The translations under genes and the position numbers were made by a program. From the NCBI RefSeq assembly GCF_002887595.1, contig NZ_PEBU01000001.1, positions 62,001 through 126,000 on the forward strand: a stretch of 64,000 nt of DNA, given 5' to 3'. Origin of the DNA: Bowmanella denitrificans (GTDB taxonomy: Bacteria; Pseudomonadota; Gammaproteobacteria; Enterobacterales; Alteromonadaceae). The notes beneath the pieces are model-generated. The model was not told the origin of the DNA, ran no database searches, and saw only the letters and a list, made by a program, of their open reading frames with translations. Every line of letters starts with the position of its first letter. The stretch's first letter is position 1. Below, in pieces: positions 1 to 64,000 of this stretch.

Positions 1-1844
1 ACTTCACTGTTGAAGTATATCGTTCACTGAAAGTACTGGACGGTGGTATCGGTGTATTCTGTGGTTCAGGCGGTGTTGAGCCACAGTCTGAAACCAACTG
101 GCGCTATGCTAACGATTCAGAAGTATCTCGCCTGATCTTCGTCAACAAGCTGGACCGTATGGGTGCAGACTTCTACCGCGTCGTTAAGCAAATTAAAAAC
201 GTGCTGGGTGCTAACCCTCTGGTGATGACCCTGCCAATCGGCCGCGAAGATGACTTCGTTGGCGTGGTAGATGTACTGACCAAGCAAGCCTATATTTGGG
301 ATGACACAGGCCTGCCAGAAAACTACAAGGTAGAAGATGTACCTGCTGACATGGTTGACCAGGTCAATGAATACCATGAGCAACTGGTAGAAAGTGCTGT
401 TGAGCAGGACGATGACCTGATGATGGCTTATATGGATGGCGAAGTGCCTTCTATCGAAGACCTGAAGCGTTGTATCCGTAAAGGTACCATCAACCTGGCA
501 TTCTTCCCCACTTTCTGTGGCTCTGCCTTTAAAAACAAAGGTATGCAGTTGGTTCTGGATGCGGTAGTTGACTACCTGCCTAACCCAACCGAAGTATTGC
601 CTCAGGATATGACTGACTCAGAAACCGGTGAGCCTACCGGCGAAACTGCTACTGTATCTGTTGATGAGCCTTTCCGTGCCCTGGCATTTAAGATCATGGA
701 TGACCGTTTCGGCGCCCTGACCTTCGTACGTGTTTACTCAGGTAAGCTGAACAAGGGTGACACCATCCTGAACTCTGCTACAGGTAAAACTGAGCGTATC
801 GGCCGTATGGTGGAAATGCACGCCAATGACCGTAACGAACTGACAGGTTGTCAGGCAGGTGACATTCTGGCCTTCGTAGGTATGAAGAACGTTAAAACCG
901 GCCACACGCTGTGTGATCCTAACAACCCTTGTACGCTGGAACCTATGATCTTCCCTGAGCCGGTAATCTCTATTGCCGTTGCGCCAAAAGACAAAGGTGC
1001 TTCCGAGAAGCTGGGTAACGCACTGTCTAAGATGATCGCAGAAGACCCGACCTTTATCGTAGAAACCGACGAAGACTCCGGCGAAACCATCCTTAAAGGT
1101 ATGGGTGAATTGCACCTGGATATTAAGGTAGACATTCTGAAGCGTACGTTCGGTGTTGAGTTGGTTGTAGGTAAACCTCAGGTAGCTTACCGTGAAACCA
1201 TCACCAAGGCCGTAGAAGACTCCTACACGCACAAGAAACAGTCTGGTGGTTCTGGTCAGTTTGGTAAGATCGACTACCGTATCCGTCCTGGTGAGCCAGG
1301 AACAGGTTATAAGTTCAGCTCCACTGTTGTGGGCGGTAACGTTCCTAAGGAATTCTGGCCTGCCATCGACAAAGGCTTCAAGAGCATGCTGGACGAAGGT
1401 ACCCTGGCCGGTTACCCGGTACTGGACCTGGAAGTAGAACTGTTCGACGGTTCATTCCACGCGGTTGACTCATCAGCCATTGCGTTTGAAATCGCAGCTA
1501 AAGGCGCTTTCCGTCAGTCCATTCCAAAAGCGGGTCCTCAATTGCTGGAGCCGATCATGAAGGTTGACGTATTCACTCCTGAAGATCACGTAGGTGACGT
1601 TATCGGTGACCTGAACCGTCGTCGCGGTATGATCAAAGACCAGGAAGCTGGCGTAACTGGCGTGCGTATCAAAGCAGACGTGCCTCTGTCCGAGATGTTC
1701 GGCTACATCGGTTCTCTGCGTACTATGACATCTGGCCGTGGTCAGTTCTCCATGGAATTCTCACACTACCTGCCATGCCCGCAGAACGTGTCTGAGAAGG
1801 TCATCGAAGAAGCCAAAGCCCGTAAAGCCGCAGCCAAGAAATAA
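1..1844 (+). CDS. fusA2: Elongation factor G 2 (EF-G2), 5'-truncated by window edge
   Basis: Ribosomal translocation GTPase. The frame is open from base 3, and about 613 residues are visible. By comparison with EF-G2 of Vibrio and relatives, roughly 85 N-terminal residues holding the P-loop and switch regions lie outside the window. The visible part starts just after the G3 region and contains the G4 motif NKLD within [12 protein letters not shown]. Domain II and the domain IV signature [11 protein letters not shown] follow, and the domain V region ends at [12 protein letters not shown]. The sequence fits the second, stand-alone EF-G paralogue of marine gammaproteobacteria better than the str-operon FusA, and no ribosomal protein or tuf gene is adjacent. 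The assignment to EF-G is certain; the paralogue call is from memory of family sequences. Confidence 0.95.
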
Positions 1845-1862
1845 TCTGGCTGACGCTGACAC

Positions 1863-1894
1863 AAAAATGCCGCTCAACTGAGCGGCATTTTTTT
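1863..1894. terminator. Bidirectional rho-independent terminator after fusA2
   Basis: A stem of about 13 bp (AAAATGCCGCTCA paired with TGAGCGGCATTTT) with a two-base loop, flanked by an A run on the left and seven Ts on the right. It can therefore stop transcripts in both directions. It lies 19 bp after the fusA2 stop. The rest of the 250-bp gap up to the next gene holds no other convincing feature. Confidence 0.9.
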
Positions 1895-2097
1895 ATGCAA
1901 ATCTGCAAAATAGAAACGCACTCACTGCCGTTTGACCATTCTGCTTGCTTGACGAAATCTACCAGTTCCTTGCTGGCATACTGAATCACTCCGACAAGCA
2001 CAACCAGTTTGCGATGGAAGCTATTGCTGGCAGTTCATCGGAAAATAATTAATCTTCACAGCAATATTATGCCGCCAGTCATGACGGCACAGGGAAA

Positions 2098-3693
2098 TTA
2101 TTGCACCGGGGCTAAATCCAGGCCGTCAATAATATATAAGGTGTTGCCATCTATCTGGGATTGATTGCTGTCCAGATACTTTTGTTCCAGCACGCCATTG
2201 CTCGACCAGGTAGCAAAATCGTCATCATTGATCACCCCCAGACGTTGTCCGTCTATGACCCATAGCCCTTCCATCTTATCGTGAGGGTAGCCAACTTCGG
2301 CCACCATATCCACGACCAGACTGCTTTTTACAACAGGCTGAATATTATGACTGGCCAGTAACTGCCACCCGGCATCGGTATTACCATCCTGCCTGTTTTC
2401 ATCTATCAGTTGCTCCAGGCTCTTACCATTTAACGATAAGCCGACTTCAGCATCCTGGACCAGCTCACCGCCAGTGATGCTTTCCAAATCCGTCGCCTGG
2501 CTGATGTCAATTTTATACACATGCTTCATGGCATTGGAATTGGTGTTGTAAAACGCGCCATCGCGCTCCAGTACCAGGAAACTGGTATCACTCAGCGCTT
2601 TGATGGCCGAGTTTGAATTCTGGGCTTTTTCCTGACGATATAAGTACTGGCTCACGGCTCCGCTTTCCAGGTTAATCGTGACGATGCGGGTCAGGTCAGT
2701 ACGATGCTTAGTGGGATTGTCCAGACTGGACTGCATAATGCCCACCAGGGTTTTCTCATCCGGGGTGATAGTCAGGCCTTCCATACCTCGGTTGGCCCAG
2801 CGATGGCCAAACTCTGCTGGCAGGCTATACAGATTGCGGCTGTCCGTGGCAAAAGGGTTAATCCGCGCTATTTCCACACCGTCGGCATTGTAATGCACCA
2901 TATGCGGTCCATACTCGTCACTTACCCAGAAGCTGCCATCACTCATGGCAACCAGGCCTTCCGAGTCCAGACCATAATCATCCAGTTTGATGGGGTTGGT
3001 GTTGGCATCATAAGGTAAATCCGGATTCATCCGAATCACATTACCCTGTGCATCGTAAGGGGTCTCACCTGTGCCTCCCAACGCTGCTGTATTGGGTAAA
3101 CCACTGATAGGATTGCCATCACGGTCTTTAAGCAGAATGGTTTTTAGCAGACGGATATTGCCCGTGGCCTGAATCTCAAACAAACCGATACGTGGCACAT
3201 AATCTGGAGTAGGGAACATTTTGCCACTGCCCTGCTCACCGGTGAAATTGGCATTAGGTCCACGGTCAGTGATCGCATAAAACTGCATAGGGTTGGTGGG
3301 ATGGCCGTCCATGTCAGAACCAAAGCCACCATTGCGGATCTCGAATGTAGAACCGGGAATGGCACCATTTTGCAAATCGTTGCGCAGTACAGAATAAGGC
3401 AAGGTTACACCGGCGGAACTGAAATTGTCCGGCTGACAAACGTAGGACGTATCAGTGATTTCGGCACTTTCCAATGTGCCATTGCTGTCTTTATCCAAGC
3501 CGGAGTCAATGCGTACACCGCCCATCCAACACTGCGTATCTCCTGCAGCCAATTCAGTTTGCACGACCAGGCTATTCAGACCGCTCGCCCCTTTTTCGCC
3601 TGCCGCACCTTGGGCACCATCATCGCCGTCGTCACAGCCTCCCAGCGCCAACATCACCGCCAGGCTTAATCCAGAAATCACCAACTTTTTCAT
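2098..3693 (-). CDS. Esterase-like / phytase-like domain lipoprotein
   Basis: Predicted cell-envelope lipoprotein of 531 residues. The ATG at 3693 was chosen because it is preceded by AGGGA at good spacing and gives a type II signal peptide with lipobox LALGGC around residues 15-20; a longer frame starting at 3723 would bury this signal. The lipobox is followed by an acidic, Gly-rich linker. The body resembles the 'esterase-like activity of phytase family' domain, a beta-propeller: it has repeated motifs such as SEGLVAMSDGSFWVSDEYGP and MEGLTITPDEKTLVG, and DRGPN near the N-terminal third. The substrate is unknown. It is a single-gene unit on the minus strand facing fusA2. Confidence 0.8.
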   Translation of the reverse strand: MKKLVISGLSLAVMLALGGCDDGDDGAQGAAGEKGASGLNSLVVQTELAAGDTQCWMGGVRIDSGLDKDSNGTLESAEITDTSYVCQPDNFSSAGVTLPYSVLRNDLQNGAIPGSTFEIRNGGFGSDMDGHPTNPMQFYAITDRGPNANFTGEQGSGKMFPTPDYVPRIGLFEIQATGNIRLLKTILLKDRDGNPISGLPNTAALGGTGETPYDAQGNVIRMNPDLPYDANTNPIKLDDYGLDSEGLVAMSDGSFWVSDEYGPHMVHYNADGVEIARINPFATDSRNLYSLPAEFGHRWANRGMEGLTITPDEKTLVGIMQSSLDNPTKHRTDLTRIVTINLESGAVSQYLYRQEKAQNSNSAIKALSDTSFLVLERDGAFYNTNSNAMKHVYKIDISQATDLESITGGELVQDAEVGLSLNGKSLEQLIDENRQDGNTDAGWQLLASHNIQPVVKSSLVVDMVAEVGYPHDKMEGLWVIDGQRLGVINDDDFATWSSNGVLEQKYLDSNQSQIDGNTLYIIDGLDLAPVQ

Positions 3694-3825
3694 TATTCGA
3701 GTCCCTACAAAGGTTGTAAACAACTCAGAGTAGGGTTCGAATACGTCACTTTAGTGACTGATTAATGAAGGATTTATTGCAAGCCTGAGAAAAAATGCGC
3801 GGCAGTCACCACGCTCCGGTCAAAC

Positions 3826-6174
3826 TTATATGGGCGACCCTGGTGGTAAAGCCAGGGGTTTAAAACCAGGTTGCCATTCACCATTGTCTTCGAATGCTTG
3901 CCATTGTTGCAGCAGCATCTTCAGATTGGCATCTTTGTCATGCTTATCCAGCCAGTCTGCCAGGTCATCCATCTGCAGGTATAACGCCGCACGTGCTTCT
4001 GGGGCTAAATCCTGACTGGTCAGGCTTTTCATCAATTGATAAAAAGCTACATGGCGAACTCTTTGCTGAATTAACGCCAGTTTTCCCTTGTGGTCTTTCC
4101 CTTGTATAACCGACTGTCGTATCTGGCTCAGTACCTCAGTCAGTTGTCCCTGCGACGATAATCGGTTCAGACGTTGCGGGTGTAACAACATACTAAGGCT
4201 ATGATTGGCCGCCGCTTCCGCTGCCGACAATGGGTCAAACGCCAGCCCCATGCGCCCTTTAAAACTCTCGCGGCCGTCGCTGTCGCCATAGGCCTTAGGC
4301 GGAATCAATGCCAACAGATTGTCAGGCAATGCAAGAAACTCCGGTTGCACTGTGTCGAGCAGCGCCTTTACTGCCTGCTGTTGCTTTTCAGTTTCCACCC
4401 ACTTGAACCCCTTGGCTTGGGGGTGTTCACCTTTAAGTTCATACTCATAGAAGGCCCCGCCCACCAGTTTACTGACGGCCTCAATCTGATAACGGTGTAA
4501 CAAATAGATTGGCACCAGCGCTTCGTGCAAACTGGACAGCGGTTGCCCGCTGGCAATATTGTCCAAGCCAAAGTGGCTCAAGGCAGTCTGTCGAACCCGC
4601 ATCAAACGCTTCAGTTCTTCCACCGGGTCAGCGCCATTATCCCATAAATGGCCTATGGCACTGACACCACCGGTAGGCCGGGCATCTTCATCAGCCATAT
4701 ACTCCAGCCCGTCGGCTTTGGCCTTGGCCACCAATGCAGCCAATTGCTGGTCTGAATAGTCGCCATAGCCATATTGTATGGCGTAAATATCCCATTCTCC
4801 CAGCCCTTCCCGATAGGCATGCTGCAAACTGATTTGCTGGTCTTTCAGTTCCACCAAAGGATGGGGGTAATCCATCACCGAAGCACGCCCGTTAGCACTG
4901 GCAGCAAAGTTATGAATAAGGCCAATGGTATGCCCCACTTCATGGGCAGATAACTGGCGAATACGGGCCAGCGCCATGGCTTTCTGCTTCTCCACATCGG
5001 CCTGATTGCCCTTATATGGCCCGGTTAAACCAGAAGCGATCAGAAAGTCCTGCCTTACTCGCAAAGAGCCTAGCGTGACATGCCCTTTAATAATCTCACC
5101 GGTTCTGGGATCGGTCACACCCGCACCATATGACCAGCCTCTGGTGGCGCGGTGCACCCATTGAATAACGTTGTAGCGCACATCCATAGGATCAGCATCT
5201 GCAGGCAAAGTTTTTACCACGAAGGCATTCTTGTAACCCAACTGCTCAAAAGCACTGTTCCACCACATAGCCCCTTCATACAAAGCGGTGCGCACCGGCT
5301 CTGGCACCCCAGGGTCAAGATAATAGACAATAGGTTCTATGGCCTCGCTGATGGCAGCACCAGGGTTCTTCTTCTGCAATCTATGGCGCGGCAGCAGACG
5401 CTTTACCATTGGCTCGTCAATGGCGGCTGCATAATCCATGTATTCCACTTTCCAATAACCTGAATAGGGGTGAAACTCACGGCTCTGATAACCGGCCTCG
5501 GGCAATGCCACCAACGAGTGATGTAAATGCACACTGATAGCATCCGGCTCTGGGGTAACCTGGCGGACAAACTCACCGGCTTTGCTTCCTGCGTAAGTGA
5601 CCAACGCTTCCAGCTCGGTATTCAGGGGAAATGCTTTGGAACGATTCAGGTAAACACCACTGCGCTTAGGGTCGACCTTATAGCTGCCCTGATTTTGTGC
5701 CGCCAGGCGTGGCCCTATCTGATGAATATCGCTGAGTAGAAAATCACTGTAGTCCACCAGCCATTTATCTGCGTCACTGGCTACCACAGGCAAGCCTGCT
5801 AATACAGAACTGGCAAAAGCCTCGTCGATGCTGGCCCGTTCCGCTGCATTGTGACTGTCGGCACGATAATAGGTATTGAGTTGTTTGAGCACCAGCTTGT
5901 TGCCAAAGCGCTCAAACTGTACCAGGCGGGTTTCACCCAGTTGACCGCGGTCCAGACCAATATCATTAGAGCCAATTCCCCGCGGCAGAGAACTCTGGAA
6001 AATAAAAGGTTGCTCTAGTTTGTCCACCAACAGAAACAGCTTGCCTTCACTGGGCTGATAGTAAAAATCAAAATAGCCCTGACGATGCTCCATGCCTTTA
6101 GTAAAGTCCTTAATCCCTGCAGCCAGGGTGAGTGGGCTGACTAACAGACAAAGCAATATTCCCCATTTTTTCAT
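3826..6174 (-). CDS. Exported zinc-dependent metalloprotease (DUF5117/DUF4953 family)
   Basis: Predicted secreted or periplasmic metallopeptidase of 782 residues. The start at 6174 follows AGAGGCAAGA and yields a clean signal peptide (MKKWGILLCLLVSPLTLAAG). The zinc-binding motif HEVGHTIGLIH lies at about residues 411-421, followed by a Met-turn-like segment SVMDYPHP. The N-terminal half (residues 25-260) matches the usual DUF5117-type region and the C-terminal half the DUF4953-type region. Large proteins of this layout are common in Alteromonadales and Bacteroidetes. The physiological substrate is not known. It appears monocistronic, between the phytase-like gene and cheV. Confidence 0.85.
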   Translation of the reverse strand: MKKWGILLCLLVSPLTLAAGIKDFTKGMEHRQGYFDFYYQPSEGKLFLLVDKLEQPFIFQSSLPRGIGSNDIGLDRGQLGETRLVQFERFGNKLVLKQLNTYYRADSHNAAERASIDEAFASSVLAGLPVVASDADKWLVDYSDFLLSDIHQIGPRLAAQNQGSYKVDPKRSGVYLNRSKAFPLNTELEALVTYAGSKAGEFVRQVTPEPDAISVHLHHSLVALPEAGYQSREFHPYSGYWKVEYMDYAAAIDEPMVKRLLPRHRLQKKNPGAAISEAIEPIVYYLDPGVPEPVRTALYEGAMWWNSAFEQLGYKNAFVVKTLPADADPMDVRYNVIQWVHRATRGWSYGAGVTDPRTGEIIKGHVTLGSLRVRQDFLIASGLTGPYKGNQADVEKQKAMALARIRQLSAHEVGHTIGLIHNFAASANGRASVMDYPHPLVELKDQQISLQHAYREGLGEWDIYAIQYGYGDYSDQQLAALVAKAKADGLEYMADEDARPTGGVSAIGHLWDNGADPVEELKRLMRVRQTALSHFGLDNIASGQPLSSLHEALVPIYLLHRYQIEAVSKLVGGAFYEYELKGEHPQAKGFKWVETEKQQQAVKALLDTVQPEFLALPDNLLALIPPKAYGDSDGRESFKGRMGLAFDPLSAAEAAANHSLSMLLHPQRLNRLSSQGQLTEVLSQIRQSVIQGKDHKGKLALIQQRVRHVAFYQLMKSLTSQDLAPEARAALYLQMDDLADWLDKHDKDANLKMLLQQWQAFEDNGEWQPGFKPLALPPGSPI

Positions 6175-6282
6175 TCTTGCCTCTGATATTGTTGTTTTTC
6201 CTGCACTTACCATATCCCAGCCGGATTGACAGATAAACTGCAAGTCGGTCGAATTCGCCAGATTTACTGTTGAAGCGCCAAT

Positions 6283-6305
6283 AAAAAAGCCCGCAGAAGC
6301 GGGCT
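6283..6305 (-). terminator. Terminator downstream of cheV
   Basis: Stem AGCCCGC / GCGGGCT with a four-base loop. On the minus strand it is followed by six Ts. It lies 30 bp beyond the cheV stop. Confidence 0.85.
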
Positions 6306-6334
6306 GATATATTCAATGGCTACCGGAACATAAC

Positions 6335-7261
6335 TCAGTCGCTCGCCATCCACTTACGCACCGCAGAGGCCAGCTCGTCGGGATGAAATTTGGCAATAAA
6401 CTGGTCGGCCCCTACTTTGCGCACCATGGCTTCGTTAAATACACCACTCAGCGATGAGTGCAAAACAATATGGACTTTACGCAAATCAGGATGCGCTTTA
6501 ACAGCCGTCGTCAGGGTATAACCATCCATCTCCGGCATCTCAATATCAGAAATAAGCAGTGGCACTTTTGCGGTAATATCACCGCCCATTTCTTTGGCCT
6601 TGTCTTCCAGCCATTTCAATGCCTGACGTCCGTCATTCACCAGCTCCACATTGACACCGACCGACGACAGTGCCCGTTTAACCTGATTGCGTGCCACCGA
6701 TGAATCATCCGCCACCAGCACGGTAAGTTCTGATAAATCCACTTCCGATGCCTGCTTTTTCACATCCTCACTGACTTCCTCATCAATGGGTGAGATTTCG
6801 GCGAACACCTTCTCTACATCGATAACTTGTACCAGCTTATTGTCGACCTTGGTGACTGCCGTCAGATAATGATTAGCACCAGCGCCTTTGGGCGGTGGCA
6901 TAATCTGCTCCCAGTTAATATTGACGATGCGGTCAACGCCGCCGACCAAAAAGCCCTGGGTGGTACGGTTATACTCTGTCACCAGCACAAAGGCCGATTT
7001 CAGATTTTCAATGCGCTTACCGCCTGTTGCTTCGCTGAGATCAATCACGGTGATGGGCACACCACGTAAATGAGCAATGCCGCGAACACAATTACTGGCA
7101 CCAGGCATCTCAGTCAGCTCAGGGCATTGCAGAACTTCCCTGACCTTAAATACGTTAATACCAAAAGGTTGTTCGCCGATAAGGCGGAAGATCAACAGTT
7201 CCAGACGATTCTGGCCAACAATATTGGTTCTTTGATCCACTGACGCAATCAACTTGCTCAT
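6335..7261 (-). CDS. cheV: Chemotaxis coupling protein CheV
   Basis: 308-residue fusion of an N-terminal CheW-like scaffold (about residues 18-160) and a C-terminal response-regulator receiver (about 179-305). The receiver keeps the acidic pair D185/D186 and the phospho-acceptor D239 in SDIEMPEMDG. CheV couples chemoreceptors to CheA, and its phosphorylation is thought to act in adaptation. It is a lone gene closed by its own terminator, with no other che genes in view. The assignment is secure. Confidence 0.95.
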   Translation of the reverse strand: MSKLIASVDQRTNIVGQNRLELLIFRLIGEQPFGINVFKVREVLQCPELTEMPGASNCVRGIAHLRGVPITVIDLSEATGGKRIENLKSAFVLVTEYNRTTQGFLVGGVDRIVNINWEQIMPPPKGAGANHYLTAVTKVDNKLVQVIDVEKVFAEISPIDEEVSEDVKKQASEVDLSELTVLVADDSSVARNQVKRALSSVGVNVELVNDGRQALKWLEDKAKEMGGDITAKVPLLISDIEMPEMDGYTLTTAVKAHPDLRKVHIVLHSSLSGVFNEAMVRKVGADQFIAKFHPDELASAVRKWMASD

Positions 7262-7318
7262 AATCGCTCCGATTGGCTACTTAAGCTAAACAATAGCAGG
7301 TACAAAGATAATACCAAC

Positions 7319-7344
7319 AAAAAGCCCGCATAAAAGCGGGCTTT
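7319..7344 (-). terminator. Terminator after the DUF1338 gene
   Basis: Perfect 9-bp stem AAAGCCCGC / GCGGGCTTT with a six-base loop, ending in Ts on the minus strand. It lies about 20 bp past the DUF1338 stop and closes the ast-linked gene group. Confidence 0.85.
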
Positions 7345-7364
7345 AATAAATCAGTTGGCAGGTA

Positions 7365-8165
7365 CTACATACCTACGTTGGTGCTTTCGAAGATTTTATC
7401 TGCCGAGGCAGCCACAAAGCCTGTATATAACTTTCCATTGGGCATGGCGTAACGCTGGGCAAATTCGTAAAAACAGCTGGGTATCACCAGGCTCTTGTCA
7501 CTGAAACACACTTCCATTTTATCCGCCATGGTAGAAGATTGGGCCAGATGCACTTCAGGACCGCCCTTAATTTCGCCGCCGGAGGTGTTCAATTCAAAAC
7601 CAGCTTCTTTGAGCTTGTCATTCACTTCTGACAACAAAGTGTAGCGTTTCAGGTGATTCAGACTGACGGTAAAGTGATTGGCACGGAATCCCCAGGCCGA
7701 GACCCAGGCGGCATATTCTGACTCATTCAGCAGTGTTTGATACTCTTCACTGCTGACCTGCCAATGCGTGCCAGAGTATAAAAAGTTTTCCTTGTTCACC
7801 GCATCAGCAGGTACTGCGTCAACCATTTTACGGATTATGGCTTGAACTGGCGCAGAAAACTCCTCAACCAAGAGTTCGCTGATAAAGACTTTAGGCTTAG
7901 TGTCGTCAGCATGTTCGAAGTGTTTGGCTTTGAGCTTTTTCTGTTCAAAGTTGTACTGCCCCTTTTCTTCGTAACCCAATGCCAGGAAGTGCGCCGCCAG
8001 TTTTTCCAGACCGACTTTATCGATATTAAAGGTACGGAATGCGACATGGTCATTGATCAGTTCATCGCCATCACCCAGTAATTGGTGAACTTTTAAGGCG
8101 GAAGGGGTCATGGCAACGTAGTCTTGCCAAAGGTTTGCAAACAGGGTCTCAACGTTATTGTGCAT
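7365..8165 (-). CDS. DUF1338 family protein (2-oxoadipate dioxygenase/decarboxylase-like)
   Basis: 266-residue protein of the DUF1338/HglS-YdcJ group, non-haem iron enzymes that act on 2-oxo acids. Visible family traits are the N-terminal block NDHVAFRTFNID, with the likely metal-ligand His, the segment HFTVSLNHLKRY, and EVHLAQSS near residue 207. In Shewanella and Alteromonas-like genomes this gene commonly follows the ast arginine-degradation genes, as here. A side role in amino-acid catabolism is a reasonable inference, but the substrate in this lineage is not established. Confidence 0.8.
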   Translation of the reverse strand: MHNNVETLFANLWQDYVAMTPSALKVHQLLGDGDELINDHVAFRTFNIDKVGLEKLAAHFLALGYEEKGQYNFEQKKLKAKHFEHADDTKPKVFISELLVEEFSAPVQAIIRKMVDAVPADAVNKENFLYSGTHWQVSSEEYQTLLNESEYAAWVSAWGFRANHFTVSLNHLKRYTLLSEVNDKLKEAGFELNTSGGEIKGGPEVHLAQSSTMADKMEVCFSDKSLVIPSCFYEFAQRYAMPNGKLYTGFVAASADKIFESTNVGM

Positions 8166-8368
8166 GATGCTTCTTACTCAGTCCTAAGGGATTGAAAAAC
8201 GTAAATTCAATGCTTTTTGGCCTAGGGTTTCACACCATTGGGCCAAGGCAGCTTCTTGCGGCGGCGTATTATACAGCAATTTCGAACAAAAAACAGACAG
8301 TGATGTATTTGTCAGAAAAAGCGTAGCAATTGTTCGCTCGGACGGCTTTGATTCAGATCAGAGATCAT

Positions 8369-8387
8369 GGCCGGGCGTTACCCGGCC
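8369..8387 (-). terminator. GC hairpin just past astD
   Basis: Perfect stem GGCCGGG / CCCGGCC with a five-base loop, directly downstream of the astD stop on the minus strand and with no T run after it. It could stabilise the mRNA 3' end or act as a weak terminator between astD and the DUF1338 gene. The 230-bp gap 8166-8395 has no other clear feature. Confidence 0.5.
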
Positions 8388-8395
8388 AGACTCAT

Positions 8396-10896
<2,501 letters not shown>

Positions 10897-10969
10897 AGTC
10901 GCTTACTCCGCTGTTACTGAGGCGGTTTGTTAACACTCTTTGGGAAACCGGAATATCCGGCAAACAGAA

Positions 10970-11032
10970 ACCGGTGCCAGGCTGCGGCACCGGTCAATCA
11001 TCCATCCTGGATTAAGCAGGACATCGTCCTGC
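10970..11032 (-). other. Two intercistronic hairpins between astC and astA
   Basis: ACCGGTGCC (10970-10978) pairs with GGCACCGGT (10986-10994), and GCAGGAC (11016-11022) pairs with GTCCTGC (11026-11032). Both are perfect and neither has a T run. In the minus-strand transcript they lie just behind astC. This is typical of mRNA-stabilising or attenuating structures that keep the first gene's level different from the later ones. The function is inferred. Confidence 0.6.
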
Positions 11033-11040
11033 CCGCTAAT

Positions 11041-12561
<1,521 letters not shown>

Positions 12562-13722
12562 TTAATTTTCTTCAAAAGTCAGATTCAGATGGCGTAAATC
12601 CGCATCCTTCAATGCCGCAAGGGCACCGGCTGGCATTTGTATACCCCGTAAGAACAATTTGGCTTCATCCATATTAATCAGACGATGATTTTTCAGCATG
12701 CGGTACTGGTTGTAGCTGCGGCCCTGCATCAATACTCTGGCCAAAGGCTGCATATTCCTGATTGGCAGGAATTGCACCACCTCTGACATAGCTGGCGCGA
12801 TCATGACTCTTTTCAGATCCATGCGTTCGATCAGCCAATTGCTGGTCTGCAGCGAATACTGTTCCATTACATCGCTCAGGCATTGCCCTGAAGGTTCAAT
12901 TTCCCCTAAAGCGGCATGCTCTTCCTTCATCTTTGCTTCATGCGCCTCGGTAATTGCATCGCGCCGAACCTCCTCAAACAAACGGAAATACAGACGTATA
13001 ACAGCAATACGGCCAATTTCATGCAACATGCCCAGGGTAAAGGCCGACGCCGCATCAACCCCAGCCACTTCAGCCACCTTTTTGCATGAAAGGGCACTGC
13101 CCATGGCATGTTCCCATAAACGCACTTTTATATTGGGATAGGGATCCGTGATCTGCGGAAGCCAGCGTCTGAATGCCAGTGCCGGAATCACTAGTTTCAG
13201 GTTTTCCAGCCCCAAAAAGCTCAATGCCATGCGCAAACTCTCGACCGGAATGACCTTGCCTTTTTTATCTGTGCGCCGGTACTTGGGCATATTGACCATT
13301 TTGATCAGGTCACTAACCAGCCAGGGAATCGTTGCCACTAAGGGTTCAATGCGGCCAATAGAGGCGGCCTTGACCGGCATAATATCCAATACCTCAGGCA
13401 ACTGTGGTGGAATACCAATGAGTTTATTGTATAAGGTATCAGTATCCACCAACTGTTCGGCAATACGGCGCTTCAGCTCTTCGTTCAGTTGGCCTTGCAG
13501 TTTATCCAGAAAATTCTGCTGGTAGCGTTCATTGAGTTTTTTGTCACGTTGCGCCTGTTTTTCTACGCGCAATAACTGACGTCCATCCCTGTCCTGATCA
13601 AGAAATGCAGGTAGTTCGACGTCCTTGTCTTCAATTACAGTTTGTTTGGCCATATCCAGGCCAATCAGCAGGCTGCTGAATCTGTGTGTGATGAGTTGTG
13701 AGACGTCTTGCTGCTCTGTCAT
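12562..13722 (-). CDS. HDOD domain protein
   Basis: 386-residue cytoplasmic protein with a central HDOD domain (about residues 105-310), a catalytically degenerate HD-phosphohydrolase relative. Visible are VESLRMALSFLGLENLKLVIP and the LGMLHEIGRIAVI helix, typical of HDOD rather than a metal-binding HD-GYP enzyme. The N-terminal 80 residues are highly charged and probably helical. HDOD proteins are found in signalling networks with c-di-GMP and chemotaxis proteins. The next gene encodes a diguanylate cyclase, which fits that theme, but no specific role can be read from sequence. Confidence 0.85.
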   Translation of the reverse strand: MTEQQDVSQLITHRFSSLLIGLDMAKQTVIEDKDVELPAFLDQDRDGRQLLRVEKQAQRDKKLNERYQQNFLDKLQGQLNEELKRRIAEQLVDTDTLYNKLIGIPPQLPEVLDIMPVKAASIGRIEPLVATIPWLVSDLIKMVNMPKYRRTDKKGKVIPVESLRMALSFLGLENLKLVIPALAFRRWLPQITDPYPNIKVRLWEHAMGSALSCKKVAEVAGVDAASAFTLGMLHEIGRIAVIRLYFRLFEEVRRDAITEAHEAKMKEEHAALGEIEPSGQCLSDVMEQYSLQTSNWLIERMDLKRVMIAPAMSEVVQFLPIRNMQPLARVLMQGRSYNQYRMLKNHRLINMDEAKLFLRGIQMPAGALAALKDADLRHLNLTFEEN

Positions 13723-13806
13723 TAGTTTTATTCGAGTTTCTTCTATCGGGTTTATCGGAATGAAAGATGCATCATATAGGAAAAGATGAAGCGGGTTGAG
13801 CGAATT

Positions 13807-14721
13807 CTAAATCTGAACAATACGGGCTTTACCTTGTTCCTTGGCTTGATACATGGCTTTATCAGCACGACGTCTGAGGCTATCCACACTGTCCTGCGCG
13901 CGAATTGCGGTCAGCCCCATACTGACAGTGAGTATAGGCAATGAATGTGGGGTGGCATCCGCAATCTTTGTCATCAGGCGTCTGGCAACGTCCATCGCAG
14001 TATCCGGAGCGACCCGGACCAACAGAATTTCAAACTCTTCTCCACCACTGCGACATACTATGTCTTCGCGTCTGGCGCTTTCACTTATTACTGCGCCAAA
14101 AATTTTCAGTACTTTGTCACCCATGGCATGGCCAAAGTCATCATTAATTTTTTTAAAGTCATCTACATCCATCACCAGCAAACAACCCCGATGAGGCTCC
14201 TGCCGACGAAACAATAGGTGTTGCTGTAAGGCTGTATCAAAATAGCGTCGGTTGTGTACCCGGGTGAGCTTGTCCAGTGTGGATAGCCGGTATGTAAAAA
14301 TCACCCACAAGGTGATGCCACTTGCCAGAATCAGCGCCCCAAGCAGGAACAGCACATCTTCAGCTAAGTCCATCCCTTGTCCCCGCAACAGTAATACCTG
14401 GTCCAAACCATCCAGATAGCGGGCTTGTTGAAGCAGCAAAAGACCAAGTAGCACTGTTACCTTAATGTGCCGTTTGAGCAAGATAAAACTAACCAGCACG
14501 TAGCTAAAACCAATAGCCAAAGCTGATACCCAAGCCAGACTCGCACCTAACCAGTCAGAGGCAATTTGCTTATCCGCGTCGGCCAGCACCCAGACAGTTA
14601 TCAAGCAAGTCACCAGGGCATTGACTATCAGCCAAGCGCCAACGCCAACAAAGAAAGGCCGACCAGAGTAGTGGGCTGACAGGATCAGAAAGCGCAAATT
14701 AGTTGCTGGTCGCTGTTGCAT
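13807..14721 (-). CDS. Membrane-anchored diguanylate cyclase (GGDEF)
   Basis: 304-residue protein with several N-terminal transmembrane helices (about residues 15-145) and a C-terminal GGDEF domain that would make c-di-GMP from two GTP. The active-site signature is GGEEF at residues 226-230, preceded at the standard five-residue spacing by an RxxD product-inhibition site (RRED, 217-220). It therefore looks like an active, feedback-controlled cyclase. There is no recognised periplasmic sensor domain. It lies between the HDOD gene and pabA on the same strand. Confidence 0.92.
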   Translation of the reverse strand: MQQRPATNLRFLILSAHYSGRPFFVGVGAWLIVNALVTCLITVWVLADADKQIASDWLGASLAWVSALAIGFSYVLVSFILLKRHIKVTVLLGLLLLQQARYLDGLDQVLLLRGQGMDLAEDVLFLLGALILASGITLWVIFTYRLSTLDKLTRVHNRRYFDTALQQHLLFRRQEPHRGCLLVMDVDDFKKINDDFGHAMGDKVLKIFGAVISESARREDIVCRSGGEEFEILLVRVAPDTAMDVARRLMTKIADATPHSLPILTVSMGLTAIRAQDSVDSLRRRADKAMYQAKEQGKARIVQI

Positions 14722-14775
14722 GTAATAAACGGGGCTTTTTACTTCTGCTGCTGTGTCAGTAAATATGGACCAGTT

Positions 14776-15366
14776 TCAGCCTTTTGCCTTATACAACTCG
14801 AGAAAATTCTTAAGAATACAATGGCCTGCCAAAGTCATCACTGACTCAGGATGAAACTGCACCCCACAGAGTGGCAGGCTTTTATGTTCTATCGCCATTG
14901 CCGTAGAGGCCCCCATTTCATCCTCTACCCAGGCACTAACGGTAAAATCTTCAGGGATAGACTCAGGCGCCAGCACCAGAGAATGATAGCGTGTCGCCAC
15001 AAAGGGATTGTCTACCCGGGCAAAAAGCCGCGACTCATTGTGTCTTAGCATGGATGTTTTGCCGTGCATGACCTTCGCCGCCCTGATGACTTTAGCACCA
15101 AACACCTGACCAATAGCCTGATAACCTAAGCACACGCCCAAAATGGGTAACCTGCCGGCAAAATAGGCAATGGCATTCAGGGTAATACCGGCATCATCCG
15201 GAGTACAAGGACCTGGCGAAAAAACCAGATAATCAGGGGCGAGCGCCTCTATCCCGGCAATATCGATCTGATCATTGCGCACCACCCGCACTTCCTGCCC
15301 CAGTTCCATAAAGTATCGGGCCAGGTTATGGGTAAAGGAGTCATAATTGTCAATCAACAGCAGCAT
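14776..15366 (-). CDS. pabA: Aminodeoxychorismate / anthranilate synthase glutaminase subunit
   Basis: 196-residue class-I glutamine amidotransferase that supplies ammonia to PabB (folate route) and possibly TrpE. It has the N-terminal LLIDNYDSFTHNLARY, the nucleophile motif LGVCLGYQAIG with catalytic Cys, and the His-Glu pair in GVQFHPESVMT. In many gammaproteobacteria pabA lies just upstream of astC, and this order is preserved here with two signalling genes inserted. PabA is preferred over TrpG because no trp genes are adjacent. Confidence 0.9.
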   Translation of the reverse strand: MLLLIDNYDSFTHNLARYFMELGQEVRVVRNDQIDIAGIEALAPDYLVFSPGPCTPDDAGITLNAIAYFAGRLPILGVCLGYQAIGQVFGAKVIRAAKVMHGKTSMLRHNESRLFARVDNPFVATRYHSLVLAPESIPEDFTVSAWVEDEMGASTAMAIEHKSLPLCGVQFHPESVMTLAGHCILKNFLELYKAKG

Positions 15367-15527
15367 GAAGCCAGTCAGCAGGAAAAAAACCGGGCAGGGA
15401 TAATAGCGGAACTTGGCATTTTACAGAACCCCAACCGCACACTCACCTGCCTGGCCCATCCACCGCATTGGCAAGCTCCGGTAACAGTTTCGCCATGAAT
15501 ATGGGTTAACATAACAGCCATGACAAT

Positions 15528-17078
15528 TTGCAGAGTACTATCTTGCAGCGCAGAGACTTTCTAAAATTCAGCCTGGCATCCGCCGGTTTATGTGCCAGCC
15601 CTCTGGTGTTTTCCCTGTCAACCGATCCACAGCGCCCCAGACTATTAACCGGTATCAGCGCTGGCGATGTCAGTGCTGATGGTGCAGTGATTTGGGGTCG
15701 AACTGACCGCCCGTCATTGATGCAGGTTACCATCAGTGCCACACCAGACTTTAGCCATACCACCCTTTTTCATGGCAGCGCCGCGTTGGCTCCCACTGAC
15801 TTTAATGCCAAAACCCTGTTGCATGGCCTATTGCCCGGCAAAATCTGGTATTACCGGGTCAGCTTTGTCAGCCTGGAAAATCCGGGTGCCGTCAGTGATA
15901 TCTGGCAGGGGCAGTTCAAAACGGCTCCGGTAGTGAAGGGCAATGTGCGTTTTTGCTGGTCCGGTGATACCGCAGGACAAGGCTTTGGTATAGATAAAAG
16001 TCGTGGCGGCATGCAAACCTATGCGGCGATATTGCGGCAGCAACCGGATTTTTTTGTCCATTGTGGCGACCTGATTTATGCCGATAATCCTATCGAGTCA
16101 AGCAAGCCCCTGAGCGACGGCAGTCAATGGCAAAACCTGCAAACGGAGGGGGTCAGCAAAGTCGCCGAAAGCGTACAGGAATTTCGCGAGCACTATTACT
16201 ACAACTTTCTCGATGAACATGTGGCAAAACTGCATAGCCAGGTCGCCACCTTCCAACAATGGGACGATCACGAGGTGCGCAACAATTGGTTCCCTGGCCA
16301 GATACTGGATGACCCAAGGTATACACAAAAAAGCATATCGTTACTTGCCGAGCATTCACGCCGGGCCATGTTGGAATGCAACCCGATACGCCTGAACAGC
16401 CTGGACGAGCGGCAGATTTACCGCAAAATTGCCTATGGTCCGCACCTGGATATCTTTATGCTGGATATGCGCAGTTACCGTGGCCCCAACAGCCTGAATC
16501 GGCAAACCGAATCCAGTGCGCAAACCGCTTTTCTGGGTGCTCAGCAACTCGCCTGGTTGAAGCAGAGTCTGAGCCGTTCTGATGCCACCTGGAAAATTAT
16601 CGCGGCAGATATGCCGATTGGCCTGAAGGTTACCGATTGGGGCACAGAGATAGCGGAAAATATGGCCAATATCGACGGACCGCCACTGGGACGTGAACTG
16701 GAAATGGCAGAACTGCTGCGGCACATTCGCGACAACCACATTCACAATGTGCACTTTATTACTGCCGATGTGCACTACTGCGCTTCGCATTATTACGCCC
16801 CCGAACAGGCGCAGTTCAAGGATTTTATGCCATTTTGGGAATTTGTCAGTGGCCCCTTACATGCCGGTACTTTTGGTCCGGGGGAACTGGATAATACCTT
16901 TGGCCCGCAGTTGGTGTTTAAAGGTATTCCTGATGATTTGCAACAAGGGGCAGAGCCTTCACAGGATTATCAGTTCTTTGGGCAGATGGACATTGATGGA
17001 GAAAGTGGTGCCCTTACTGTCAGTCACTTTAATCGCAAAGGGGAACGACTGTGGCATACCCAACTGTTACCGACCTGA
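15528..17078 (+). CDS. Tat-exported alkaline phosphatase D (PhoD-like)
   Basis: 516-residue metallophosphoesterase. The N-terminus carries a twin-arginine signal (QRRDFLKFS) and a hydrophobic stretch, so it is exported folded. The middle holds metal-ligand motifs of PhoD enzymes: SGDTAG, FFVHCGDLIYAD, QWDDHEVRNNW and, late, FITADVHY. The in-frame stop at 15507 limits the start. TTG at 15528 or TTG at 15543 are the only candidates, and neither has a strong Shine-Dalgarno sequence. It is divergent from pabA and likely scavenges phosphate from phosphodiesters or monoesters. Confidence 0.88.
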   Translation: MQSTILQRRDFLKFSLASAGLCASPLVFSLSTDPQRPRLLTGISAGDVSADGAVIWGRTDRPSLMQVTISATPDFSHTTLFHGSAALAPTDFNAKTLLHGLLPGKIWYYRVSFVSLENPGAVSDIWQGQFKTAPVVKGNVRFCWSGDTAGQGFGIDKSRGGMQTYAAILRQQPDFFVHCGDLIYADNPIESSKPLSDGSQWQNLQTEGVSKVAESVQEFREHYYYNFLDEHVAKLHSQVATFQQWDDHEVRNNWFPGQILDDPRYTQKSISLLAEHSRRAMLECNPIRLNSLDERQIYRKIAYGPHLDIFMLDMRSYRGPNSLNRQTESSAQTAFLGAQQLAWLKQSLSRSDATWKIIAADMPIGLKVTDWGTEIAENMANIDGPPLGRELEMAELLRHIRDNHIHNVHFITADVHYCASHYYAPEQAQFKDFMPFWEFVSGPLHAGTFGPGELDNTFGPQLVFKGIPDDLQQGAEPSQDYQFFGQMDIDGESGALTVSHFNRKGERLWHTQLLPT

Positions 17079-17103
17079 GAGGTCAGTAACAGTTGGATTT
17101 CAA

Positions 17104-18114
17104 CTAACCTATCGGGCGGGCAATAAAGCCTACCTTTTCATAAACTGCCGCCAGAGTTTTCGCCGCTCTGGCGCTGGCTTTCCCAGCCCCTTCCAACATA
17201 ATGCGGTCAAGTTCGGCCTGGTCATCACGCAGTTGGTGGAAGCGCTGTTGAATGGGCTCCAGCAGAGCCACCACCGCATCGGCCACATCGCCTTTCAGAT
17301 GGCCGTACATCTTGCCTTCATACTCAGGAACCAATTGCTCGATGGACTTGCCGGTAGCGCCACTTAGCAGGGTCAGTAAGTTAGACACTCCAGCCTTTTC
17401 CTTAGGATCAAAATAGATACGCGCCTGCTCATCTGAATCGGTAACGGCCTTTTTGATCTTCTTGGCGATTTTCTTGGGATCTTCCAGCAGGCCGACAAAG
17501 TTGTTAAGATTGTCGTCAGACTTGGACATTTTCTTGGCCGGATCCTGCAGACTCATAATACGTGCGCCGAACTCGGGAATATAGGGCTCTGGCACTTTGA
17601 ACGTCTCACCATGCTGATTGTTGAAACGAATCGCCACATCCCGGGTCAGTTCCAGATGTTGTTTCTGATCATCACCGACCGGTACCTGTTCGGCCTGATA
17701 AATCAGAATATCAGCGGCCATCAGTGTTGGATAAGTAAACAACCCGGCATTGATGTTGTTAACGTTTTTAGCCGACTTGTCCTTAAACTGCGTCATGCGA
17801 TTCAACTCGCCCATTTGCGTGTAACAGTTCAGCACCCAGGCAAGTTGTGCATGCTCCGGAACCTGAGACTGGATAAACAGAGTACTCTGGTTGGGGTCGA
17901 TGCCACAGGCCAGATATAAGGCCAGCCCATCTAAGGTGGCGTTACGCAGGGCCAATGGATCCTGGCGCACGGTAATGGCATGCAAATCCACCAGCATATA
18001 CAGACAATCGTACTCCTGCTGCATGCCCACCCACTGTTTAAGCGCACCCATATAGTTACCAATGGTCAGTTGTCCGGACGGCTGACAGCCACTTAATACA
18101 ATGGGTTTATGCAT
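17104..18114 (-). CDS. trpS: Tryptophanyl-tRNA synthetase
   Basis: 336-residue class-I aminoacyl-tRNA synthetase charging tRNA-Trp. The ATG at 18114 fits family N-termini ([15 protein letters not shown]) and has AGGA upstream; an alternative nine residues longer is unlikely. The HIGH-equivalent is TIGN (residues 17-20) and the KMSKS loop is present as KKMSKSDDN. It follows rpe by about 45 bp, as is usual in the dam-rpe-trpS cluster. Confidence 0.97.
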
Positions 18115-18161
18115 AACAAAAAATTCCTGCTGTGTTCGCAAACGCTGATGCGCCGTTACTG

Positions 18162-18839
18162 TTACTCAATATTTGCCCTGGCCAGCTCCTGACGCATAGC
18201 GTCTATGACCTTGGCATAATCAGGCTGGTTAAATATGGCTGAACCGGCTACAAACATATCTGCCCCCGCTTCAGCAATGGCGCGAATATTATCGACTTTT
18301 ACGCCGCCGTCAATTTCAACACGGATTTCACGACCACTGGCCTTGATGCGAGACTTTACTTCCCGCAGTTTATCCAGTACCGACGGAATAAAGCTTTGCC
18401 CGCCGAAACCTGGGTTGACTGACATCAGCAGCACATAATCCAGCTTGTCCAGCATATAGTCCAGATAATGCAGCGGTGTGGCCGGGTTTAGTACCAGACC
18501 GGCTTTACAACCCGCCTGATGAATCAACTGCACACTTCGGTCAATATGCAATGAGGCCTCAGGATGAAAACTAATCATACTGGCCCCGGCATCGGCAAAC
18601 ATCCCTATCAGGGTATCTACCGGCTGCACCATTAAGTGCACATCAATATCGGCGGTCACGCCATTTTTGCGCAGCGCACTGCAAATCATGGGGCCAAAGG
18701 TCAAATTGGGCACGTAGTGATTGTCCATCACATCAAAGTGCACCAGGTCGGCACCGGCGGCCAGCACGTTGTCGACCTCTTCCCCAAGCTTGGCAAAGTT
18801 GGCAGAAAGTATGGACGGTGCGATTAAGAATGGTTGCAT
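18162..18839 (-). CDS. rpe: Ribulose-phosphate 3-epimerase
   Basis: 225-residue TIM-barrel metalloenzyme that interconverts ribulose-5-phosphate and xylulose-5-phosphate in the pentose phosphate pathway. Signatures: [15 protein letters not shown] at the N-terminus, [18 protein letters not shown] with metal-binding His/Asp, the [10 protein letters not shown] loop and [10 protein letters not shown]. In Escherichia coli and relatives the order is dam-rpe-gph-trpS. Here gph is missing and a porin gene plus a small gene pair separate rpe from dam. Confidence 0.97.
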
Positions 18840-18875
18840 GACAGATCCAGCTGATTGCAGTAACGCCTAAGATAC

Positions 18876-18893
18876 AAAAAAAGCCGTCGGCTT
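18876..18893 (-). terminator. Minus-strand terminator just upstream of rpe
   Basis: AAGCC (18881-18885) pairs with GGCTT (18889-18893) around a three-base loop, and the minus-strand transcript then runs into seven Us. It lies only about 37 bp before the rpe start, so it either ends a separate small RNA or acts as an attenuator in the rpe leader. Confidence 0.7.
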
Positions 18894-18985
18894 GCACCAA
18901 CAGCTGCACCTGCGCCCATTTATGGTGCAACGGGTATTTGCATGTCCTACGGTCTTGGTCTCCAGTTTCCGACCAACCATCCAAG
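18876..18985 (-). ncRNA. Candidate structured leader or small RNA upstream of rpe
   Basis: On the minus strand this about 110-nt stretch can form a perfect 6-bp stem TTGGTC/GACCAA with a ten-base loop rich in GGA (arms 18971-18976 and 18955-18960) and a second stem TGCACC/GGTGCA (arms 18924-18929 and 18905-18910). It ends in the intrinsic terminator. The 5' arm of stem two can also pair, over 7 bp, with bases 18892-18898 next to the terminator, giving mutually exclusive folds. No known riboswitch class was recognised. Either a cis attenuator for rpe-trpS or a small RNA would fit. Confidence 0.45.
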
Positions 18986-19123
18986 TAACAAAAATTAATC
19001 AATAATAATCAATACCTTAAGAAGAAATGAATGGTCAGTGTGTTTTTCTGCACAGGGCGGCATCAAGCTTGCTCAGGTTTTCAACAGATAGACAGAGTCA
19101 ACATCAAAAAACGGAGCACACAC

Positions 19124-19804
19124 ATGAAAACACACAACAAGTTGTCACTATTCACTGCCCTGTTGGGTTTGTCGCTGGCCAGCCCGGTATGCCTGGCTGA
19201 AGTCAGCGCGAATATCGGTGTCACCAGCAATTACCTGTGGCGCGGTGTCACACAAAGCTCAGACGGCCCCTCCATTTCAGGCGGTCTGGATTACAGCCAT
19301 GAAAGTGGTTTCTACGCAGGCACCTGGGTCGGCTCTATCGATTGGGGCAATGGCAATGGCGTGGAAACAGACTGGTATGCCGGATACAGCGGTGAAGCTG
19401 GCGATTTTGGTTATGACGTGGGTTACATTTATTATGCTTACCCTGAAGAAGAATATGATGATTCCAACTTCGGTGAATTGTATTTCAACGGCTCATTCGG
19501 TGACCTGGGGTTTGGCCTGGCTTACACAGCCAATAGCGACGCCGATGACGACGCCCCTTTTGGCAAGGGCGATATGTACTATCACGTCAGTTATAGCTTT
19601 GCCCTGCCCGAAGACTTTTCATTGGGATTGACCTACGGCTACTACAGTTTCGACATTGACGAAGCCGTGCATGGTGATAAGGATTACGGACATTTTCAGT
19701 TAGATCTGAGTAAAGGGGATTTTACGTTTACCTTGTCCAAGGCAGATGAGGAGTCCGGCGATGACGATACTAAATTTGTGGTGAGTTGGGGAACCAGTTT
19801 CTAA
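19124..19804 (+). CDS. TorF family putative porin
   Basis: 226-residue outer-membrane protein of the TorF/CHP02001 family. The ATG at 19124 follows ACGGAGC and gives a signal peptide ending near LA-EV (residue 25); a longer frame from 19031 lacks a signal. After cleavage come GVTSNYLWRGVTQSSDGPS and alternating aromatic/Gly strands, the hallmark of this beta-barrel family, ending in the aromatic residue typical of outer-membrane proteins (GTSF). It is often linked to nitrogen-source uptake genes in other genomes, but here it stands alone between rpe and dam. The substrate is unknown. Confidence 0.85.
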   Translation: MKTHNKLSLFTALLGLSLASPVCLAEVSANIGVTSNYLWRGVTQSSDGPSISGGLDYSHESGFYAGTWVGSIDWGNGNGVETDWYAGYSGEAGDFGYDVGYIYYAYPEEEYDDSNFGELYFNGSFGDLGFGLAYTANSDADDDAPFGKGDMYYHVSYSFALPEDFSLGLTYGYYSFDIDEAVHGDKDYGHFQLDLSKGDFTFTLSKADEESGDDDTKFVVSWGTSF

Positions 19805-19932
19805 CTGAGGTACTCTTAGGTCAGCATAGTTTGCCAGCAGCTTGATTTTTCCGATGTTGTTGGCCGTGCTGGCCTATTCCCAATTGTTGTCTAAAATTGC
19901 GACAAATGAACCACTCAATGGGATAAGGCTGG

Positions 19933-19960
19933 TTGTTCAAACTTTCTTCTGGCGTATAAT
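19933..19960 (+). promoter_or_regulatory. Sigma70-type promoter for the 19990 gene
   Basis: TTGTTC (19933-19938), 16 bp, then a perfect TATAAT (19955-19960), about 30 bp before the ATG at 19990. This supports the small plus-strand gene pair as a real transcription unit. Confidence 0.7.
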
Positions 19961-19989
19961 GTCGGGAAGCAGATAGATTTGGATTTATC

Positions 19990-20307
19990 ATGACCAGCAA
20001 AATCAGGATGATGTACTCAACCGCAGCGGGGGCCACGCTCCTGCTTATGGTGTTTATGGTGCCCGCCGCTCAGCAGGAGTATGTACAGAGTTACGGCTCA
20101 TGCAATTGTGATTCCGGTATTGAGCTGGATAACAGTTTGCCACTCAGTCATCCTACTAATCGCTGTGCCACCGGGCAACAGCAGGATGTCAGTTGGCTGT
20201 CCTGGCTTAAGGGCGGCAACCAATCAGTTCAGTTCCATTTTCTTGATTTACTTGAGCTGTTGTCCAGGCACGCAGAGCCAGGTAAAGATCAACGCACTGC
20301 CAGCTAA
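19990..20307 (+). CDS. Small hypothetical membrane or exported protein
   Basis: 105 residues, not recognised. Residues 10-28 form one hydrophobic stretch ending in AA, either a signal peptide or an anchor. After it come a CNC motif near residue 38 and a further Cys near residue 59. A near-consensus promoter lies upstream, and the stop codon overlaps the start of the DUF2970 gene (TAATG), so the two are translationally coupled. Expression is likely; function unknown. Confidence 0.6.
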   Translation: MTSKIRMMYSTAAGATLLLMVFMVPAAQQEYVQSYGSCNCDSGIELDNSLPLSHPTNRCATGQQQDVSWLSWLKGGNQSVQFHFLDLLELLSRHAEPGKDQRTAS

Positions 20308-20498
20308 TGAGCCAACCAAGCTGGACTCAGGTTTTGAAGAGCGTGGTAGCCAGTGCCTTTGGCGTGCAGAGTGCCAAGAACCGCCAGCAAGACTTTGAAA
20401 GCAGCCCCAGCGTTTTACCCTACCTGATTGTCGGTGTTATGTTTGTCGCGATATTTGTTGTCAGCCTGGCAATGTTGGTCAACTGGCTGGTGAAATAA
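20307..20498 (+). CDS. DUF2970 family small membrane protein
   Basis: 63-residue protein with the DUF2970 pattern: N-terminal SVVASAFGVQSAKNRQQDFE, then one transmembrane helix (PYLIVGVMFVAIFVVSLAML) and a short tail. Members are common in gammaproteobacteria and have no known role. It is coupled to the preceding gene by a one-base overlap. Its last 84 bp overlap the 3' end of dam on the other strand. Confidence 0.82.
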   Translation: MSQPSWTQVLKSVVASAFGVQSAKNRQQDFESSPSVLPYLIVGVMFVAIFVVSLAMLVNWLVK

Positions 20499-21305
20499 AG
20501 CCAGCAACTCATCCACTTTCTTGCGTTTATGCCCTTTCTGACTGATGTAACGGCCCACCTTTAGCTCAGACAAACTTGCCTGCGCATAAATTTCCCTGGT
20601 GAGCTCTGTATCATGGTTGCTAATCAACACTGGCACACTGCTGCTTTGCATAGTCTGTATGGCGTGTTGCGCCAAACTGCGCTGCTCAGCCACAGGAAAC
20701 CCGCTTCCCGCATAACTGGTAAAATTGGCAGTGCGACTGATAGGCGCATAGGGTGGGTCGCAATAAATCACGTCACCTTCTGAGGCTAATGCAAATACTT
20801 CCGCAAAAGGCATGCAAACAAACGTAGCGTATTGCGCTTTAGCGGCAAAAAAACGCAGTTCAGTCTCTGGAAAATAGGGTTGCTTGTATCGGCCAAAGGG
20901 CACATTGAACTTTCCGGATAGGTTATAGCGGCAAAGGCCGTTGTAACCATGGCGATTCAGATACAAAAACAGTAAGGAACGATAATAGCTGTCGTCACTT
21001 TGATTGAACTCGTCGCGCAACTGATAGTAGGTTTCTGACTGATTGCCTGAAGCCCGGAAGAATTCACGCGCATCCTGAATATATTGGTCTGGTGTTTGTT
21101 GCAGAACTTTATAAAGATTAATCAGATCCGGATTAATGTCATTGAGCAAATATTCAGTGTAATGGGTGTTAAGAAATACCGAGCCGGCCCCGACAAAAGG
21201 CTCTATCAGCCGCTGTCCATCGGGCAAGCGACTACGGATCTCATTAACCAGTGCGTATTTGCCGCCTGCCCACTTCAAAAAGGCGCGACACTTCTTATTA
21301 TCCAT
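20415..21305 (-). CDS. dam: DNA adenine methylase (GATC)
   Basis: 296-residue N6-adenine methyltransferase acting on GATC, needed for mismatch repair strand choice and replication control. It has the SAM motif FVGAGSVFLN near residue 37, the catalytic DPPYAPIS near residue 182 and the N-terminal KWAGGKY. It is longer than usual: after the normal end KVDELLALF there are about 25 polar residues that run antisense through the DUF2970 gene. It belongs to the conserved aroK-aroB-damX-dam operon. Confidence 0.95.
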   Translation of the reverse strand: MDNKKCRAFLKWAGGKYALVNEIRSRLPDGQRLIEPFVGAGSVFLNTHYTEYLLNDINPDLINLYKVLQQTPDQYIQDAREFFRASGNQSETYYQLRDEFNQSDDSYYRSLLFLYLNRHGYNGLCRYNLSGKFNVPFGRYKQPYFPETELRFFAAKAQYATFVCMPFAEVFALASEGDVIYCDPPYAPISRTANFTSYAGSGFPVAEQRSLAQHAIQTMQSSSVPVLISNHDTELTREIYAQASLSELKVGRYISQKGHKRKKVDELLALFHQPVDQHCQADNKYRDKHNTDNQVG

Positions 21306-21370
21306 TCAGGCTGAAAGCTACGATACAAAGGCAGGATTGTAACTGAAAGCGCCGCTCAATTGGATTAAAT

Positions 21371-22771
21371 TTATTGCGCTGCGGTGCGTTGAATTTCTTC
21401 CTGTACCTGCTTTGCCGTTTTGGCAAAGGGATTTTCCCTCTGCACAACCTGAGGCAATCCTGACACCGCAGAGCGGGCTAGTGCAAGGCTGGCAAACGAC
21501 TCACCGGCCAACAACACATACCAGGGACCACCATAGCGAAGGGTTCGATATCGCCAGGTGCTCGGCGCCAGTTGATTAGCCTGAATAAAGCCATTTAACA
21601 CAGTCACATCACTGGCAGCAGAAAGCTGCAAAAGGTAAGTGTCAGGGGGCAACGCCAGTAATTTTTCCTCATCCCAGGCAAAAGCTGACTGAGCCGGGAC
21701 AGACCCGGCTTGGTCTGCAATCTGTGCAGATTCAATATCAGGCTGCTGCACGGGTGGCGCAACGACCTGAACAGGCTCTGTTAAGGATGCATCTGATTCG
21801 GGCTGAATGCCCGGCGGCTCTGATTTGACAGACTCCTCAGCAGGCTGCATCTTTTCAAGCTGGCTTTGCCAGTCACTGACCAACTCATCCGCCTGACTGC
21901 TTTTATCTGGCAATGTCTCAACAGCAGACACAGAGGCGAGCTGGATATCTTCTGCAACCGGAACATCAGTAGTTACAGAGTCTGATAATGCATCTGAAGT
22001 GGCTTGCTTATCCATCTGAGCCTTATCAATTGGCGCACTGCTATCCTTAACAATTTGCGACGATTGCAGCCAAATGGAACTCAATGAATCCCGGTACAAA
22101 AACGCCATCAACCCGACAAAAGAAACAACAAATATCAGACTCAACGCGACTTTCATCCAACCAGATTGTAAAGCGCTACGCGCTTTTTCCATGGGTGGCG
22201 CATTTCTGGCCGCCAGCCTGGCATTAAAAGCCTTACGCTTTTCAGCAATCAGCCGGTCCAGTTCAGAGCCGCTGACACTTTCTAATCCGGCAAAGTCATG
22301 GGTTAACAAAACAGGTTGGCCGGGACCCGGTAATTTCTGTTGTGTATAGCTGGCCCAGTCATTACTGCCAACCAGTACCACACAAAACTGCTGTTCACTA
22401 AGCTGCTGAACTGTGTTCCAAAGCTCCAGGATAAGTTCGACTGGCAAATGATTTGCGCCAGTAATAAAAATCAGCACGGGTTGCGGATCCCGTTCCAGCA
22501 ATTTCATCAAACTGTGGTTAAGAGGTCGACGGGCGTCTAGGCTGATATTGCCCATTAGCTGACTGGCCAATTGCTGACGATAGCTGGCAGCCTCTTTGCC
22601 GGCTGTGGCCTTAATGTAAGCTAGATTGCAGTCAGAGCCCTGGCTGGCCAGAAATTCTCCGGCAAAGGCCTGTTGGTGCCCCTCCCCCTCTGCAGCCAAA
22701 ACAATCATACCCGACACGAAGCTGGTCAGGTGTGACAGTCTCTTATGTAAGTCCTGATATGCCTTATGCAC
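21371..22771 (-). CDS. damX: DamX, SPOR-domain cell-division protein
   Basis: 466 residues. The N-terminal cytoplasmic part (about 1-200) looks like a degenerate AAA/ExeA-like domain (VLIFITGANHLPVE). One transmembrane helix follows (about 207-226), then an acidic, low-complexity periplasmic linker and a C-terminal SPOR domain (about 385-460; TYLLQLSAASDVTVLNGF) that binds septal peptidoglycan. The start is GTG at 22771 with AAGGCG upstream. It lies 10 bp behind aroB and 65 bp before dam, as in related genomes. Confidence 0.88.
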   Translation of the reverse strand: MHKAYQDLHKRLSHLTSFVSGMIVLAAEGEGHQQAFAGEFLASQGSDCNLAYIKATAGKEAASYRQQLASQLMGNISLDARRPLNHSLMKLLERDPQPVLIFITGANHLPVELILELWNTVQQLSEQQFCVVLVGSNDWASYTQQKLPGPGQPVLLTHDFAGLESVSGSELDRLIAEKRKAFNARLAARNAPPMEKARSALQSGWMKVALSLIFVVSFVGLMAFLYRDSLSSIWLQSSQIVKDSSAPIDKAQMDKQATSDALSDSVTTDVPVAEDIQLASVSAVETLPDKSSQADELVSDWQSQLEKMQPAEESVKSEPPGIQPESDASLTEPVQVVAPPVQQPDIESAQIADQAGSVPAQSAFAWDEEKLLALPPDTYLLQLSAASDVTVLNGFIQANQLAPSTWRYRTLRYGGPWYVLLAGESFASLALARSAVSGLPQVVQRENPFAKTAKQVQEEIQRTAAQ

Positions 22772-22780
22772 AGCGCCTTC

Positions 22781-23854
22781 TTAGGAGGCGTCGAGCAATT
22801 GTTTAAGCAGCGCCTCGTCAACATCGTCAGTTACCACAGCACTGCCAATACTGGTTGGGATCACAAAACGGATACGGCTGGCCTGCACCTTTTTGTCATG
22901 ACGCATATGCCGCATAAAATCTTCATAGCCCATGGTTTCCGGTGCCTGCACAGGTAAGTCAAAAAACACCAGTAAATCACGAATACGACAAAGATCTGAC
23001 GCCGACAACCAATTCTTGTGCTGTGCTACCTCAGAAGCAAGAACAATGCCCGTTGCAACAGCCTCACCATGTAACCAATTACCGTAACCCTGCTCAGCTT
23101 CGATAGCATGACCAAAAGTGTGGCCAAGGTTCAGTAATGCCCGCAATCCGCTCTCACGTTCATCTTTGGCAACAATTTCGGCCTTAATTTCACAACAGCG
23201 CCTGATCACTTGCTGCAATAAGTCCTGACGTTTGGCTTTAAGGCCTTGCTGATTGTTCTCCAGCCAGGCGAAAAACTCAGCATCATAAATAACGCCATAC
23301 TTAATCACTTCGGCCATGCCCGCGGCGAACTCGCGGCCTGGCAGACTGCACAAGGTCATGGTGTCGATCACCACGGCCTGGGGCTGATAAAATGCACCAA
23401 TCATATTCTTACCCAGAGGGTGATTGACTGCGGTTTTACCGCCGACCGAAGAATCAACCTGGGAAAGCAAGGTTGTTGGCACCTGAATAAAAGGAATACC
23501 ACGCTGATAGCAGGCTGCTACAAAGCCGGTCAGATCGCCAATCACGCCGCCGCCAAACGCGATCAGGGTCGTATCGCGGGCCGCCTGAATCTCCAGCAAA
23601 CGGCTGCATACCGCTTCAAAACTCTGCAGTGATTTATATTGCTCGCCATCCGGCAGTACGATGGTTTCGACCTGCATACCGTCCAACAGCTCTCGCATCA
23701 GAGCACCGTACAGGACTTCGACCACCTGATTGGTGACCACCACCACTTTATCGGTTTTTAAATGCTGTTTAAGCACATCAGGCTGACGCAATAAGTTGGC
23801 GTCGATATAGATGGGGTAGCTACGCTCACCCAGTTCAACAATCAATTGGTTCAT
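22781..23854 (-). CDS. aroB: 3-dehydroquinate synthase
   Basis: 357-residue NAD- and zinc-dependent enzyme, second step of the shikimate pathway (DAHP to 3-dehydroquinate). It shows LIAFGGGVIGDLTGFVA (nucleotide site), VDSSVGGKTAVNHPLGKN and zinc-ligand regions AEVIKYGVI and LGHTFGHAIEAEQGYGNWLHGEAV. It lies 26 bp downstream of aroK within the same operon. Confidence 0.98.
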   Translation of the reverse strand: MNQLIVELGERSYPIYIDANLLRQPDVLKQHLKTDKVVVVTNQVVEVLYGALMRELLDGMQVETIVLPDGEQYKSLQSFEAVCSRLLEIQAARDTTLIAFGGGVIGDLTGFVAACYQRGIPFIQVPTTLLSQVDSSVGGKTAVNHPLGKNMIGAFYQPQAVVIDTMTLCSLPGREFAAGMAEVIKYGVIYDAEFFAWLENNQQGLKAKRQDLLQQVIRRCCEIKAEIVAKDERESGLRALLNLGHTFGHAIEAEQGYGNWLHGEAVATGIVLASEVAQHKNWLSASDLCRIRDLLVFFDLPVQAPETMGYEDFMRHMRHDKKVQASRIRFVIPTSIGSAVVTDDVDEALLKQLLDAS

Positions 23855-23880
23855 GAGCGTAGCCTCGCGGTAGGAAAGCG

Positions 23881-24396
23881 TTACAGTCCGATTTTCTCAA
23901 TAATCTGGGTAGCCACAGCCCTGGCACTCTGGTCATCGGTTTGCACCACGTAATCTGCCACTTCTTCATACAGCGGGTTACGTTCGTCAGCCAGGTTGCG
24001 CAGTACCTTCTCTGGATCATTGTTTTGCAGCAGCGGACGACGTTTGTCACGCTGTGTGCGGGCAACCTGCTTGTCGATAGTAGTCTGCAGGTATACCACT
24101 ATGCCCCTGGCCGCCAAACGGTTGCGAACATTCTTACTGATTACCGAGCCTCCCCCTGTAGCCAGAACGATGCCCTGCTTCTCAGTCAGGTCATTAATGA
24201 CGTCTTCTTCACGTTGACGGAAACCTTCTTCACCTTCGATATCAAATACCCAGGCAATATCGGCACCAGTACGGCGTTCGATTTCCTGATCAGAATCGAA
24301 GAATTCCAAGTGAAGTTCATCTGCAAGGTGTTTACCAATGGTGCTCTTACCGGCTCCCATAGGTCCAACTAGAAAGATATTACGTTTTTCGGCCAT
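23881..24396 (-). CDS. aroK: Shikimate kinase I
   Basis: 171-residue P-loop kinase, shikimate to shikimate-3-phosphate. Walker A is GPMGAGKST (residues 11-19). The shikimate-binding Asp lies in [15 protein letters not shown], the ATGGGSV loop follows, and the lid contains RDKRRPLL. First gene of the aroK-aroB-damX-dam unit. In most relatives pilQ is directly upstream; here a plus-strand gene intervenes, so aroK needs its own promoter in the 286-bp gap 24397-24682, where I see no clear consensus. Confidence 0.97.
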
Positions 24397-24682
24397 CTCT
24401 GCTTATGTCACACAACTAAAATTGAAAATGGATAAACTCAACCCCCGGTCGAATTTCAGGGGCGGGATTATCTCAGTTAATTCGCCATTTATGCAAGTTT
24501 TGATGGCCGTTTCATTCTTTCCTTTCATCTCAAACTGCGGTTAAGATGTGAACGATGTCGGCTTTCTGCTATTGCACAGGCCCAAATCGCCCACTGGCAA
24601 GGAAGCTGATTGAGGAGGTTTATACCGAAATATTAACTATTCTGGTAGCCCGCCAATCCAACTAAGTATAAGGAAATATCTA

Positions 24683-25855
24683 ATGAACAAGACAAATCTT
24701 CAATGTCTGAAGCATTCTCTAAGATCAAAACCCTATCTGAAAATCTGCGCCATATTGCTGTGCAGCGTCAGCAGCCAGGTGCTCGCCCAGGAATATGATG
24801 TTGATGACGCACTCAAAGATGTTGACCCAACCCCAATGTCAATCTCTGCATCGGGCGCCTTCTTACAACATGACATTGACTATGCGGTCATTTCAGAACA
24901 GGGTTTTAATGGAGATGGTGGCCCACTCAGTCTCAAAAAGGTACAAAAAAGCCAGGCCGTAGCTTGGGTTCCAAGCGGTGATTTCAATGGTGATGGTTGT
25001 ATTGACCAGGTTACGTTAAAGTCCAGCAGTATCGATATCTTCCATCCATGTACCAACAGGACCTTTAGCTATAGATTCAGCGGTTCATACGCGGTGCAAG
25101 GCAGCTATGACACCGATGGCCAGCCAGGCTTGGAAATAGGTGTCGTGCAGTCAGGATATTTCCGCATAATAGATGACAAAGATCAGCGGGTACGCAGTTA
25201 TCGGCTCAATAACAGCTATGCAATCAATGGCGTCTACGATACAGACGGGCAACCTGGCAGTGAAGTTGCAGTGGTAAACGGCGACAGCGTTGTGATGATC
25301 ACCGACAGAACAGCCTCCACCAACAGCTATCGATTGGGTAACAATTGGGCCATTAACGGTCACTATGACACCAATGGCCAGGCGGGTGAAGAAATGGTCA
25401 TTGTCAGTGGAGATTCTCTTGTCGTGATAGACCAAAAACAAAAGCGCACCCGTTCATACCGTTTAGGTTCCAACTGGGCAATTAACGGTAGCTATGACAC
25501 CAATGGGCTGGCGGGTGCCGAGGTTGTCATTGTAATAGGCGACTCAATCCATATTGTCGATGATCGTGCTTACCGAACCAGACGCTATATTCTAGGCAAC
25601 AATTGGTCAATTAACGGTCATTATGAGACCGATGGTGAAACCGGGGACGAAATTGGCATAGTAAAGTCGGGCTACTTTGAGATTATTGATGATGCAGACA
25701 ACCGCACCAGAACATATCAAATCTCCGGTGCCTATCACGTTGAACAGGTCCGCAATATTGATGGTATTGCCGGAAAAGAGATCATGATTAACAACTACGG
25801 GCGAAATCAGCACGCAATCATTTACGACAAAAGCTATCGAATCAAATACAACTAA
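24683..25855 (+). CDS. Secreted seven-repeat beta-propeller-like protein
   Basis: 390 residues. A signal peptide (cleavage near VLA-QE, residue 36) is followed by an acidic linker and then about seven tandem units. Units two to six are almost exactly 43 residues each, beginning SYRL.NNWAING.YDT and carrying a loop such as DTDGQPGSE, which resembles the Asp-rich calcium loops of FG-GAP/VCBS propellers. Unit one (SGDFNGDGCIDQ) and unit seven (RNIDGIAGKE) are more divergent. Seven units would close a beta-propeller. No family name was recognised. It has its own Shine-Dalgarno sequence (AAGGAAA) and terminator, and interrupts the pilQ-aroK junction. A role as an adhesin or surface-binding protein is only a guess. 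Confidence 0.65.
   Translation: MNKTNLQCLKHSLRSKPYLKICAILLCSVSSQVLAQEYDVDDALKDVDPTPMSISASGAFLQHDIDYAVISEQGFNGDGGPLSLKKVQKSQAVAWVPSGDFNGDGCIDQVTLKSSSIDIFHPCTNRTFSYRFSGSYAVQGSYDTDGQPGLEIGVVQSGYFRIIDDKDQRVRSYRLNNSYAINGVYDTDGQPGSEVAVVNGDSVVMITDRTASTNSYRLGNNWAINGHYDTNGQAGEEMVIVSGDSLVVIDQKQKRTRSYRLGSNWAINGSYDTNGLAGAEVVIVIGDSIHIVDDRAYRTRRYILGNNWSINGHYETDGETGDEIGIVKSGYFEIIDDADNRTRTYQISGAYHVEQVRNIDGIAGKEIMINNYGRNQHAIIYDKSYRIKYN
25068..25750 (+). repeat. 129-bp tandem coding repeats
   Basis: Within the secreted protein gene, five consecutive units of 129 bp (43 codons) share the protein pattern SYRxxxNWAINGxYDTxGxxGxE. Conservation is stronger in protein than in DNA, so the duplications are not very recent. 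Confidence 0.7.
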
Positions 25856-25861
25856 ATAGAG

Positions 25862-25885
25862 AAGACCGGTGATTGCCGGTCTTTT
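25862..25885. terminator. Terminator between the repeat protein gene and pilQ
   Basis: 8-bp stem AAGACCGG / CCGGTCTT with a six-base loop and TTTT on the plus side. It sits three bases before the end of pilQ and serves the convergent pair, most clearly the plus-strand gene. Confidence 0.75.
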
Positions 25886-25887
25886 GA

Positions 25888-27648
25888 CTAGAGTTGCTCA
25901 GTCATAATTCGCGGCGTGACGAAAATCAGCAGTTCGCGCTTTTCATTAAAATCTCTGGAATTCTTAAACAAGTTGCCTACCAGCGGCAAATCTCCGAGTA
26001 ATGGCACCTGGCTGACGGCTTTGATCAGATTCTGTTGAAAGATCCCGCCAAGCACTACGGTTTCACCATTTTCCACCAGCACCTGAGTGGAAATCTCCTG
26101 GGTGTCGATGGCCACCGCAGGGCCCGTAGATGTTTGTACAGTGTCGCCGCGGGTATCCTGGGTGACAACCAAATCTAAAATAATCCTGTTGTCCGGCGTG
26201 ATATGGGGTGTCACCTTTAAGCTAAGTACTGCCTTTTTAAACTCAACCGACGTAGCACCGCTGGATGTAGCCTGCACGTAAGGAATTTCCGTACCTTGCT
26301 CGATATAGGCTTCATGCTGGTTGGCCACGGTGATGCGCGGGCTGGCAATGATTTCGCCTTTGTTTTCCTGCTCTAGGGCTGACAGTTCAAGGTCCAATAT
26401 GGTGCCATCGGCCAGCTTGGCGATATGAAAACCAATTCGGCCTGCCGATGTACCCGCCACCGGTAGATTAACGTTCAGTCGGTTGGCAAGAGCTGGGATC
26501 TGTCCACTGGCAATGGCCTGCGCCCCTTCAAGTGACCCCGATACACCATCGGTGTCCTGCTGATCACTGAACCCCCAGCGAACTCCCAACTGCTCGTCCA
26601 CATTGTCCCTTACCGTTACCATGCGCGACTCAATCAGCACCTGTTTGATAGGAATATCCAGTTGCTTGACCATTATTTTGGCTTCTTCTATGTATTCCTG
26701 ACTGTCGCGGATCAACAGCGAATTAGTACGATTGTCCACCGTAACGGTGCCACGAGCGCTGAGAATACCTCCTTCTCCAGACTTCAGAATAGTGGCCATC
26801 TCTGCGGCTTTGGCGTAATTAATTTGAATGGTTTCGGATTTTAATGGCGCAAGATCTGCCACTTGCTGCTGGGATTGCAATCGTTGGGTCTCTCTGGAGG
26901 CCAGTTCTTCTGCCGGCGCCACCAGCAGGATGTTGCCCTCCATACGCTTATCCAACCCCTTGATCTTGAGAATCATGCCAAGGGCCTGGTCCCAGGGAAC
27001 ATTATCCAGATTTATCGTGACATTACCGGACACGGTGTCGGTGGTAACCAGGTTGAAACCGTTAATTTGGGCAATCACCTGCAGAACCTGACGAACCGGT
27101 ACATCCTGGAAATCCAGTGAAATTGGCGCGCCACTGTATTGCGTATCGGTCACTGTTTCTACCCTGGTGGTCTGCTTAGGCGGGTCAATTTCCACCACCA
27201 GGCTGGCGGCATTCTTCTGATGGCGGAACTGCATGTCACCTTCCACGGCAAAAAGCACTTTGCTGCCTTTTTCCCCCTGAAAGGTTTCCAACCATTGTAC
27301 CGGCGTACCGAAATCTGTGACATCCAGCTTATACAGCAGGTCTTCTGCTAACTGACTGCCTGGTAACATCAATTCCAAACCCTCTTTGCCTTTCGCCAAT
27401 GCAGCATCAAAGCCTTCCCGGTCAAATTGCATTTGTATCCGGGCTCCACCAGCCTGACTGCGTTTAAAATCCAGCGCTGTTAACCTGTAAGGCAAGGCTT
27501 TATTGGCATCCGGGTCGACAAGCTGCATGTCCTGAGCCTGGGCCGAGATAGACTTGACGCCAAGCACACCAGCCAGAACAACCAGCATACAAGGTAGTAA
27601 CCGCCTACGTTTATTGAGTTTCTTGTTGAATATAAACCGCTCAGACAT
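25888..27648 (-). CDS. pilQ: Type IV pilus secretin PilQ
   Basis: 586-residue outer-membrane secretin through which the type IV pilus leaves the cell. A signal peptide is followed by an AMIN domain (about 50-150), an N0/STN-like region (SLDFQDVPVRQVLQVIAQING), an N1/KH region (TVDNRTNSLLIRDSQEYIEE) and the C-terminal secretin gate (VLVENGETVVLGGIFQQ; VPLLGDLPLVGNLFK). It is shorter than many PilQ proteins because only one AMIN domain is evident. Its start overlaps pilP by 8 bp. Confidence 0.97.
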   Translation of the reverse strand: MSERFIFNKKLNKRRRLLPCMLVVLAGVLGVKSISAQAQDMQLVDPDANKALPYRLTALDFKRSQAGGARIQMQFDREGFDAALAKGKEGLELMLPGSQLAEDLLYKLDVTDFGTPVQWLETFQGEKGSKVLFAVEGDMQFRHQKNAASLVVEIDPPKQTTRVETVTDTQYSGAPISLDFQDVPVRQVLQVIAQINGFNLVTTDTVSGNVTINLDNVPWDQALGMILKIKGLDKRMEGNILLVAPAEELASRETQRLQSQQQVADLAPLKSETIQINYAKAAEMATILKSGEGGILSARGTVTVDNRTNSLLIRDSQEYIEEAKIMVKQLDIPIKQVLIESRMVTVRDNVDEQLGVRWGFSDQQDTDGVSGSLEGAQAIASGQIPALANRLNVNLPVAGTSAGRIGFHIAKLADGTILDLELSALEQENKGEIIASPRITVANQHEAYIEQGTEIPYVQATSSGATSVEFKKAVLSLKVTPHITPDNRIILDLVVTQDTRGDTVQTSTGPAVAIDTQEISTQVLVENGETVVLGGIFQQNLIKAVSQVPLLGDLPLVGNLFKNSRDFNEKRELLIFVTPRIMTEQL

Positions 27649-28180
27649 TCTTCTGTTCTCCTGCCGCTTCGGACACCGTCAGCGTGGCCTGTTTTTCCTG
27701 CCAGCATCCGGTGCCGTCGGGCAGCATTTCTGTGATAGTTACCTGACCTTCCCTGATGGATATAATACGTCCAAAAAACAGCCCCAGCCGATCCCCGGCT
27801 CTGGCTTTGTGTAAACTGCCATCATTGGCCTGGAACAGTGCCCAGGTATGCTGTTCACGGGTAAAAAAGCCCTTTATCGATAAGGCGTCAGTACCATAGT
27901 GCTCCAGCGGCTGTTTAGCCCTGGCAAAATCGGGTTGTAAGCAATTTGCCTTGGCTGTTTGCAAGGTTTCCGGGGTGATACCCGACAACCGTTGAAACGG
28001 ACTGCGTATATCCGCCACTTGATACTGAAAGGGCGGGGTTTTGCTGAATGTGGGATAAGGCTCAATATTCACTTGCGTGTTCTGTTTTACCTGTACCACG
28101 AATTCCTGTAAATCCTGTATACTGGGCTGACAACCCAGCAAGGTTGTGGCCACAGCCAAACTCAACAACCAGCGTTTCAT
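27641..28180 (-). CDS. pilP: Type IV pilus lipoprotein PilP
   Basis: 179-residue inner-membrane lipoprotein linking the PilNO complex with the PilQ secretin. The lipobox is TLLGCQPS near residue 17, and the C-terminal HR-like beta domain includes GDRLGLFFGRIISI. It overlaps pilO by 4 bp and pilQ by 8 bp, so the operon is tightly coupled. Confidence 0.93.
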   Translation of the reverse strand: MKRWLLSLAVATTLLGCQPSIQDLQEFVVQVKQNTQVNIEPYPTFSKTPPFQYQVADIRSPFQRLSGITPETLQTAKANCLQPDFARAKQPLEHYGTDALSIKGFFTREQHTWALFQANDGSLHKARAGDRLGLFFGRIISIREGQVTITEMLPDGTGCWQEKQATLTVSEAAGEQKNV

Positions 28181-28785
28181 TTACTGCCCCCTTGCAACCC
28201 AGTATTAGAAGTCCGGTAGGTCTTGGCTTGCAGGCTAAGCTTGAGGCTGCTCCCTTCCTGGCTCATATCAAAATCATGCACAGTCACAATACGCGGTAAA
28301 CCTGCCACGTTAGCCAGAAATTGCCCAAACTCGTGATAACTGCCACTGACTTCCATCTGTATTGGCAATTCAGTGTAAAATTCTTTGGGAATTTCCTTTT
28401 GCCAGTTCAGCAACTTGAAATTCAGGCCGGCAGAGGTGCCAACAAAGGTAATATCGTCCAGTAATCCCGGCGTTTCATTGCTGGTAGGCAGGGATTTAAG
28501 CATGGAAGAAAAGTCCTGCTGAATCCGGGTTAACTGTTCCTGATAGGCGTCCAGATTGACGGCAATACGATATTTGGCTTCAAAGGTTTGCTTCAGCTCA
28601 ATTTCTTTTTGCTCGGCGCTGGTTAATACCGGCAACTTGTCATTCACCAGCAGATAATAGCCCAGTACACTAACCAGTATGGCCACCACCAGGGCCACTA
28701 CAGCCTTTACTTCAAATGGCCAGACTGCCACTTGTTCGAAGTCCAGTTCATTCATTTCCTTAAGTTTGTTGAAATCGAACTTCAT
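28177..28785 (-). CDS. pilO: Type IV pilus assembly protein PilO
   Basis: 202-residue inner-membrane alignment-complex protein. The short cytoplasmic N-terminus is followed by one transmembrane helix (about 28-48), a coiled-coil region and a ferredoxin-like periplasmic domain ending near LSLQAKTYR. It pairs with PilN. Four-base overlaps on both sides. Confidence 0.94.
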   Translation of the reverse strand: MKFDFNKLKEMNELDFEQVAVWPFEVKAVVALVVAILVSVLGYYLLVNDKLPVLTSAEQKEIELKQTFEAKYRIAVNLDAYQEQLTRIQQDFSSMLKSLPTSNETPGLLDDITFVGTSAGLNFKLLNWQKEIPKEFYTELPIQMEVSGSYHEFGQFLANVAGLPRIVTVHDFDMSQEGSSLKLSLQAKTYRTSNTGLQGGSK

Positions 28786-29372
28786 TTCTTTTTACCTTCA
28801 GCTGTGCCAGTTGCCAGCAACTCAGGAGCAACACTGGGGCTGATATTAAAGGTCAGCTTAAACTCGCTTACTGCGTCAGATTTGCTGGTATCAGCAACAA
28901 TGGACGACAAGTCACCATTGGTAAAGACTCTCGACTCTTCCAGACGGCGCATAAATTCGGATAATCTATTGTTGGATTCGCTGATGCCAGTGACATCCAT
29001 CCGATTGTTTTTGCGGCTCAGGGTAATAAATGACACCCCAGGTGGTACTATTCTGGCCAGCTCATCCAGGACATGCGGCGCGGCATTGCGATTCGCCTGC
29101 AGTTGCTCTATCAGGGCCATGCGCTGCTCAACCTGTTTCTTTTGCTCTTTAATATCCTTAATTTTGGCGATTTGCCCATCCAGCACGGCAATTTGCTGAT
29201 TCAGGAAGTCATTACGTTGTTGCTGGGCCGTGATCATATTGTCCACCACCGCACCAATCCCCCAAAACAACGCCAATGCGCACAGCGCCACCATAGCCAG
29301 CGTCGCCACATATTCTTTCTTATGTTTCTGACGCTGAACTTCGCGCCAGGGCAAAAGGTTTATATGTGCCAT
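28782..29372 (-). CDS. pilN: Type IV pilus assembly protein PilN
   Basis: 196-residue inner-membrane protein. The N-terminal INLLPWREVQRQ is the classic cytoplasmic peptide that binds PilM. One transmembrane helix (about 24-46) is followed by a coiled coil rich in Gln/Lys and a PilN/Fimbrial-assembly domain. It overlaps pilM by 13 bp. Confidence 0.95.
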   Translation of the reverse strand: MAHINLLPWREVQRQKHKKEYVATLAMVALCALALFWGIGAVVDNMITAQQQRNDFLNQQIAVLDGQIAKIKDIKEQKKQVEQRMALIEQLQANRNAAPHVLDELARIVPPGVSFITLSRKNNRMDVTGISESNNRLSEFMRRLEESRVFTNGDLSSIVADTSKSDAVSEFKLTFNISPSVAPELLATGTAEGKKK

Positions 29373-30430
29373 GGGGTAAAACTCCTGTGCGCCAGACCGA
29401 CTGCAATAGCCAACTGTGGCGCCAGCCGGTTCAATTCACTCTCCCCTTTGCTGTCTTTATTTTGCATAGTGTCAAAGGGATTAAAGATCTTCACTTCCAT
29501 CGACAACTCCTGCTCCAGGTCGGTTGCAATACCCGGCAAATTGGCACCGCCACCACTGATCAGCAAGGTTTGCGGGCGCTGACGGCCGGTTGATGCCACG
29601 TACATTTGCAGGGAACGACTGATTTGCTGTTGCAGGTTAGCCAGAAACATCGCGCCATTTTGTTGCCGCCAGCCGTCGGGCAGACTGTTGTCCATCAACT
29701 GGCGCTCGGCTTCGGCCAGTTCGATACCGTATACCAGCGCCAGATCGCGCACTAAGGTGTCCATACCAAAAGCATGTTCCTTACTGTAAATCACCTGACT
29801 GTTTTCTATCACGGTCAGTAACAGCTGGCTGGCTCCCAGGTTAATGCAACAAAGCGGCACATCTTCTTCCACGGCGGGGCCATACTGCAGCAGCGCTGTT
29901 CCCAATGCATAACCTTCCACATCGATCACTTTAGGTTCCAGTTCCAGCTCGCGCAGCAGTGTCACTCTGGAATCCAGCATATCCCGGTGTGCGGCACTAA
30001 GCAGCACATCCACTTTGCCCTGGTGCAACTTGCTGGGCCCCAACTCTTCAAAATCCAGATAGACTTCATCAAGGGGGTATGGAATCAGGCTGTCGGCCTC
30101 AATTTCAATCTGGGTTTCCAGTTCGTGATCAGACTGGTCGGGGTCCATAAACACCACTTTTGTGATCACAGATGAGCCGGAGACTGCTGCCGCCACGGTT
30201 TTGCATTTACTTTTCAGCGACATTTTAACTTTGCGTATGGCATTGCTGACCGCATCGAAATCTTTTATTTCCCGGTCGGCAAAGGCATTACCGGCAATGG
30301 ACTCACAGGCATGAGCCACAATCTGCACCTGCCCCCCCACGCTGTTCAGCAACACGCCCTTAACCGAGCGCGTGCCAATATCTAACCCCAACATGACAGG
30401 CATTTTTTTGCTGAACAGATTATTAAGCAC
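29360..30430 (-). CDS. pilM: Type IV pilus actin-like protein PilM
   Basis: 356-residue cytoplasmic actin-fold ATPase that docks to PilN. GLDIGTRSVKGVLL is the phosphate-1 motif and LLISGGGANLPGI the adenosine motif. GTG at 30430 with AGGA upstream is used; an internal ATG (MPVMLG) is a possible shorter start. It is the first gene of pilMNOPQ. In relatives a divergent mrcA/ponA lies upstream, but here the prophage begins within 250 bp. Confidence 0.95.
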   Translation of the reverse strand: MLNNLFSKKMPVMLGLDIGTRSVKGVLLNSVGGQVQIVAHACESIAGNAFADREIKDFDAVSNAIRKVKMSLKSKCKTVAAAVSGSSVITKVVFMDPDQSDHELETQIEIEADSLIPYPLDEVYLDFEELGPSKLHQGKVDVLLSAAHRDMLDSRVTLLRELELEPKVIDVEGYALGTALLQYGPAVEEDVPLCCINLGASQLLLTVIENSQVIYSKEHAFGMDTLVRDLALVYGIELAEAERQLMDNSLPDGWRQQNGAMFLANLQQQISRSLQMYVASTGRQRPQTLLISGGGANLPGIATDLEQELSMEVKIFNPFDTMQNKDSKGESELNRLAPQLAIAVGLAHRSFTPWHI

Positions 30431-30683
30431 GCGGGCTTCCTATTTTTGTTAAACTAGCCGAAACCATTATTCACTAAAATTAAATAGTTAATGGTTCTAA
30501 TAACTGTACATAGGTATAAAATATAAATGACAAAAGGGATAAACGCGCACCTTTTGTGGAAAACCGCATAAAGAAAGGCTTAAGCCTGTATCGAACTGGG
30601 TTGTAGTGGGTAGGCAAAGTGCGGTAAGTATCGCCGTTACTGACACCATAAACCCTTAATAGTGTCAGTAGTGGGGGCAGTTT
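30431..30683. other. Host-prophage junction region with three inverted repeats (attL candidate)
   Basis: A 253-bp gap between pilM and the integrase. Perfect inverted repeats: AACCATTA/TAATGGTT (30462-30469 and 30489-30496), ACAAAAGG/CCTTTTGT (30530-30537 and 30550-30557) and TACTGACAC/GTGTCAGTA (30638-30646 and 30662-30670). The first is AT-rich and probably belongs to the pilM upstream region; the others are candidates for integrase core or arm sites. No tRNA is present. The core cannot be fixed without attR, which is outside the window. Confidence 0.45.
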
Positions 30684-31922
30684 GTGTTTACGGATAAATA
30701 CCTAAAGGGCCTGCAGCCGAAAGATAAAAAGTACACTGTTACAGAATCAACCGGCGAGCGTGGCGAAAGCCGATTGCAGGTTAACGTCTACCCCACAGGG
30801 GCCAAAAAATTCCAGATTCAGTACTTCCACAACAAAGCGCGCAAGCGTTTTGAGTTTGGACGTTATGGCAATGCACCTGGTGACTACACCCTGCGCGAAG
30901 CCAGAATAGAATTTGCCGAACTGGCGGGCCTGGTTAAGCAAAGCATTGACCCCAAAGCACCAGAGCAGCCAAAACTGGAAGGCCTGGCCAGCCTGGGCGA
31001 GCTATATCAAAACTTTCTGACCTGGTACAAAGGCAAGCGTAAGCTGAACAGCTACAACACCGTGGCCGGGTTTCTGCAAACCGGCTTTGAAAAGCAGGTT
31101 GATCTGCACATGCCTGCCAACGCCTACACCGCAGATATGGCCCGCGAAATCATTTACAAAGTGTGGAATCGTGGCGCCAAAGACGCCGCCCTGGGCTTAA
31201 AGTCGGCCCTGTCGGTTATGTTTCAGTACGGTATCAACTACGACAACGGCCCGGAACGGTTTGGCCAGCCAAAAACCTATGGCATTGCCCACAACCCTAT
31301 ACGAGATATTGACCTGGAACACAGCAAAACCCCAGGCCAGCGCTATCTAAGTGAACAGGAAATACGTGCTATCTGGCATGCCACAGACATGCACCCCACC
31401 CTGCACCGCTACATTAGGCTAAATTTAGCCCTGGCAGGCCAGCGTATTAGCGAAGTTATCGCCGCCAATGCCGATGAATTCGACACCAAAGCCAGCCTGT
31501 TTGAAATCCCGGTTGAACGGGTAAAAATTCAGGCGCGCGGTTCACACGTTGTGCCACTCAGCGAACTGGCCATACAAGAACTACGCACCTGCATGCACCA
31601 CCGCAGCGCCAACGGTTTGCTATTCCCCAGCGCCCGCAACGGTAAAAAGCCGGTTCCCCTGCGGTCACTACTTAACGAATGCAACGCCTGGCTGGCCAAA
31701 CACCCCAACATAACCCGGTTTACCCCACGCGATATTCGCCGCACTTGCAAAACCCATATGTCAAAAGCTGGGGTAAATCGTGATCATCGCGATATGCTGC
31801 AACAGCACTTTAAAAGTGATGTGGCCACAGTGCATTATGATAGGTATGACTATTTGCAGGAAAAACAGCAAGCAATGGATATTTGGCACAAGTATCTAGT
31901 TGAAATTATCTATTCATATTAA
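30684..31922 (+). CDS. int: Tyrosine-type site-specific integrase
   Basis: 412-residue phage integrase. An N-terminal DUF4102-like/arm-binding part (VYPTGAKKFQIQYF) is followed by a SAM-like core-binding domain (about 100-200) and a C-terminal catalytic domain. Catalytic residues visible are Arg in LAGQRISEV, the second-Arg box RDIRRT (about 349-354), and the nucleophile Tyr in HYDRYDYL (likely Y385). GTG at 30684 is the apparent start. Its last 17 bp overlap the convergent gene at 31906. Confidence 0.93.
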   Translation: MFTDKYLKGLQPKDKKYTVTESTGERGESRLQVNVYPTGAKKFQIQYFHNKARKRFEFGRYGNAPGDYTLREARIEFAELAGLVKQSIDPKAPEQPKLEGLASLGELYQNFLTWYKGKRKLNSYNTVAGFLQTGFEKQVDLHMPANAYTADMAREIIYKVWNRGAKDAALGLKSALSVMFQYGINYDNGPERFGQPKTYGIAHNPIRDIDLEHSKTPGQRYLSEQEIRAIWHATDMHPTLHRYIRLNLALAGQRISEVIAANADEFDTKASLFEIPVERVKIQARGSHVVPLSELAIQELRTCMHHRSANGLLFPSARNGKKPVPLRSLLNECNAWLAKHPNITRFTPRDIRRTCKTHMSKAGVNRDHRDMLQQHFKSDVATVHYDRYDYLQEKQQAMDIWHKYLVEIIYSY

Positions 31923-32739
31923 AGAAACCGATGAATTTATGTTCATTGTGCTTCATTAACATAACTTCCCAAATCTTAAAACATCTTTCAACGCTATCAA
32001 GCTTACTAGAATACAAAGAATAATACTCAAATCCAAAAAACTTACTTTCATCATTGCTAGAATTGAACTTGCTATCTAAAGCATGAAACTGGTTTACAAG
32101 ACTTTGGAGAAATTTAAACCTTAACTTTAAGCTAGATGCGTATATATCAATATTATACTCACCAACTAAAGTCCAGTGGTAACGTGTAGCATGATTAGAA
32201 TATGCCAACTCCTGCAAGCGGGCTCGCAAACGCGAGTGTGGTACAGGGCCAGATAGTACTGGGTTATTTTTATCGTCAACTTCTGGAAAGTTAACAAACT
32301 TAAGATTGTATACTTCATATTCAAAGCTGCTAATTTCCTTTTCAACCGTGTTCACTAGAAGTGTAAATTCCTGAAGATTGCTAAGATACTCATTTGCAGT
32401 TGCTGACCTCTTATGCTCACTAGTTGCTTGTTTAACTTCAAGTCTAGTTTGTCGCAACTCATAAAGCTGGAACTTGATGGAATACACCAAAAGTAAAACA
32501 GTCAAGAAGCTTAAGAAGGGATTAAAAACGCCGCCAACAAAGTCGCCAAACGTGCCAAGGTCGCCGCTGTCGCCTGAATAAAAAGACTGGGTTAAAAAAA
32601 TGCTAACAACATAAATAGCCGCAGCAACAGTAAGGCCTATGAGAATACGTGATTTTATTTTACTGGTGTATGAAAGAAATTCCTTTTCTTCCTGAGATTG
32701 TGCCAATTCTTCTGCATCCAATTTTTGTTCATCACCCAT
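31906..32739 (-). CDS. Two-TM protein resembling putative phage abortive-infection (putAbiC) proteins
   Basis: 277 residues. The ATG at 32739 follows GGGGGA six bases upstream; a frame beginning seven residues earlier is less likely. An acidic N-terminus is followed by two transmembrane helices (about 33-52 and 73-95) around the segment TFGDFVGGVFNPFLSF. A coiled coil (YELRQTRLEVKQATSEHKRS) and an all-helical cytoplasmic C-terminus follow. This layout recalls the putative phage abortive infection family, but assignment is by pattern only. Base composition is much more AT-rich than the surrounding phage genes, so it looks like acquired cargo. It lies between integrase and repressor, a usual cargo site in temperate phages. 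Confidence 0.55.
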   Translation of the reverse strand: MGDEQKLDAEELAQSQEEKEFLSYTSKIKSRILIGLTVAAAIYVVSIFLTQSFYSGDSGDLGTFGDFVGGVFNPFLSFLTVLLLVYSIKFQLYELRQTRLEVKQATSEHKRSATANEYLSNLQEFTLLVNTVEKEISSFEYEVYNLKFVNFPEVDDKNNPVLSGPVPHSRLRARLQELAYSNHATRYHWTLVGEYNIDIYASSLKLRFKFLQSLVNQFHALDSKFNSSNDESKFFGFEYYSLYSSKLDSVERCFKIWEVMLMKHNEHKFIGFFNMNR

Positions 32740-32828
32740 AAAAATCCCCCAAAGCGCCACTCTTGCCGCCTTTCAAAGCCTGTGCGGTGGGCTAATATGA
32801 AACCATCGTCTTACTACCTGGAATTACC

Positions 32829-33062
32829 ATGGAAGGCACAACAGATATTAGTTTGTACCAAGCCCGCGCCATAGTGCTGGAACTGGCCAGCGCCGCCGAT
32901 ATGCCGCCGGGTGTGGAACGTATCGACAGGTTGAATGCTGCGATTGATAGAGCAGTATCATTCAATCAAAATTCCACGAAAACAGGGCGGCCATCTGCGC
33001 CAATAGTTACGAGTTTACCTGCCATGTTTGCCCCATTTTCATCAAGCGTAAACATAAAGTGA
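32829..33062 (+). pseudogene. Small plus-strand ORF, probably a truncated phage gene
   Basis: The frame runs 77 codons, but only the first 47 or so (MEGTTDISLYQARA... to AVSFNQ) have phage-like GC-rich codons. From about 32966 the frame runs antisense through the end of the next AT-rich gene and loses coding character. It is best read as the 5' remnant of a small phage gene cut when the AT-rich cargo entered. A GGA lies eight bases upstream of the ATG, so a short peptide could still be made. Confidence 0.4.
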
Positions 33063-33865
33063 GTCTCATGCTTACTGCTGAGAACATAGGTTTCGCCATC
33101 CCAATTCAACGAAACGTTGAAATTTGGGTCTCGCCTATCATTAGCTAAATAAACTTCAAATGGTTCCGGCTGTTTTTCGGTAGCAAAAGTGAATTCTAGA
33201 AATCTAGAATCAGAACCAAAATACAAGGTAGTTGCAGCAAGATTATTAATGGTGTGCCCAGTTCCACGCCGCTGCAACTTCTTAAACTCAGCCCATATAT
33301 CATCAACGGTTGGAGCGGAAACACTGTTAACTTCGGTATTTTCTACAGGAATAGTCTGTATTGAATCAGTAGTTGTTTCAATTCGGTCTGGTGTCATTAA
33401 ATAGCCGACAGCTATACACAGCAAAATTAATATCAAACAACCTAGCTTACCTTTGTTGTCAGAATTGGTAACAGATGAGTTGGGTTCTACGTGCTGATAC
33501 TTTTGTGCTGATAAGGGTTTTGCTTTAATTTTGTTTTTTCTATCAGAAGGGTGTTTCAACAAATCAAGCAAGTCGACAGCTTTTAACTTTCCACTGGTCA
33601 GTAGCGCCAATGGAATACTATTACCAGAATGCAAAACAAGAATGTCAGACCTTATCGAGTCTAACGAAAAAGAACGCTCTTCACTTCTAACATGACAAAA
33701 ACCAGTTATTCCGCCAGCTAAGCCATGAACTTCATTTCCTTGGTTGTCATAGTGTTCATCAATATCAATTTGCTCTATGTCAACTGTTCGGCGCAATACC
33801 TCGCCACTTGCATTCTTGTAATCAAATTCAACCTGAATGCCTGAAACTAAAACAAAGTCATCCAT
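32966..33865 (-). CDS. Hypothetical single-TM protein co-oriented with the repressor
   Basis: 299 residues, not recognised. The N-terminal 80 residues (VEFDYKNASGEVLRRTVDIEQID ... RSFSLDSIRSD, quoted in parts) faintly recall the WYL ligand-binding fold. One transmembrane helix lies at about 144-160 (LGCLILILLCIAVGYLM), and the C-terminal part has predicted beta structure. A strong Shine-Dalgarno sequence (AAGGA) precedes the ATG. It starts 16 bp after the repressor stop with no terminator between, so it should be transcribed from the repressor promoter in the lysogen. AT-rich like its neighbour. A lysogenic-conversion or defence role is inference. Confidence 0.55.
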   Translation of the reverse strand: MDDFVLVSGIQVEFDYKNASGEVLRRTVDIEQIDIDEHYDNQGNEVHGLAGGITGFCHVRSEERSFSLDSIRSDILVLHSGNSIPLALLTSGKLKAVDLLDLLKHPSDRKNKIKAKPLSAQKYQHVEPNSSVTNSDNKGKLGCLILILLCIAVGYLMTPDRIETTTDSIQTIPVENTEVNSVSAPTVDDIWAEFKKLQRRGTGHTINNLAATTLYFGSDSRFLEFTFATEKQPEPFEVYLANDRRDPNFNVSLNWDGETYVLSSKHETHFMFTLDENGANMAGKLVTIGADGRPVFVEF

Positions 33866-33881
33866 GTAAAGTCCTTATAAA

Positions 33882-34403
33882 TTACCCTGTTGTTTTTTCA
33901 GATTCAGCATCGCTTAACTCCTTTGGCAAGCTGCCAAAGAACTTTCGAAAGGCCAGTTTAGCGCCGGTTTCCGCCGCATTGGTGGCATTAATATTTATAT
34001 CTTTAGCCATAGCCAATTCGTAAATGGCTGACTGCACAGCCATCAGAAAATGCATCTCTTGTTCGCGGCTTACATCTGCATCTAAAGGAGCATTAGGCAA
34101 CACTTTGAAATGCTGCTTTGGCTCAGCCACGGCATTGTGGTCAGGCGTGTTAGGTAAGAACGGGCGCAACTCAAGCGGGACACGCTTATTTTCATAAACG
34201 CTTTGAACCAACTGTTCCATAAGGCTGGCAGGCAACTGCGGCCACGCTTCACAAATTGCCCAAATCTTATCGGCTTTCGGTTTGTGGTCGTCATTTTCCC
34301 ATTGGGTAACTGACGGGCGCGACACATCAATGCCTGCCCCAAACTGTGCCTGCGTGAGCCTTAGTGTCTTGCGGATCTTGCGGATGATATCGCCTGTAGT
34401 CAT
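33882..34403 (-). CDS. cI-like phage repressor (XRE helix-turn-helix)
   Basis: 173 residues. An N-terminal HTH (about 5-55; LTQAQFGAGIDVSRPSVTQWEN) is followed by a C-terminal segment without a LexA-type Ser-Lys peptidase, so it is not an obvious self-cleaving repressor. HP1/P2-type repressors are likewise short. It is divergent from the cro-like gene across 114 bp full of GTAAG-type operators, and the start codon overlaps one copy of the repeat CATGTAAGTAAG. It maintains lysogeny by blocking the rightward early promoter (inferred from layout). Confidence 0.85.
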   Translation of the reverse strand: MTTGDIIRKIRKTLRLTQAQFGAGIDVSRPSVTQWENDDHKPKADKIWAICEAWPQLPASLMEQLVQSVYENKRVPLELRPFLPNTPDHNAVAEPKQHFKVLPNAPLDADVSREQEMHFLMAVQSAIYELAMAKDININATNAAETGAKLAFRKFFGSLPKELSDAESEKTTG

Positions 34404-34517
34404 GTAAGTAAGCTTACGGGGCGAAGTAAGAAAATAAAAGAAAACTTACCTATTTGGTTGACAAGGTAAGTTTTTCGATCTGATACTAAGTTAACCTTTC
34501 TTACCTTGGTTAACAAA
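34401..34517. promoter_or_regulatory. Lysogeny switch: operators and divergent promoters
   Basis: Operators: the palindrome GTAAGCTTAC (34408-34417), the perfect 10-bp inverted repeat AAAACTTACC/GGTAAGTTTT (34441-34450 and 34465-34474), and GTTAACC/GGTTAAC (34490-34496 and 34508-34514). The second one encloses the -35 TTGACA (34458-34463) of a rightward promoter with -10 GATACT (34482-34487, 18-bp spacer). A repressor bound there would occlude it. A leftward promoter for the repressor must also lie here (TTGTCA on the minus strand is a candidate -35). Confidence 0.75.
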
Positions 34518-34739
34518 ATGAAGACGAAAGACGTTATTGAATACTTTGGCGGTGTAAACGCAACAGCTAGAGTCCTAGACATCGCACACCCAGCAGTCTG
34601 CCAGTGGGGCGAATACCCACCCTACGGGCGCCAAGCGGAAATCGAATTGATAACCCAAGGCGCCCTAAAGCGCGAACCCAAGCAACCAGCATTACAAAAA
34701 CGTCCTTGTCACCAACTCCATGTAAGTAAGGTTAGCTAA
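34518..34739 (+). CDS. Cro-like regulator
   Basis: 73 residues, first gene of the rightward early operon. MKTKDVIEYFGGVNATARVL and PAVCQWGEYPPYGRQ are the Cro/YdaS-type helix-turn-helix in the typical arrangement for lambdoid and P2-like Cro proteins. The ATG at 34518 is preferred over an upstream TTG at 34506; the Shine-Dalgarno sequence is weak and the 5' leader short. Its stop overlaps a GGTTAGCTAACC palindrome. Confidence 0.75.
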   Translation: MKTKDVIEYFGGVNATARVLDIAHPAVCQWGEYPPYGRQAEIELITQGALKREPKQPALQKRPCHQLHVSKVS

Positions 34740-34741
34740 CC
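34719..34741. promoter_or_regulatory. Distal operator-like site at the cro-cII junction
   Basis: A second copy of the 12-mer CATGTAAGTAAG (34719-34730; first copy 34401-34412) runs into the perfect 12-bp palindrome GGTTAGCTAACC (34730-34741), which covers the cro stop. Its half-site GGTTA matches the GTTAACC/GGTTAAC operator upstream. It is a likely secondary binding site for repressor, Cro or CII. Confidence 0.55.
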
Positions 34742-35242
34742 ATGCCTAACAAAACACCATACATAAAACGCCGAAACGCATGTGAAGACCCGGTGATGGC
34801 TGGGTACAGCCTGCTGCAGGACTACGACACCAACGACCTTAAAGAAATCATGGTATGCAGCAGCGAAACCATTGTGCGCAACAAGCTAAACCCCGAGTCA
34901 GAACGCAACGTGCAAACCCTGATTGAAGCCGTAGCCCTGTCGGTAGCACTGAACGACGACAGGCAACTGGCCGCCTGGGCCGCCAAGCGCGGCAAAGCCC
35001 TGGTGAGCCTGCCAACCGATTGCATTTGCGAGGAAGAGTTAGCCGACCAACTGCTACTGGTAAGCGAAGTGATCGGCTGCCTGCATACCGAAATTCGCAA
35101 CGCCCGTGCTGATGGCGTAATCGACGCCAAAGAACGCCAGGCCATACGCGCCGCCGCCTTAAATGCGGTGCGTACCGTGCTGGAACTAGACGAAAGCATA
35201 GGCAGCCAGGTTAGAAAACTGCCCGTACAGAACAACAAGTAA
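34742..35242 (+). CDS. Phage regulatory CII family protein (CP76 type)
   Basis: 166 residues matching the 'phage regulatory protein CII' (CP76) group in length and position. It has an N-terminal segment ending ACEDPVMAGYSLLQDYD, a helical core with LIEAVALSVALNDDRQLAAWAAKRG, and a C-terminal helix (ARADGVIDAKERQAI). It starts two bases after the cro stop, adjacent to an operator palindrome. In P2/HP1-like phages this gene product helps the lysis-lysogeny choice. Confidence 0.7.
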   Translation: MPNKTPYIKRRNACEDPVMAGYSLLQDYDTNDLKEIMVCSSETIVRNKLNPESERNVQTLIEAVALSVALNDDRQLAAWAAKRGKALVSLPTDCICEEELADQLLLVSEVIGCLHTEIRNARADGVIDAKERQAIRAAALNAVRTVLELDESIGSQVRKLPVQNNK

Positions 35243-35255
35243 AGGAGCCACCACC

Positions 35256-35543
35256 ATGCAACCACTTGCCCCCGTACTGAACGCCTGCGGCCAGCCCATT
35301 GCCGACGATGACCGCCACGTCACAATGAAAGAAGCCTGCCTGCAACTGGGCATTAGCCGCAAAACCATTGATTTGATGATTGCCGATTTTCGCTTTCCGC
35401 CTAAGCACTTCATTACCCCAGGGCGCGTGGGCTTTTGGCAGTCAGAGCTAACCGAATGGCACAAAACCGGGGCCATCGGCTGGCACCAACGCTACGGCCA
35501 ACAGTTACAAAACGAACACACACAAGCCCGGCGTAAAGCCTAA
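35256..35543 (+). CDS. AlpA/MerR-like DNA-binding protein
   Basis: 95 residues with a central winged-helix motif (TMKEACLQLGISRKTIDLMI ... FPPKHFITPGRVGFW, then ELTEWHK), typical of AlpA/excisionase-type small regulators. The preceding junction is TAAAGGAGCCACCACCATG, so the Shine-Dalgarno sequence overlaps the upstream stop. It may be the excisionase or an early regulator. A strong terminator follows. Confidence 0.65.
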   Translation: MQPLAPVLNACGQPIADDDRHVTMKEACLQLGISRKTIDLMIADFRFPPKHFITPGRVGFWQSELTEWHKTGAIGWHQRYGQQLQNEHTQARRKA

Positions 35544-35566
35544 CGGAGTCTAGCTGGCAGAGCCTT

Positions 35567-35604
35567 GGCGGGCTGCGGTTTACCGGGCCCAGCCCGCCCT
35601 TTTT
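35567..35604 (+). terminator. Intra-operon intrinsic terminator in the early region
   Basis: 9-bp stem GGCGGGCTG (35567-35575) / CAGCCCGCC (35590-35598) followed by CTTTTT. It sits between the AlpA-like gene and the rest of the early genes, which are on the same strand, with the next Shine-Dalgarno sequence right behind it. Transcription of replication genes would need read-through, antitermination or a second promoter. Confidence 0.8.
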
Positions 35605-35617
35605 AAGGAACACCACC

Positions 35618-36172
35618 ATGAAAAACACAGCCCTGGCTGGCGAATACCTTCCAGCCCACCGCCCCAGCGAACATAGCGCCTGGCATAAGCTGGATATACG
35701 CAACCAGCAAGCCGCCAACCACGCCCCGCACCGCAGCCCGGCAGAACATATTGAAGCCCTGCAAGCCATGCTGCGCGAAGGCCGCGAACACAAGCTTGGC
35801 GCCATTCTCGACGCCCTGCCCAAACGCCTGCGCAACGCCCTGTTTTACGCCGCCTATATCGACAAAGCCGACCTGGCCAAACCCTTCGACCAGCTCACCG
35901 GCGCCCAGCGCCAACAGATTTACATCAACCTGCGCGCCTACCTGGAACTGGTAGAACGCTTGCGCAAAGCCGGTTTTTGGAAGCCAGCCGCCTGGAACAT
36001 AGGCGAGTTAAAAGGCCTAACCCCCGCCAGCGACGAAGAAATGCAACTGATTGCCCAGGCCAAAGCCGCCAGGGCCGAAGCCGCCAGGCAGCGCCAGGCC
36101 GAACTGGCACAAGCCGAAGAGGCCGAGCGCGCCGAATTTAAACAAGCCATGCAGGCCGAAGCCAGCCAATAA
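35618..36172 (+). CDS. Hypothetical phage early protein
   Basis: 184 residues, not recognised. A helical middle (about 45-120) is followed by a long Ala/Glu/Gln-rich C-terminal coiled coil (EEMQLIAQAKAARAEAARQ onward). It is the first gene after the intra-operon terminator, with the Shine-Dalgarno sequence AAGGA in the terminator tail. Codon use matches the neighbours. Confidence 0.6.
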   Translation: MKNTALAGEYLPAHRPSEHSAWHKLDIRNQQAANHAPHRSPAEHIEALQAMLREGREHKLGAILDALPKRLRNALFYAAYIDKADLAKPFDQLTGAQRQQIYINLRAYLELVERLRKAGFWKPAAWNIGELKGLTPASDEEMQLIAQAKAARAEAARQRQAELAQAEEAERAEFKQAMQAEASQ

Positions 36173-36189
36173 CCACCAAGGATAACCAC

Positions 36190-36909
36190 ATGCCAAACAC
36201 CGCCCACATAGCCCAAGCTGCGCCCGCCATCAACGTATGGCAGCAAGACGCCGTAGACTGGCTACGCATGCAGCCCAACCAATCGGTAAACCTGATTGTT
36301 ACGGATCCTGCCTACGAAAGCCTGGAAAAACACCGCGCCATAGGCACCACCACCCGCTTAAAACAAAGCGACGCCAGCAGCAACACCTGGTTTCCCACCT
36401 TTCCCAACGACAGGTACTTAGATCTGTTTATCGAAGCCTACCGGGTGCTGGAAAAAAACAGCCACATGTACGTGATGTGCGACCAGGAAACCGGCTTATT
36501 AATCAAACCCATCGCCGAACAAGCCGGCTTTAAATTCTGGAAATTCATCACTTGGGACAAGCTCAGCATTGGTATGGGCTACCACTACCGCAACCAAACC
36601 GAATGGGTCATGTTTCTGGAAAAAGGCAAGCGCCGCCTGCACGACCTAAGCATGCCCGACGTGCTACAGCACAAACGCATACACAAAGGCTACCCAACCG
36701 AAAAGCCCCCCGGCCTGTACGAAGACCTAATCGAACAATCCAGCGCCCCGGGTGAAGTAGTAGCCGACCTGTTCTTTGGCAGCGGCAACGGCTTGTTAGC
36801 CGCCGCCCGCCTTGGCCGCCACGCCATCGGCACCGACATAGCGCCCGCCGCGCACCAATTTCTGGCCAGCCAGGCCGACACCCAGGGCATTGCCCTAAAC
36901 CACTGTTAA
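36190..36909 (+). CDS. Beta-class DNA methyltransferase (DPAY motif)
   Basis: 239 residues. Motif IV (catalytic) is DPAY at 39-42 and precedes motif I FFGSGN (195-200), the order of beta-class N4-cytosine/N6-adenine methyltransferases. DPAY rather than DPPY is a common phage variant. No restriction partner is adjacent, so a solitary anti-restriction or regulatory methylase is likely. Target unknown. Confidence 0.85.
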   Translation: MPNTAHIAQAAPAINVWQQDAVDWLRMQPNQSVNLIVTDPAYESLEKHRAIGTTTRLKQSDASSNTWFPTFPNDRYLDLFIEAYRVLEKNSHMYVMCDQETGLLIKPIAEQAGFKFWKFITWDKLSIGMGYHYRNQTEWVMFLEKGKRRLHDLSMPDVLQHKRIHKGYPTEKPPGLYEDLIEQSSAPGEVVADLFFGSGNGLLAAARLGRHAIGTDIAPAAHQFLASQADTQGIALNHC

Positions 36910-36920
36910 GGACCACCGCC

Positions 36921-37751
36921 ATGAACGTATTTGACAAAATCTACATAGCCAGCGAATGCCGCCGCCTGCAACACGAAGGGTTTTATACCCTCGACACCGA
37001 AACCACCGGGCTGGATGAAAACGGCCGCATTGTAGAAGTGGCCGTTATCGCCCCCGACAACAGCCACTACAGCAGCCTGGTCAACCCAGGCATACCGATT
37101 CCGCCAGACGCCACCAACGTACACGGCATTACCGACGAGGCCGTAAAAAGCGAACCAGACTGGATCCAGGTAGGAACCGAACTGACCAACCTGTACGGGC
37201 TAACCAAAGCTAAGGAAAACATACCCAACCTGGTTATCTACAGCAGCGACTACGACCAGCAGCTAATGGAACAAAGCGGCGGCAACCCCTTTAAAGGCGC
37301 CAATGTGTTTTGTGCCATGCGCGCCTTTGCCATGTTCCACGGCGAAACAAAAGAAAACGGCCAGTACAAATGGCAAAAGCTCAGCCACGCCGCCGAACTT
37401 ACCGGCTTTGCTATGCCCGAAGGGCTAACCGCCCACCGCGCCTACGCCGACTGCCTGATGACCAAGCACCTAATCGAACACATGGCAGCCTGGCAATGGA
37501 AGCCAACAGAGCAAGAAGCCCGCCAGGCCATCGCCAACATCCACGACACCTACAGCGCCCACAGCCTGCTTGACGCCCTGCTACCCGACAGAGGCTACAC
37601 ACTGGAACTCACCATCAGAAAAAGCACCACAGGCACAAAGCAAGACTGCAACGTGATCTACAGCGGCCAGTGCTTTATGGCCCCCCACTGGCACCTGGCC
37701 GTACAAGCCGTTTACGAACGTCTTCTGGGCCAAAAAGCCCTTACCTATTAA
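36921..37751 (+). CDS. DnaQ-like 3'-5' exonuclease
   Basis: 276 residues. The N-terminal DEDD exonuclease domain has ExoI motif TLDTETTGL with the first Asp-Glu pair (about residues 18-26), ExoII-like IVIYSSDYDQQLME, and a final segment HRAYADCLMTKHLIEHM with the His and Asp expected of a DEDDh enzyme. The C-terminal 70 residues are unassigned. Probably acts in phage replication or host DNA degradation. Junction TAAGGACCACCGCCATG links it to the methylase gene. Confidence 0.85.
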   Translation: MNVFDKIYIASECRRLQHEGFYTLDTETTGLDENGRIVEVAVIAPDNSHYSSLVNPGIPIPPDATNVHGITDEAVKSEPDWIQVGTELTNLYGLTKAKENIPNLVIYSSDYDQQLMEQSGGNPFKGANVFCAMRAFAMFHGETKENGQYKWQKLSHAAELTGFAMPEGLTAHRAYADCLMTKHLIEHMAAWQWKPTEQEARQAIANIHDTYSAHSLLDALLPDRGYTLELTIRKSTTGTKQDCNVIYSGQCFMAPHWHLAVQAVYERLLGQKALTY

Positions 37752-37760
37752 GGAACCAAC

Positions 37761-38201
37761 ATGAACAACCAAAAAAGAAGAATTTATCTGGCATCAAGCT
37801 GGAGAAACGAAGACCAACAGGAAGTACTACACGTCTTGCGCGCGGCAGGTCACGAGGTTTACGACTTTAAAAACCCAACACCGGACAGTAACGGCTTTGC
37901 ATGGAGTGACATAGATCCTGATTGGCAAAACTGGTCTGCAGAGAGGTACAGAGAGTTGCTATTAAACCACCCAATAGCAGCGCTCGGCTTTCAAAGAGAC
38001 ATGCGCGCCATGCAGTGGGCAGACACCTGCGTGTTATTACTGCCATGTGGCCGCTCAGCTCACCTAGAAGCGGGCTGGTTCTGTGGCATGGGCAAGCGCT
38101 GCATCATCTTCACCCGCGACGGCGAAGAACCCGAGCTAATGGCACTGATGGCAACCCACATCGTTACATCAGTTTCAGAAATGCTAAGAGCACTCAAATA
38201 A
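37761..38201 (+). CDS. Nucleoside 2-deoxyribosyltransferase-like protein
   Basis: 146 residues. IYLASSWRN at the N-terminus, GHEVYDFKNP, and the C-terminal pair ADTCVLLLPCGRSAHLEAGW plus GKRCIIF are the pattern of the nucleoside 2-deoxyribosyltransferase-like fold, including the likely catalytic Glu in HLEAG. Possible roles are nucleotide salvage or signal-nucleotide turnover. It uses AGA/AGG and more AT-ending codons than its neighbours, which suggests a separate origin. Stop-SD-start junctions on both sides are the same as in flanking genes. Confidence 0.75.
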   Translation: MNNQKRRIYLASSWRNEDQQEVLHVLRAAGHEVYDFKNPTPDSNGFAWSDIDPDWQNWSAERYRELLLNHPIAALGFQRDMRAMQWADTCVLLLPCGRSAHLEAGWFCGMGKRCIIFTRDGEEPELMALMATHIVTSVSEMLRALK

Positions 38202-38210
38202 GGAACCACC

Positions 38211-39146
38211 ATGAACAACGCCACTGTCACCCAAGCCCTGGTCAGCCAATGCAACGAAGCGCTCAGCCTGGCCAAACGCCGCCATACAGGCCTTACACAA
38301 ATTACCGCCCAGGAAGTGCTGCACACCTGCAGTTGCATTGCCGACCACTGCGGCCTGATCGACCTAAACGCCCTGATACAAAAAGCCCTGATCCAACTGG
38401 AACAAGGCACGCCAAACACCATTCAGTACCAGGGCGAAAAGCCAACCAGAAGCTTAGCTGAACAAGCCCAACAGAACGTTGTGAGCGCTACAAACCTGGC
38501 CGACAAAATACGCGCCGAAGAAGGTGCCCCCATTAATTACTGGCCAGTACTTCACCTGGACCCACGCATAGCCAGCATGACACCGGAACAATTCGAAAAA
38601 GAATATTGCTGCGACTTTGCCAGTCAGCCAGACCAAACCGCAGTAGCGGTTGCCATGAAAAGCCGCCGCAATGGGCTGAATGCTATCAGGTCGCTGCAAA
38701 ACCTATACAGCATTCCATCTGCCGAAAACTTTAGCTACCTACAACGCAAATGCGACAATCTGAAACAGCAAGCCCAGGCCCAAGCCCAGGAAGCCCGCAC
38801 CCACCGCAACACCCTGCACCGCATCCACGAAGCGCTAGGCATTGAAGCACCGGATTATGAAGGCCCGCGCCCCGTTATCGCCCTGTTTGAAAAGCTCCTG
38901 CACATCAACAGCGACCTGGCCGGAAAAGACCTGAAAGACAACCTGGTCTGGCTCACCCGTGACGAAATAAACGAATGGGCCATGCTCAGCAGCCACGGCA
39001 TTACCGCCCAAAGCGCCATTGAAGCGCAGGAACTGGTGCTGGAACTTGCCAAAGCCTTGGGGGTGCCGCCCGTCAAACAAGCCCTTAGCGGCTTTATTGC
39101 GGGGTTGAAAGCCAACACAGCTCAACCAAAGGCAGCCAACGCATGA
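38211..39146 (+). CDS. Hypothetical phage early protein with coiled coil
   Basis: 311 residues, not recognised. An N-terminal helical part (about 1-90) is followed by a middle segment with ASMTPEQFEKEYCCDF, a strong coiled coil (about 180-215; LKQQAQAQAQEARTHRN) and a C-terminal helical part ending in a short tail. It overlaps the next small gene by 4 bp (ATGA), so it belongs to the same operon. It is likely one of the variable early genes of this phage type. Confidence 0.6.
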   Translation: MNNATVTQALVSQCNEALSLAKRRHTGLTQITAQEVLHTCSCIADHCGLIDLNALIQKALIQLEQGTPNTIQYQGEKPTRSLAEQAQQNVVSATNLADKIRAEEGAPINYWPVLHLDPRIASMTPEQFEKEYCCDFASQPDQTAVAVAMKSRRNGLNAIRSLQNLYSIPSAENFSYLQRKCDNLKQQAQAQAQEARTHRNTLHRIHEALGIEAPDYEGPRPVIALFEKLLHINSDLAGKDLKDNLVWLTRDEINEWAMLSSHGITAQSAIEAQELVLELAKALGVPPVKQALSGFIAGLKANTAQPKAANA

Positions 39147-39325
39147 ACCACACCGGTCTTTGGCCCCGCCAATGGGCGGCAAAAATTCGCGACAACACCG
39201 CCACCCTGCAGGACGTACCCACGCACCTGCAGGCCCTGGTGCGCGAACACCTAACCACCGCCGAAGACCACGAATTTAAAAACAAAAAATGGGCCAGCCA
39301 TAAGCGCAAATGGCCGCGTAAATAA
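39143..39325 (+). CDS. Small basic phage protein
   Basis: 60 residues, Trp- and Lys/Arg-rich at the C-terminus (NKKWASHKRKWPRK). It overlaps the preceding gene by four bases and ends 15 bp before the C5 methyltransferase start. It resembles the small basic proteins often found upstream of phage methylase genes; no function known. Confidence 0.55.
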   Translation: MNHTGLWPRQWAAKIRDNTATLQDVPTHLQALVREHLTTAEDHEFKNKKWASHKRKWPRK

Positions 39326-39340
39326 GTGGGAGCCAAAACC

Positions 39341-40336
39341 ATGACCGCCTACTACAACGAAATTGACCCAAAAGCAGCCAGTTGGTTGCGCGTACTTATC
39401 CAAGAAGGCCACATAGCACAAGGGGTAGTTGATGAAAGAAGCATTGAAGATGTCACACCAAATGACCTCAAAGGGTTCACCCAATGTCATTTCTTCGCCG
39501 GCGTCGGCGTCTGGTCATATGCACTGCGTAGAGCAGGCTGGCCAGATGACAAACCAGTCTGGACAGGATCATGCCCCTGCCAACCTTTCAGCACGGCAGG
39601 CAAAGGCGCAGGGTTTGCTGACGAGCGGCACCTGTGGCCAGCGTGGTTCCATCTTGTCAACCAGTGCCAGCCTCATGTCGTTATTGGTGAACAAGTTGCA
39701 AGCAAGGACGGCCTTACTTGGCTCGACCTTGTACAAACTGACATGGAAAACAAGGGTTACGCCGGCGGGGCGATCGATCTATGCGCTGCGGGCGTCGGTG
39801 CGCCGCACATCCGGCAAAGACTCTGGTTGGCCTACACCAAGGAGTTGTCATTCCGGACACACAACGGGGAATCCAAACAGGGCATTCAACAACAAGAGCC
39901 GATTAGAGGATGCAGTATTTTTAGCGGGTTGGCCGACATGTCGAGCGCAGGACGGCACCGGGGGCCAAATAGGCAAAACAATTACCGGCGGGTTAGCACT
40001 AAAACAAATGGTGCACTTTGCGGGTTGGCCGTCACCGAAAGCAGCAGAAGGAAAAAGTGGACAAAGGGTGCCGGACGGCAAACGGGGAATGAATGCATTG
40101 GACTTGATAAAGGGGATTTCGCAACCCGCCAGACTAACGGTCTCTGGGCAGATGCTGACTGGCTCTTCTGCAAGGATGGCAAGTGGCGGCCAGTTGAACC
40201 CGGCACATTCCCGTTGGTTGATGGGGATCCCGCCAGAGTGGGACGCCTGCGCGGTTACGGCAATGCAATCAATGCCGAAGCGGCCGCAGAGTTCATAAGC
40301 GCTTTCATGCTAGCAATGCAGGAGCAAGCAGCATGA
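39341..40336 (+). CDS. Phage C5-cytosine DNA methyltransferase
   Basis: 331 residues; the ATG at 39341 with GGGAG upstream matches the family start MTAYYNEIDP. Motif I is FFAGVG (51-56), catalytic motif IV PCQPFS (79-84, Cys80), motif VI GEQV (116-119, where ENV is usual), motif VIII RQRLW (158-162), and motif X region RGYGNAI (304-310). The stretch between about 165 and 280, where the target-recognition domain lies, is polar and poorly structured. The whole middle and end of the gene is read in a second frame as another long ORF. Expected to make 5-methylcytosine; target unknown. Confidence 0.88.
   Translation: MTAYYNEIDPKAASWLRVLIQEGHIAQGVVDERSIEDVTPNDLKGFTQCHFFAGVGVWSYALRRAGWPDDKPVWTGSCPCQPFSTAGKGAGFADERHLWPAWFHLVNQCQPHVVIGEQVASKDGLTWLDLVQTDMENKGYAGGAIDLCAAGVGAPHIRQRLWLAYTKELSFRTHNGESKQGIQQQEPIRGCSIFSGLADMSSAGRHRGPNRQNNYRRVSTKTNGALCGLAVTESSRRKKWTKGAGRQTGNECIGLDKGDFATRQTNGLWADADWLFCKDGKWRPVEPGTFPLVDGDPARVGRLRGYGNAINAEAAAEFISAFMLAMQEQAA
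39450..40298 (+). CDS. Overlapping ORF embedded in the C5 methyltransferase gene
   Basis: A +1-frame ORF lying wholly inside the methyltransferase gene, about 282 residues from the ATG at 39450 (the frame is open further upstream). Its sequence is not random: it begins MSHQMTSKG, then has SPASASG, NLSARQAKAQGLLTSGTCG, STLYKLTWKTRVTPAGRS, two GWPT blocks, LTVSGQMLTGSSARMASGG and QLNPAHSRWLMGIPPEWD. I recognise this as a recurring phage protein family annotated hypothetical, usually found with this methylase. Both frames therefore appear to be coding. Function unknown; expression unproven. Confidence 0.6.
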   Translation: MSHQMTSKGSPNVISSPASASGHMHCVEQAGQMTNQSGQDHAPANLSARQAKAQGLLTSGTCGQRGSILSTSASLMSLLVNKLQARTALLGSTLYKLTWKTRVTPAGRSIYALRASVRRTSGKDSGWPTPRSCHSGHTTGNPNRAFNNKSRLEDAVFLAGWPTCRAQDGTGGQIGKTITGGLALKQMVHFAGWPSPKAAEGKSGQRVPDGKRGMNALDLIKGISQPARLTVSGQMLTGSSARMASGGQLNPAHSRWLMGIPPEWDACAVTAMQSMPKRPQSS

Positions 40337-40572
40337 CCAACCCAACCCTAACCCAACCAGTAACCCAACAACACCTAAACGACATGGCAGCCCGCCTGCG
40401 CGCCATAGCCGAAGATCTGGAAGCCTGCGGGCCAGAAGAATGGCAAAACCTGGGCGACTGCCTGCGCGCCACCTGCAACAACATCGGCCACGACCTGGCA
40501 GAGGCTGTATGCCGCTGCCAGTTGGTACAGGTAAACACCCGCAAGCGCCGTTCGCTGCCCACGGATAACTGA
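40333..40572 (+). CDS. Small hypothetical phage protein
   Basis: 79 residues, mainly helical (LNDMAARLRAIAEDLEACG) with four Cys in the second half. ATGA overlap with the methyltransferase stop; 19 bp before gpA. Not recognised. Confidence 0.55.
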   Translation: MTNPTLTQPVTQQHLNDMAARLRAIAEDLEACGPEEWQNLGDCLRATCNNIGHDLAEAVCRCQLVQVNTRKRRSLPTDN

Positions 40573-40591
40573 CAACGGCCAACTGCCTAAC

Positions 40592-43465
40592 ATGCACACC
40601 ACCCACCCACTACCCACCCCATTTATCCCGGCCCTGCACCAACATCTGGCGCAGTGGCCGCGCTTTACCAGTTGGCAAACCCCAAAAGGCGAAGTCACCT
40701 ACGCCAAGCCCGATCTGTTTGCCAGCCAGGGCGAAAAAGCCCTATGGAAATTGGGCGACGACGCCGACCGCTACCACCGCGCCAAAGTACTACGCCCGCT
40801 GCCCACCACCGTCGGCAATGCCGTGGCCAGCGTGTACCGCGACCTGTTTAACACCAACAACAAACAAAAAGACCAGGGCCAGGCCCGCCGCCGCGCCAAC
40901 CACTTTTTAACCAGTATTTACAACCGCCACCTAAGCAAAAAGCTGGCCCGCCTGTGCCAGAACCCGCTGATTTTTAAACCCAGCGAAATGGTGCTGGAAG
41001 ACGAACTGGGCGACCTAACCTTCGGCCGCGCCCCCGAACTGCGCAGCCTGAACAAAGCCTTTAACGAAAAACGCAAAGACGCCCTGTGGTGCATGCTGGA
41101 AAGGGTCGACTGTGTAAACCAACAAGAAATTGTGGCCCACATCGTGCCGGTACTGCGCACCCAGGGCGAAGCCGAAGACGGCCAGCCAGACCGCCAGCAC
41201 CAAACCGACGCCCGCCACCTGCACGAATTCTGGCAGCGCAGCGACAACGAGCTACGCGACTACGCCTTTGACATGGTGCGGCTAACCTACCAGTTTATGC
41301 TGCGCCTGATGCGCGCCGGCGAAAACTACTACAGCAACGAAGCCCTAACCGTGCGCATTTACCGGGTGCTGTGCAGCATCCCCAACCAAATGGGTATTAC
41401 CGAAAAGTACCAGGCCATACCCTTTGAAGACCTCACCCAGGAGCACGCCGAAATCGGCCTGAACCGCCTGCTGTGCGAAAAGTGGTGGCTACGCAAACTG
41501 CGCACCGTACACCGCCAGAAATTTGAAGAAATCGCCATTGCTGCCGGGGTAGTACACAACGGCAAACAGCCCTATATCAGCAACGACACTTTCCGCTACT
41601 ACCAAAAGCGCGAAGCCGAAAACCGCAAAGTGCTGAATGACATGGTGGCCTACAACGAAGAAACCGGCGTTGAAGTGCCGCTAATGAGCCTGATAGAAAA
41701 GTCAGTCGCCAACCCCAAAATACGCCGCCACGAACTGATGGTACGCATACGCGGCAATGAAGAATTTGCCACCGCCAATGGCCACAGCGGTATGATGATC
41801 ACCCTAACCGCGCCCAGCCGTTACCACCCCACTGCCACCAAAAACCTGTTTGGCAAACGCTGTACCATTGCCAACCCCAAATACGACGGCGCCACCCCCA
41901 GGCAAACCAACGCCTACTTAAACCACATTTGGGCACTGATACGCAGCGCGCTCGACCGATTTGGCATTAAACCCTATGGCCTGCGCGTAGTCGAACCGCA
42001 CGAAGACGAAACCCCGCACCACCATTACCTGCTGTTTAGCAGGCCAGAAGACCAGGCCAAGATTGTTGAAGTATTTAAGCACTACGGCCTGCTGGTCGAC
42101 GGTAACGAAGCGGGCGCCAAGCGTAACCGTGTGCATGTAGTGTACATCGACCCCAAAAAAGGCAGCGCCACCGGCTACATAGCCAAATATATTTCCAAAA
42201 ATATCGACGGTTACCAGGCCGACGGCACCGAACTGGACGGCGACAACCTGGGCAACAGCGCCAGCGACGCCGCCAAACGGGTTACCGCCTGGCGCAAGTG
42301 CTGGGGTATTCGGGCCTTTCAGTTTGTTGGCAACCCATCGGTTACCGTGTGGCGCGAACTGCGCAAATATAACCGCGAAGAAGCTACGCCCTGGCGCGCC
42401 GCCATTAAAACCGAACAGCTTTACGCCAACCGCACCACCCTGTGCAATGCCCACGTAGCCACCTGGCTCGACAAAAGCGCCGCCCAACACGCCGAGCAGG
42501 AACGCAAAAACGGCCAGCAGTACAGCCTGCACAATGGCCACGTTGTTGTGTATACCAGCAGCACCAGCCAGGCCCGGCGCGAACGTGCCAAAGCCCAGTA
42601 CTTTGCCCCCTGCAATGCCCATGTACAGGCCTACCTGGCCACCCTGCGCCCCAAAGGCTGCCCCGACGAAACCATAGAAGCCGCCCGCATGTGGGCCGAC
42701 ACCGGCCACTGGGACAAATACATGCAAGCCATGGGCGGCGTATTCGTACGCCACGACCACCGCCCCGTGCAACTGCTCAGGCCCCAAGAGCCGGTGATCA
42801 ACCGTTACGGCGAAGCCCTGCCGCATAAAGCCATCGGCGTACAAAGCCACACCGCCGCCATTATTACCAGCGGCCAAAGCTGGTCCCTGCACCGCAAGGG
42901 CGAAAGCCCGCGCGCCAGGGGCGAAGCCCCGGTATTAGCCGCAGCGCAGCGCGCTGGGGCTGGCTCTCAGGCTGCGGCAAGCGTAGCGGCCGCTGCCCCT
43001 CGGAGTGCTGTCAATAACTGTACGCCGGGGCCTGCGCAGCCACCCGGCGAAACTGCCAGCGCGGTACCAAACCCGCAAGAATTTAACTACCCAGCGCCGC
43101 CACAAATGCCAGCGGCAGCTGCTGAAAAGCCAAAACCACCCGGTAACAGCTATCAATCCCCCTTCCCACCACCGCCACAAATGCCAGCGGCGGCCGCAAT
43201 CACCAGCAAAATCCCCATTGCTGACCAGCCCATTGCCGAATTCCTGCTCGCCCAAGGCATAAACCCAGCCCTGCTGCGCGGCTATATAGCCCGCCTGCGC
43301 GAAGGCAAAGACCTGGTATTAAACAAAAACGAAGGCTGGCGCCTGGTTACCCAACCCGACGGCAGCCTGCACCTGGTGCCGGTGCGCTACTACCTGCAGC
43401 GCGACCTAATGGAAGACTGGCCAGACGAAGACGATATCTACGACGAACTGGAGGACGTAGCGTGA
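40592..43465 (+). CDS. Phage replication initiator endonuclease gpA
   Basis: 957-residue HUH-type rolling-circle initiator of the P2 gpA family. The His cluster is HHHYLLF (476-482) and the paired tyrosines are Y529 and Y533 in YIAKYISK. It nicks the phage origin, which in P2 lies within this gene, and attaches to the 5' end. It is longer than P2 gpA because of a Pro/Ala-rich tail (about 775-885) holding two copies of PPQMPAAAA, then a conserved C-terminal patch (IARLREGKDLVLNKNEGWRL). Overlaps the next gene by 4 bp. Confidence 0.92.
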   Translation: MHTTHPLPTPFIPALHQHLAQWPRFTSWQTPKGEVTYAKPDLFASQGEKALWKLGDDADRYHRAKVLRPLPTTVGNAVASVYRDLFNTNNKQKDQGQARRRANHFLTSIYNRHLSKKLARLCQNPLIFKPSEMVLEDELGDLTFGRAPELRSLNKAFNEKRKDALWCMLERVDCVNQQEIVAHIVPVLRTQGEAEDGQPDRQHQTDARHLHEFWQRSDNELRDYAFDMVRLTYQFMLRLMRAGENYYSNEALTVRIYRVLCSIPNQMGITEKYQAIPFEDLTQEHAEIGLNRLLCEKWWLRKLRTVHRQKFEEIAIAAGVVHNGKQPYISNDTFRYYQKREAENRKVLNDMVAYNEETGVEVPLMSLIEKSVANPKIRRHELMVRIRGNEEFATANGHSGMMITLTAPSRYHPTATKNLFGKRCTIANPKYDGATPRQTNAYLNHIWALIRSALDRFGIKPYGLRVVEPHEDETPHHHYLLFSRPEDQAKIVEVFKHYGLLVDGNEAGAKRNRVHVVYIDPKKGSATGYIAKYISKNIDGYQADGTELDGDNLGNSASDAAKRVTAWRKCWGIRAFQFVGNPSVTVWRELRKYNREEATPWRAAIKTEQLYANRTTLCNAHVATWLDKSAAQHAEQERKNGQQYSLHNGHVVVYTSSTSQARRERAKAQYFAPCNAHVQAYLATLRPKGCPDETIEAARMWADTGHWDKYMQAMGGVFVRHDHRPVQLLRPQEPVINRYGEALPHKAIGVQSHTAAIITSGQSWSLHRKGESPRARGEAPVLAAAQRAGAGSQAAASVAAAAPRSAVNNCTPGPAQPPGETASAVPNPQEFNYPAPPQMPAAAAEKPKPPGNSYQSPFPPPPQMPAAAAITSKIPIADQPIAEFLLAQGINPALLRGYIARLREGKDLVLNKNEGWRLVTQPDGSLHLVPVRYYLQRDLMEDWPDEDDIYDELEDVA
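43054..43069 (+). repeat. Dispersed prophage repeat, copy D (core only)
   Basis: TGCCAGCGCGGTACCA in the Pro/Ala-rich tail of gpA; same core with two substitutions relative to copy A. Confidence 0.55.
43097..43191 (+). repeat. 20-bp direct repeat in the gpA tail
   Basis: CCGCCACAAATGCCAGCGGC occurs at 43097-43116 and again at 43172-43191, 75 bp apart and in frame, each coding for PPQMPAA. It marks a duplicated proline-rich linker. Confidence 0.9.
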
Positions 43466-43677
43466 ACAACGATTTAATGCGGAAAACCATAAAGGCCTGT
43501 TTAAGCCTTAAAGAATCCCAAGTCAGACAAAGGTTACAGGCAATTAACGAACTGTTAGAACAGCGCGAAAACTCTCTGCCTAACAACTGGTTCTGGCCAT
43601 CATATGCCAGATACGCCAAAAAAGGGCCAGGCAAAAACCGCAAAAAATGGCAACCAGTTAAAGGGGCCGTCAAATGA
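43462..43677 (+). CDS. Small basic phage protein
   Basis: 71 residues with an N-terminal helix (KTIKACLSLKESQVRQRLQA) and a Lys/Arg-rich C-terminus (KKGPGKNRKKWQP). Four-base overlaps with gpA and with the following methylase gene; no family recognised. Confidence 0.6.
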   Translation: MNNDLMRKTIKACLSLKESQVRQRLQAINELLEQRENSLPNNWFWPSYARYAKKGPGKNRKKWQPVKGAVK

Positions 43678-44399
43678 CCAAACGCTACTTAGGCGGCAAA
43701 GGCCAGCCCGGTGTTTACCACACCATCATTAACCAAATGCCGGTCCACGATCTGTATATCGAACCGTTCCTGGGCGGCGGCTCAGTCATGCGCTACAAGC
43801 GCCCCGCCAAACGCAGCATAGGCATGGACCTGTTTTTGCCAGCCCTGCAGCAATTCCAGCAGGCATATCTGCACGCACTCCCTGGGTGCGAATTACACTA
43901 CGGCAACGCCCTGGACTTTCTGCGTTACGGCAGCATTGCCGGGTTATGGGGCCACGAAACCCTAATCTACCTCGACCCACCCTACCCACACACCACCCGC
44001 ACCAGCAACGCCCGTTACGCCAACGAACTCACCAACGCCCAGCACAGCGCATTGCTAACCACCATTACAGATCTAGACTGCAACGTCATGATCAGCACCT
44101 ACCCAAACCCCCTGTACGCCGAACACCTAAAAGACTGGCGCCTGGTCGAACATACCAGCGTGGCCAGTAGCGGCCAGGTACGCGAAGAACACCTATACTG
44201 CAACTTTGCCGAGCCCACCTACCTGCACGACGACCGTTACCTGGGCGACAACAACGACAAACGCATAGACATAGCCCGCCGCATCACCCGTAACAAAAAA
44301 AAGCTGCTCGAATGGACGCCCGCAGAACGGGCCAGACTACTCAGGGAACTAGCCGAAAGCCTGCCAGAAGAGGAAAAACAAATACTGCAGTGCGGGTAA
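43674..44399 (+). CDS. D12-class DNA adenine methylase
   Basis: 241 residues, alpha-class like Dam: LGGKG at the N-terminus, SAM motif IEPFLGGGSVMRYK (about 28-41), catalytic DPPYPHTTR (about 101-109). The C-terminal tail is Glu-rich. Third methyltransferase of the prophage and of a different class from the other two. GATC is a common target for this class, but the recognition site cannot be read here. Last gene of the rightward early operon before a terminator. Confidence 0.88.
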   Translation: MTKRYLGGKGQPGVYHTIINQMPVHDLYIEPFLGGGSVMRYKRPAKRSIGMDLFLPALQQFQQAYLHALPGCELHYGNALDFLRYGSIAGLWGHETLIYLDPPYPHTTRTSNARYANELTNAQHSALLTTITDLDCNVMISTYPNPLYAEHLKDWRLVEHTSVASSGQVREEHLYCNFAEPTYLHDDRYLGDNNDKRIDIARRITRNKKKLLEWTPAERARLLRELAESLPEEEKQILQCG

Positions 44400-44438
44400 C
44401 CCCACCCGCACAGGCCAGCACAGGCAAAAACACCATCA

Positions 44439-44494
44439 CTGCAGCACTGGCAACATTACCGGCAGTCCACGGCAAAAACGCCAGCAGGGTACCA
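44439..44494 (+). repeat. Dispersed prophage repeat, copy A
   Basis: CTGCAGCACTGGCAACA (44439-44455), then about 22 bp, then ACGCCAGCAGGGTACCA (44478-44494). It matches copy B at 59473-59506 with one mismatch in each block. Confidence 0.7.
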
Positions 44495-44557
44495 AAAGCC
44501 GTCTATACTGAAACTGCGGCGTATTCCTTGTCATATATCCTTTTCGCGCCGTGCAGT

Positions 44558-44587
44558 AAGCCCCGTTTGCCTTCGGGGCTTTTCTTT
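44558..44587 (+). terminator. Terminator of the early operon
   Basis: 8-bp stem AAGCCCCG / CGGGGCTT with an eight-base loop and a T-rich tail (TTTTCTTT), about 160 bp after the D12 methylase. Confidence 0.88.
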
Positions 44588-44624
44588 ACACCACCATAAA
44601 ATATTTTTACAACAGCGTCAGAAA

Positions 44625-44663
44625 TGTCGCCTACACGACACCTTTAACCTTGTGCTAGTTTTG
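44625..44663 (+). promoter_or_regulatory. Candidate activator site and promoter for the HTH-membrane cassette
   Basis: The inverted repeat TGTCG-CCTACA-CGACA (44625-44640) resembles the TGT...ACA sites bound by Ogr-type activators. It is followed by GCTAGTTTTG (44654-44663), identical to a decamer at 49465-49474 before the O-N-M-L operon. The spacing does not exactly fit known P2 late promoters, so this is tentative. Confidence 0.35.
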
Positions 44664-44679
44664 TAACCGAGGCTAAAGA

Positions 44680-45111
44680 GTGGATGGTAGTAGCGTGACA
44701 ATAAATACAAGCGGCCGGGGGATGGACATAGAACCACTGCTGCAATTAAACCGGGCCGACTTTACCCAGGCCGTTGAACACCTTGATTTTAACAAACTGT
44801 CGAAAAACCAAATCGACAAACTCACCCGCCGTAGCTATGGCCACAAACTGGTAGCCATACGCGAAGACGCGGGCATAACCCAGGCCGATGTAATCCGCAT
44901 ATCGGGCCTAAGCCGCCGCCGGGTGCAGCGCTACGAAAACGGCACCTACATGGTGCCGTCAGACATACTACACCTGTACCAGGCCATAGCCGACAGCGCC
45001 GCCGAATGGGCCGACCTCAAAGCCACCAAAGACGCGGTGAAGTTCGGCCTGTCGATCACCCAAAGCATGAAGCAAAAAGTCTTACGCCTGCTGCACCTGG
45101 ACAAAAAATAA
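44680..45111 (+). CDS. XRE-type helix-turn-helix regulator
   Basis: 143 residues. GTG at 44680 has GAGG seven bases upstream; an internal ATG (residue 15) is an alternative. A central HTH (about 55-105) contains HKLVAIREDAGITQADVIRISGLSRRRVQRYENG, given here in part; the rest is helical. Its stop overlaps the start of the membrane protein gene (TAATG), so the two are coupled. The pair has a terminator on each side. Probably controls its own cassette; not the lysogeny repressor. Confidence 0.75.
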   Translation: MDGSSVTINTSGRGMDIEPLLQLNRADFTQAVEHLDFNKLSKNQIDKLTRRSYGHKLVAIREDAGITQADVIRISGLSRRRVQRYENGTYMVPSDILHLYQAIADSAAEWADLKATKDAVKFGLSITQSMKQKVLRLLHLDKK

Positions 45112-45929
45112 TGTTACCCAGCATGAAAAACCCAACTTATCACCTACTGATAACCATAGTGATGGCCCTGGCGGCCGCCTCGTTTGTGGTAAAACAGCTT
45201 ATGTTTGGCATTGGCTTTAGCCCAGCCAACGAAATGGAACTGTTCCAACTGCTGGTAGCCGGCGGCGTGGTGTTAATGATGATCATCACCGGCGCCATGG
45301 CCAAAGGCGCCAATAACCGCAACGTGTTGCTAATTTTCGGCGCGGGCACCACCTTAGAATTTGCCCTGTATTACCTGGCCGCTTATTGGTTTATTTTTAC
45401 CGACGTGCGCAACGCCTACGCCATGACCAGCATGTTTGCCCTGTGCTACGCCGTGCACCTGCTGTGGTTGCGCCACCGCTGGGCCGTGATTCGCCTGGCC
45501 AGCCGCACTTGCCAGGCGCTGGGTATACAGCAAAAGTGGGCCGTACTAAGCATTGCCAAACACCGCAAAACCCGCGCCGAACGCTACCTGGTTGGCATAC
45601 TCACCGCCATGTTTTGCATCGAATTTACCTTTGCCCTGTACATAGCAGGCTACGGCATTGCCCACCACGTACCACCCACCGGCAGCATTATGGGCACCAT
45701 GGACCAGGTAGCCGCCGCCAGCCAAAGCCCCTTGGCCTACCTGGCCGCCACCCTGCCGTTTGATCTGTACGCCGTCGCCATGGCCCTAATGTCGGTATTA
45801 CTGTTAGCCGCCTTTGCTTACTGCATGCTGCGCGAACGCCAACAACCCGACTACGCCGCCGCCATCGCCCACAACGAGCAAGACAAAGAACGCATGCTCA
45901 AACATCTGGAACGCAAGTTCAAAAAATAA
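45111..45929 (+). CDS. Multi-pass membrane protein of unknown function (cargo candidate)
   Basis: 272 residues from ATG 45111 (45123 is possible) with about six hydrophobic helices at roughly 10-28, 45-62, 70-95, 105-117, 158-180 and 200-235, and a charged helical C-terminus (QDKERMLKHLERKFKK). No catalytic motif. It sits with an HTH gene between replication and packaging genes, where P2-like prophages often keep cargo such as superinfection exclusion or defence genes. That role is inferred from place and topology only. Confidence 0.65.
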   Translation: MLPSMKNPTYHLLITIVMALAAASFVVKQLMFGIGFSPANEMELFQLLVAGGVVLMMIITGAMAKGANNRNVLLIFGAGTTLEFALYYLAAYWFIFTDVRNAYAMTSMFALCYAVHLLWLRHRWAVIRLASRTCQALGIQQKWAVLSIAKHRKTRAERYLVGILTAMFCIEFTFALYIAGYGIAHHVPPTGSIMGTMDQVAAASQSPLAYLAATLPFDLYAVAMALMSVLLLAAFAYCMLRERQQPDYAAAIAHNEQDKERMLKHLERKFKK

Positions 45930-45950
45930 GGCGGGTTAACCCGCCTTTTT
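45930..45950 (+). terminator. Terminator of the HTH-membrane cassette
   Basis: GGCGGG-TTAA-CCCGCC followed by TTTTT, starting one base after the membrane protein stop. Confidence 0.92.
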
Positions 45951-45956
45951 ACTACC

Positions 45957-46073
45957 TTAAACCCGTACACCCGGCTTCCACACGCTGGGCGGGTCTTCAC
46001 TCGCCACACTGGGGCCAACGCTGGCAAAGGTCAGGGCAAACGCTGTCAGTAATGCGGCAGCATAGTTGATCAT
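45957..46073 (-). CDS. Small exported peptide (38 aa)
   Basis: The ATG at 46073 has GGAG eight bases upstream. The protein starts with a signal-peptide-like stretch (INYAAALLTAFALTFASVG, Ala-X-Ala-like cleavage near VAS) and leaves a short mature tail (EDPPSVWKPGVRV). Not recognised. Last gene of the leftward P-Q-ogr unit, unless it has its own promoter. Confidence 0.5.
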   Translation of the reverse strand: MINYAAALLTAFALTFASVGPSVASEDPPSVWKPGVRV

Positions 46074-46205
46074 AGCAATACTCCATTTGTGAAACCGGCC
46101 AACCACAGGCCGGTTATTTACTAGGCAAAGCCCGTGCCAGGCACAGGCAGGCGAATTGGCAAGGCTTTGCAGCCAGGTAGGCGGCAAAAACTTGCCGGGC
46201 GGCAA
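46074..46205. other. Short gene-free stretch behind ogr, possible cos region
   Basis: 132 bp between ogr and the small peptide gene. It contains the hairpin AACCGGCC/GGCCGGTT (46093-46100 and 46108-46115), an inverted pair GCAAAGCC/GGCTTTGC, and at about 46179-46193 an AGGCGGCAAAAAC run that loosely recalls the P2-type cos sequence. It lies downstream of Q as cos does in P2. Tentative. Confidence 0.25.
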
Positions 46206-46451
46206 TCAATGCAGGTCAAGCAACTGTTGCCGCTCAATAGGGGTTAGGGTGTTAATCAGGCGTGCCGCCAAGTCCAGCGTGCTGGCCCGTGGCGGGTTCA
46301 AGGTGTGGCTGTAACCCAGGGTATAAACAAAGGTGTGCCCGCATTCCTTAGCGTTGGTACACATACAATACAGGTCGGCAACCGTATCGGTTTTATTCTC
46401 GCGGCTGGTGATCACCGCTTTGGCTTTGCAGGTGGGGCAGGTAATACGCAT
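46206..46451 (-). CDS. ogr: Ogr/Delta-type late transcription activator (zinc finger)
   Basis: 81 residues from ATG 46451, the usual family start: MRITCPTCKAKAVITSR with the first Cys pair, then CMCTNAKECGHTFVYTL with the second. Four Cys bind zinc. Ogr binds upstream of late promoters and contacts RNA polymerase. The frame extends upstream to an ATG at 46571 that overlaps the portal stop by 4 bp and has GAGG before it, so a form 40 residues longer may also be made by coupling. Confidence 0.85.
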   Translation of the reverse strand: MRITCPTCKAKAVITSRENKTDTVADLYCMCTNAKECGHTFVYTLGYSHTLNPPRASTLDLAARLINTLTPIERQQLLDLH

Positions 46452-46567
46452 GGTGTCGGCTCGTGGTGGTGGCGTCACCGCAACCTTAGCCAGTGCCGGG
46501 ATCCGGGGCAATCTATCGGCGCAGCCCGCCGCACTACTGCCCAACAAAACCCAATTTAACCGCGTTT

Positions 46568-47584
46568 TCATGCCGCCTCGCCCTGCTTTGGTTCCTGGCT
46601 GGGTGGCTCCTTAAAACTAATCTGGCTGCCACTCGGCAAGTACTCATTTAGCTGCAAAAATACCTGCTGAATCGGCACCACTTCGTTGTCGTAATTCACC
46701 CGGCTAATCTTCTCAATATCGCCAAACCCAGCAATATTGTCGGGCATCACCGCTGCAAGTGCTGGCGGTATACGGTGCATCGCCAGCACGTCATTACGGG
46801 TAATGTTCTTCACCCGCTCAAACTCGTCCTTGGTCGAAATATCCCCCACCGGAATAATTTTAACCGCCTCTTTGTCGGCCCCCGGCAAACTCAAAAACAT
46901 AGAGCGGAAGTTACCCACCCCTTTTGATTTGGTTATCTGATCTTTCAGGGTTATCTCGTCTTCGTCGCTCAGCTCCGCCGCCGTATTTAAAAAGATGTAG
47001 CCCATATGCGCGCCGTTCTTGTAGTAACGGCGGCGGAACAGGGTGCTGTCCTCATTCAGCAGCATGCTTTGCAGCCCGCCCAGGTACTGCGGGCTACCGT
47101 AAATTTGCTGCACCGGGTCGTATTCCATCAGGTGCACTACTTCCCCTTCTGCAAACTTCTGCAGCTTGCCCCCTTCCAGCAACAACCCGTAGCGGTTGGT
47201 GCCGTCACTCAACCTGCGCATATACATGCCCGGTAAATGCTCGTAACGTAAAAAACCACCCAGCTTGTGCTTGCGGGCCCGCAAATAGCCTTGCCCAAAC
47301 AGGTGGTAGTCATACGCAGCTTTGCCCAGGTCCTGGGCCGATAATACCGACGACGGGTTAAACCACCTAACCGCCATATTGCGCTTAAAATACAGCGCGC
47401 TGCCGTGGTGGGCGTTGGCCCGGCTGCACTTGGCCAGCCCGGAAAGGCTAACCGGCGGTGTGTAGTATTCCCCGTTGTGGGTAAAAATGCCCAGGTAGTC
47501 GGTTAAATGGCTGCTTAACACCGGCTCAGGGTCGCCAAAGCTAAATACATTGCCGGCGCGAATTTTGACATGGGGCTTGCTCAT
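46568..47584 (-). CDS. Portal protein (gpQ)
   Basis: 338-residue PBSX/P2-family portal that forms the dodecameric DNA gate of the capsid. Typical blocks: FSFGDPEPVL near the N-terminus, YDPVQQIYGSPQYLGGLQSML, RYYKNGAHMGYI and RIPPALAAVMPDNIAGFGDIEK. Starts nine bases after the terminase gene stop on the leftward strand. Confidence 0.94.
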   Translation of the reverse strand: MSKPHVKIRAGNVFSFGDPEPVLSSHLTDYLGIFTHNGEYYTPPVSLSGLAKCSRANAHHGSALYFKRNMAVRWFNPSSVLSAQDLGKAAYDYHLFGQGYLRARKHKLGGFLRYEHLPGMYMRRLSDGTNRYGLLLEGGKLQKFAEGEVVHLMEYDPVQQIYGSPQYLGGLQSMLLNEDSTLFRRRYYKNGAHMGYIFLNTAAELSDEDEITLKDQITKSKGVGNFRSMFLSLPGADKEAVKIIPVGDISTKDEFERVKNITRNDVLAMHRIPPALAAVMPDNIAGFGDIEKISRVNYDNEVVPIQQVFLQLNEYLPSGSQISFKEPPSQEPKQGEAA

Positions 47585-47592
47585 GGCGGTTC

Positions 47593-49323
47593 CTATGCTG
47601 CAACCGACAGGCTACTTTTGCGCCTGCCGTAGTTAATCGGTTCTTTGTAAATGGCATGCGCAATGGCAAAAAACACATCGCCATGGCCGCTTTCGGCGTT
47701 GCGGTGCGCGCAGTAGCTAATTTGCCCGTTGCTGGTCACAAACTTTTTCACGGCCAGGAAGGCCTGCGGAATGTCTTTGTCGCCCGCGTCGTACTCAAAA
47801 CGCCCCTCGCCGATCACGTCCATCATCTTCAGCACCAGCTTGGTTTTAATCTCAGGGCTGTAATGCAGGGCCAAGGCACGCGGGTAAAACACTTTCACCA
47901 GGTCATACACACCCCAGCCAATGCCGGTAACGTCTATGCCAATATGCTGCACGTTGTAGCGGTCCTTGATCTTGCGTATCTCTTCCGACTGCTGGCGCAG
48001 GTCTTTGCCGCGCAAATACACACGCTGTAATACGCGGAATTTCTCACCCGGCAATACAGGCGGCGCAATAATCGCCAGGGTGGCGTCGTCGCGCGAGCGG
48101 GCCGGGTCGTACCCCAGCCACACCGCCCGGTTGGTAAACGGCCGGGTGGCGTTTTCTTTAAAATCTTTCCAGTGCTGCCGGTCAGTCGCGCAGTCCAGTA
48201 GCTGCTTCAGCTTAAATACGCTGTGGCTGTCGTCCACAAACTCGCACATAAACAGGTTGTCGAACTCGTCGGGCGTGTTCTCTTCTTTCAGCTCGTCAAT
48301 GTCGAACAGGTCGCAGCCGTCATTGGCGGCATCTTCCACCGTTACCACGTCGCGCCAGATGCGATCTTTAGCTAAATGCCCGCCATGCAGCGCAGCGTGC
48401 GAGGTATCCAGTTCCTGCTTGTCTTCGTCTTTGCGCCCTTCGTTGTACCTGTCGCCGCTCCACATCGTGTACGCGTCGTGGCTTTTGCTCGACGGCGTGC
48501 TAAACAGCGTGCGCCGCCAACGCTTATGGCTGGCCATACCCTTGGCCACATGCCACACGTTGGCAAAATCGTTAATCCAGAACACCTCGTCCACATACAA
48601 ATGGCCGTGGTAACTTTGCGCCGTGCGCGCGTTGGTCGACAAAAAATGCAACTGCGCGTCGTTGCTCAATATGATCGGGTTGCCTTTCAGCTCAACTTCA
48701 AAGTACTTGTTCGCAAAACTCAGTATGTAGGCGCGAAACACCATTACCTGAGCGCGGCTGGCCGACAGGAATATTTGGTTGTCGCCCGTGGTTACCGCGT
48801 CTTCGAAGGCTTCCCAGGCAAAATAGTAGGTCGCGCCAATCTGGCGGCTTTTTAGAATAAAGCGGGTGCGCTGGTGCTTGTTGTCGTGCCAGCGCTGCTG
48901 GTAGCCGTAAAACAGGTCGTTGCGCACCAGCGCCAGGTCTTCGGCGGTAATGTCAGAAACATCGTTTTTCTTGCGCTTCTTTTTCTTTTTTCCGGGGCCG
49001 TCTTCGCCCTGCTCCATGCGCTCGCGTTTAAACCGCTCAGTTTCCACTTTCTCAAGCTGCAGCAGCGCCGCGCTGAGTTTTTCAATCTCTTTAAAATCGT
49101 TGTCGTCTTTGGTGGGCTTGTCGGCCAGGCTGGTCAGGCGGCGGGCTATGGCAATTTTGGGCGACTCATGGGCTAGCAGGTCGTCCCAGCAATACTTTTC
49201 CTTCCACTGGTACAGCACCCGCACATTAGGCAGGTTAAGGTGCTCTTTAATGTCGTCCATTGCCCAGTGTTGTAGGTACAGGCGTTTTGCCTGGTCGCGT
49301 ATCTCGCTGCTATAGCCTGCCAT
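47593..49323 (-). CDS. Terminase large ATPase subunit (gpP)
   Basis: 576 residues from ATG 49323 (MAGYSSEIRDQAKRLYLQHW), the usual family N-terminus with an HTH; a TTG-started frame to 49377 lacks support. The Walker-A-like loop is LKSRQIGATYY, the Walker B-like YVDEVFWI. The C-terminal domain contains WLGYDPARSRDDATLAII and GIDVTGIGWGVYDL, the RNase H-like fold region. A Lys-rich linker (KKKKKRKK) lies near residue 115-122. Drives DNA packaging together with gpM. Confidence 0.94.
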   Translation of the reverse strand: MAGYSSEIRDQAKRLYLQHWAMDDIKEHLNLPNVRVLYQWKEKYCWDDLLAHESPKIAIARRLTSLADKPTKDDNDFKEIEKLSAALLQLEKVETERFKRERMEQGEDGPGKKKKKRKKNDVSDITAEDLALVRNDLFYGYQQRWHDNKHQRTRFILKSRQIGATYYFAWEAFEDAVTTGDNQIFLSASRAQVMVFRAYILSFANKYFEVELKGNPIILSNDAQLHFLSTNARTAQSYHGHLYVDEVFWINDFANVWHVAKGMASHKRWRRTLFSTPSSKSHDAYTMWSGDRYNEGRKDEDKQELDTSHAALHGGHLAKDRIWRDVVTVEDAANDGCDLFDIDELKEENTPDEFDNLFMCEFVDDSHSVFKLKQLLDCATDRQHWKDFKENATRPFTNRAVWLGYDPARSRDDATLAIIAPPVLPGEKFRVLQRVYLRGKDLRQQSEEIRKIKDRYNVQHIGIDVTGIGWGVYDLVKVFYPRALALHYSPEIKTKLVLKMMDVIGEGRFEYDAGDKDIPQAFLAVKKFVTSNGQISYCAHRNAESGHGDVFFAIAHAIYKEPINYGRRKSSLSVAA

Positions 49324-49524
49324 GCTGCCGGAATTGTCGTTCAACGTGCCGCCATAGTAGCCCGCCAAAAACAGCAAAAACCGCCTTACTTTTCCGCCTA
49401 CCTCCTAAAACAAAAATCTAGGAAATTCAAAAAATTAAAGCCGTTTTCAGCGCCATAAAACCCCGCTAGTTTTGCACCAACGAAAGCGCAATTCTCCATG
49501 CAATTGGGACACAGGATCATGTAA
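49324..49524. promoter_or_regulatory. Divergent late promoter region between P and O
   Basis: Gap between leftward P-Q and rightward O-N-M-L genes, where both late promoters must lie. The rightward side holds GCTAGTTTTG at 49465-49474, the same decamer as before the 44680 gene, followed by the near-palindromic TTGC...GCGCAA. A clear TGT-N12-ACA Ogr site is not obvious. Confidence 0.45.
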
Positions 49525-50460
49525 ATGGCAGGCGACCTCAGAACCACCCCACAGGCAATTTGTTCGGCAGGCATGACCGTAGATGGTCGTGTTATCAAGG
49601 ACGAACATATTCAGCAAATGGCCGACACCTACAACGCCAGGAAATACGGCGCACGTATCAACCTTGATCATGAAGGTGAATGGGGCGGCTGGTTAGCCAA
49701 GAACATTTATGCCATCGACCTAAACGGCGGCATGCTGGGCGACGTGGTAGAAGTTCGGGCCGAAAAGAACGAAGACGGCGTACTTTGCTTGTATGCCATC
49801 TTAAGCCCTAACGCCAGTTTTGTACTGCTAAACCAGTCAGGGCAGGCCGTTTACTACAGCGCAGAAGTCGATTTCGACTTTCAGGACACTGGCATGGCTT
49901 ACCTGGTAGGCCTGGCCGCTACCGACTACCCGGCATGTTGCTATACCACCCGCGCCAACTTCAACAGCAAAACACGCATTAAAGACGCGGTGCCCAACTT
50001 TAAGGCGAATCTGGACTTTTCAGACCTGTCGCCACTTTCGACCAGCCAAAAGCGCGAACAGAAAAAACCTTTCAGCTTCCGCAACCTATTTAGCCAAAAG
50101 CAGGACGACGAAATGAAACCTGAAGAACTAGCCAGCGCGCTTAAAGACGCCCTGGGCGAACCGATTGCAAATCTTACCGCCGCAGTAACCAAGCAAGGGG
50201 AAACCATTGAAGCCTTGTCTCAAAAGGTGAATGCAGCGGCAACCGATGGCAGTGGTGATGACAATCCGGCAGAGGGTGGGCAACCCCCTGCCGGTGAGTC
50301 ATTTTCTGCAGAGGATAAAAAAGCCATGCAGGACACCATCACCAAATTGAGCGACCAGGTTAATGGCCTGGCCGAAAAGTTAAACACCGCTCTCACTACC
50401 GGCGCAGGCGACGATACACCGCCAGCCACGGGTAGTGAAGGCATGGACAAAGTTCTGTAG
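49525..50460 (+). CDS. Capsid scaffolding protein / protease (gpO)
   Basis: 311 residues, GPO family. N-terminal serine protease domain (INLDHEGEWGGW with the catalytic His; VYYSAEVDFDF with the likely Ser region), then a linker and a C-terminal helical scaffold (about 195-300; KPEELASALKDALGEPI, coiled coil). First gene of the rightward capsid operon. The ATG at 49525 has GGA upstream. Confidence 0.93.
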   Translation: MAGDLRTTPQAICSAGMTVDGRVIKDEHIQQMADTYNARKYGARINLDHEGEWGGWLAKNIYAIDLNGGMLGDVVEVRAEKNEDGVLCLYAILSPNASFVLLNQSGQAVYYSAEVDFDFQDTGMAYLVGLAATDYPACCYTTRANFNSKTRIKDAVPNFKANLDFSDLSPLSTSQKREQKKPFSFRNLFSQKQDDEMKPEELASALKDALGEPIANLTAAVTKQGETIEALSQKVNAAATDGSGDDNPAEGGQPPAGESFSAEDKKAMQDTITKLSDQVNGLAEKLNTALTTGAGDDTPPATGSEGMDKVL

Positions 50461-50471
50461 GAGCCGCCGAC

Positions 50472-51506
50472 ATGTTAAGCACCGCATCGCGCAATAAATT
50501 TGCCGCACTACTTACCGCTATGGCGGCCACCTACGGCGTGGAATCCGTCGCCCAGCAATTCGCCGCAGAACCCAGCCTGCACCAGGAACTGATGGACAAA
50601 GTCGTCCTGCACAGTGACTTTTTGCAGCGCGTTAACGTACTGCCGGTAACCGAGCTGAAAGGCGAAAAGCTGTTAGGCAGCGTTAACGGCCTGGTCACTA
50701 CCCGCACAGATACCAGCGGTGCAGGTGCCAGGGTGGCCCGTGAATTACTGGCCCTGGACCAGAAAGGCTATGAGCTGTTCCAAACCAATATGGACACAGC
50801 CATTCGCTATATCATGATCGACACCTGGGCCAAGTTCCCCGACCTGGTGCAGCGTTATCAGCGCTACATACAGCGCACCATTGCCACCAATAAGGTTATG
50901 ATTGGCTGGCATGGTACAAGCATTGCCCTAACCACTGACCCAGAGACCAACCCGCTAGGCCAGGACGTAAACAAAGGCTGGCTGCAGATCCTGCGTGAGC
51001 AAGCACCAGCCCAAGTACTCACCGAAGGCGACACCGCGGGCAAAATTATCCTCGGCGCCAGTGGCGACTTTGAAAACCTTAACAGCCTGGCGTATTCCGC
51101 ACTGACCATGATCCCAGAAGAATATGCCGACGCGGGCGACCTGGTGGTGATTGCTGGCCGCGAACTGATCATGCGCGACAAAGGCCGCCGCTACGCGCAG
51201 CACGGCGAACTGCCCAGCGAAAAAGAAAAAATCGAAATGGCGCAAACCATCGACACCTACGGCGGTTTGCCTACCTACACCGTGCCTTACTTCCCGGCCC
51301 GCGGTTTGCTGGTCACCAGCTTTGACAACCTCAGCCTGTACTACCAAAGCGGCAGTATGCGCCGGCATATCAAAGACCACCCTGAGAAGAACCGGTACGA
51401 AGACTACATGAGCCAGAACGAAGGCTACGTAGTCGAAGAACTCGAAAAAGCCGCCTACATCGAAGGCGCCAACGTCGAGTTCGTGGAAGAACAAACAGGA
51501 CCATAA
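50472..51506 (+). CDS. Major capsid protein (gpN, P2 family)
   Basis: 344 residues. LHQELMDKVVLHSDFLQRVNVLPV, TRTDTSGAG, GYELFQTNMDTAIRY and VNKGWLQILREQAPAQVL are typical P2-family capsid blocks (quoted in parts). HK97 fold is known for the family. 11 bp behind gpO. Confidence 0.96.
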   Translation: MLSTASRNKFAALLTAMAATYGVESVAQQFAAEPSLHQELMDKVVLHSDFLQRVNVLPVTELKGEKLLGSVNGLVTTRTDTSGAGARVARELLALDQKGYELFQTNMDTAIRYIMIDTWAKFPDLVQRYQRYIQRTIATNKVMIGWHGTSIALTTDPETNPLGQDVNKGWLQILREQAPAQVLTEGDTAGKIILGASGDFENLNSLAYSALTMIPEEYADAGDLVVIAGRELIMRDKGRRYAQHGELPSEKEKIEMAQTIDTYGGLPTYTVPYFPARGLLVTSFDNLSLYYQSGSMRRHIKDHPEKNRYEDYMSQNEGYVVEELEKAAYIEGANVEFVEEQTGP

Positions 51507-51573
51507 ACCATCAGTACGGTTTCACGAATCGCCCTTACGAGGGCGATTTTGAAAACGCACTGGGAGACAACCA

Positions 51574-52365
51574 ATGAACATAGCACAGCGCCGCCAGGCC
51601 GAAATAAAAGCCAAACTGGCTGCCGGGGAAGCGGTAAAAATACCGGCCCCCAACTACGGCAAACAGCACCAACAAGTGGGCGGTAACCCCGCGGCCAAAT
51701 TTCGCCTGAACAAACTGGCCGAGCAAGAGGCTACACGCCAACAGCAGCAAGCCAGCCAGGAAAGTGCGCAAACCTACGACATTGTCAAAGCAGCGTTGCA
51801 GGGCGACATTAACACCCTGAAAAACCAGAAAACCATTAAGGAAAAACTGGAATACAAGGCCCACATTCTGCCCCAGTACCTGGACTACCTGCAGCAGTAC
51901 GCCCAGTCAGGCCATAACCACCCCAACGAGGTGCTAAGCCAAACTGTGGTATGGCTGTTCGATTGCCAGCAGTTTGATATGGCCTTTGTCTACGCCAATT
52001 TAGCCATGCAGCAAAAACAAAAGCTGCCCGCCAGATTCAACACCCCCAATTTTGAAACATTTATCTGCGACAGCCTGGCCGACTACTCAGTAGCGCAGCG
52101 CAAGGCCAAGCAACCGGCCCCCGCCCTGCAGTTCGCCATTGACGGTGTGCAAAGCGGCTGGGACGTACACGACATTGTAAAAGGCAAAGTGTTGGCCGAA
52201 GCCGCCAAAAACGCCGAAGCAGAAAGCAACTGGCAACAGGCCTTTGACTATGCCAACGCCGCCCTGGAAGCCAACGACAAGGCAGGCGTGAAAGGCTTAC
52301 TGAAAAACGCTACCGCGCAACTGGCCGCACAGGCCGAGGCGCAGCAACCGAGCAAGGGCGAATGA
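51574..52365 (+). CDS. Terminase endonuclease subunit (gpM)
   Basis: 263 residues with NIAQRRQAEIKAKLAAGE at the N-terminus and a helical core (LPQYLDYLQQYAQSGHNHPN, VWLFDCQQFDMAF), matching the P2 gpM family, the small terminase that cuts cos. The C-terminal tail is Ala/Gln-rich. A hairpin before it (about 51516-51551) and a longer one after it bracket the gene. Confidence 0.92.
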   Translation: MNIAQRRQAEIKAKLAAGEAVKIPAPNYGKQHQQVGGNPAAKFRLNKLAEQEATRQQQQASQESAQTYDIVKAALQGDINTLKNQKTIKEKLEYKAHILPQYLDYLQQYAQSGHNHPNEVLSQTVVWLFDCQQFDMAFVYANLAMQQKQKLPARFNTPNFETFICDSLADYSVAQRKAKQPAPALQFAIDGVQSGWDVHDIVKGKVLAEAAKNAEAESNWQQAFDYANAALEANDKAGVKGLLKNATAQLAAQAEAQQPSKGE

Positions 52366-52380
52366 TGTGTCTCCCAGCCG

Positions 52381-52445
52381 CTGACGCAGCAGGATCCAAT
52401 AGCCAAAGCCGTGCGCTAACCGGCTTGCGGATCCTGCCTGCTGTC
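52381..52445 (+). other. Long intercistronic hairpin between gpM and gpL
   Basis: CTGACGCAGCAGGATCC (52381-52397) pairs, with two bulges, to GGATCCTGCCTGCTGTCAG (52429-52445... start of next line); the core GCAGGATCC/GGATCCTGC is perfect. An inner stem AAGCCG/CGGCTT lies in the loop. There is no T run. It may set relative expression or mRNA processing in the late operon. Confidence 0.65.
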
Positions 52446-52450
52446 AGTTT

Positions 52451-52466
52451 TACCAGCAGGGTACCA
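52451..52466 (+). repeat. Dispersed prophage repeat, copy C (core only)
   Basis: TACCAGCAGGGTACCA just before the gpL start; it shares the CCAGCAGGGTACCA core with copy A. Confidence 0.6.
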
Positions 52467-52468
52467 GC

Positions 52469-52924
52469 ATGAGCTTTACCGGCCGCACCAAAGAGTATTT
52501 AGCCAAAGTGTTGGCTAACGACGACTTTTACCCGGATATCTCGCTGGGTGATTTTCAGCAGCAATACCGTGTGGCCACCGACTTTTCCCAAGCCATGGTT
52601 GAGCAGTGCTTACTGCTGGCCATGATCGAAATCAACACCCGCCTGACCAGCCACAAGCAAAGCTGGCAAACCGCTGGTATTTATGACCTGGACGACGCCC
52701 CCAACCAACCCATTGATGGCGCCTTTACCACCCTGTACTTAGCTGCTGTTTACCACTGGGCCAAGGCCGAAGTAATGCGCCGCATGCCAACCGTGACAGA
52801 CCGTAAAACCAGCGACACCACCGGCGAAAAAGCCGAAAAGAACGAAGACTGGTACAGGCAGCAAGCCGACCAGTATGTAAGACAACTGCGCGGCGTGCCC
52901 GGCATTACCTGCGAGTTGATCTAA
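52469..52924 (+). CDS. Head completion protein (gpL)
   Basis: 151 residues, P2 gpL family: YPDISLGDFQQQYRV, a helical core with AMIEINTRLTSHKQSW and LYLAAVYHWAKAEVMRRMPT. Seals the head after packaging. The stop overlaps the gpR start by one base. A dispersed GGTACC repeat copy ends three bases before its ATG. Confidence 0.9.
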   Translation: MSFTGRTKEYLAKVLANDDFYPDISLGDFQQQYRVATDFSQAMVEQCLLLAMIEINTRLTSHKQSWQTAGIYDLDDAPNQPIDGAFTTLYLAAVYHWAKAEVMRRMPTVTDRKTSDTTGEKAEKNEDWYRQQADQYVRQLRGVPGITCELI

Positions 52925-53382
52925 TGCAAAAATTCAAAGCTCTGCTTAACTACCTGCACCAGGCCAACCTGGTCGCCAGCGAAAAGCTCAACCACTTTAT
53001 TACCGAATGCCAGTTGCAGCTAAGTGGCAAACAGGTAAGCAACGGCAGCATTGTGGCCGCATACATCAGTTACGAAGCCAATTTTGAATTTGAATCGTAC
53101 GGCGGCGACGCCAATACCATTTTGGCCCATGTAGCAAGCTGGGTGTACGAGAACGGCCAAACCGACGACAGCGAAGCCCTGCCGCCCCCCAGGTTTGATA
53201 TTGAACAGGTCGACGCCCATCAGGTAGACGTACTAATCGAAGTGCCATTTTGCGAAGCCCTGCACCTGCAGCGCGACGACAACGGCCCCTACCTGTTCGA
53301 CGGCCAGCGCTACAGCCTGCAACCGCCCACTATCGACGTAGCCGAAAGCGCAGAAGTCGACGGCGAGGTGTGCCATGAGTAA
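52924..53382 (+). CDS. Tail completion protein (gpR)
   Basis: 152 residues resembling P2 gpR: MQKFKALLNYLHQANLV, then ANFEFESYGGDANTILAHV and DIEQVDAHQVDVLIEVPF (in parts). Acts in tail terminus and head-tail joining. Overlaps gpS by 8 bp. Confidence 0.85.
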   Translation: MQKFKALLNYLHQANLVASEKLNHFITECQLQLSGKQVSNGSIVAAYISYEANFEFESYGGDANTILAHVASWVYENGQTDDSEALPPPRFDIEQVDAHQVDVLIEVPFCEALHLQRDDNGPYLFDGQRYSLQPPTIDVAESAEVDGEVCHE

Positions 53383-54097
53383 ACAGATAATCGGCTGGGA
53401 CATGGCTGTAAAAGGCACCGAACAGATTAAGCGCACCCTGCAGTGGCTGCGCATGTCGCCTAATCAGCGTCGCCAGTTTTTGCGCAAAGTGTCGCGCACC
53501 GTAGCCCGTAACAGTAACCAGCGCCGCCGAGCTCAAAAAGACTTGGGCGGCCAAAGCTGGGCACCGCGCACCAAGGGTAAAGGCAAAATGCTGCGCAAAG
53601 TACAACGCGAGCTAAACGCCACCGCCAATGCAGAACGCGCCATGCTGTATTTTAAAAAGCCCAGGCATGCCCTGATTGCCTATGCCCACCACCACGGCAT
53701 AGCCGACAAGTACAGCCCGGCCAATAGCGCCAACCATGACAAAAAACAACGCACAGAGCAGCAGCAAAGCGCCCAGGACACACCCACTAAAGCGCAAGCC
53801 AAAAAGCTCATTGATTTAGGTTTTCGCATTAACAAGCGCCGCATGGTGAATGGCAAATGGCGCAATGGCCGCAGCATTGGCAAGCTACCCAGCCTGCGCT
53901 GGATTATCACCAACTTGAATCCAAAGCAGGTTGGCGCACTCATTGGCCTGCTGAAGAAAACCGCACCCGCCCAGGCCAGCAGCAAAACCCAGTGGCAGGT
54001 GCCAAGACAAAAACGCACCTGGTTAGGTGCAACCAGACAAGAAACAGACCAACTGATCAACCTGCTGTTGCAGCAGTTGACCGGGCAACTAGCTTAA
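53375..54097 (+). CDS. Tail completion / virion morphogenesis protein (gpS)
   Basis: 240 residues with the virion-morphogenesis block RRQFLRKVSRTVARNSNQRR and AQKDLGGQSWAPR. Longer than P2 gpS because of a basic middle insert (about 105-150, KKQRTEQQQSAQD) and a C-terminal helical region. Overlaps the end of gpR. Confidence 0.85.
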   Translation: MSKQIIGWDMAVKGTEQIKRTLQWLRMSPNQRRQFLRKVSRTVARNSNQRRRAQKDLGGQSWAPRTKGKGKMLRKVQRELNATANAERAMLYFKKPRHALIAYAHHHGIADKYSPANSANHDKKQRTEQQQSAQDTPTKAQAKKLIDLGFRINKRRMVNGKWRNGRSIGKLPSLRWIITNLNPKQVGALIGLLKKTAPAQASSKTQWQVPRQKRTWLGATRQETDQLINLLLQQLTGQLA

Positions 54098-54115
54098 ACC
54101 AACGAGGTAACACCC

Positions 54116-55231
54116 ATGGCACAAGGGCAAGTCATCGTAAACACGCTTAACCAGGTACAAGGCAGTTTGCCCGGTGTAGAGCGCCATTTTTTATTTATCG
54201 GCCAGGCCGCTGCCGGGGTAGACGAAGTAAACAGCCTCGATCAGCAAAGCGACTTAGACGACCTGTTTGGCGCCGCCGACAGCGTACTAAAAACCAACCT
54301 GATTGCCGCCCGCTTAAACGCCAGTGAAAACTGGGGCGCTACCGCCGTGGCCATTACCGGCACCGACTGGCAGGCCGCCGTTGATCTGGCCATGGAAGCC
54401 GGCATCAGCCCCGAGGGCATTATTGTCTGCGTGCAAGTGGCCGCCAAAGCCGACATAGAAGCCGCCCACACCAAGGCCGTGGAACTGCTCAACACCCACG
54501 CCCGCCGCGTATTTGTGCTAATTGCCGCCCCCGGCATTGATGCAGGCACCGAAACCTGGGCCCAGTACCAGGCCAACATGGCCCCGCTGATTGCCGATGT
54601 AGCAGGCAACCGCGTAGCCGTAGTGCCGCAGCTACACGGCAACGATTTAGGCGTAATAGCCGGGCGATTAGCCAACGACAGCACCAGCATTGCTGACACG
54701 CCCATGCGCGTAGCAAGCGGGGCGCTGGTAGGGTTAGGTGCAACCCCGCTAGACAGCGACGACAGGCCACTGACCAACGCCCATTTAAAAGCGCTAGACG
54801 CCCTGCGTTTTAGTGTGCCGCAAACCTATACCGAATACCCAGGCATGTACTGGGGCGACGTCAACCTGCTGGACATCCCAGGTGGCGACTACCAGGTAAT
54901 CGAACACCTGCGGGTAGTAGACAAAGCCGCCCGTGCCGTGCGCCTGCTCGCCATTGCCCGCGTGGGTAACCGCCAGTTAAACAGCACCCCCATTAGCATT
55001 GCCGCCAACAAACGCTTTTTCGCCCGCCCACTGCGCGAAATGGCCAGCGCCACCGTGTTTAACGGCGAGCACTGGCCCGGCGACATTAAACAGCCGGGCG
55101 ACGATGCCATACAAATCAACTGGCCAAGCCGCACCCATGTGCAGGTGTGGCTAAAGCTCACCCCTTACAACTGCCCGAAGCAGATCACCGTCAATATCGG
55201 GCTTGACCTGACCAACGGAGGCGCACAATGA
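54116..55231 (+). CDS. Tail sheath protein (DUF2586, HP1/K139 type)
   Basis: 371 residues of the DUF2586 family, the contractile sheath of HP1-like phages. It has QVQGSLPGVERHFLFIG at the N-terminus, a middle with VAVVPQLHGNDLGVIAGRLA, and a C-terminal domain ending MTVNIGLDL-like (QITVNIGLDLTNGGA). This gene, instead of P2 FI, is one of the reasons for the HP1/K139 assignment. Overlaps the tube gene by 4 bp. Confidence 0.88.
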   Translation: MAQGQVIVNTLNQVQGSLPGVERHFLFIGQAAAGVDEVNSLDQQSDLDDLFGAADSVLKTNLIAARLNASENWGATAVAITGTDWQAAVDLAMEAGISPEGIIVCVQVAAKADIEAAHTKAVELLNTHARRVFVLIAAPGIDAGTETWAQYQANMAPLIADVAGNRVAVVPQLHGNDLGVIAGRLANDSTSIADTPMRVASGALVGLGATPLDSDDRPLTNAHLKALDALRFSVPQTYTEYPGMYWGDVNLLDIPGGDYQVIEHLRVVDKAARAVRLLAIARVGNRQLNSTPISIAANKRFFARPLREMASATVFNGEHWPGDIKQPGDDAIQINWPSRTHVQVWLKLTPYNCPKQITVNIGLDLTNGGAQ

Positions 55232-55677
55232 AGCACATATCAGGCAAAGATTTTGACGTGATGATTGGCGACCTGCTGGTGCACGTTGAATCAGCCACCC
55301 TCAACATTACCGACGAACGAACCACGGTAAAAACCGGCGGCGTGCCCAACGGATACGTTGATGGCGATGTAAGCGCCGAAGGCGAAATTGAACTGGACAC
55401 CACCAATTTCCTGATCGTTAACGAAGCCGCCAAAAACGCGGGCTCATGGAAAGGCTTACCGCCGTTCGACGTCAACTTTACCGCCGCAGGCAGCGAAACA
55501 AAAATGAACGTTGAAGCCTTCGGTTGCCTGCTGAAAATCAGCGACCTGCTCAACATCGACCCCAACGGCAAAGAAAAGAAAAAGCACAAGCTGCCCTACG
55601 TGGTTACCGACAAAAACTTTGTCAACATTAACGGCGTGCCGTATCTGGCCCCCGCCGAGATTGAGGATATTGTTTAA
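55228..55677 (+). CDS. Tail tube protein (DUF2597)
   Basis: 149 residues, DUF2597 family: ISGKDFDVMIGDLLVHVESA and TDERTTVKTGGVPNGYVDGD (quoted within limits), EGEIELDT. It takes the tube position right after the sheath. The start overlaps the sheath stop (ATGA) and its stop overlaps the lysis gene start. Confidence 0.85.
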   Translation: MKHISGKDFDVMIGDLLVHVESATLNITDERTTVKTGGVPNGYVDGDVSAEGEIELDTTNFLIVNEAAKNAGSWKGLPPFDVNFTAAGSETKMNVEAFGCLLKISDLLNIDPNGKEKKKHKLPYVVTDKNFVNINGVPYLAPAEIEDIV

Positions 55678-56276
55678 TGCGCACCACGGCCGAACAACTA
55701 AAAAAAGCCATGGCAGCAGCAGGCCATAAGCTGTTCAGCCGTGGCGACTACAACCTTAACCTGATTGGCATTCGCAGCAACGACACCAAGGCCAACACCT
55801 TTAACGATCTGCTGTGCGTGCTCTACAAGCAAAACGGCCAGGACGTGCTGCTGCAGTTTGCCTGCACCACCGACCCTGGCACCTATTACCGCGAAAACCC
55901 GCTGAACGTAAACGGCACCGCCATAGTTAAACCAGGCCAATACAAAGGCCTGTGGCAGCTTGGCCGTCACCAGGGCAAATACCCGGCCCTGGTGCAGCGC
56001 AGTGAAATTACCGTATTCCGCGACAACGACGGCAACAAGGAACTGAACTTAGCCGACTGCGTGGAAGAAACCGGCTATTTCGGCATTAACCTGCACCGCG
56101 CCAGTGAACAGGGCTTAGCCAGCCAAGTAGACAAATTCAGCGCCGGTTGTCAGGTCATCCAAAACCCCGACGACTACGCCATGTTAATCGCCCTGTGCCG
56201 CCGTGGTGCCGAGCTGCACGGTAACAGCTTTACCTACACCCTGCTCACACAGCAGAAACTGGAGGCCGGATCATGA
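55677..56276 (+). CDS. Candidate endolysin with S-x-G-C motif
   Basis: 199 residues placed directly before a holin gene, the usual endolysin position. No lysozyme or amidase motif is seen. It contains GINLHRASEQGLASQVDKFS followed by AGCQVI (His near 142, Cys near 160), an H...SxGC arrangement like L,D-transpeptidase/YkuD-type enzymes. The N-terminal LFSRGDYNLNLIGIRSNDT is typical of a phage family usually annotated hypothetical. Peptidoglycan cleavage or remodelling is inferred from motif and neighbours. Overlaps the tube and holin genes. Confidence 0.6.
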   Translation: MRTTAEQLKKAMAAAGHKLFSRGDYNLNLIGIRSNDTKANTFNDLLCVLYKQNGQDVLLQFACTTDPGTYYRENPLNVNGTAIVKPGQYKGLWQLGRHQGKYPALVQRSEITVFRDNDGNKELNLADCVEETGYFGINLHRASEQGLASQVDKFSAGCQVIQNPDDYAMLIALCRRGAELHGNSFTYTLLTQQKLEAGS

Positions 56277-56689
56277 GTTGGTTAACCGCGTTAGCGGCAC
56301 CTGTCACGGGCGTAATCAATGGTGTGGTGGATATTTTTCGCAGCAAGCAGGAACGCAAAAAGCTAGCCGAAACCGCCAAAGCCAAACTGGCCGCGCAAAA
56401 GGAAAAAGGCGCGCAGGAAGTCACCCTGACCGACGCTGAGTGGGAATCGCTCAACGTTGGCCAACAAGACAACACCTGGAAGGATGAATACATCACCATT
56501 CTGATCACGTCCCCCTTGCTGCTGATTGTAGTGGGCACAGTATGGACCGCCTTTACTGGCGATCTGCGTTTAGTGCAGGCAGGCATTGAATCCATCAAAG
56601 CCATGACCGCCGCCGGGGTGGATATGGAATTTATGATGGAAGCCGTGGTATTGGCCGCAATCGGCCTGAAGTTATGGCGGAAAAGCTAA
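56273..56689 (+). CDS. Holin family protein
   Basis: 138 residues. An N-terminal amphipathic part (SWLTALAAPVTGVINGVVDIF), a basic charged helix (KQERKKLAETAKAKLAA), then at least one strong transmembrane helix (about 72-92, ITILITSPLLLIVVGTVWTAF) and a weaker C-terminal one. WKDEY before the helix is typical of 3-TM phage holins. Would form membrane lesions that release the endolysin. Overlaps the endolysin gene by 4 bp. Confidence 0.78.
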   Translation: MSWLTALAAPVTGVINGVVDIFRSKQERKKLAETAKAKLAAQKEKGAQEVTLTDAEWESLNVGQQDNTWKDEYITILITSPLLLIVVGTVWTAFTGDLRLVQAGIESIKAMTAAGVDMEFMMEAVVLAAIGLKLWRKS

Positions 56690-56998
56690 ATGGCAGAACC
56701 AGAAATGAAAGCCGAAGTGCCACAGAAATGGGGCCAGGAACGCCGGGGCTGGCACCTGGATAAAACCATCAGTGTGGGCCATCTGCTCAGCACCGTGATC
56801 ATCGCCATTCCGGTATTTACCTGGGTGGCCACGGTAGACAAACGCATAGAGCAAAACGCCCTGGCTATCAGCTATCTGGTTAAAGAGGTAAACGAAACCA
56901 AGCAGCGCAGCGAAGCCCTGCGTATCGAGTTAAAAGGCGACCTGGCAGTGATCAGCGGCAAATTAGACCGCCTGATAGAACGCCAGGCCGGTATGTAA
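56690..56998 (+). CDS. Single-TM coiled-coil protein (lysis-associated, spanin- or DUF2730-like)
   Basis: 102 residues. One transmembrane helix (about 25-47, ISVGHLLSTVIIAIPVFTWVA) is followed by a coiled coil (KRIEQNALAISYLVKEVNE to the end). Starts immediately after the holin stop. Could be an inner-membrane spanin (i-spanin) or an accessory holin; no outer-membrane lipoprotein partner was found. Confidence 0.6.
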   Translation: MAEPEMKAEVPQKWGQERRGWHLDKTISVGHLLSTVIIAIPVFTWVATVDKRIEQNALAISYLVKEVNETKQRSEALRIELKGDLAVISGKLDRLIERQAGM

Positions 56999-57023
56999 CA
57001 CAACCAACGAACTGGGAAACAAC

Positions 57024-57317
57024 ATGAGCAAGAACGTACAAGCATTAGTGATTCTGGCCGCAGGTCTTGAGCTGAATTTCACCGTAGACCGCGACAAATT
57101 CAATAAGTACACCAACGAAATCAGCACAGAAAACAAGGTGGCGCCCAGCCATAACTTTCTGGTGCGCTGTGTTAACAGCGAAAGCAAAGACGACCTGCTG
57201 AAAATCATTGACGAAAACCCAGGCAGTGAAATTGAACTGGCCAACGTGCTGGCGTCTGACTACAAGCCAGACATTGGTGCCGTAGTAAAGGAGCGCACCA
57301 GCAAGCCGAGCGCTTAA
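57024..57317 (+). CDS. Tail assembly chaperone (gpE-like, zero frame)
   Basis: 97 residues between lysis genes and the tape measure gene, the position of tail assembly chaperones. Mostly helical (FLVRCVNSESKDDLLKIID) with a C-terminal tail. The Shine-Dalgarno sequence is weak (GGGAAACAAC). A second frame opens near its end and continues past its stop. Confidence 0.72.
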   Translation: MSKNVQALVILAAGLELNFTVDRDKFNKYTNEISTENKVAPSHNFLVRCVNSESKDDLLKIIDENPGSEIELANVLASDYKPDIGAVVKERTSKPSA

Positions 57318-57478
57318 GCGAGTGCGGTTACAGCCAGTTGCTGGCCCTGCGCGCCAAATGGCTGCCACACAGTAACGACGATGACGACCTTGGCACCGCC
57401 CTGTACCTGGAAAACCAGTACTGGCAAAACATGGCAATTAGCGTTGCCAACGGCATAGCCAAGGCCATGAAGGGATAA
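57260..57478 (+). CDS. -1 frame extension of the tail chaperone (gpE'-like, DUF6890-like)
   Basis: Open in the -1 frame from 57260 to the TAA at 57476. The coding-like part begins about ERLSECGYSQLLALRAKW and includes LGTALYLENQYWQNMAISV, resembling small gpE'/DUF6890 proteins. No ATG or GTG lies in frame; only a TTG at 57338 without a Shine-Dalgarno sequence. A -1 shift inside the chaperone gene, as for P2 E/E', is the simplest reading. The slip site is not canonical; GTAAAGG (57285-57291) is the best candidate. Confidence 0.55.
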   Translation, partial: LQARHWCRSKGAHQQAERLSECGYSQLLALRAKWLPHSNDDDDLGTALYLENQYWQNMAISVANGIAKAMKG

Positions 57479-57539
57479 ACCCAAAAGCAGCGACACGGAC
57501 GAAAACCAGGGCAAGGACGCCCTACACCGGAGCCATGCA

Positions 57540-59717
57540 GTGAACTTTGCGGAAAAGGTTGAAAAGCTGATGTTTGTAGTAGGCCTGACGGATAAAACCG
57601 CCGGGCCTGTTGGCGCTATCAACACCCGCATTGAACGCTTAACCCGCAACGCCGAAAAAGGCTTTCGCAACGTGGCCTACGGTGCCGCCGGTATCACCAG
57701 CGCCGTGTTTATGCTAAACCAGGCCATGGCCCCCGCCATTGACCAGCAGCGCGCCCTGAACGAAGTGGCCAGCCTCGACGTTGAACCCAAAGCCCTGCAA
57801 AAACTTAATCGCATGGCATTGGCTACTCAGGCCCAGTTTGGCATGGCTTCGAGTGGAATTGTTAAAGCTGCTTATGACATTCAGTCTGCTATAGCTGGGT
57901 TAACTGGATACGAACTAAGCGACTTTTCATATGTTACGAGTGTGCTGGCCAAAGGAACCAAAGCAGATGTTAAGGTCATCGCAGACTACTTAGGGACCCT
58001 TTATGGAGTATTTGGCGATACCGCCAACAAAATGGGCAGGTCTAAATGGGTTGAGCAAACTGCAGGACAAACAGCTTTGGCTGTTCAGATGTATAAAACC
58101 ACAGGTTCCAAGATGGCACAGGCATTCGAGAATCTTGGTAAAACTGCCACTAACATGGGTTTTTCCTATGCCGAACAGCTAGCGATTCTAGGTAATCTGC
58201 AAAGTACCACTCAAGGAGGAGAGTCAGGAACTCTTTTCACTGGTTACCTGACAGGTATGGGTAAAGCGGAAAAAGCGTTAGGTGTAGCGTTAACCAACAC
58301 AGCGGGAAAGGCATTACCACTAGACCAAGCGCTTTCTAACATACTGAAAAAGTTTGGACATCTAGGAGCTGTTAAAAGATTTGATGTCATCAAGGCGGCA
58401 TTCGGTTCTGATACAGCCGCCAAGTTCATCGACCTACAACTTAGTAGGGTCGAGAAACTCAATGCCGAAACACAGAAAATTGCCGACGTAAATGGAATGG
58501 ATGTTGCCATTCAAATGGCAAAAAAAATGACAGACCCCTGGCAACAATTAGTCGGCACCACCAAAAGCGTACACACCGCCTTTAGCCAGGCCTTATTACC
58601 CGTGATCCAACCCGCCGTAGAAAGCTTTGTGCGCGGCGGGCAAACCCTGCTGCGCTGGACCGAAATGTTCCCCAACCTGACCAGGTTGATAGGCAAAGCT
58701 GGTTTAGCCGTCATCGGCCTGATGGGCACCATTGCCGCCATGACCGTGGCTGTGGGAATTTACCGCTTTGCTGCGGTAGGTTTGAGTGCTGCGCATATGC
58801 TGCTGTTTGGCCGCTTTGGCCTGTTTACGCCACTGTTAGCCGGGGTAACTAAAGGATACAAAGCCGCCAGGGTTGCTTTAATTGGCTACCACATGGCAGT
58901 TACCGCTGGCGCAGCCAAAGCCGGGTTTTTAACCAAAGCCCTGGTAGTCATGCGCAGCGCAGTATGGGGCTTTAACGCCGCTCTGCTGGCCAGCCCGATC
59001 ACCTGGATTGTGCTGGGTGTAGTCGCGCTGGGCGTGGCCGCCTATGCGCTGTACAAACACTGGGACCAGGTAAGCACTGCCGTCACCGACTTTTTAGACA
59101 AATCCGTAGCCTTTCAACTGGCCCGCGTGGCCATAGACGCCATGCTGCTGCCACTGCGCCTGGCCTGGGAAGGCCTGAAACATCTTGCCGCCTGGACCAG
59201 CGACTGGTTTAACACGCTGAACATGGACATAAACACCAGTGGCCTGTTTGCCATTGGCGGCCGCTTTGAATGGCTAACCGATTTAGTAGGCATGGTAAAT
59301 ACCGGCCTGGAAACCCTGGCAGGCTGGCTAAAACATGTGGCCGACAACGGCGTATTTAACACCATTGCCAGCGCCCTGGGCCTGGATATAAAACTGGGCG
59401 GCAGCTTAGAGCAACCCAAAGCAGTTAACAGTTACAACAACGTGGTGCAACTACCAGTACAACGCCAACTTGCTGCAGCGCTGGCAACAACGCCAGCACG
59501 GTACCAGCCAGATAATCTGGTTACCTTGCCGCTACGACCCGAATCTACCGGGCAGGTTGCAGGCCAGCGCCTGGACGTACCCAAAGGCGGCGTGATGCAG
59601 CAGTTCCGCAGCGAAACCAACAACCAAGGCATGCACATAGACCACGTAACGATTCGCACAGACCGGCTGGACGACCCAGACCAGTTGCGTGAACGCTTCT
59701 TGGTTGCCGGATTATAG
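57540..59717 (+). CDS. Tail tape measure protein
   Basis: 725 residues, GTG start at 57540 with GGAG upstream. Typical N-terminal helical region, tape-measure core with LGVALTNTAGKALPLDQALS and KKMTDPWQQLVGTTKSVHTAF (in parts), several hydrophobic stretches in the middle (about 380-500; AGLAVIGLMGTIAAMTVAVG) and a C-terminal part with a dispersed repeat copy. Sets tail length and takes part in DNA entry. Codon use changes sharply inside the gene (about 57840-58510). Confidence 0.92.
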   Translation: MNFAEKVEKLMFVVGLTDKTAGPVGAINTRIERLTRNAEKGFRNVAYGAAGITSAVFMLNQAMAPAIDQQRALNEVASLDVEPKALQKLNRMALATQAQFGMASSGIVKAAYDIQSAIAGLTGYELSDFSYVTSVLAKGTKADVKVIADYLGTLYGVFGDTANKMGRSKWVEQTAGQTALAVQMYKTTGSKMAQAFENLGKTATNMGFSYAEQLAILGNLQSTTQGGESGTLFTGYLTGMGKAEKALGVALTNTAGKALPLDQALSNILKKFGHLGAVKRFDVIKAAFGSDTAAKFIDLQLSRVEKLNAETQKIADVNGMDVAIQMAKKMTDPWQQLVGTTKSVHTAFSQALLPVIQPAVESFVRGGQTLLRWTEMFPNLTRLIGKAGLAVIGLMGTIAAMTVAVGIYRFAAVGLSAAHMLLFGRFGLFTPLLAGVTKGYKAARVALIGYHMAVTAGAAKAGFLTKALVVMRSAVWGFNAALLASPITWIVLGVVALGVAAYALYKHWDQVSTAVTDFLDKSVAFQLARVAIDAMLLPLRLAWEGLKHLAAWTSDWFNTLNMDINTSGLFAIGGRFEWLTDLVGMVNTGLETLAGWLKHVADNGVFNTIASALGLDIKLGGSLEQPKAVNSYNNVVQLPVQRQLAAALATTPARYQPDNLVTLPLRPESTGQVAGQRLDVPKGGVMQQFRSETNNQGMHIDHVTIRTDRLDDPDQLRERFLVAGL
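59473..59506 (+). repeat. Dispersed prophage repeat, copy B
   Basis: CTGCAGCGCTGGCAACA followed directly by ACGCCAGCACGGTACCA, inside the tape measure gene. The shorter form of copy A. Confidence 0.7.
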
Positions 59718-59725
59718 GGGGCCAG

Positions 59726-60049
59726 ATGAACGATATTGATATTCTGATCACCGACGACGACCTAACCCTGGACGGCGTGCGCGAACCGCAGTTAGTCGAC
59801 GGCCGCCGCAGCATTGCCCAGGACATAAAACACATGATCCGCGAAACCGGCCATGTCGTGCAGATGATTGGCGAGCGCAGCAGTGATAAGCGCGCCCACT
59901 TTATGAAACTAATCGAAATAGCGGTTGAGGAAGACCGCCGCATTGTACCCGGCACCGCCCGCGTAACCGAAACCAAGTTAGGCCAGTTGTTTGTGCAGGC
60001 CATCACCGTGGACTACGGGCAAACCGCACTAAGGGCATTTTATGGCTGA
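59726..60049 (+). CDS. DUF2590 family baseplate-associated protein
   Basis: 107 residues, DUF2590 family as in HP1/K139-like phages: DIDILITDDDLTLDG, VVQMIGERSSDKRAHFMKL. It occupies the place of W/gp25-like baseplate wedge genes. Overlaps gpJ by 8 bp. Confidence 0.82.
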   Translation: MNDIDILITDDDLTLDGVREPQLVDGRRSIAQDIKHMIRETGHVVQMIGERSSDKRAHFMKLIEIAVEEDRRIVPGTARVTETKLGQLFVQAITVDYGQTALRAFYG

Positions 60050-61208
60050 TGATGTAGATTTTCGCCAGATATTGGCCGATGCAGGCCTGCCCACTACCGA
60101 GCAGGCGTTGCAAACGCAGTGGCAACAGGAACTGGATGCCCAGGGCAACCCCATTACCAACGAAAGCGAATACAGCCCTTTTCGCCGTTTGCTTGATGCC
60201 ATGATTGTTAAGCCGGCCAAATCGGTTATGGATGCGCTGGCCGACGTAACCTTGCCCAGCCAGTTTGTAAAAACCGCCACCGGCCAGGCGCTGACCATAA
60301 AAGGCGAAGACGTGCTGCTTACCCAGCTTGGCAGAACCAACGCTGTGGGGCTGTTAACCGTGAGCCGCCAAACCAGTGACCAACAGGTAACCATTAACGC
60401 TGGCCATGTGGTGCAAACCGCCCTGATTGGTGGCAAGAATTACCGCGTAATCACCACCGAAGACGTAACCCTGGCCGTAGGGGCAACCACCGCCTACGTG
60501 CAAGCCGAAGCCGAGCTACCAGGCGCCGCCTACAACTTGCCAGCAGGCTATTACAATATTCAGCCCAACCCGGTTGATGGCATTACGATCACCAACGGCC
60601 AGGACTGGCTAACCAGCCCAGGCCGCGACGACGAAACCGCCGACGATTTCAGGCTGCGCATTCGCAACCAGTTTAACCTGGTGGGCGACTACCACACCGA
60701 CGCCGTTTACCGTGGCATGCTAAGCGAGCAGTTTGGACTGCGCCCTGCAGATTTGTATTTTCAGCACAACGCCCCCCGCGGCCCAGGCACAGCCAACATT
60801 TACGTATTGCTGCCAGTAGGTAACCCAAGTGCCCAGTTTATTAGCGACATAAACACATTTTTAATGCCAGAGGGTAACCATGGCCACGGCGATGACGTAC
60901 AAGCCTTTGCCATGCCTGAAACTCTGCACGATATCAGTTTGCAAATTTGGGCAGTAACCGGCACCACGGCAGCACAGCGCACTGCCCTGCAAGCAGAGGT
61001 GAATACCTTTGTGCGCGCTGCATTTCGTGAAAACCAGGCGTACAGCCCCACTACTACCCAGCCGGGCCAGGTGTTTGCCTTTAGCCGCTTAACCCAGGAG
61101 CTGCACCGCCAGTTCCCACGCATTGAACGCCTGGTGTTTGCTAATGCCGACATTCAAAGCGGTGTGAGTGTGCCCCGCATAAATAGCCTGACGGTGGTGG
61201 TGCAATGA
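60042..61208 (+). CDS. Baseplate J-like protein
   Basis: 388 residues, baseplate assembly protein J family: N-terminal helical region, then VTLAVGATTAYVQAEAELPGAAYN (in parts), GRDDETADDFRLRIRNQFN and a C-terminal NTFVRAAFRENQAYS region. Forms baseplate wedges. Four-base overlap with gpI. Confidence 0.93.
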   Translation: MADDVDFRQILADAGLPTTEQALQTQWQQELDAQGNPITNESEYSPFRRLLDAMIVKPAKSVMDALADVTLPSQFVKTATGQALTIKGEDVLLTQLGRTNAVGLLTVSRQTSDQQVTINAGHVVQTALIGGKNYRVITTEDVTLAVGATTAYVQAEAELPGAAYNLPAGYYNIQPNPVDGITITNGQDWLTSPGRDDETADDFRLRIRNQFNLVGDYHTDAVYRGMLSEQFGLRPADLYFQHNAPRGPGTANIYVLLPVGNPSAQFISDINTFLMPEGNHGHGDDVQAFAMPETLHDISLQIWAVTGTTAAQRTALQAEVNTFVRAAFRENQAYSPTTTQPGQVFAFSRLTQELHRQFPRIERLVFANADIQSGVSVPRINSLTVVVQ

Positions 61209-61735
61209 GTAGCATAAACTTGCCATTTTGGTTGTCGGGCGACGCCGTAGACGCGCTAAAAAAAGCCGCCGACGCCTTTTGGGCCACCATTCGCACCCAC
61301 GCCGGCTGGCAGGCTGGCCAGCAAGACGCCATGACCTGCGACGAGCCCGTTTTAGAGCTAATGGCGTGGGAACGCGATATCACCCGCCTGAAAAACGAAG
61401 ACCTTGCCCTGTACAGAAAGCGCGTGAAGTACGCCTATCACAACGCCAAAGACGCGGGCAGCTATGCAGGCATGCTGGCCATATTCCAGCGCCTGGGCGT
61501 GGATATTCTGGCCATGTATGAGCGGGTGTATCCGCAGGATTGGGACGTAATAACCATTCACGCCACCGAACAGCAGCTAAGCGAAAACGGCGAGCTACTG
61601 CACGAACTGATCCGCCAGTACGGCCGCACCACCAGGCGTTATGAATTCAGCACCAACGCCAGCACTGTGCAACATTTGGCGGTGTGGGAATTTGCCGGTA
61701 GCCAGGAATTTAGCGAGGTAACCTATGAGCCATAG
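61205..61735 (+). CDS. Phage tail protein I
   Basis: 176 residues, P2 gpI family: ELMAWERDITRL and ALYRKRVKYAYHNAKDAGSY are typical, followed by a helix and a C-terminal beta region. Baseplate edge protein. Overlaps the tail fibre gene by 11 bp. Confidence 0.88.
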   Translation: MSSINLPFWLSGDAVDALKKAADAFWATIRTHAGWQAGQQDAMTCDEPVLELMAWERDITRLKNEDLALYRKRVKYAYHNAKDAGSYAGMLAIFQRLGVDILAMYERVYPQDWDVITIHATEQQLSENGELLHELIRQYGRTTRRYEFSTNASTVQHLAVWEFAGSQEFSEVTYEP

Positions 61736-62471
61736 CGGCAAACTCACAGCGGCGGGCCATGCCCTGATAGGCGCAAAAATCAGCGCAGACGAAAATTTGA
61801 ATATAAGCACATTCAAATTTGCCAACGTGGCCGGGCTGGACCCTGAAACCCTGCCAGAAAATTACAGCGAAACAGAACCCAGCGCCGACCTGGTGCACAC
61901 TATGCCAGTAACCAGAGCCGGAGCAATTGACGGTGACACCGTAGTATACAGCGCTGTGCTGGACAGCACCGTGGGTGACTTTGAATTTAACTGGGTGGGC
62001 CTGTACGACGACACCGACACCCTGGTGATGATTCGCTACACCTACCCGCAGCAAAAACTGGGTACGCCTTTTGGCGGGGGCAACAACTTAACCCGCAACT
62101 TTGCCCTGAAATTTGTTGGTGCGGCTGACGTAACCAACGTCACCATACCCGCCGAAAGCTGGCAGTTTGACGTGTCGGCCTATGTGTTTGAACGCCTGGA
62201 CTGGACCGAGATAAACACCAATACCGTCGCTAAAGAAGGCCACCGTTACCGCTTAATGCAGCCGCTTACCCTGACGATTCCGCAGGGGTTAACCAAAAGC
62301 ATTTACGTGGTGTGCGACGCACAAAGCGGAATGGGTATTGCCTCGCCTGGTTACCTGCAAGTCGCCACTGGCATTATCCGCACTCGTCGGGGCAACTACA
62401 GCCAGGTGCAACTGACCCGCCGTGAGCTGACCTGGCGCATTGACTTTGTAAACGGAGTACCAACCCTATGA
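61725..62471 (+). CDS. Tail fibre N-terminal (tail-collar, DUF3751) protein
   Basis: 248 residues. The N-terminal 150 residues match the P2 H-type tail-fibre/collar domain: LTAAGHALIGAKI at the start, then NWVGLYDDTDTLVMIRYT. The C-terminal 100 residues are short for a complete fibre, so the receptor-binding part is probably on the next gene. Overlaps the next start by 4 bp. Confidence 0.85.
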   Translation: MSHSGKLTAAGHALIGAKISADENLNISTFKFANVAGLDPETLPENYSETEPSADLVHTMPVTRAGAIDGDTVVYSAVLDSTVGDFEFNWVGLYDDTDTLVMIRYTYPQQKLGTPFGGGNNLTRNFALKFVGAADVTNVTIPAESWQFDVSAYVFERLDWTEINTNTVAKEGHRYRLMQPLTLTIPQGLTKSIYVVCDAQSGMGIASPGYLQVATGIIRTRRGNYSQVQLTRRELTWRIDFVNGVPTL

Positions 62472-63682
62472 GCACGATAAGAGACACCGCACTACTGGGG
62501 GGCAGCGAACTGGGTGTAATTGTGCCTTCTGTGCTAAAAGACCAATTCATGCTGCGAACAGGCCGAGAATACCTGCTGGCAGATTACCCAGATGCCACAG
62601 GCTTACCTAACGGCTTAATGCCCGTTGCCATAGCAAGAGAAATGCCATTTATAAGCCCACTTTCAACCAAGCAAGGGATATACGTGGGGCGAGGCGGGCA
62701 GTTTTTAGCGCAAGTAAGCAAAACAAGTACAACCGCCAGGTTACAAATAAGCGTTAACGGGGGCGATAACTGGACTCAGCATAGTGCGCCAGCCACATTC
62801 GACATAAACAGCCACTGGAAGTTTGCCCTGGCAGCAGATGGACTAACCATATTCGCTTGGTGGTTTAACAACATTAATGGCCAAACGCACGTTGCTAATT
62901 TGATTAGTTATGACAATGGCGCAACGTTTGTACAAGGGGTGCATACCGCCTTAGCGGCTGTGCCTGGGGCATTGTATAGCGGCAGCACCGTATTGGCAGC
63001 GGCATTTAGTGCAGACAGCCAGGTCATGTACGTAGTGGATGGCTATCTGGGCTTATTGAAGGCTGTTCGGACTGCGGGGGAGTTCAGCTCGTTTACTGTA
63101 CTGAATGACCCTAAAAACTTTGGTGCAAGCAACCACAACTACCCCATTCAGCTTTATGTATTGGATGACATAAGCCCGGCAGACCCGGCTTATGGAAACA
63201 TTGTGTTTGTTCACGAAAACGGGGTTATTACCTGGGATGCCGCAGGCAATGTGATTGCAGACGAAGTGGCCACAAATGGCGGGCCAAGCGGCAGACTGGG
63301 TACGCACATTGTTAGCAAAAAACTGTATACAACAGATGGCGGCATAACTGTGCGGTATCACGGTCAGAGTGCTGGCGTGATATGCAAGACAGAAGCGAAC
63401 GATCTGCATGACCTGCTGATTGAAAATAACCGAGTGTTAGTGGCGTTCTGGCAGGACAATGAACTACGTGACAACGGCTCGTTTAACGATTCGTTTGCAG
63501 GTAGAAAGATTCAGGAAATACATGGTTCTATTGATGGTTCACCAAGTGTAACACTGCAATTCGAAAACGGTGATTATGCCTTGCTAGCCCCGATAGCTAA
63601 GGACCCCGCAAAGTTCTACATACCAGAAGTAAGCAGCCCTGTTGGGCCGCGCGGCGAGTCACTGGCAATGGTGAGGGTATAA
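62468..63682 (+). CDS. Tail fibre / receptor-binding protein candidate
   Basis: 404 residues with Asp-box (BNR-like) repeats such as SVNGGDNWTQH and SYDNGATFVQG, suggesting a beta-propeller like that of sialidase-type tail proteins. Codon use is less GCC-biased than the upstream structural genes, as expected for an exchangeable host-range module. No catalytic residues were assigned. Placed directly after the H-type fibre gene. Confidence 0.65.
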   Translation: MSTIRDTALLGGSELGVIVPSVLKDQFMLRTGREYLLADYPDATGLPNGLMPVAIAREMPFISPLSTKQGIYVGRGGQFLAQVSKTSTTARLQISVNGGDNWTQHSAPATFDINSHWKFALAADGLTIFAWWFNNINGQTHVANLISYDNGATFVQGVHTALAAVPGALYSGSTVLAAAFSADSQVMYVVDGYLGLLKAVRTAGEFSSFTVLNDPKNFGASNHNYPIQLYVLDDISPADPAYGNIVFVHENGVITWDAAGNVIADEVATNGGPSGRLGTHIVSKKLYTTDGGITVRYHGQSAGVICKTEANDLHDLLIENNRVLVAFWQDNELRDNGSFNDSFAGRKIQEIHGSIDGSPSVTLQFENGDYALLAPIAKDPAKFYIPEVSSPVGPRGESLAMVRV

Positions 63683-63684
63683 CG

Positions 63685-64000
63685 ATGCAAGGCTACCTAA
63701 TAGACATAAACGGTTACTTCTTGCGCGAAGTTACACTGACTAAAGGCGAATCTGTACCCGCCAGAGTAGTCACTATTGCCCCCATGCAAGCAACCGGTGA
63801 ACTGACGCCACGGTGGATGGGTAACGGCTGGCAACTGGCCTCCAAGACACAAGCGCAACCCGCCCCCGAGCCAACACCAAAACCACAACCGGCCCCAAAC
63901 ACCAAGTTGCACAAGGCGTGGTTTAAAGAGCGGTTGATTCCCTTTGCCGAAGATATTAAAGCCGCCCGCCAGGCCGATGCCACGGTGGACTTGTATTTCT
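63685..64000 (+). CDS. Tail fibre assembly-like protein, 3'-truncated by window end
   Basis: About 105 residues visible, ATG at 63685, 2 bp after the preceding stop. The N-terminal beta region (GYLIDINGYFLREVTLTKGES) is followed by RWMGNGWQLA, a Pro-rich linker (about 58-75) and then KAWFKERLIPFAEDIKAARQ, like the helical part of DUF4376/fibre chaperone proteins. The end is outside the window. Confidence 0.55.
   Translation, partial: MQGYLIDINGYFLREVTLTKGESVPARVVTIAPMQATGELTPRWMGNGWQLASKTQAQPAPEPTPKPQPAPNTKLHKAWFKERLIPFAEDIKAARQADATVDLYF

Follow-up and report, generated by a model that had tools for sequence, protein, structure and literature searches.

The window, i.e. the whole stretch of 64,000 nucleotides of Bowmanella denitrificans DNA that was analysed, contains at positions 39341 to 40336 of its forward strand two long open reading frames that share the same bases. 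The outer one, hereafter A (ATG at 39341, end at 40336, 331 aa), encodes a C5 methyltransferase-like protein; the inner one, hereafter B (ATG at 39432, end at 40298, 288 aa), lies wholly within A on the same strand, in the +1 frame. From the translations of the open reading frames, a GTG at 39326 is a possible alternative upstream start of A, and a TTG at 39429 an alternative start of B. A previous sequence-only reading had described two long same-strand frames here, which is correct, with an overlap of 849 bp, which is not: the computed value is 867–870 nt. Six nucleotides upstream of the ATG of B there is a Shine-Dalgarno-like AAGGGG (39420 to 39425, forward strand), with a calculated anti-SD duplex energy of –7.7 kcal/mol.

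Concerning the motifs of A, its translation displays PCQPFS (39575 to 39592, forward strand), which we take to be motif IV with the catalytic Cys, and HIRQRL (39806 to 39823, forward strand), presumably the motif VIII region, a location that also agrees with codon-position diversity. Motif X, RVGRLRGYGNAI, occurs near the end of A (40235 to 40270, forward strand), as indicated by translation, codon-position diversity and a motif scan. PCQPFS and the terminal motif X region were thus rightly pointed out in the sequence-only reading, whose claim that frame A holds all the C5 motifs does not stand: by translation and motif scan, A has motifs I–VIII and X, without motif IX. Between motifs VIII and X, residues 170–262 of A (39848 to 40126, forward strand) form a polar filler with nearly no consensus among A proteins, mostly modelled with pLDDT under 50, and with most variation at codon position 1 of A, i.e. 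the wobble position of B. This filler is the read-through of the recognition region of B, in line with the earlier suggestion that the polar stretch is a product of the overlap.

The layout of B is, in this order, a helix/hairpin region, a recognition region with GWPTP, GWPTC and GWPSP blocks (39825 to 40124, forward strand), motif IX, QLNPAHSRWLMGIPPEWD (40191 to 40244, forward strand), and a short tail. The recognition region was recognised by alignment and by the like region that occurs in frame between motifs VIII and IX in two monomeric relatives (L364 and L365), and motif IX by the motif scan and by a four-fold site variation of 0.15, the lowest among six regions. The patterned peptides described earlier for this frame (NLSARQAKAQGLLTSGTCG, SGQMLTGSSARM and QLNPAHSRWLMGIPPEWD) are all present, with two GWPT blocks and one GWPS. 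LNPAHSRWLMGIPPEWD (motif IX) followed by the short tail constitutes the end of B and occupies the DNA position just before motif X, so close that the first codons of motif X in A share DNA with the end of motif IX in B.

The surrounding region appears to be a P2-like prophage, an assignment made because a replication gene A homologue is present (40592–43465). The other genes noted are a CII-like gene (34742–35242), a DNA methyltransferase of unspecified type (36190–36909), an exonuclease (36921–37751), a nucleoside deoxyribosyltransferase-like gene (37761–38201) and a D12-class adenine methyltransferase (43674–44399). There are therefore three DNA methyltransferase loci within 8.3 kb (36190–44399), one of unspecified type, the cytosine pair and the D12-class adenine enzyme, in addition to the nucleoside deoxyribosyltransferase-like gene.

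The two translations were searched separately against phage proteins, as the sequence-only reading had proposed. A belongs to PHROG 363 (E 4e-85) and B to PHROG 1008 (E 7.7e-39, residues 5–282 of 289). By tblastn over 50,697 phage records, A was found in 397 and B in 218. B had been considered a recurring phage family of hypothetical proteins; the recurrence is borne out by the 218 records, while "hypothetical" understates it, since PHROG 1008, like PHROG 363, is already labelled DNA methyltransferase. Both labels are silent on the coding of the two proteins by one gene in two frames and on the location of motif IX in B. A matched PF00145 with 45.5 bits (gathering cut-off 22) over residues 79–246 only, and TIGR00675 (dcm) with 31.1 bits over residues 9–173 only, well below the curated cut-off of 100.65. 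As motif IX, expected of PF00145 members in the same polypeptide, is absent from A and present in B, A was classified as a catalytic subunit rather than as a complete C5 enzyme. The structural model of A superposed on M.HhaI with Z 12.6 and rmsd 3.2 over 164 residues; residues 170–307 were mostly of pLDDT under 50, as were the motif IV loop (81–88) and residues 285–307, which include the start of motif X. B matched no Pfam or NCBIfam family at E 1 in profile searches. Its AlphaFold model when predicted alone was poor (pLDDT 57, pTM 0.28), Foldseek of this model against solved structures gave no match at E 0.001 or better, and the sequence and profile of B found nothing below E 0.9 in the PDB, with a single chance-level match at E 0.96. 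Because of the poor model and the absence of a Foldseek match, no fold is claimed for B.

The constraint acting on each frame was analysed in 162 loci, including two from the window's own genome. The viral contigs were scanned twice, once by A and once by B, with 80 loci each and some contigs in both sets. Exactly one A and one B frame occurred in 160 loci (159 viral ones and the window's own), and B was in the +1 frame of A in 160/160; the other two are a locus with a stop in A and an open B (L157) and another C5 gene of the window's genome (L002). Loci with B broken and A intact had been named beforehand, in the sequence-only reading, as evidence against dual coding; there was none among the 80 viral loci selected by A. 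Removal of duplicates and incomplete loci, followed by clustering at 90% nucleotide identity, left 107 non-redundant loci. When the synonymous codons of A were shuffled, an open B frame was expected in 0.8 of these loci, and it was observed in 107/107, with the proviso that they were drawn from loci already found to contain both frames. The same shuffling applied to the portion of B upstream of motif VIII gave 8.7 expected and 107/107 observed, and 12.0 expected for the remainder of B.

Upstream of the start of B, the mean pairwise diversity at positions 1/2/3 of the A codons was 0.19/0.12/0.57. The catalytic overlap gave 0.22/0.17/0.40, the recognition region 0.63/0.56/0.57, motif IX 0.23/0.13/0.16 and the surroundings of motif X 0.19/0.21/0.48. 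When the recognition region was aligned on B, the values at B positions 1, 2 and 3 were 0.56/0.51/0.64. Because the first position of an A codon coincides with the third of a B codon, the pattern tracks B where B bears the function: codon position 1 of A varies most in the two regions led by B, the recognition region and motif IX. Four-fold sites of A, which are free of the protein constraint of A, differed by 0.676 in the stretch coding for A only (a short yardstick of 26 codons before B), by 0.528 and 0.307 in the first and second halves of the catalytic overlap, by 0.381 in the recognition region, by 0.150 over motif IX and by 0.410 around motif X. When the four-fold difference was split at motif IV, it went from 0.589 to 0.314 in the 80 window-type loci and moved in the same direction in two further groups (0.644 to 0.506 in 53 loci, and 0.336 to 0.189 in 35 loci). 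In the control set of 24 ordinary C5 enzymes (20 come from the bacterial family of the window or from its genome), the two parts were equal (0.725 versus 0.713) and the B profile matched 0/24. A motif IX was found in frame in 20/24 controls by a loose pattern, 17 with the QxFP core, and in 4/24 there was none; three of those 20 matches are doubtful (RIMTLK twice, KMMGLP). The earlier claim that selection acts on the two frames is borne out by the open-frame shuffling, the four-fold sites and the control set; the locus is indeed dual-coding.

The nature of B was approached through its relatives. Of 84 loci fetched with B from two phages, one of Paenibacillus and the other Lactobacillus phage Lc-Nu, 80 contain one overlapping A/B pair with B in +1, and among 38 loci fetched with a further relative (L298) nested, split and monomeric forms are all present. 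In the split genes (L352, L353, L355, L359, L360, L362 and L372), a short A with motifs I–VIII overlaps a +1 frame with the recognition region, motif IX and motif X. In the monomers L364 and L365, a single frame carries motifs I–VIII, a WPTP recognition region, IX and X, and matches the B profile with E 2.5e-8 and 1.4e-12, respectively. Since relatives carry this segment nested, split or fused in one frame with motifs I–X, B is, as judged from sequence comparison, the segment of a C5 methyltransferase that comprises the recognition region and motif IX, encoded in the alternative frame. Among the earlier proposals that B could modify, inhibit or complete the methylase, the last one is thus favoured by the evidence, as the motif IX segment resides in B and is fused in relatives. 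A +1 frame matching the B profile persists over the catalytic region of the two monomers (1531–2049 in L364, 1507–1998 in L365); it may be vestigial, encode a product that has been kept, or echo A.

The motif scan was extended, with simple regular expressions, to 376 distinct catalytic sequences. Motif X was in frame 0 and motif IX in +1 in 276 of them, and likewise in three more with an extra pattern match; both motifs were in +1 in seven and both in frame 0 in another seven, two were other cases (L283 and L473), motif X was not recognised in 44 (15 of which came from the Lc-Nu search) and motif IX was not recognised in 37. Sequences lacking a recognised IX or X were left out of the nested count, though a number of them have a frame with a B-profile match in +1. 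Motif IX was recognised in the +2 frame of none of the 376. One of the gathering searches used six peptide patterns, at least one of which (WPTPHRNC) lies inside the recognition region and so biases the sample towards B-like DNA; this search gave 67 newly seen distinct sequences, 53 nested and three monomeric. Two loci (L253 and L256) gave nothing in one scan of relatives because only the forward strand was scanned there.

It seems reasonable to interpret the locus as a two-polypeptide C5 methyltransferase encoded by one stretch of DNA, a reading to which we assign a probability of about 85%. A would provide the cofactor-binding and catalytic domain (motifs I–VIII) and motif X. B would be translated in the +1 frame from a ribosome-binding site of its own, located within A, and would contribute motif IX and the region for target recognition. 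Both polypeptides would assemble into one cytosine-5 methyltransferase, which, from what is common in phage biology, most likely would methylate the phage DNA against host restriction.

Three other explanations were weighed. That B is a spurious frame with a conservation forced by A is very improbable. Part of the similarity in the N-terminus of B must indeed echo the conserved motif IV of A in the +1 frame, and there are streptococcal C5 genes with a +1 frame over the same motifs even though the enzyme has its own motif IX. A passive echo thus holds in part for the N-terminus of B. The spurious-frame explanation is contradicted by the 107 open B frames (0.8 expected) and by the high variability of A codon position 1 where B leads, and a spurious B is ruled out by the suppression of four-fold sites along B, strongest over motif IX, together with the 24 ordinary C5 enzymes that display neither such a drop nor a B match. 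A second possibility, that B works independently as a regulator, inhibitor or anti-restriction protein and shares nothing with the methyltransferase gene but the overlap, would fit with its lack of Pfam or NCBIfam family at E 1 and of a match to solved structures. Against it, B contains precisely what A is missing, monomers have the same segment in their single frame, placed between motifs VIII and X, and, except for the truncated L298, B was in no locus of the viral, bacterial and divergent sets without a recognised A catalytic region. We consider this possibility improbable, though less so than a spurious B.

A programmed +1 frameshift after motif VIII, giving a single fused A–B polypeptide and leaving B without a start of its own, is also unlikely, although a little less than the former two. 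The gene is colinear (motifs I–VIII, recognition region, IX, X), monomers such as L364 and L365 exist, and in a Paenibacillus copy (L283) A and B form one frame, apparently through a one-base indel. With a frameshift, however, the part of B upstream of motif VIII would not be translated, and yet it is kept open in all 107 loci (8.7 expected) and is constrained, strongly so in the second catalytic half (0.307); moreover, the fused product would lack motif X, which returns to frame 0. A +1 ATG occurs within A codons 25–46 in 106/107 loci (80.9 expected). For these reasons separate initiation of B is favoured over frameshifting. An ATG of B with an SD-like site is also common: a site of –6 kcal/mol or lower precedes B in 49/107 loci, versus 17% of the shuffles, and it is weaker than –6 in 58/107.

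Comparison of the two-polypeptide reading with known systems starts from M.HhaI and other monomeric C5 methyltransferases, which have all the motifs and the recognition domain in one polypeptide. The catalytic domain of A shares its fold with M.HhaI; the window differs in splitting motifs and recognition over two polypeptides. Such a split is exemplified by M.EcoHK31I, the small subunit of which is reportedly read from an overlapping, nested frame (Lee, Kam and Shaw, in 1995). According to the sections of PMC3404938 that deal with it, M.EcoHK31I (YGGCCR) is a two-polypeptide C5 methyltransferase with motifs I–VIII and X in the large polypeptide and motif IX in the small one, and its recognition domain is predicted in the large subunit. 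By translations and motif scan, the large polypeptide of the window likewise has I–VIII and X, with motif IX only in the small one, while its recognition region, unlike that of M.EcoHK31I, is in B. The best reading is then that the enzyme would work like M.EcoHK31I. It is not filed as a homologue, because of the recognition region in B; the likeness is to the published description. Among the BLAST matches listed in E. coli and plasmids, none was a named copy of M.EcoHK31I. The same sections describe M.AquI (CYCGRG) as two polypeptides jointly holding motifs I–X (PMC3404938). The split relatives, whose second frame holds the recognition region together with IX and X, resemble this description; the window departs from it in that motif X is back in frame A and B is nested over its whole length.

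Overlapping frames at C5 genes are also found in streptococci. The record of phage MM1, which we take to be the pneumococcal phage of an earlier overlap case, shows such an overlap. In the parts of PMC5601072 that concern them, the overlap of C5 frames in the 5093 group of Streptococcus thermophilus phages is termed striking, and earlier cases are mentioned from a pneumococcal phage and a streptococcal transposon, with Tn5252 in the reference list. Phages 5093 and MM1 resemble the window in having two frames overlapping at a C5 gene, and they are arranged differently, as the main frame has its own motif IX (RLQGFP) and the +1 frame gives no B-profile match; they were therefore discarded as prior examples of the window arrangement. 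Their +1 frame is a different one that runs over motifs IV–VIII, without motif IX (7571–8053 in the MM1 locus L503, 6212–6640 in the 5093 locus L504).

Dual coding of this length had been thought rare in the sequence-only reading, an opinion already qualified by the streptococcal overlaps in print (PMC5601072) and not maintained here, as the arrangement is common. Nested pairs occur in phages of Proteobacteria, Paenibacillus (L263, with both frames annotated), Lactobacillus (L266), Bacteroides (L390), Acinetobacter (L391) and a cyanobacterium (L394), thus also in phages of Firmicutes, Bacteroides and cyanobacteria. A Gordonia phage locus (L392), which matches only the first part of B and has no recognised motif IX, was left out of the nested count. 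In 89 further loci (80 contigs of bacterial genomes retrieved by the B profile, and nine phage or E. coli loci), a single A/B pair with B in +1 was present in 84; in three, A is interrupted by a stop and B is open (L199, L220 and L224), one, from an Arsenophonus endosymbiont, has both frames broken, and one has two tandem pairs. BLAST matches in E. coli involved 68 genomes, and the five loci opened were all in prophages. In the literature searched, where subscription journals were mostly outside reach, no report of a wide nested family was found. The kind of arrangement is already known from one characterised enzyme; its breadth and the switching between frames are the noteworthy part.

A tree of 44 catalytic domains, 18 of them nested forms that survived thinning at 60% identity and 26 others (12 of these labelled nested by B-profile evidence rather than by motifs), requires at least nine changes among the nested, split and monomeric forms, with 10 of the 41 inner branches starred. 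As the tree is unrooted, it gives no order of the forms. On balance, it is somewhat probable that coding in two frames is an architecture widespread among phage C5 methyltransferases, probably old and often missing from annotations, in which the recognition/motif IX segment floats between frames (nested, split or fused) through small indels while the order of the motifs in the DNA is fixed, so that the catalytic and recognition parts of one enzyme would be separate proteins made from the same bases.

If this is true, many database entries for "DNA cytosine methyltransferase" without motif IX would be half-enzymes with their second half hidden in the +1 frame. Annotation often retains only the catalytic half: at the locus of the five E. 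coli prophages opened, RefSeq gives one methyltransferase CDS, and 8/60 rows of the E. coli matches listed name two. Specificity prediction, catalogues of phage anti-restriction and cloning would fail when based on A alone, since the recognition part is encoded by B. As a putative function can be assigned to each of the two proteins and the arrangement comes nested, split or fused, this same-strand overlap of about 290 codons is a testable system for the origin and persistence of overlapping genes.

Two nested loci deserve a separate mention. In L223 (2898–4802) there are two A/B pairs in tandem, the second far more divergent, with B in +1 in both. In L257 (103–2130), motif IV of the nested A frame carries an in-frame insertion of about 365 residues, with no Rfam match at E 1 and with ends that, by their signature, are presumably intein-like. 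The insertion also interrupts B at about residue 50 and so constitutes a natural test of the need for the first 50 residues of B.
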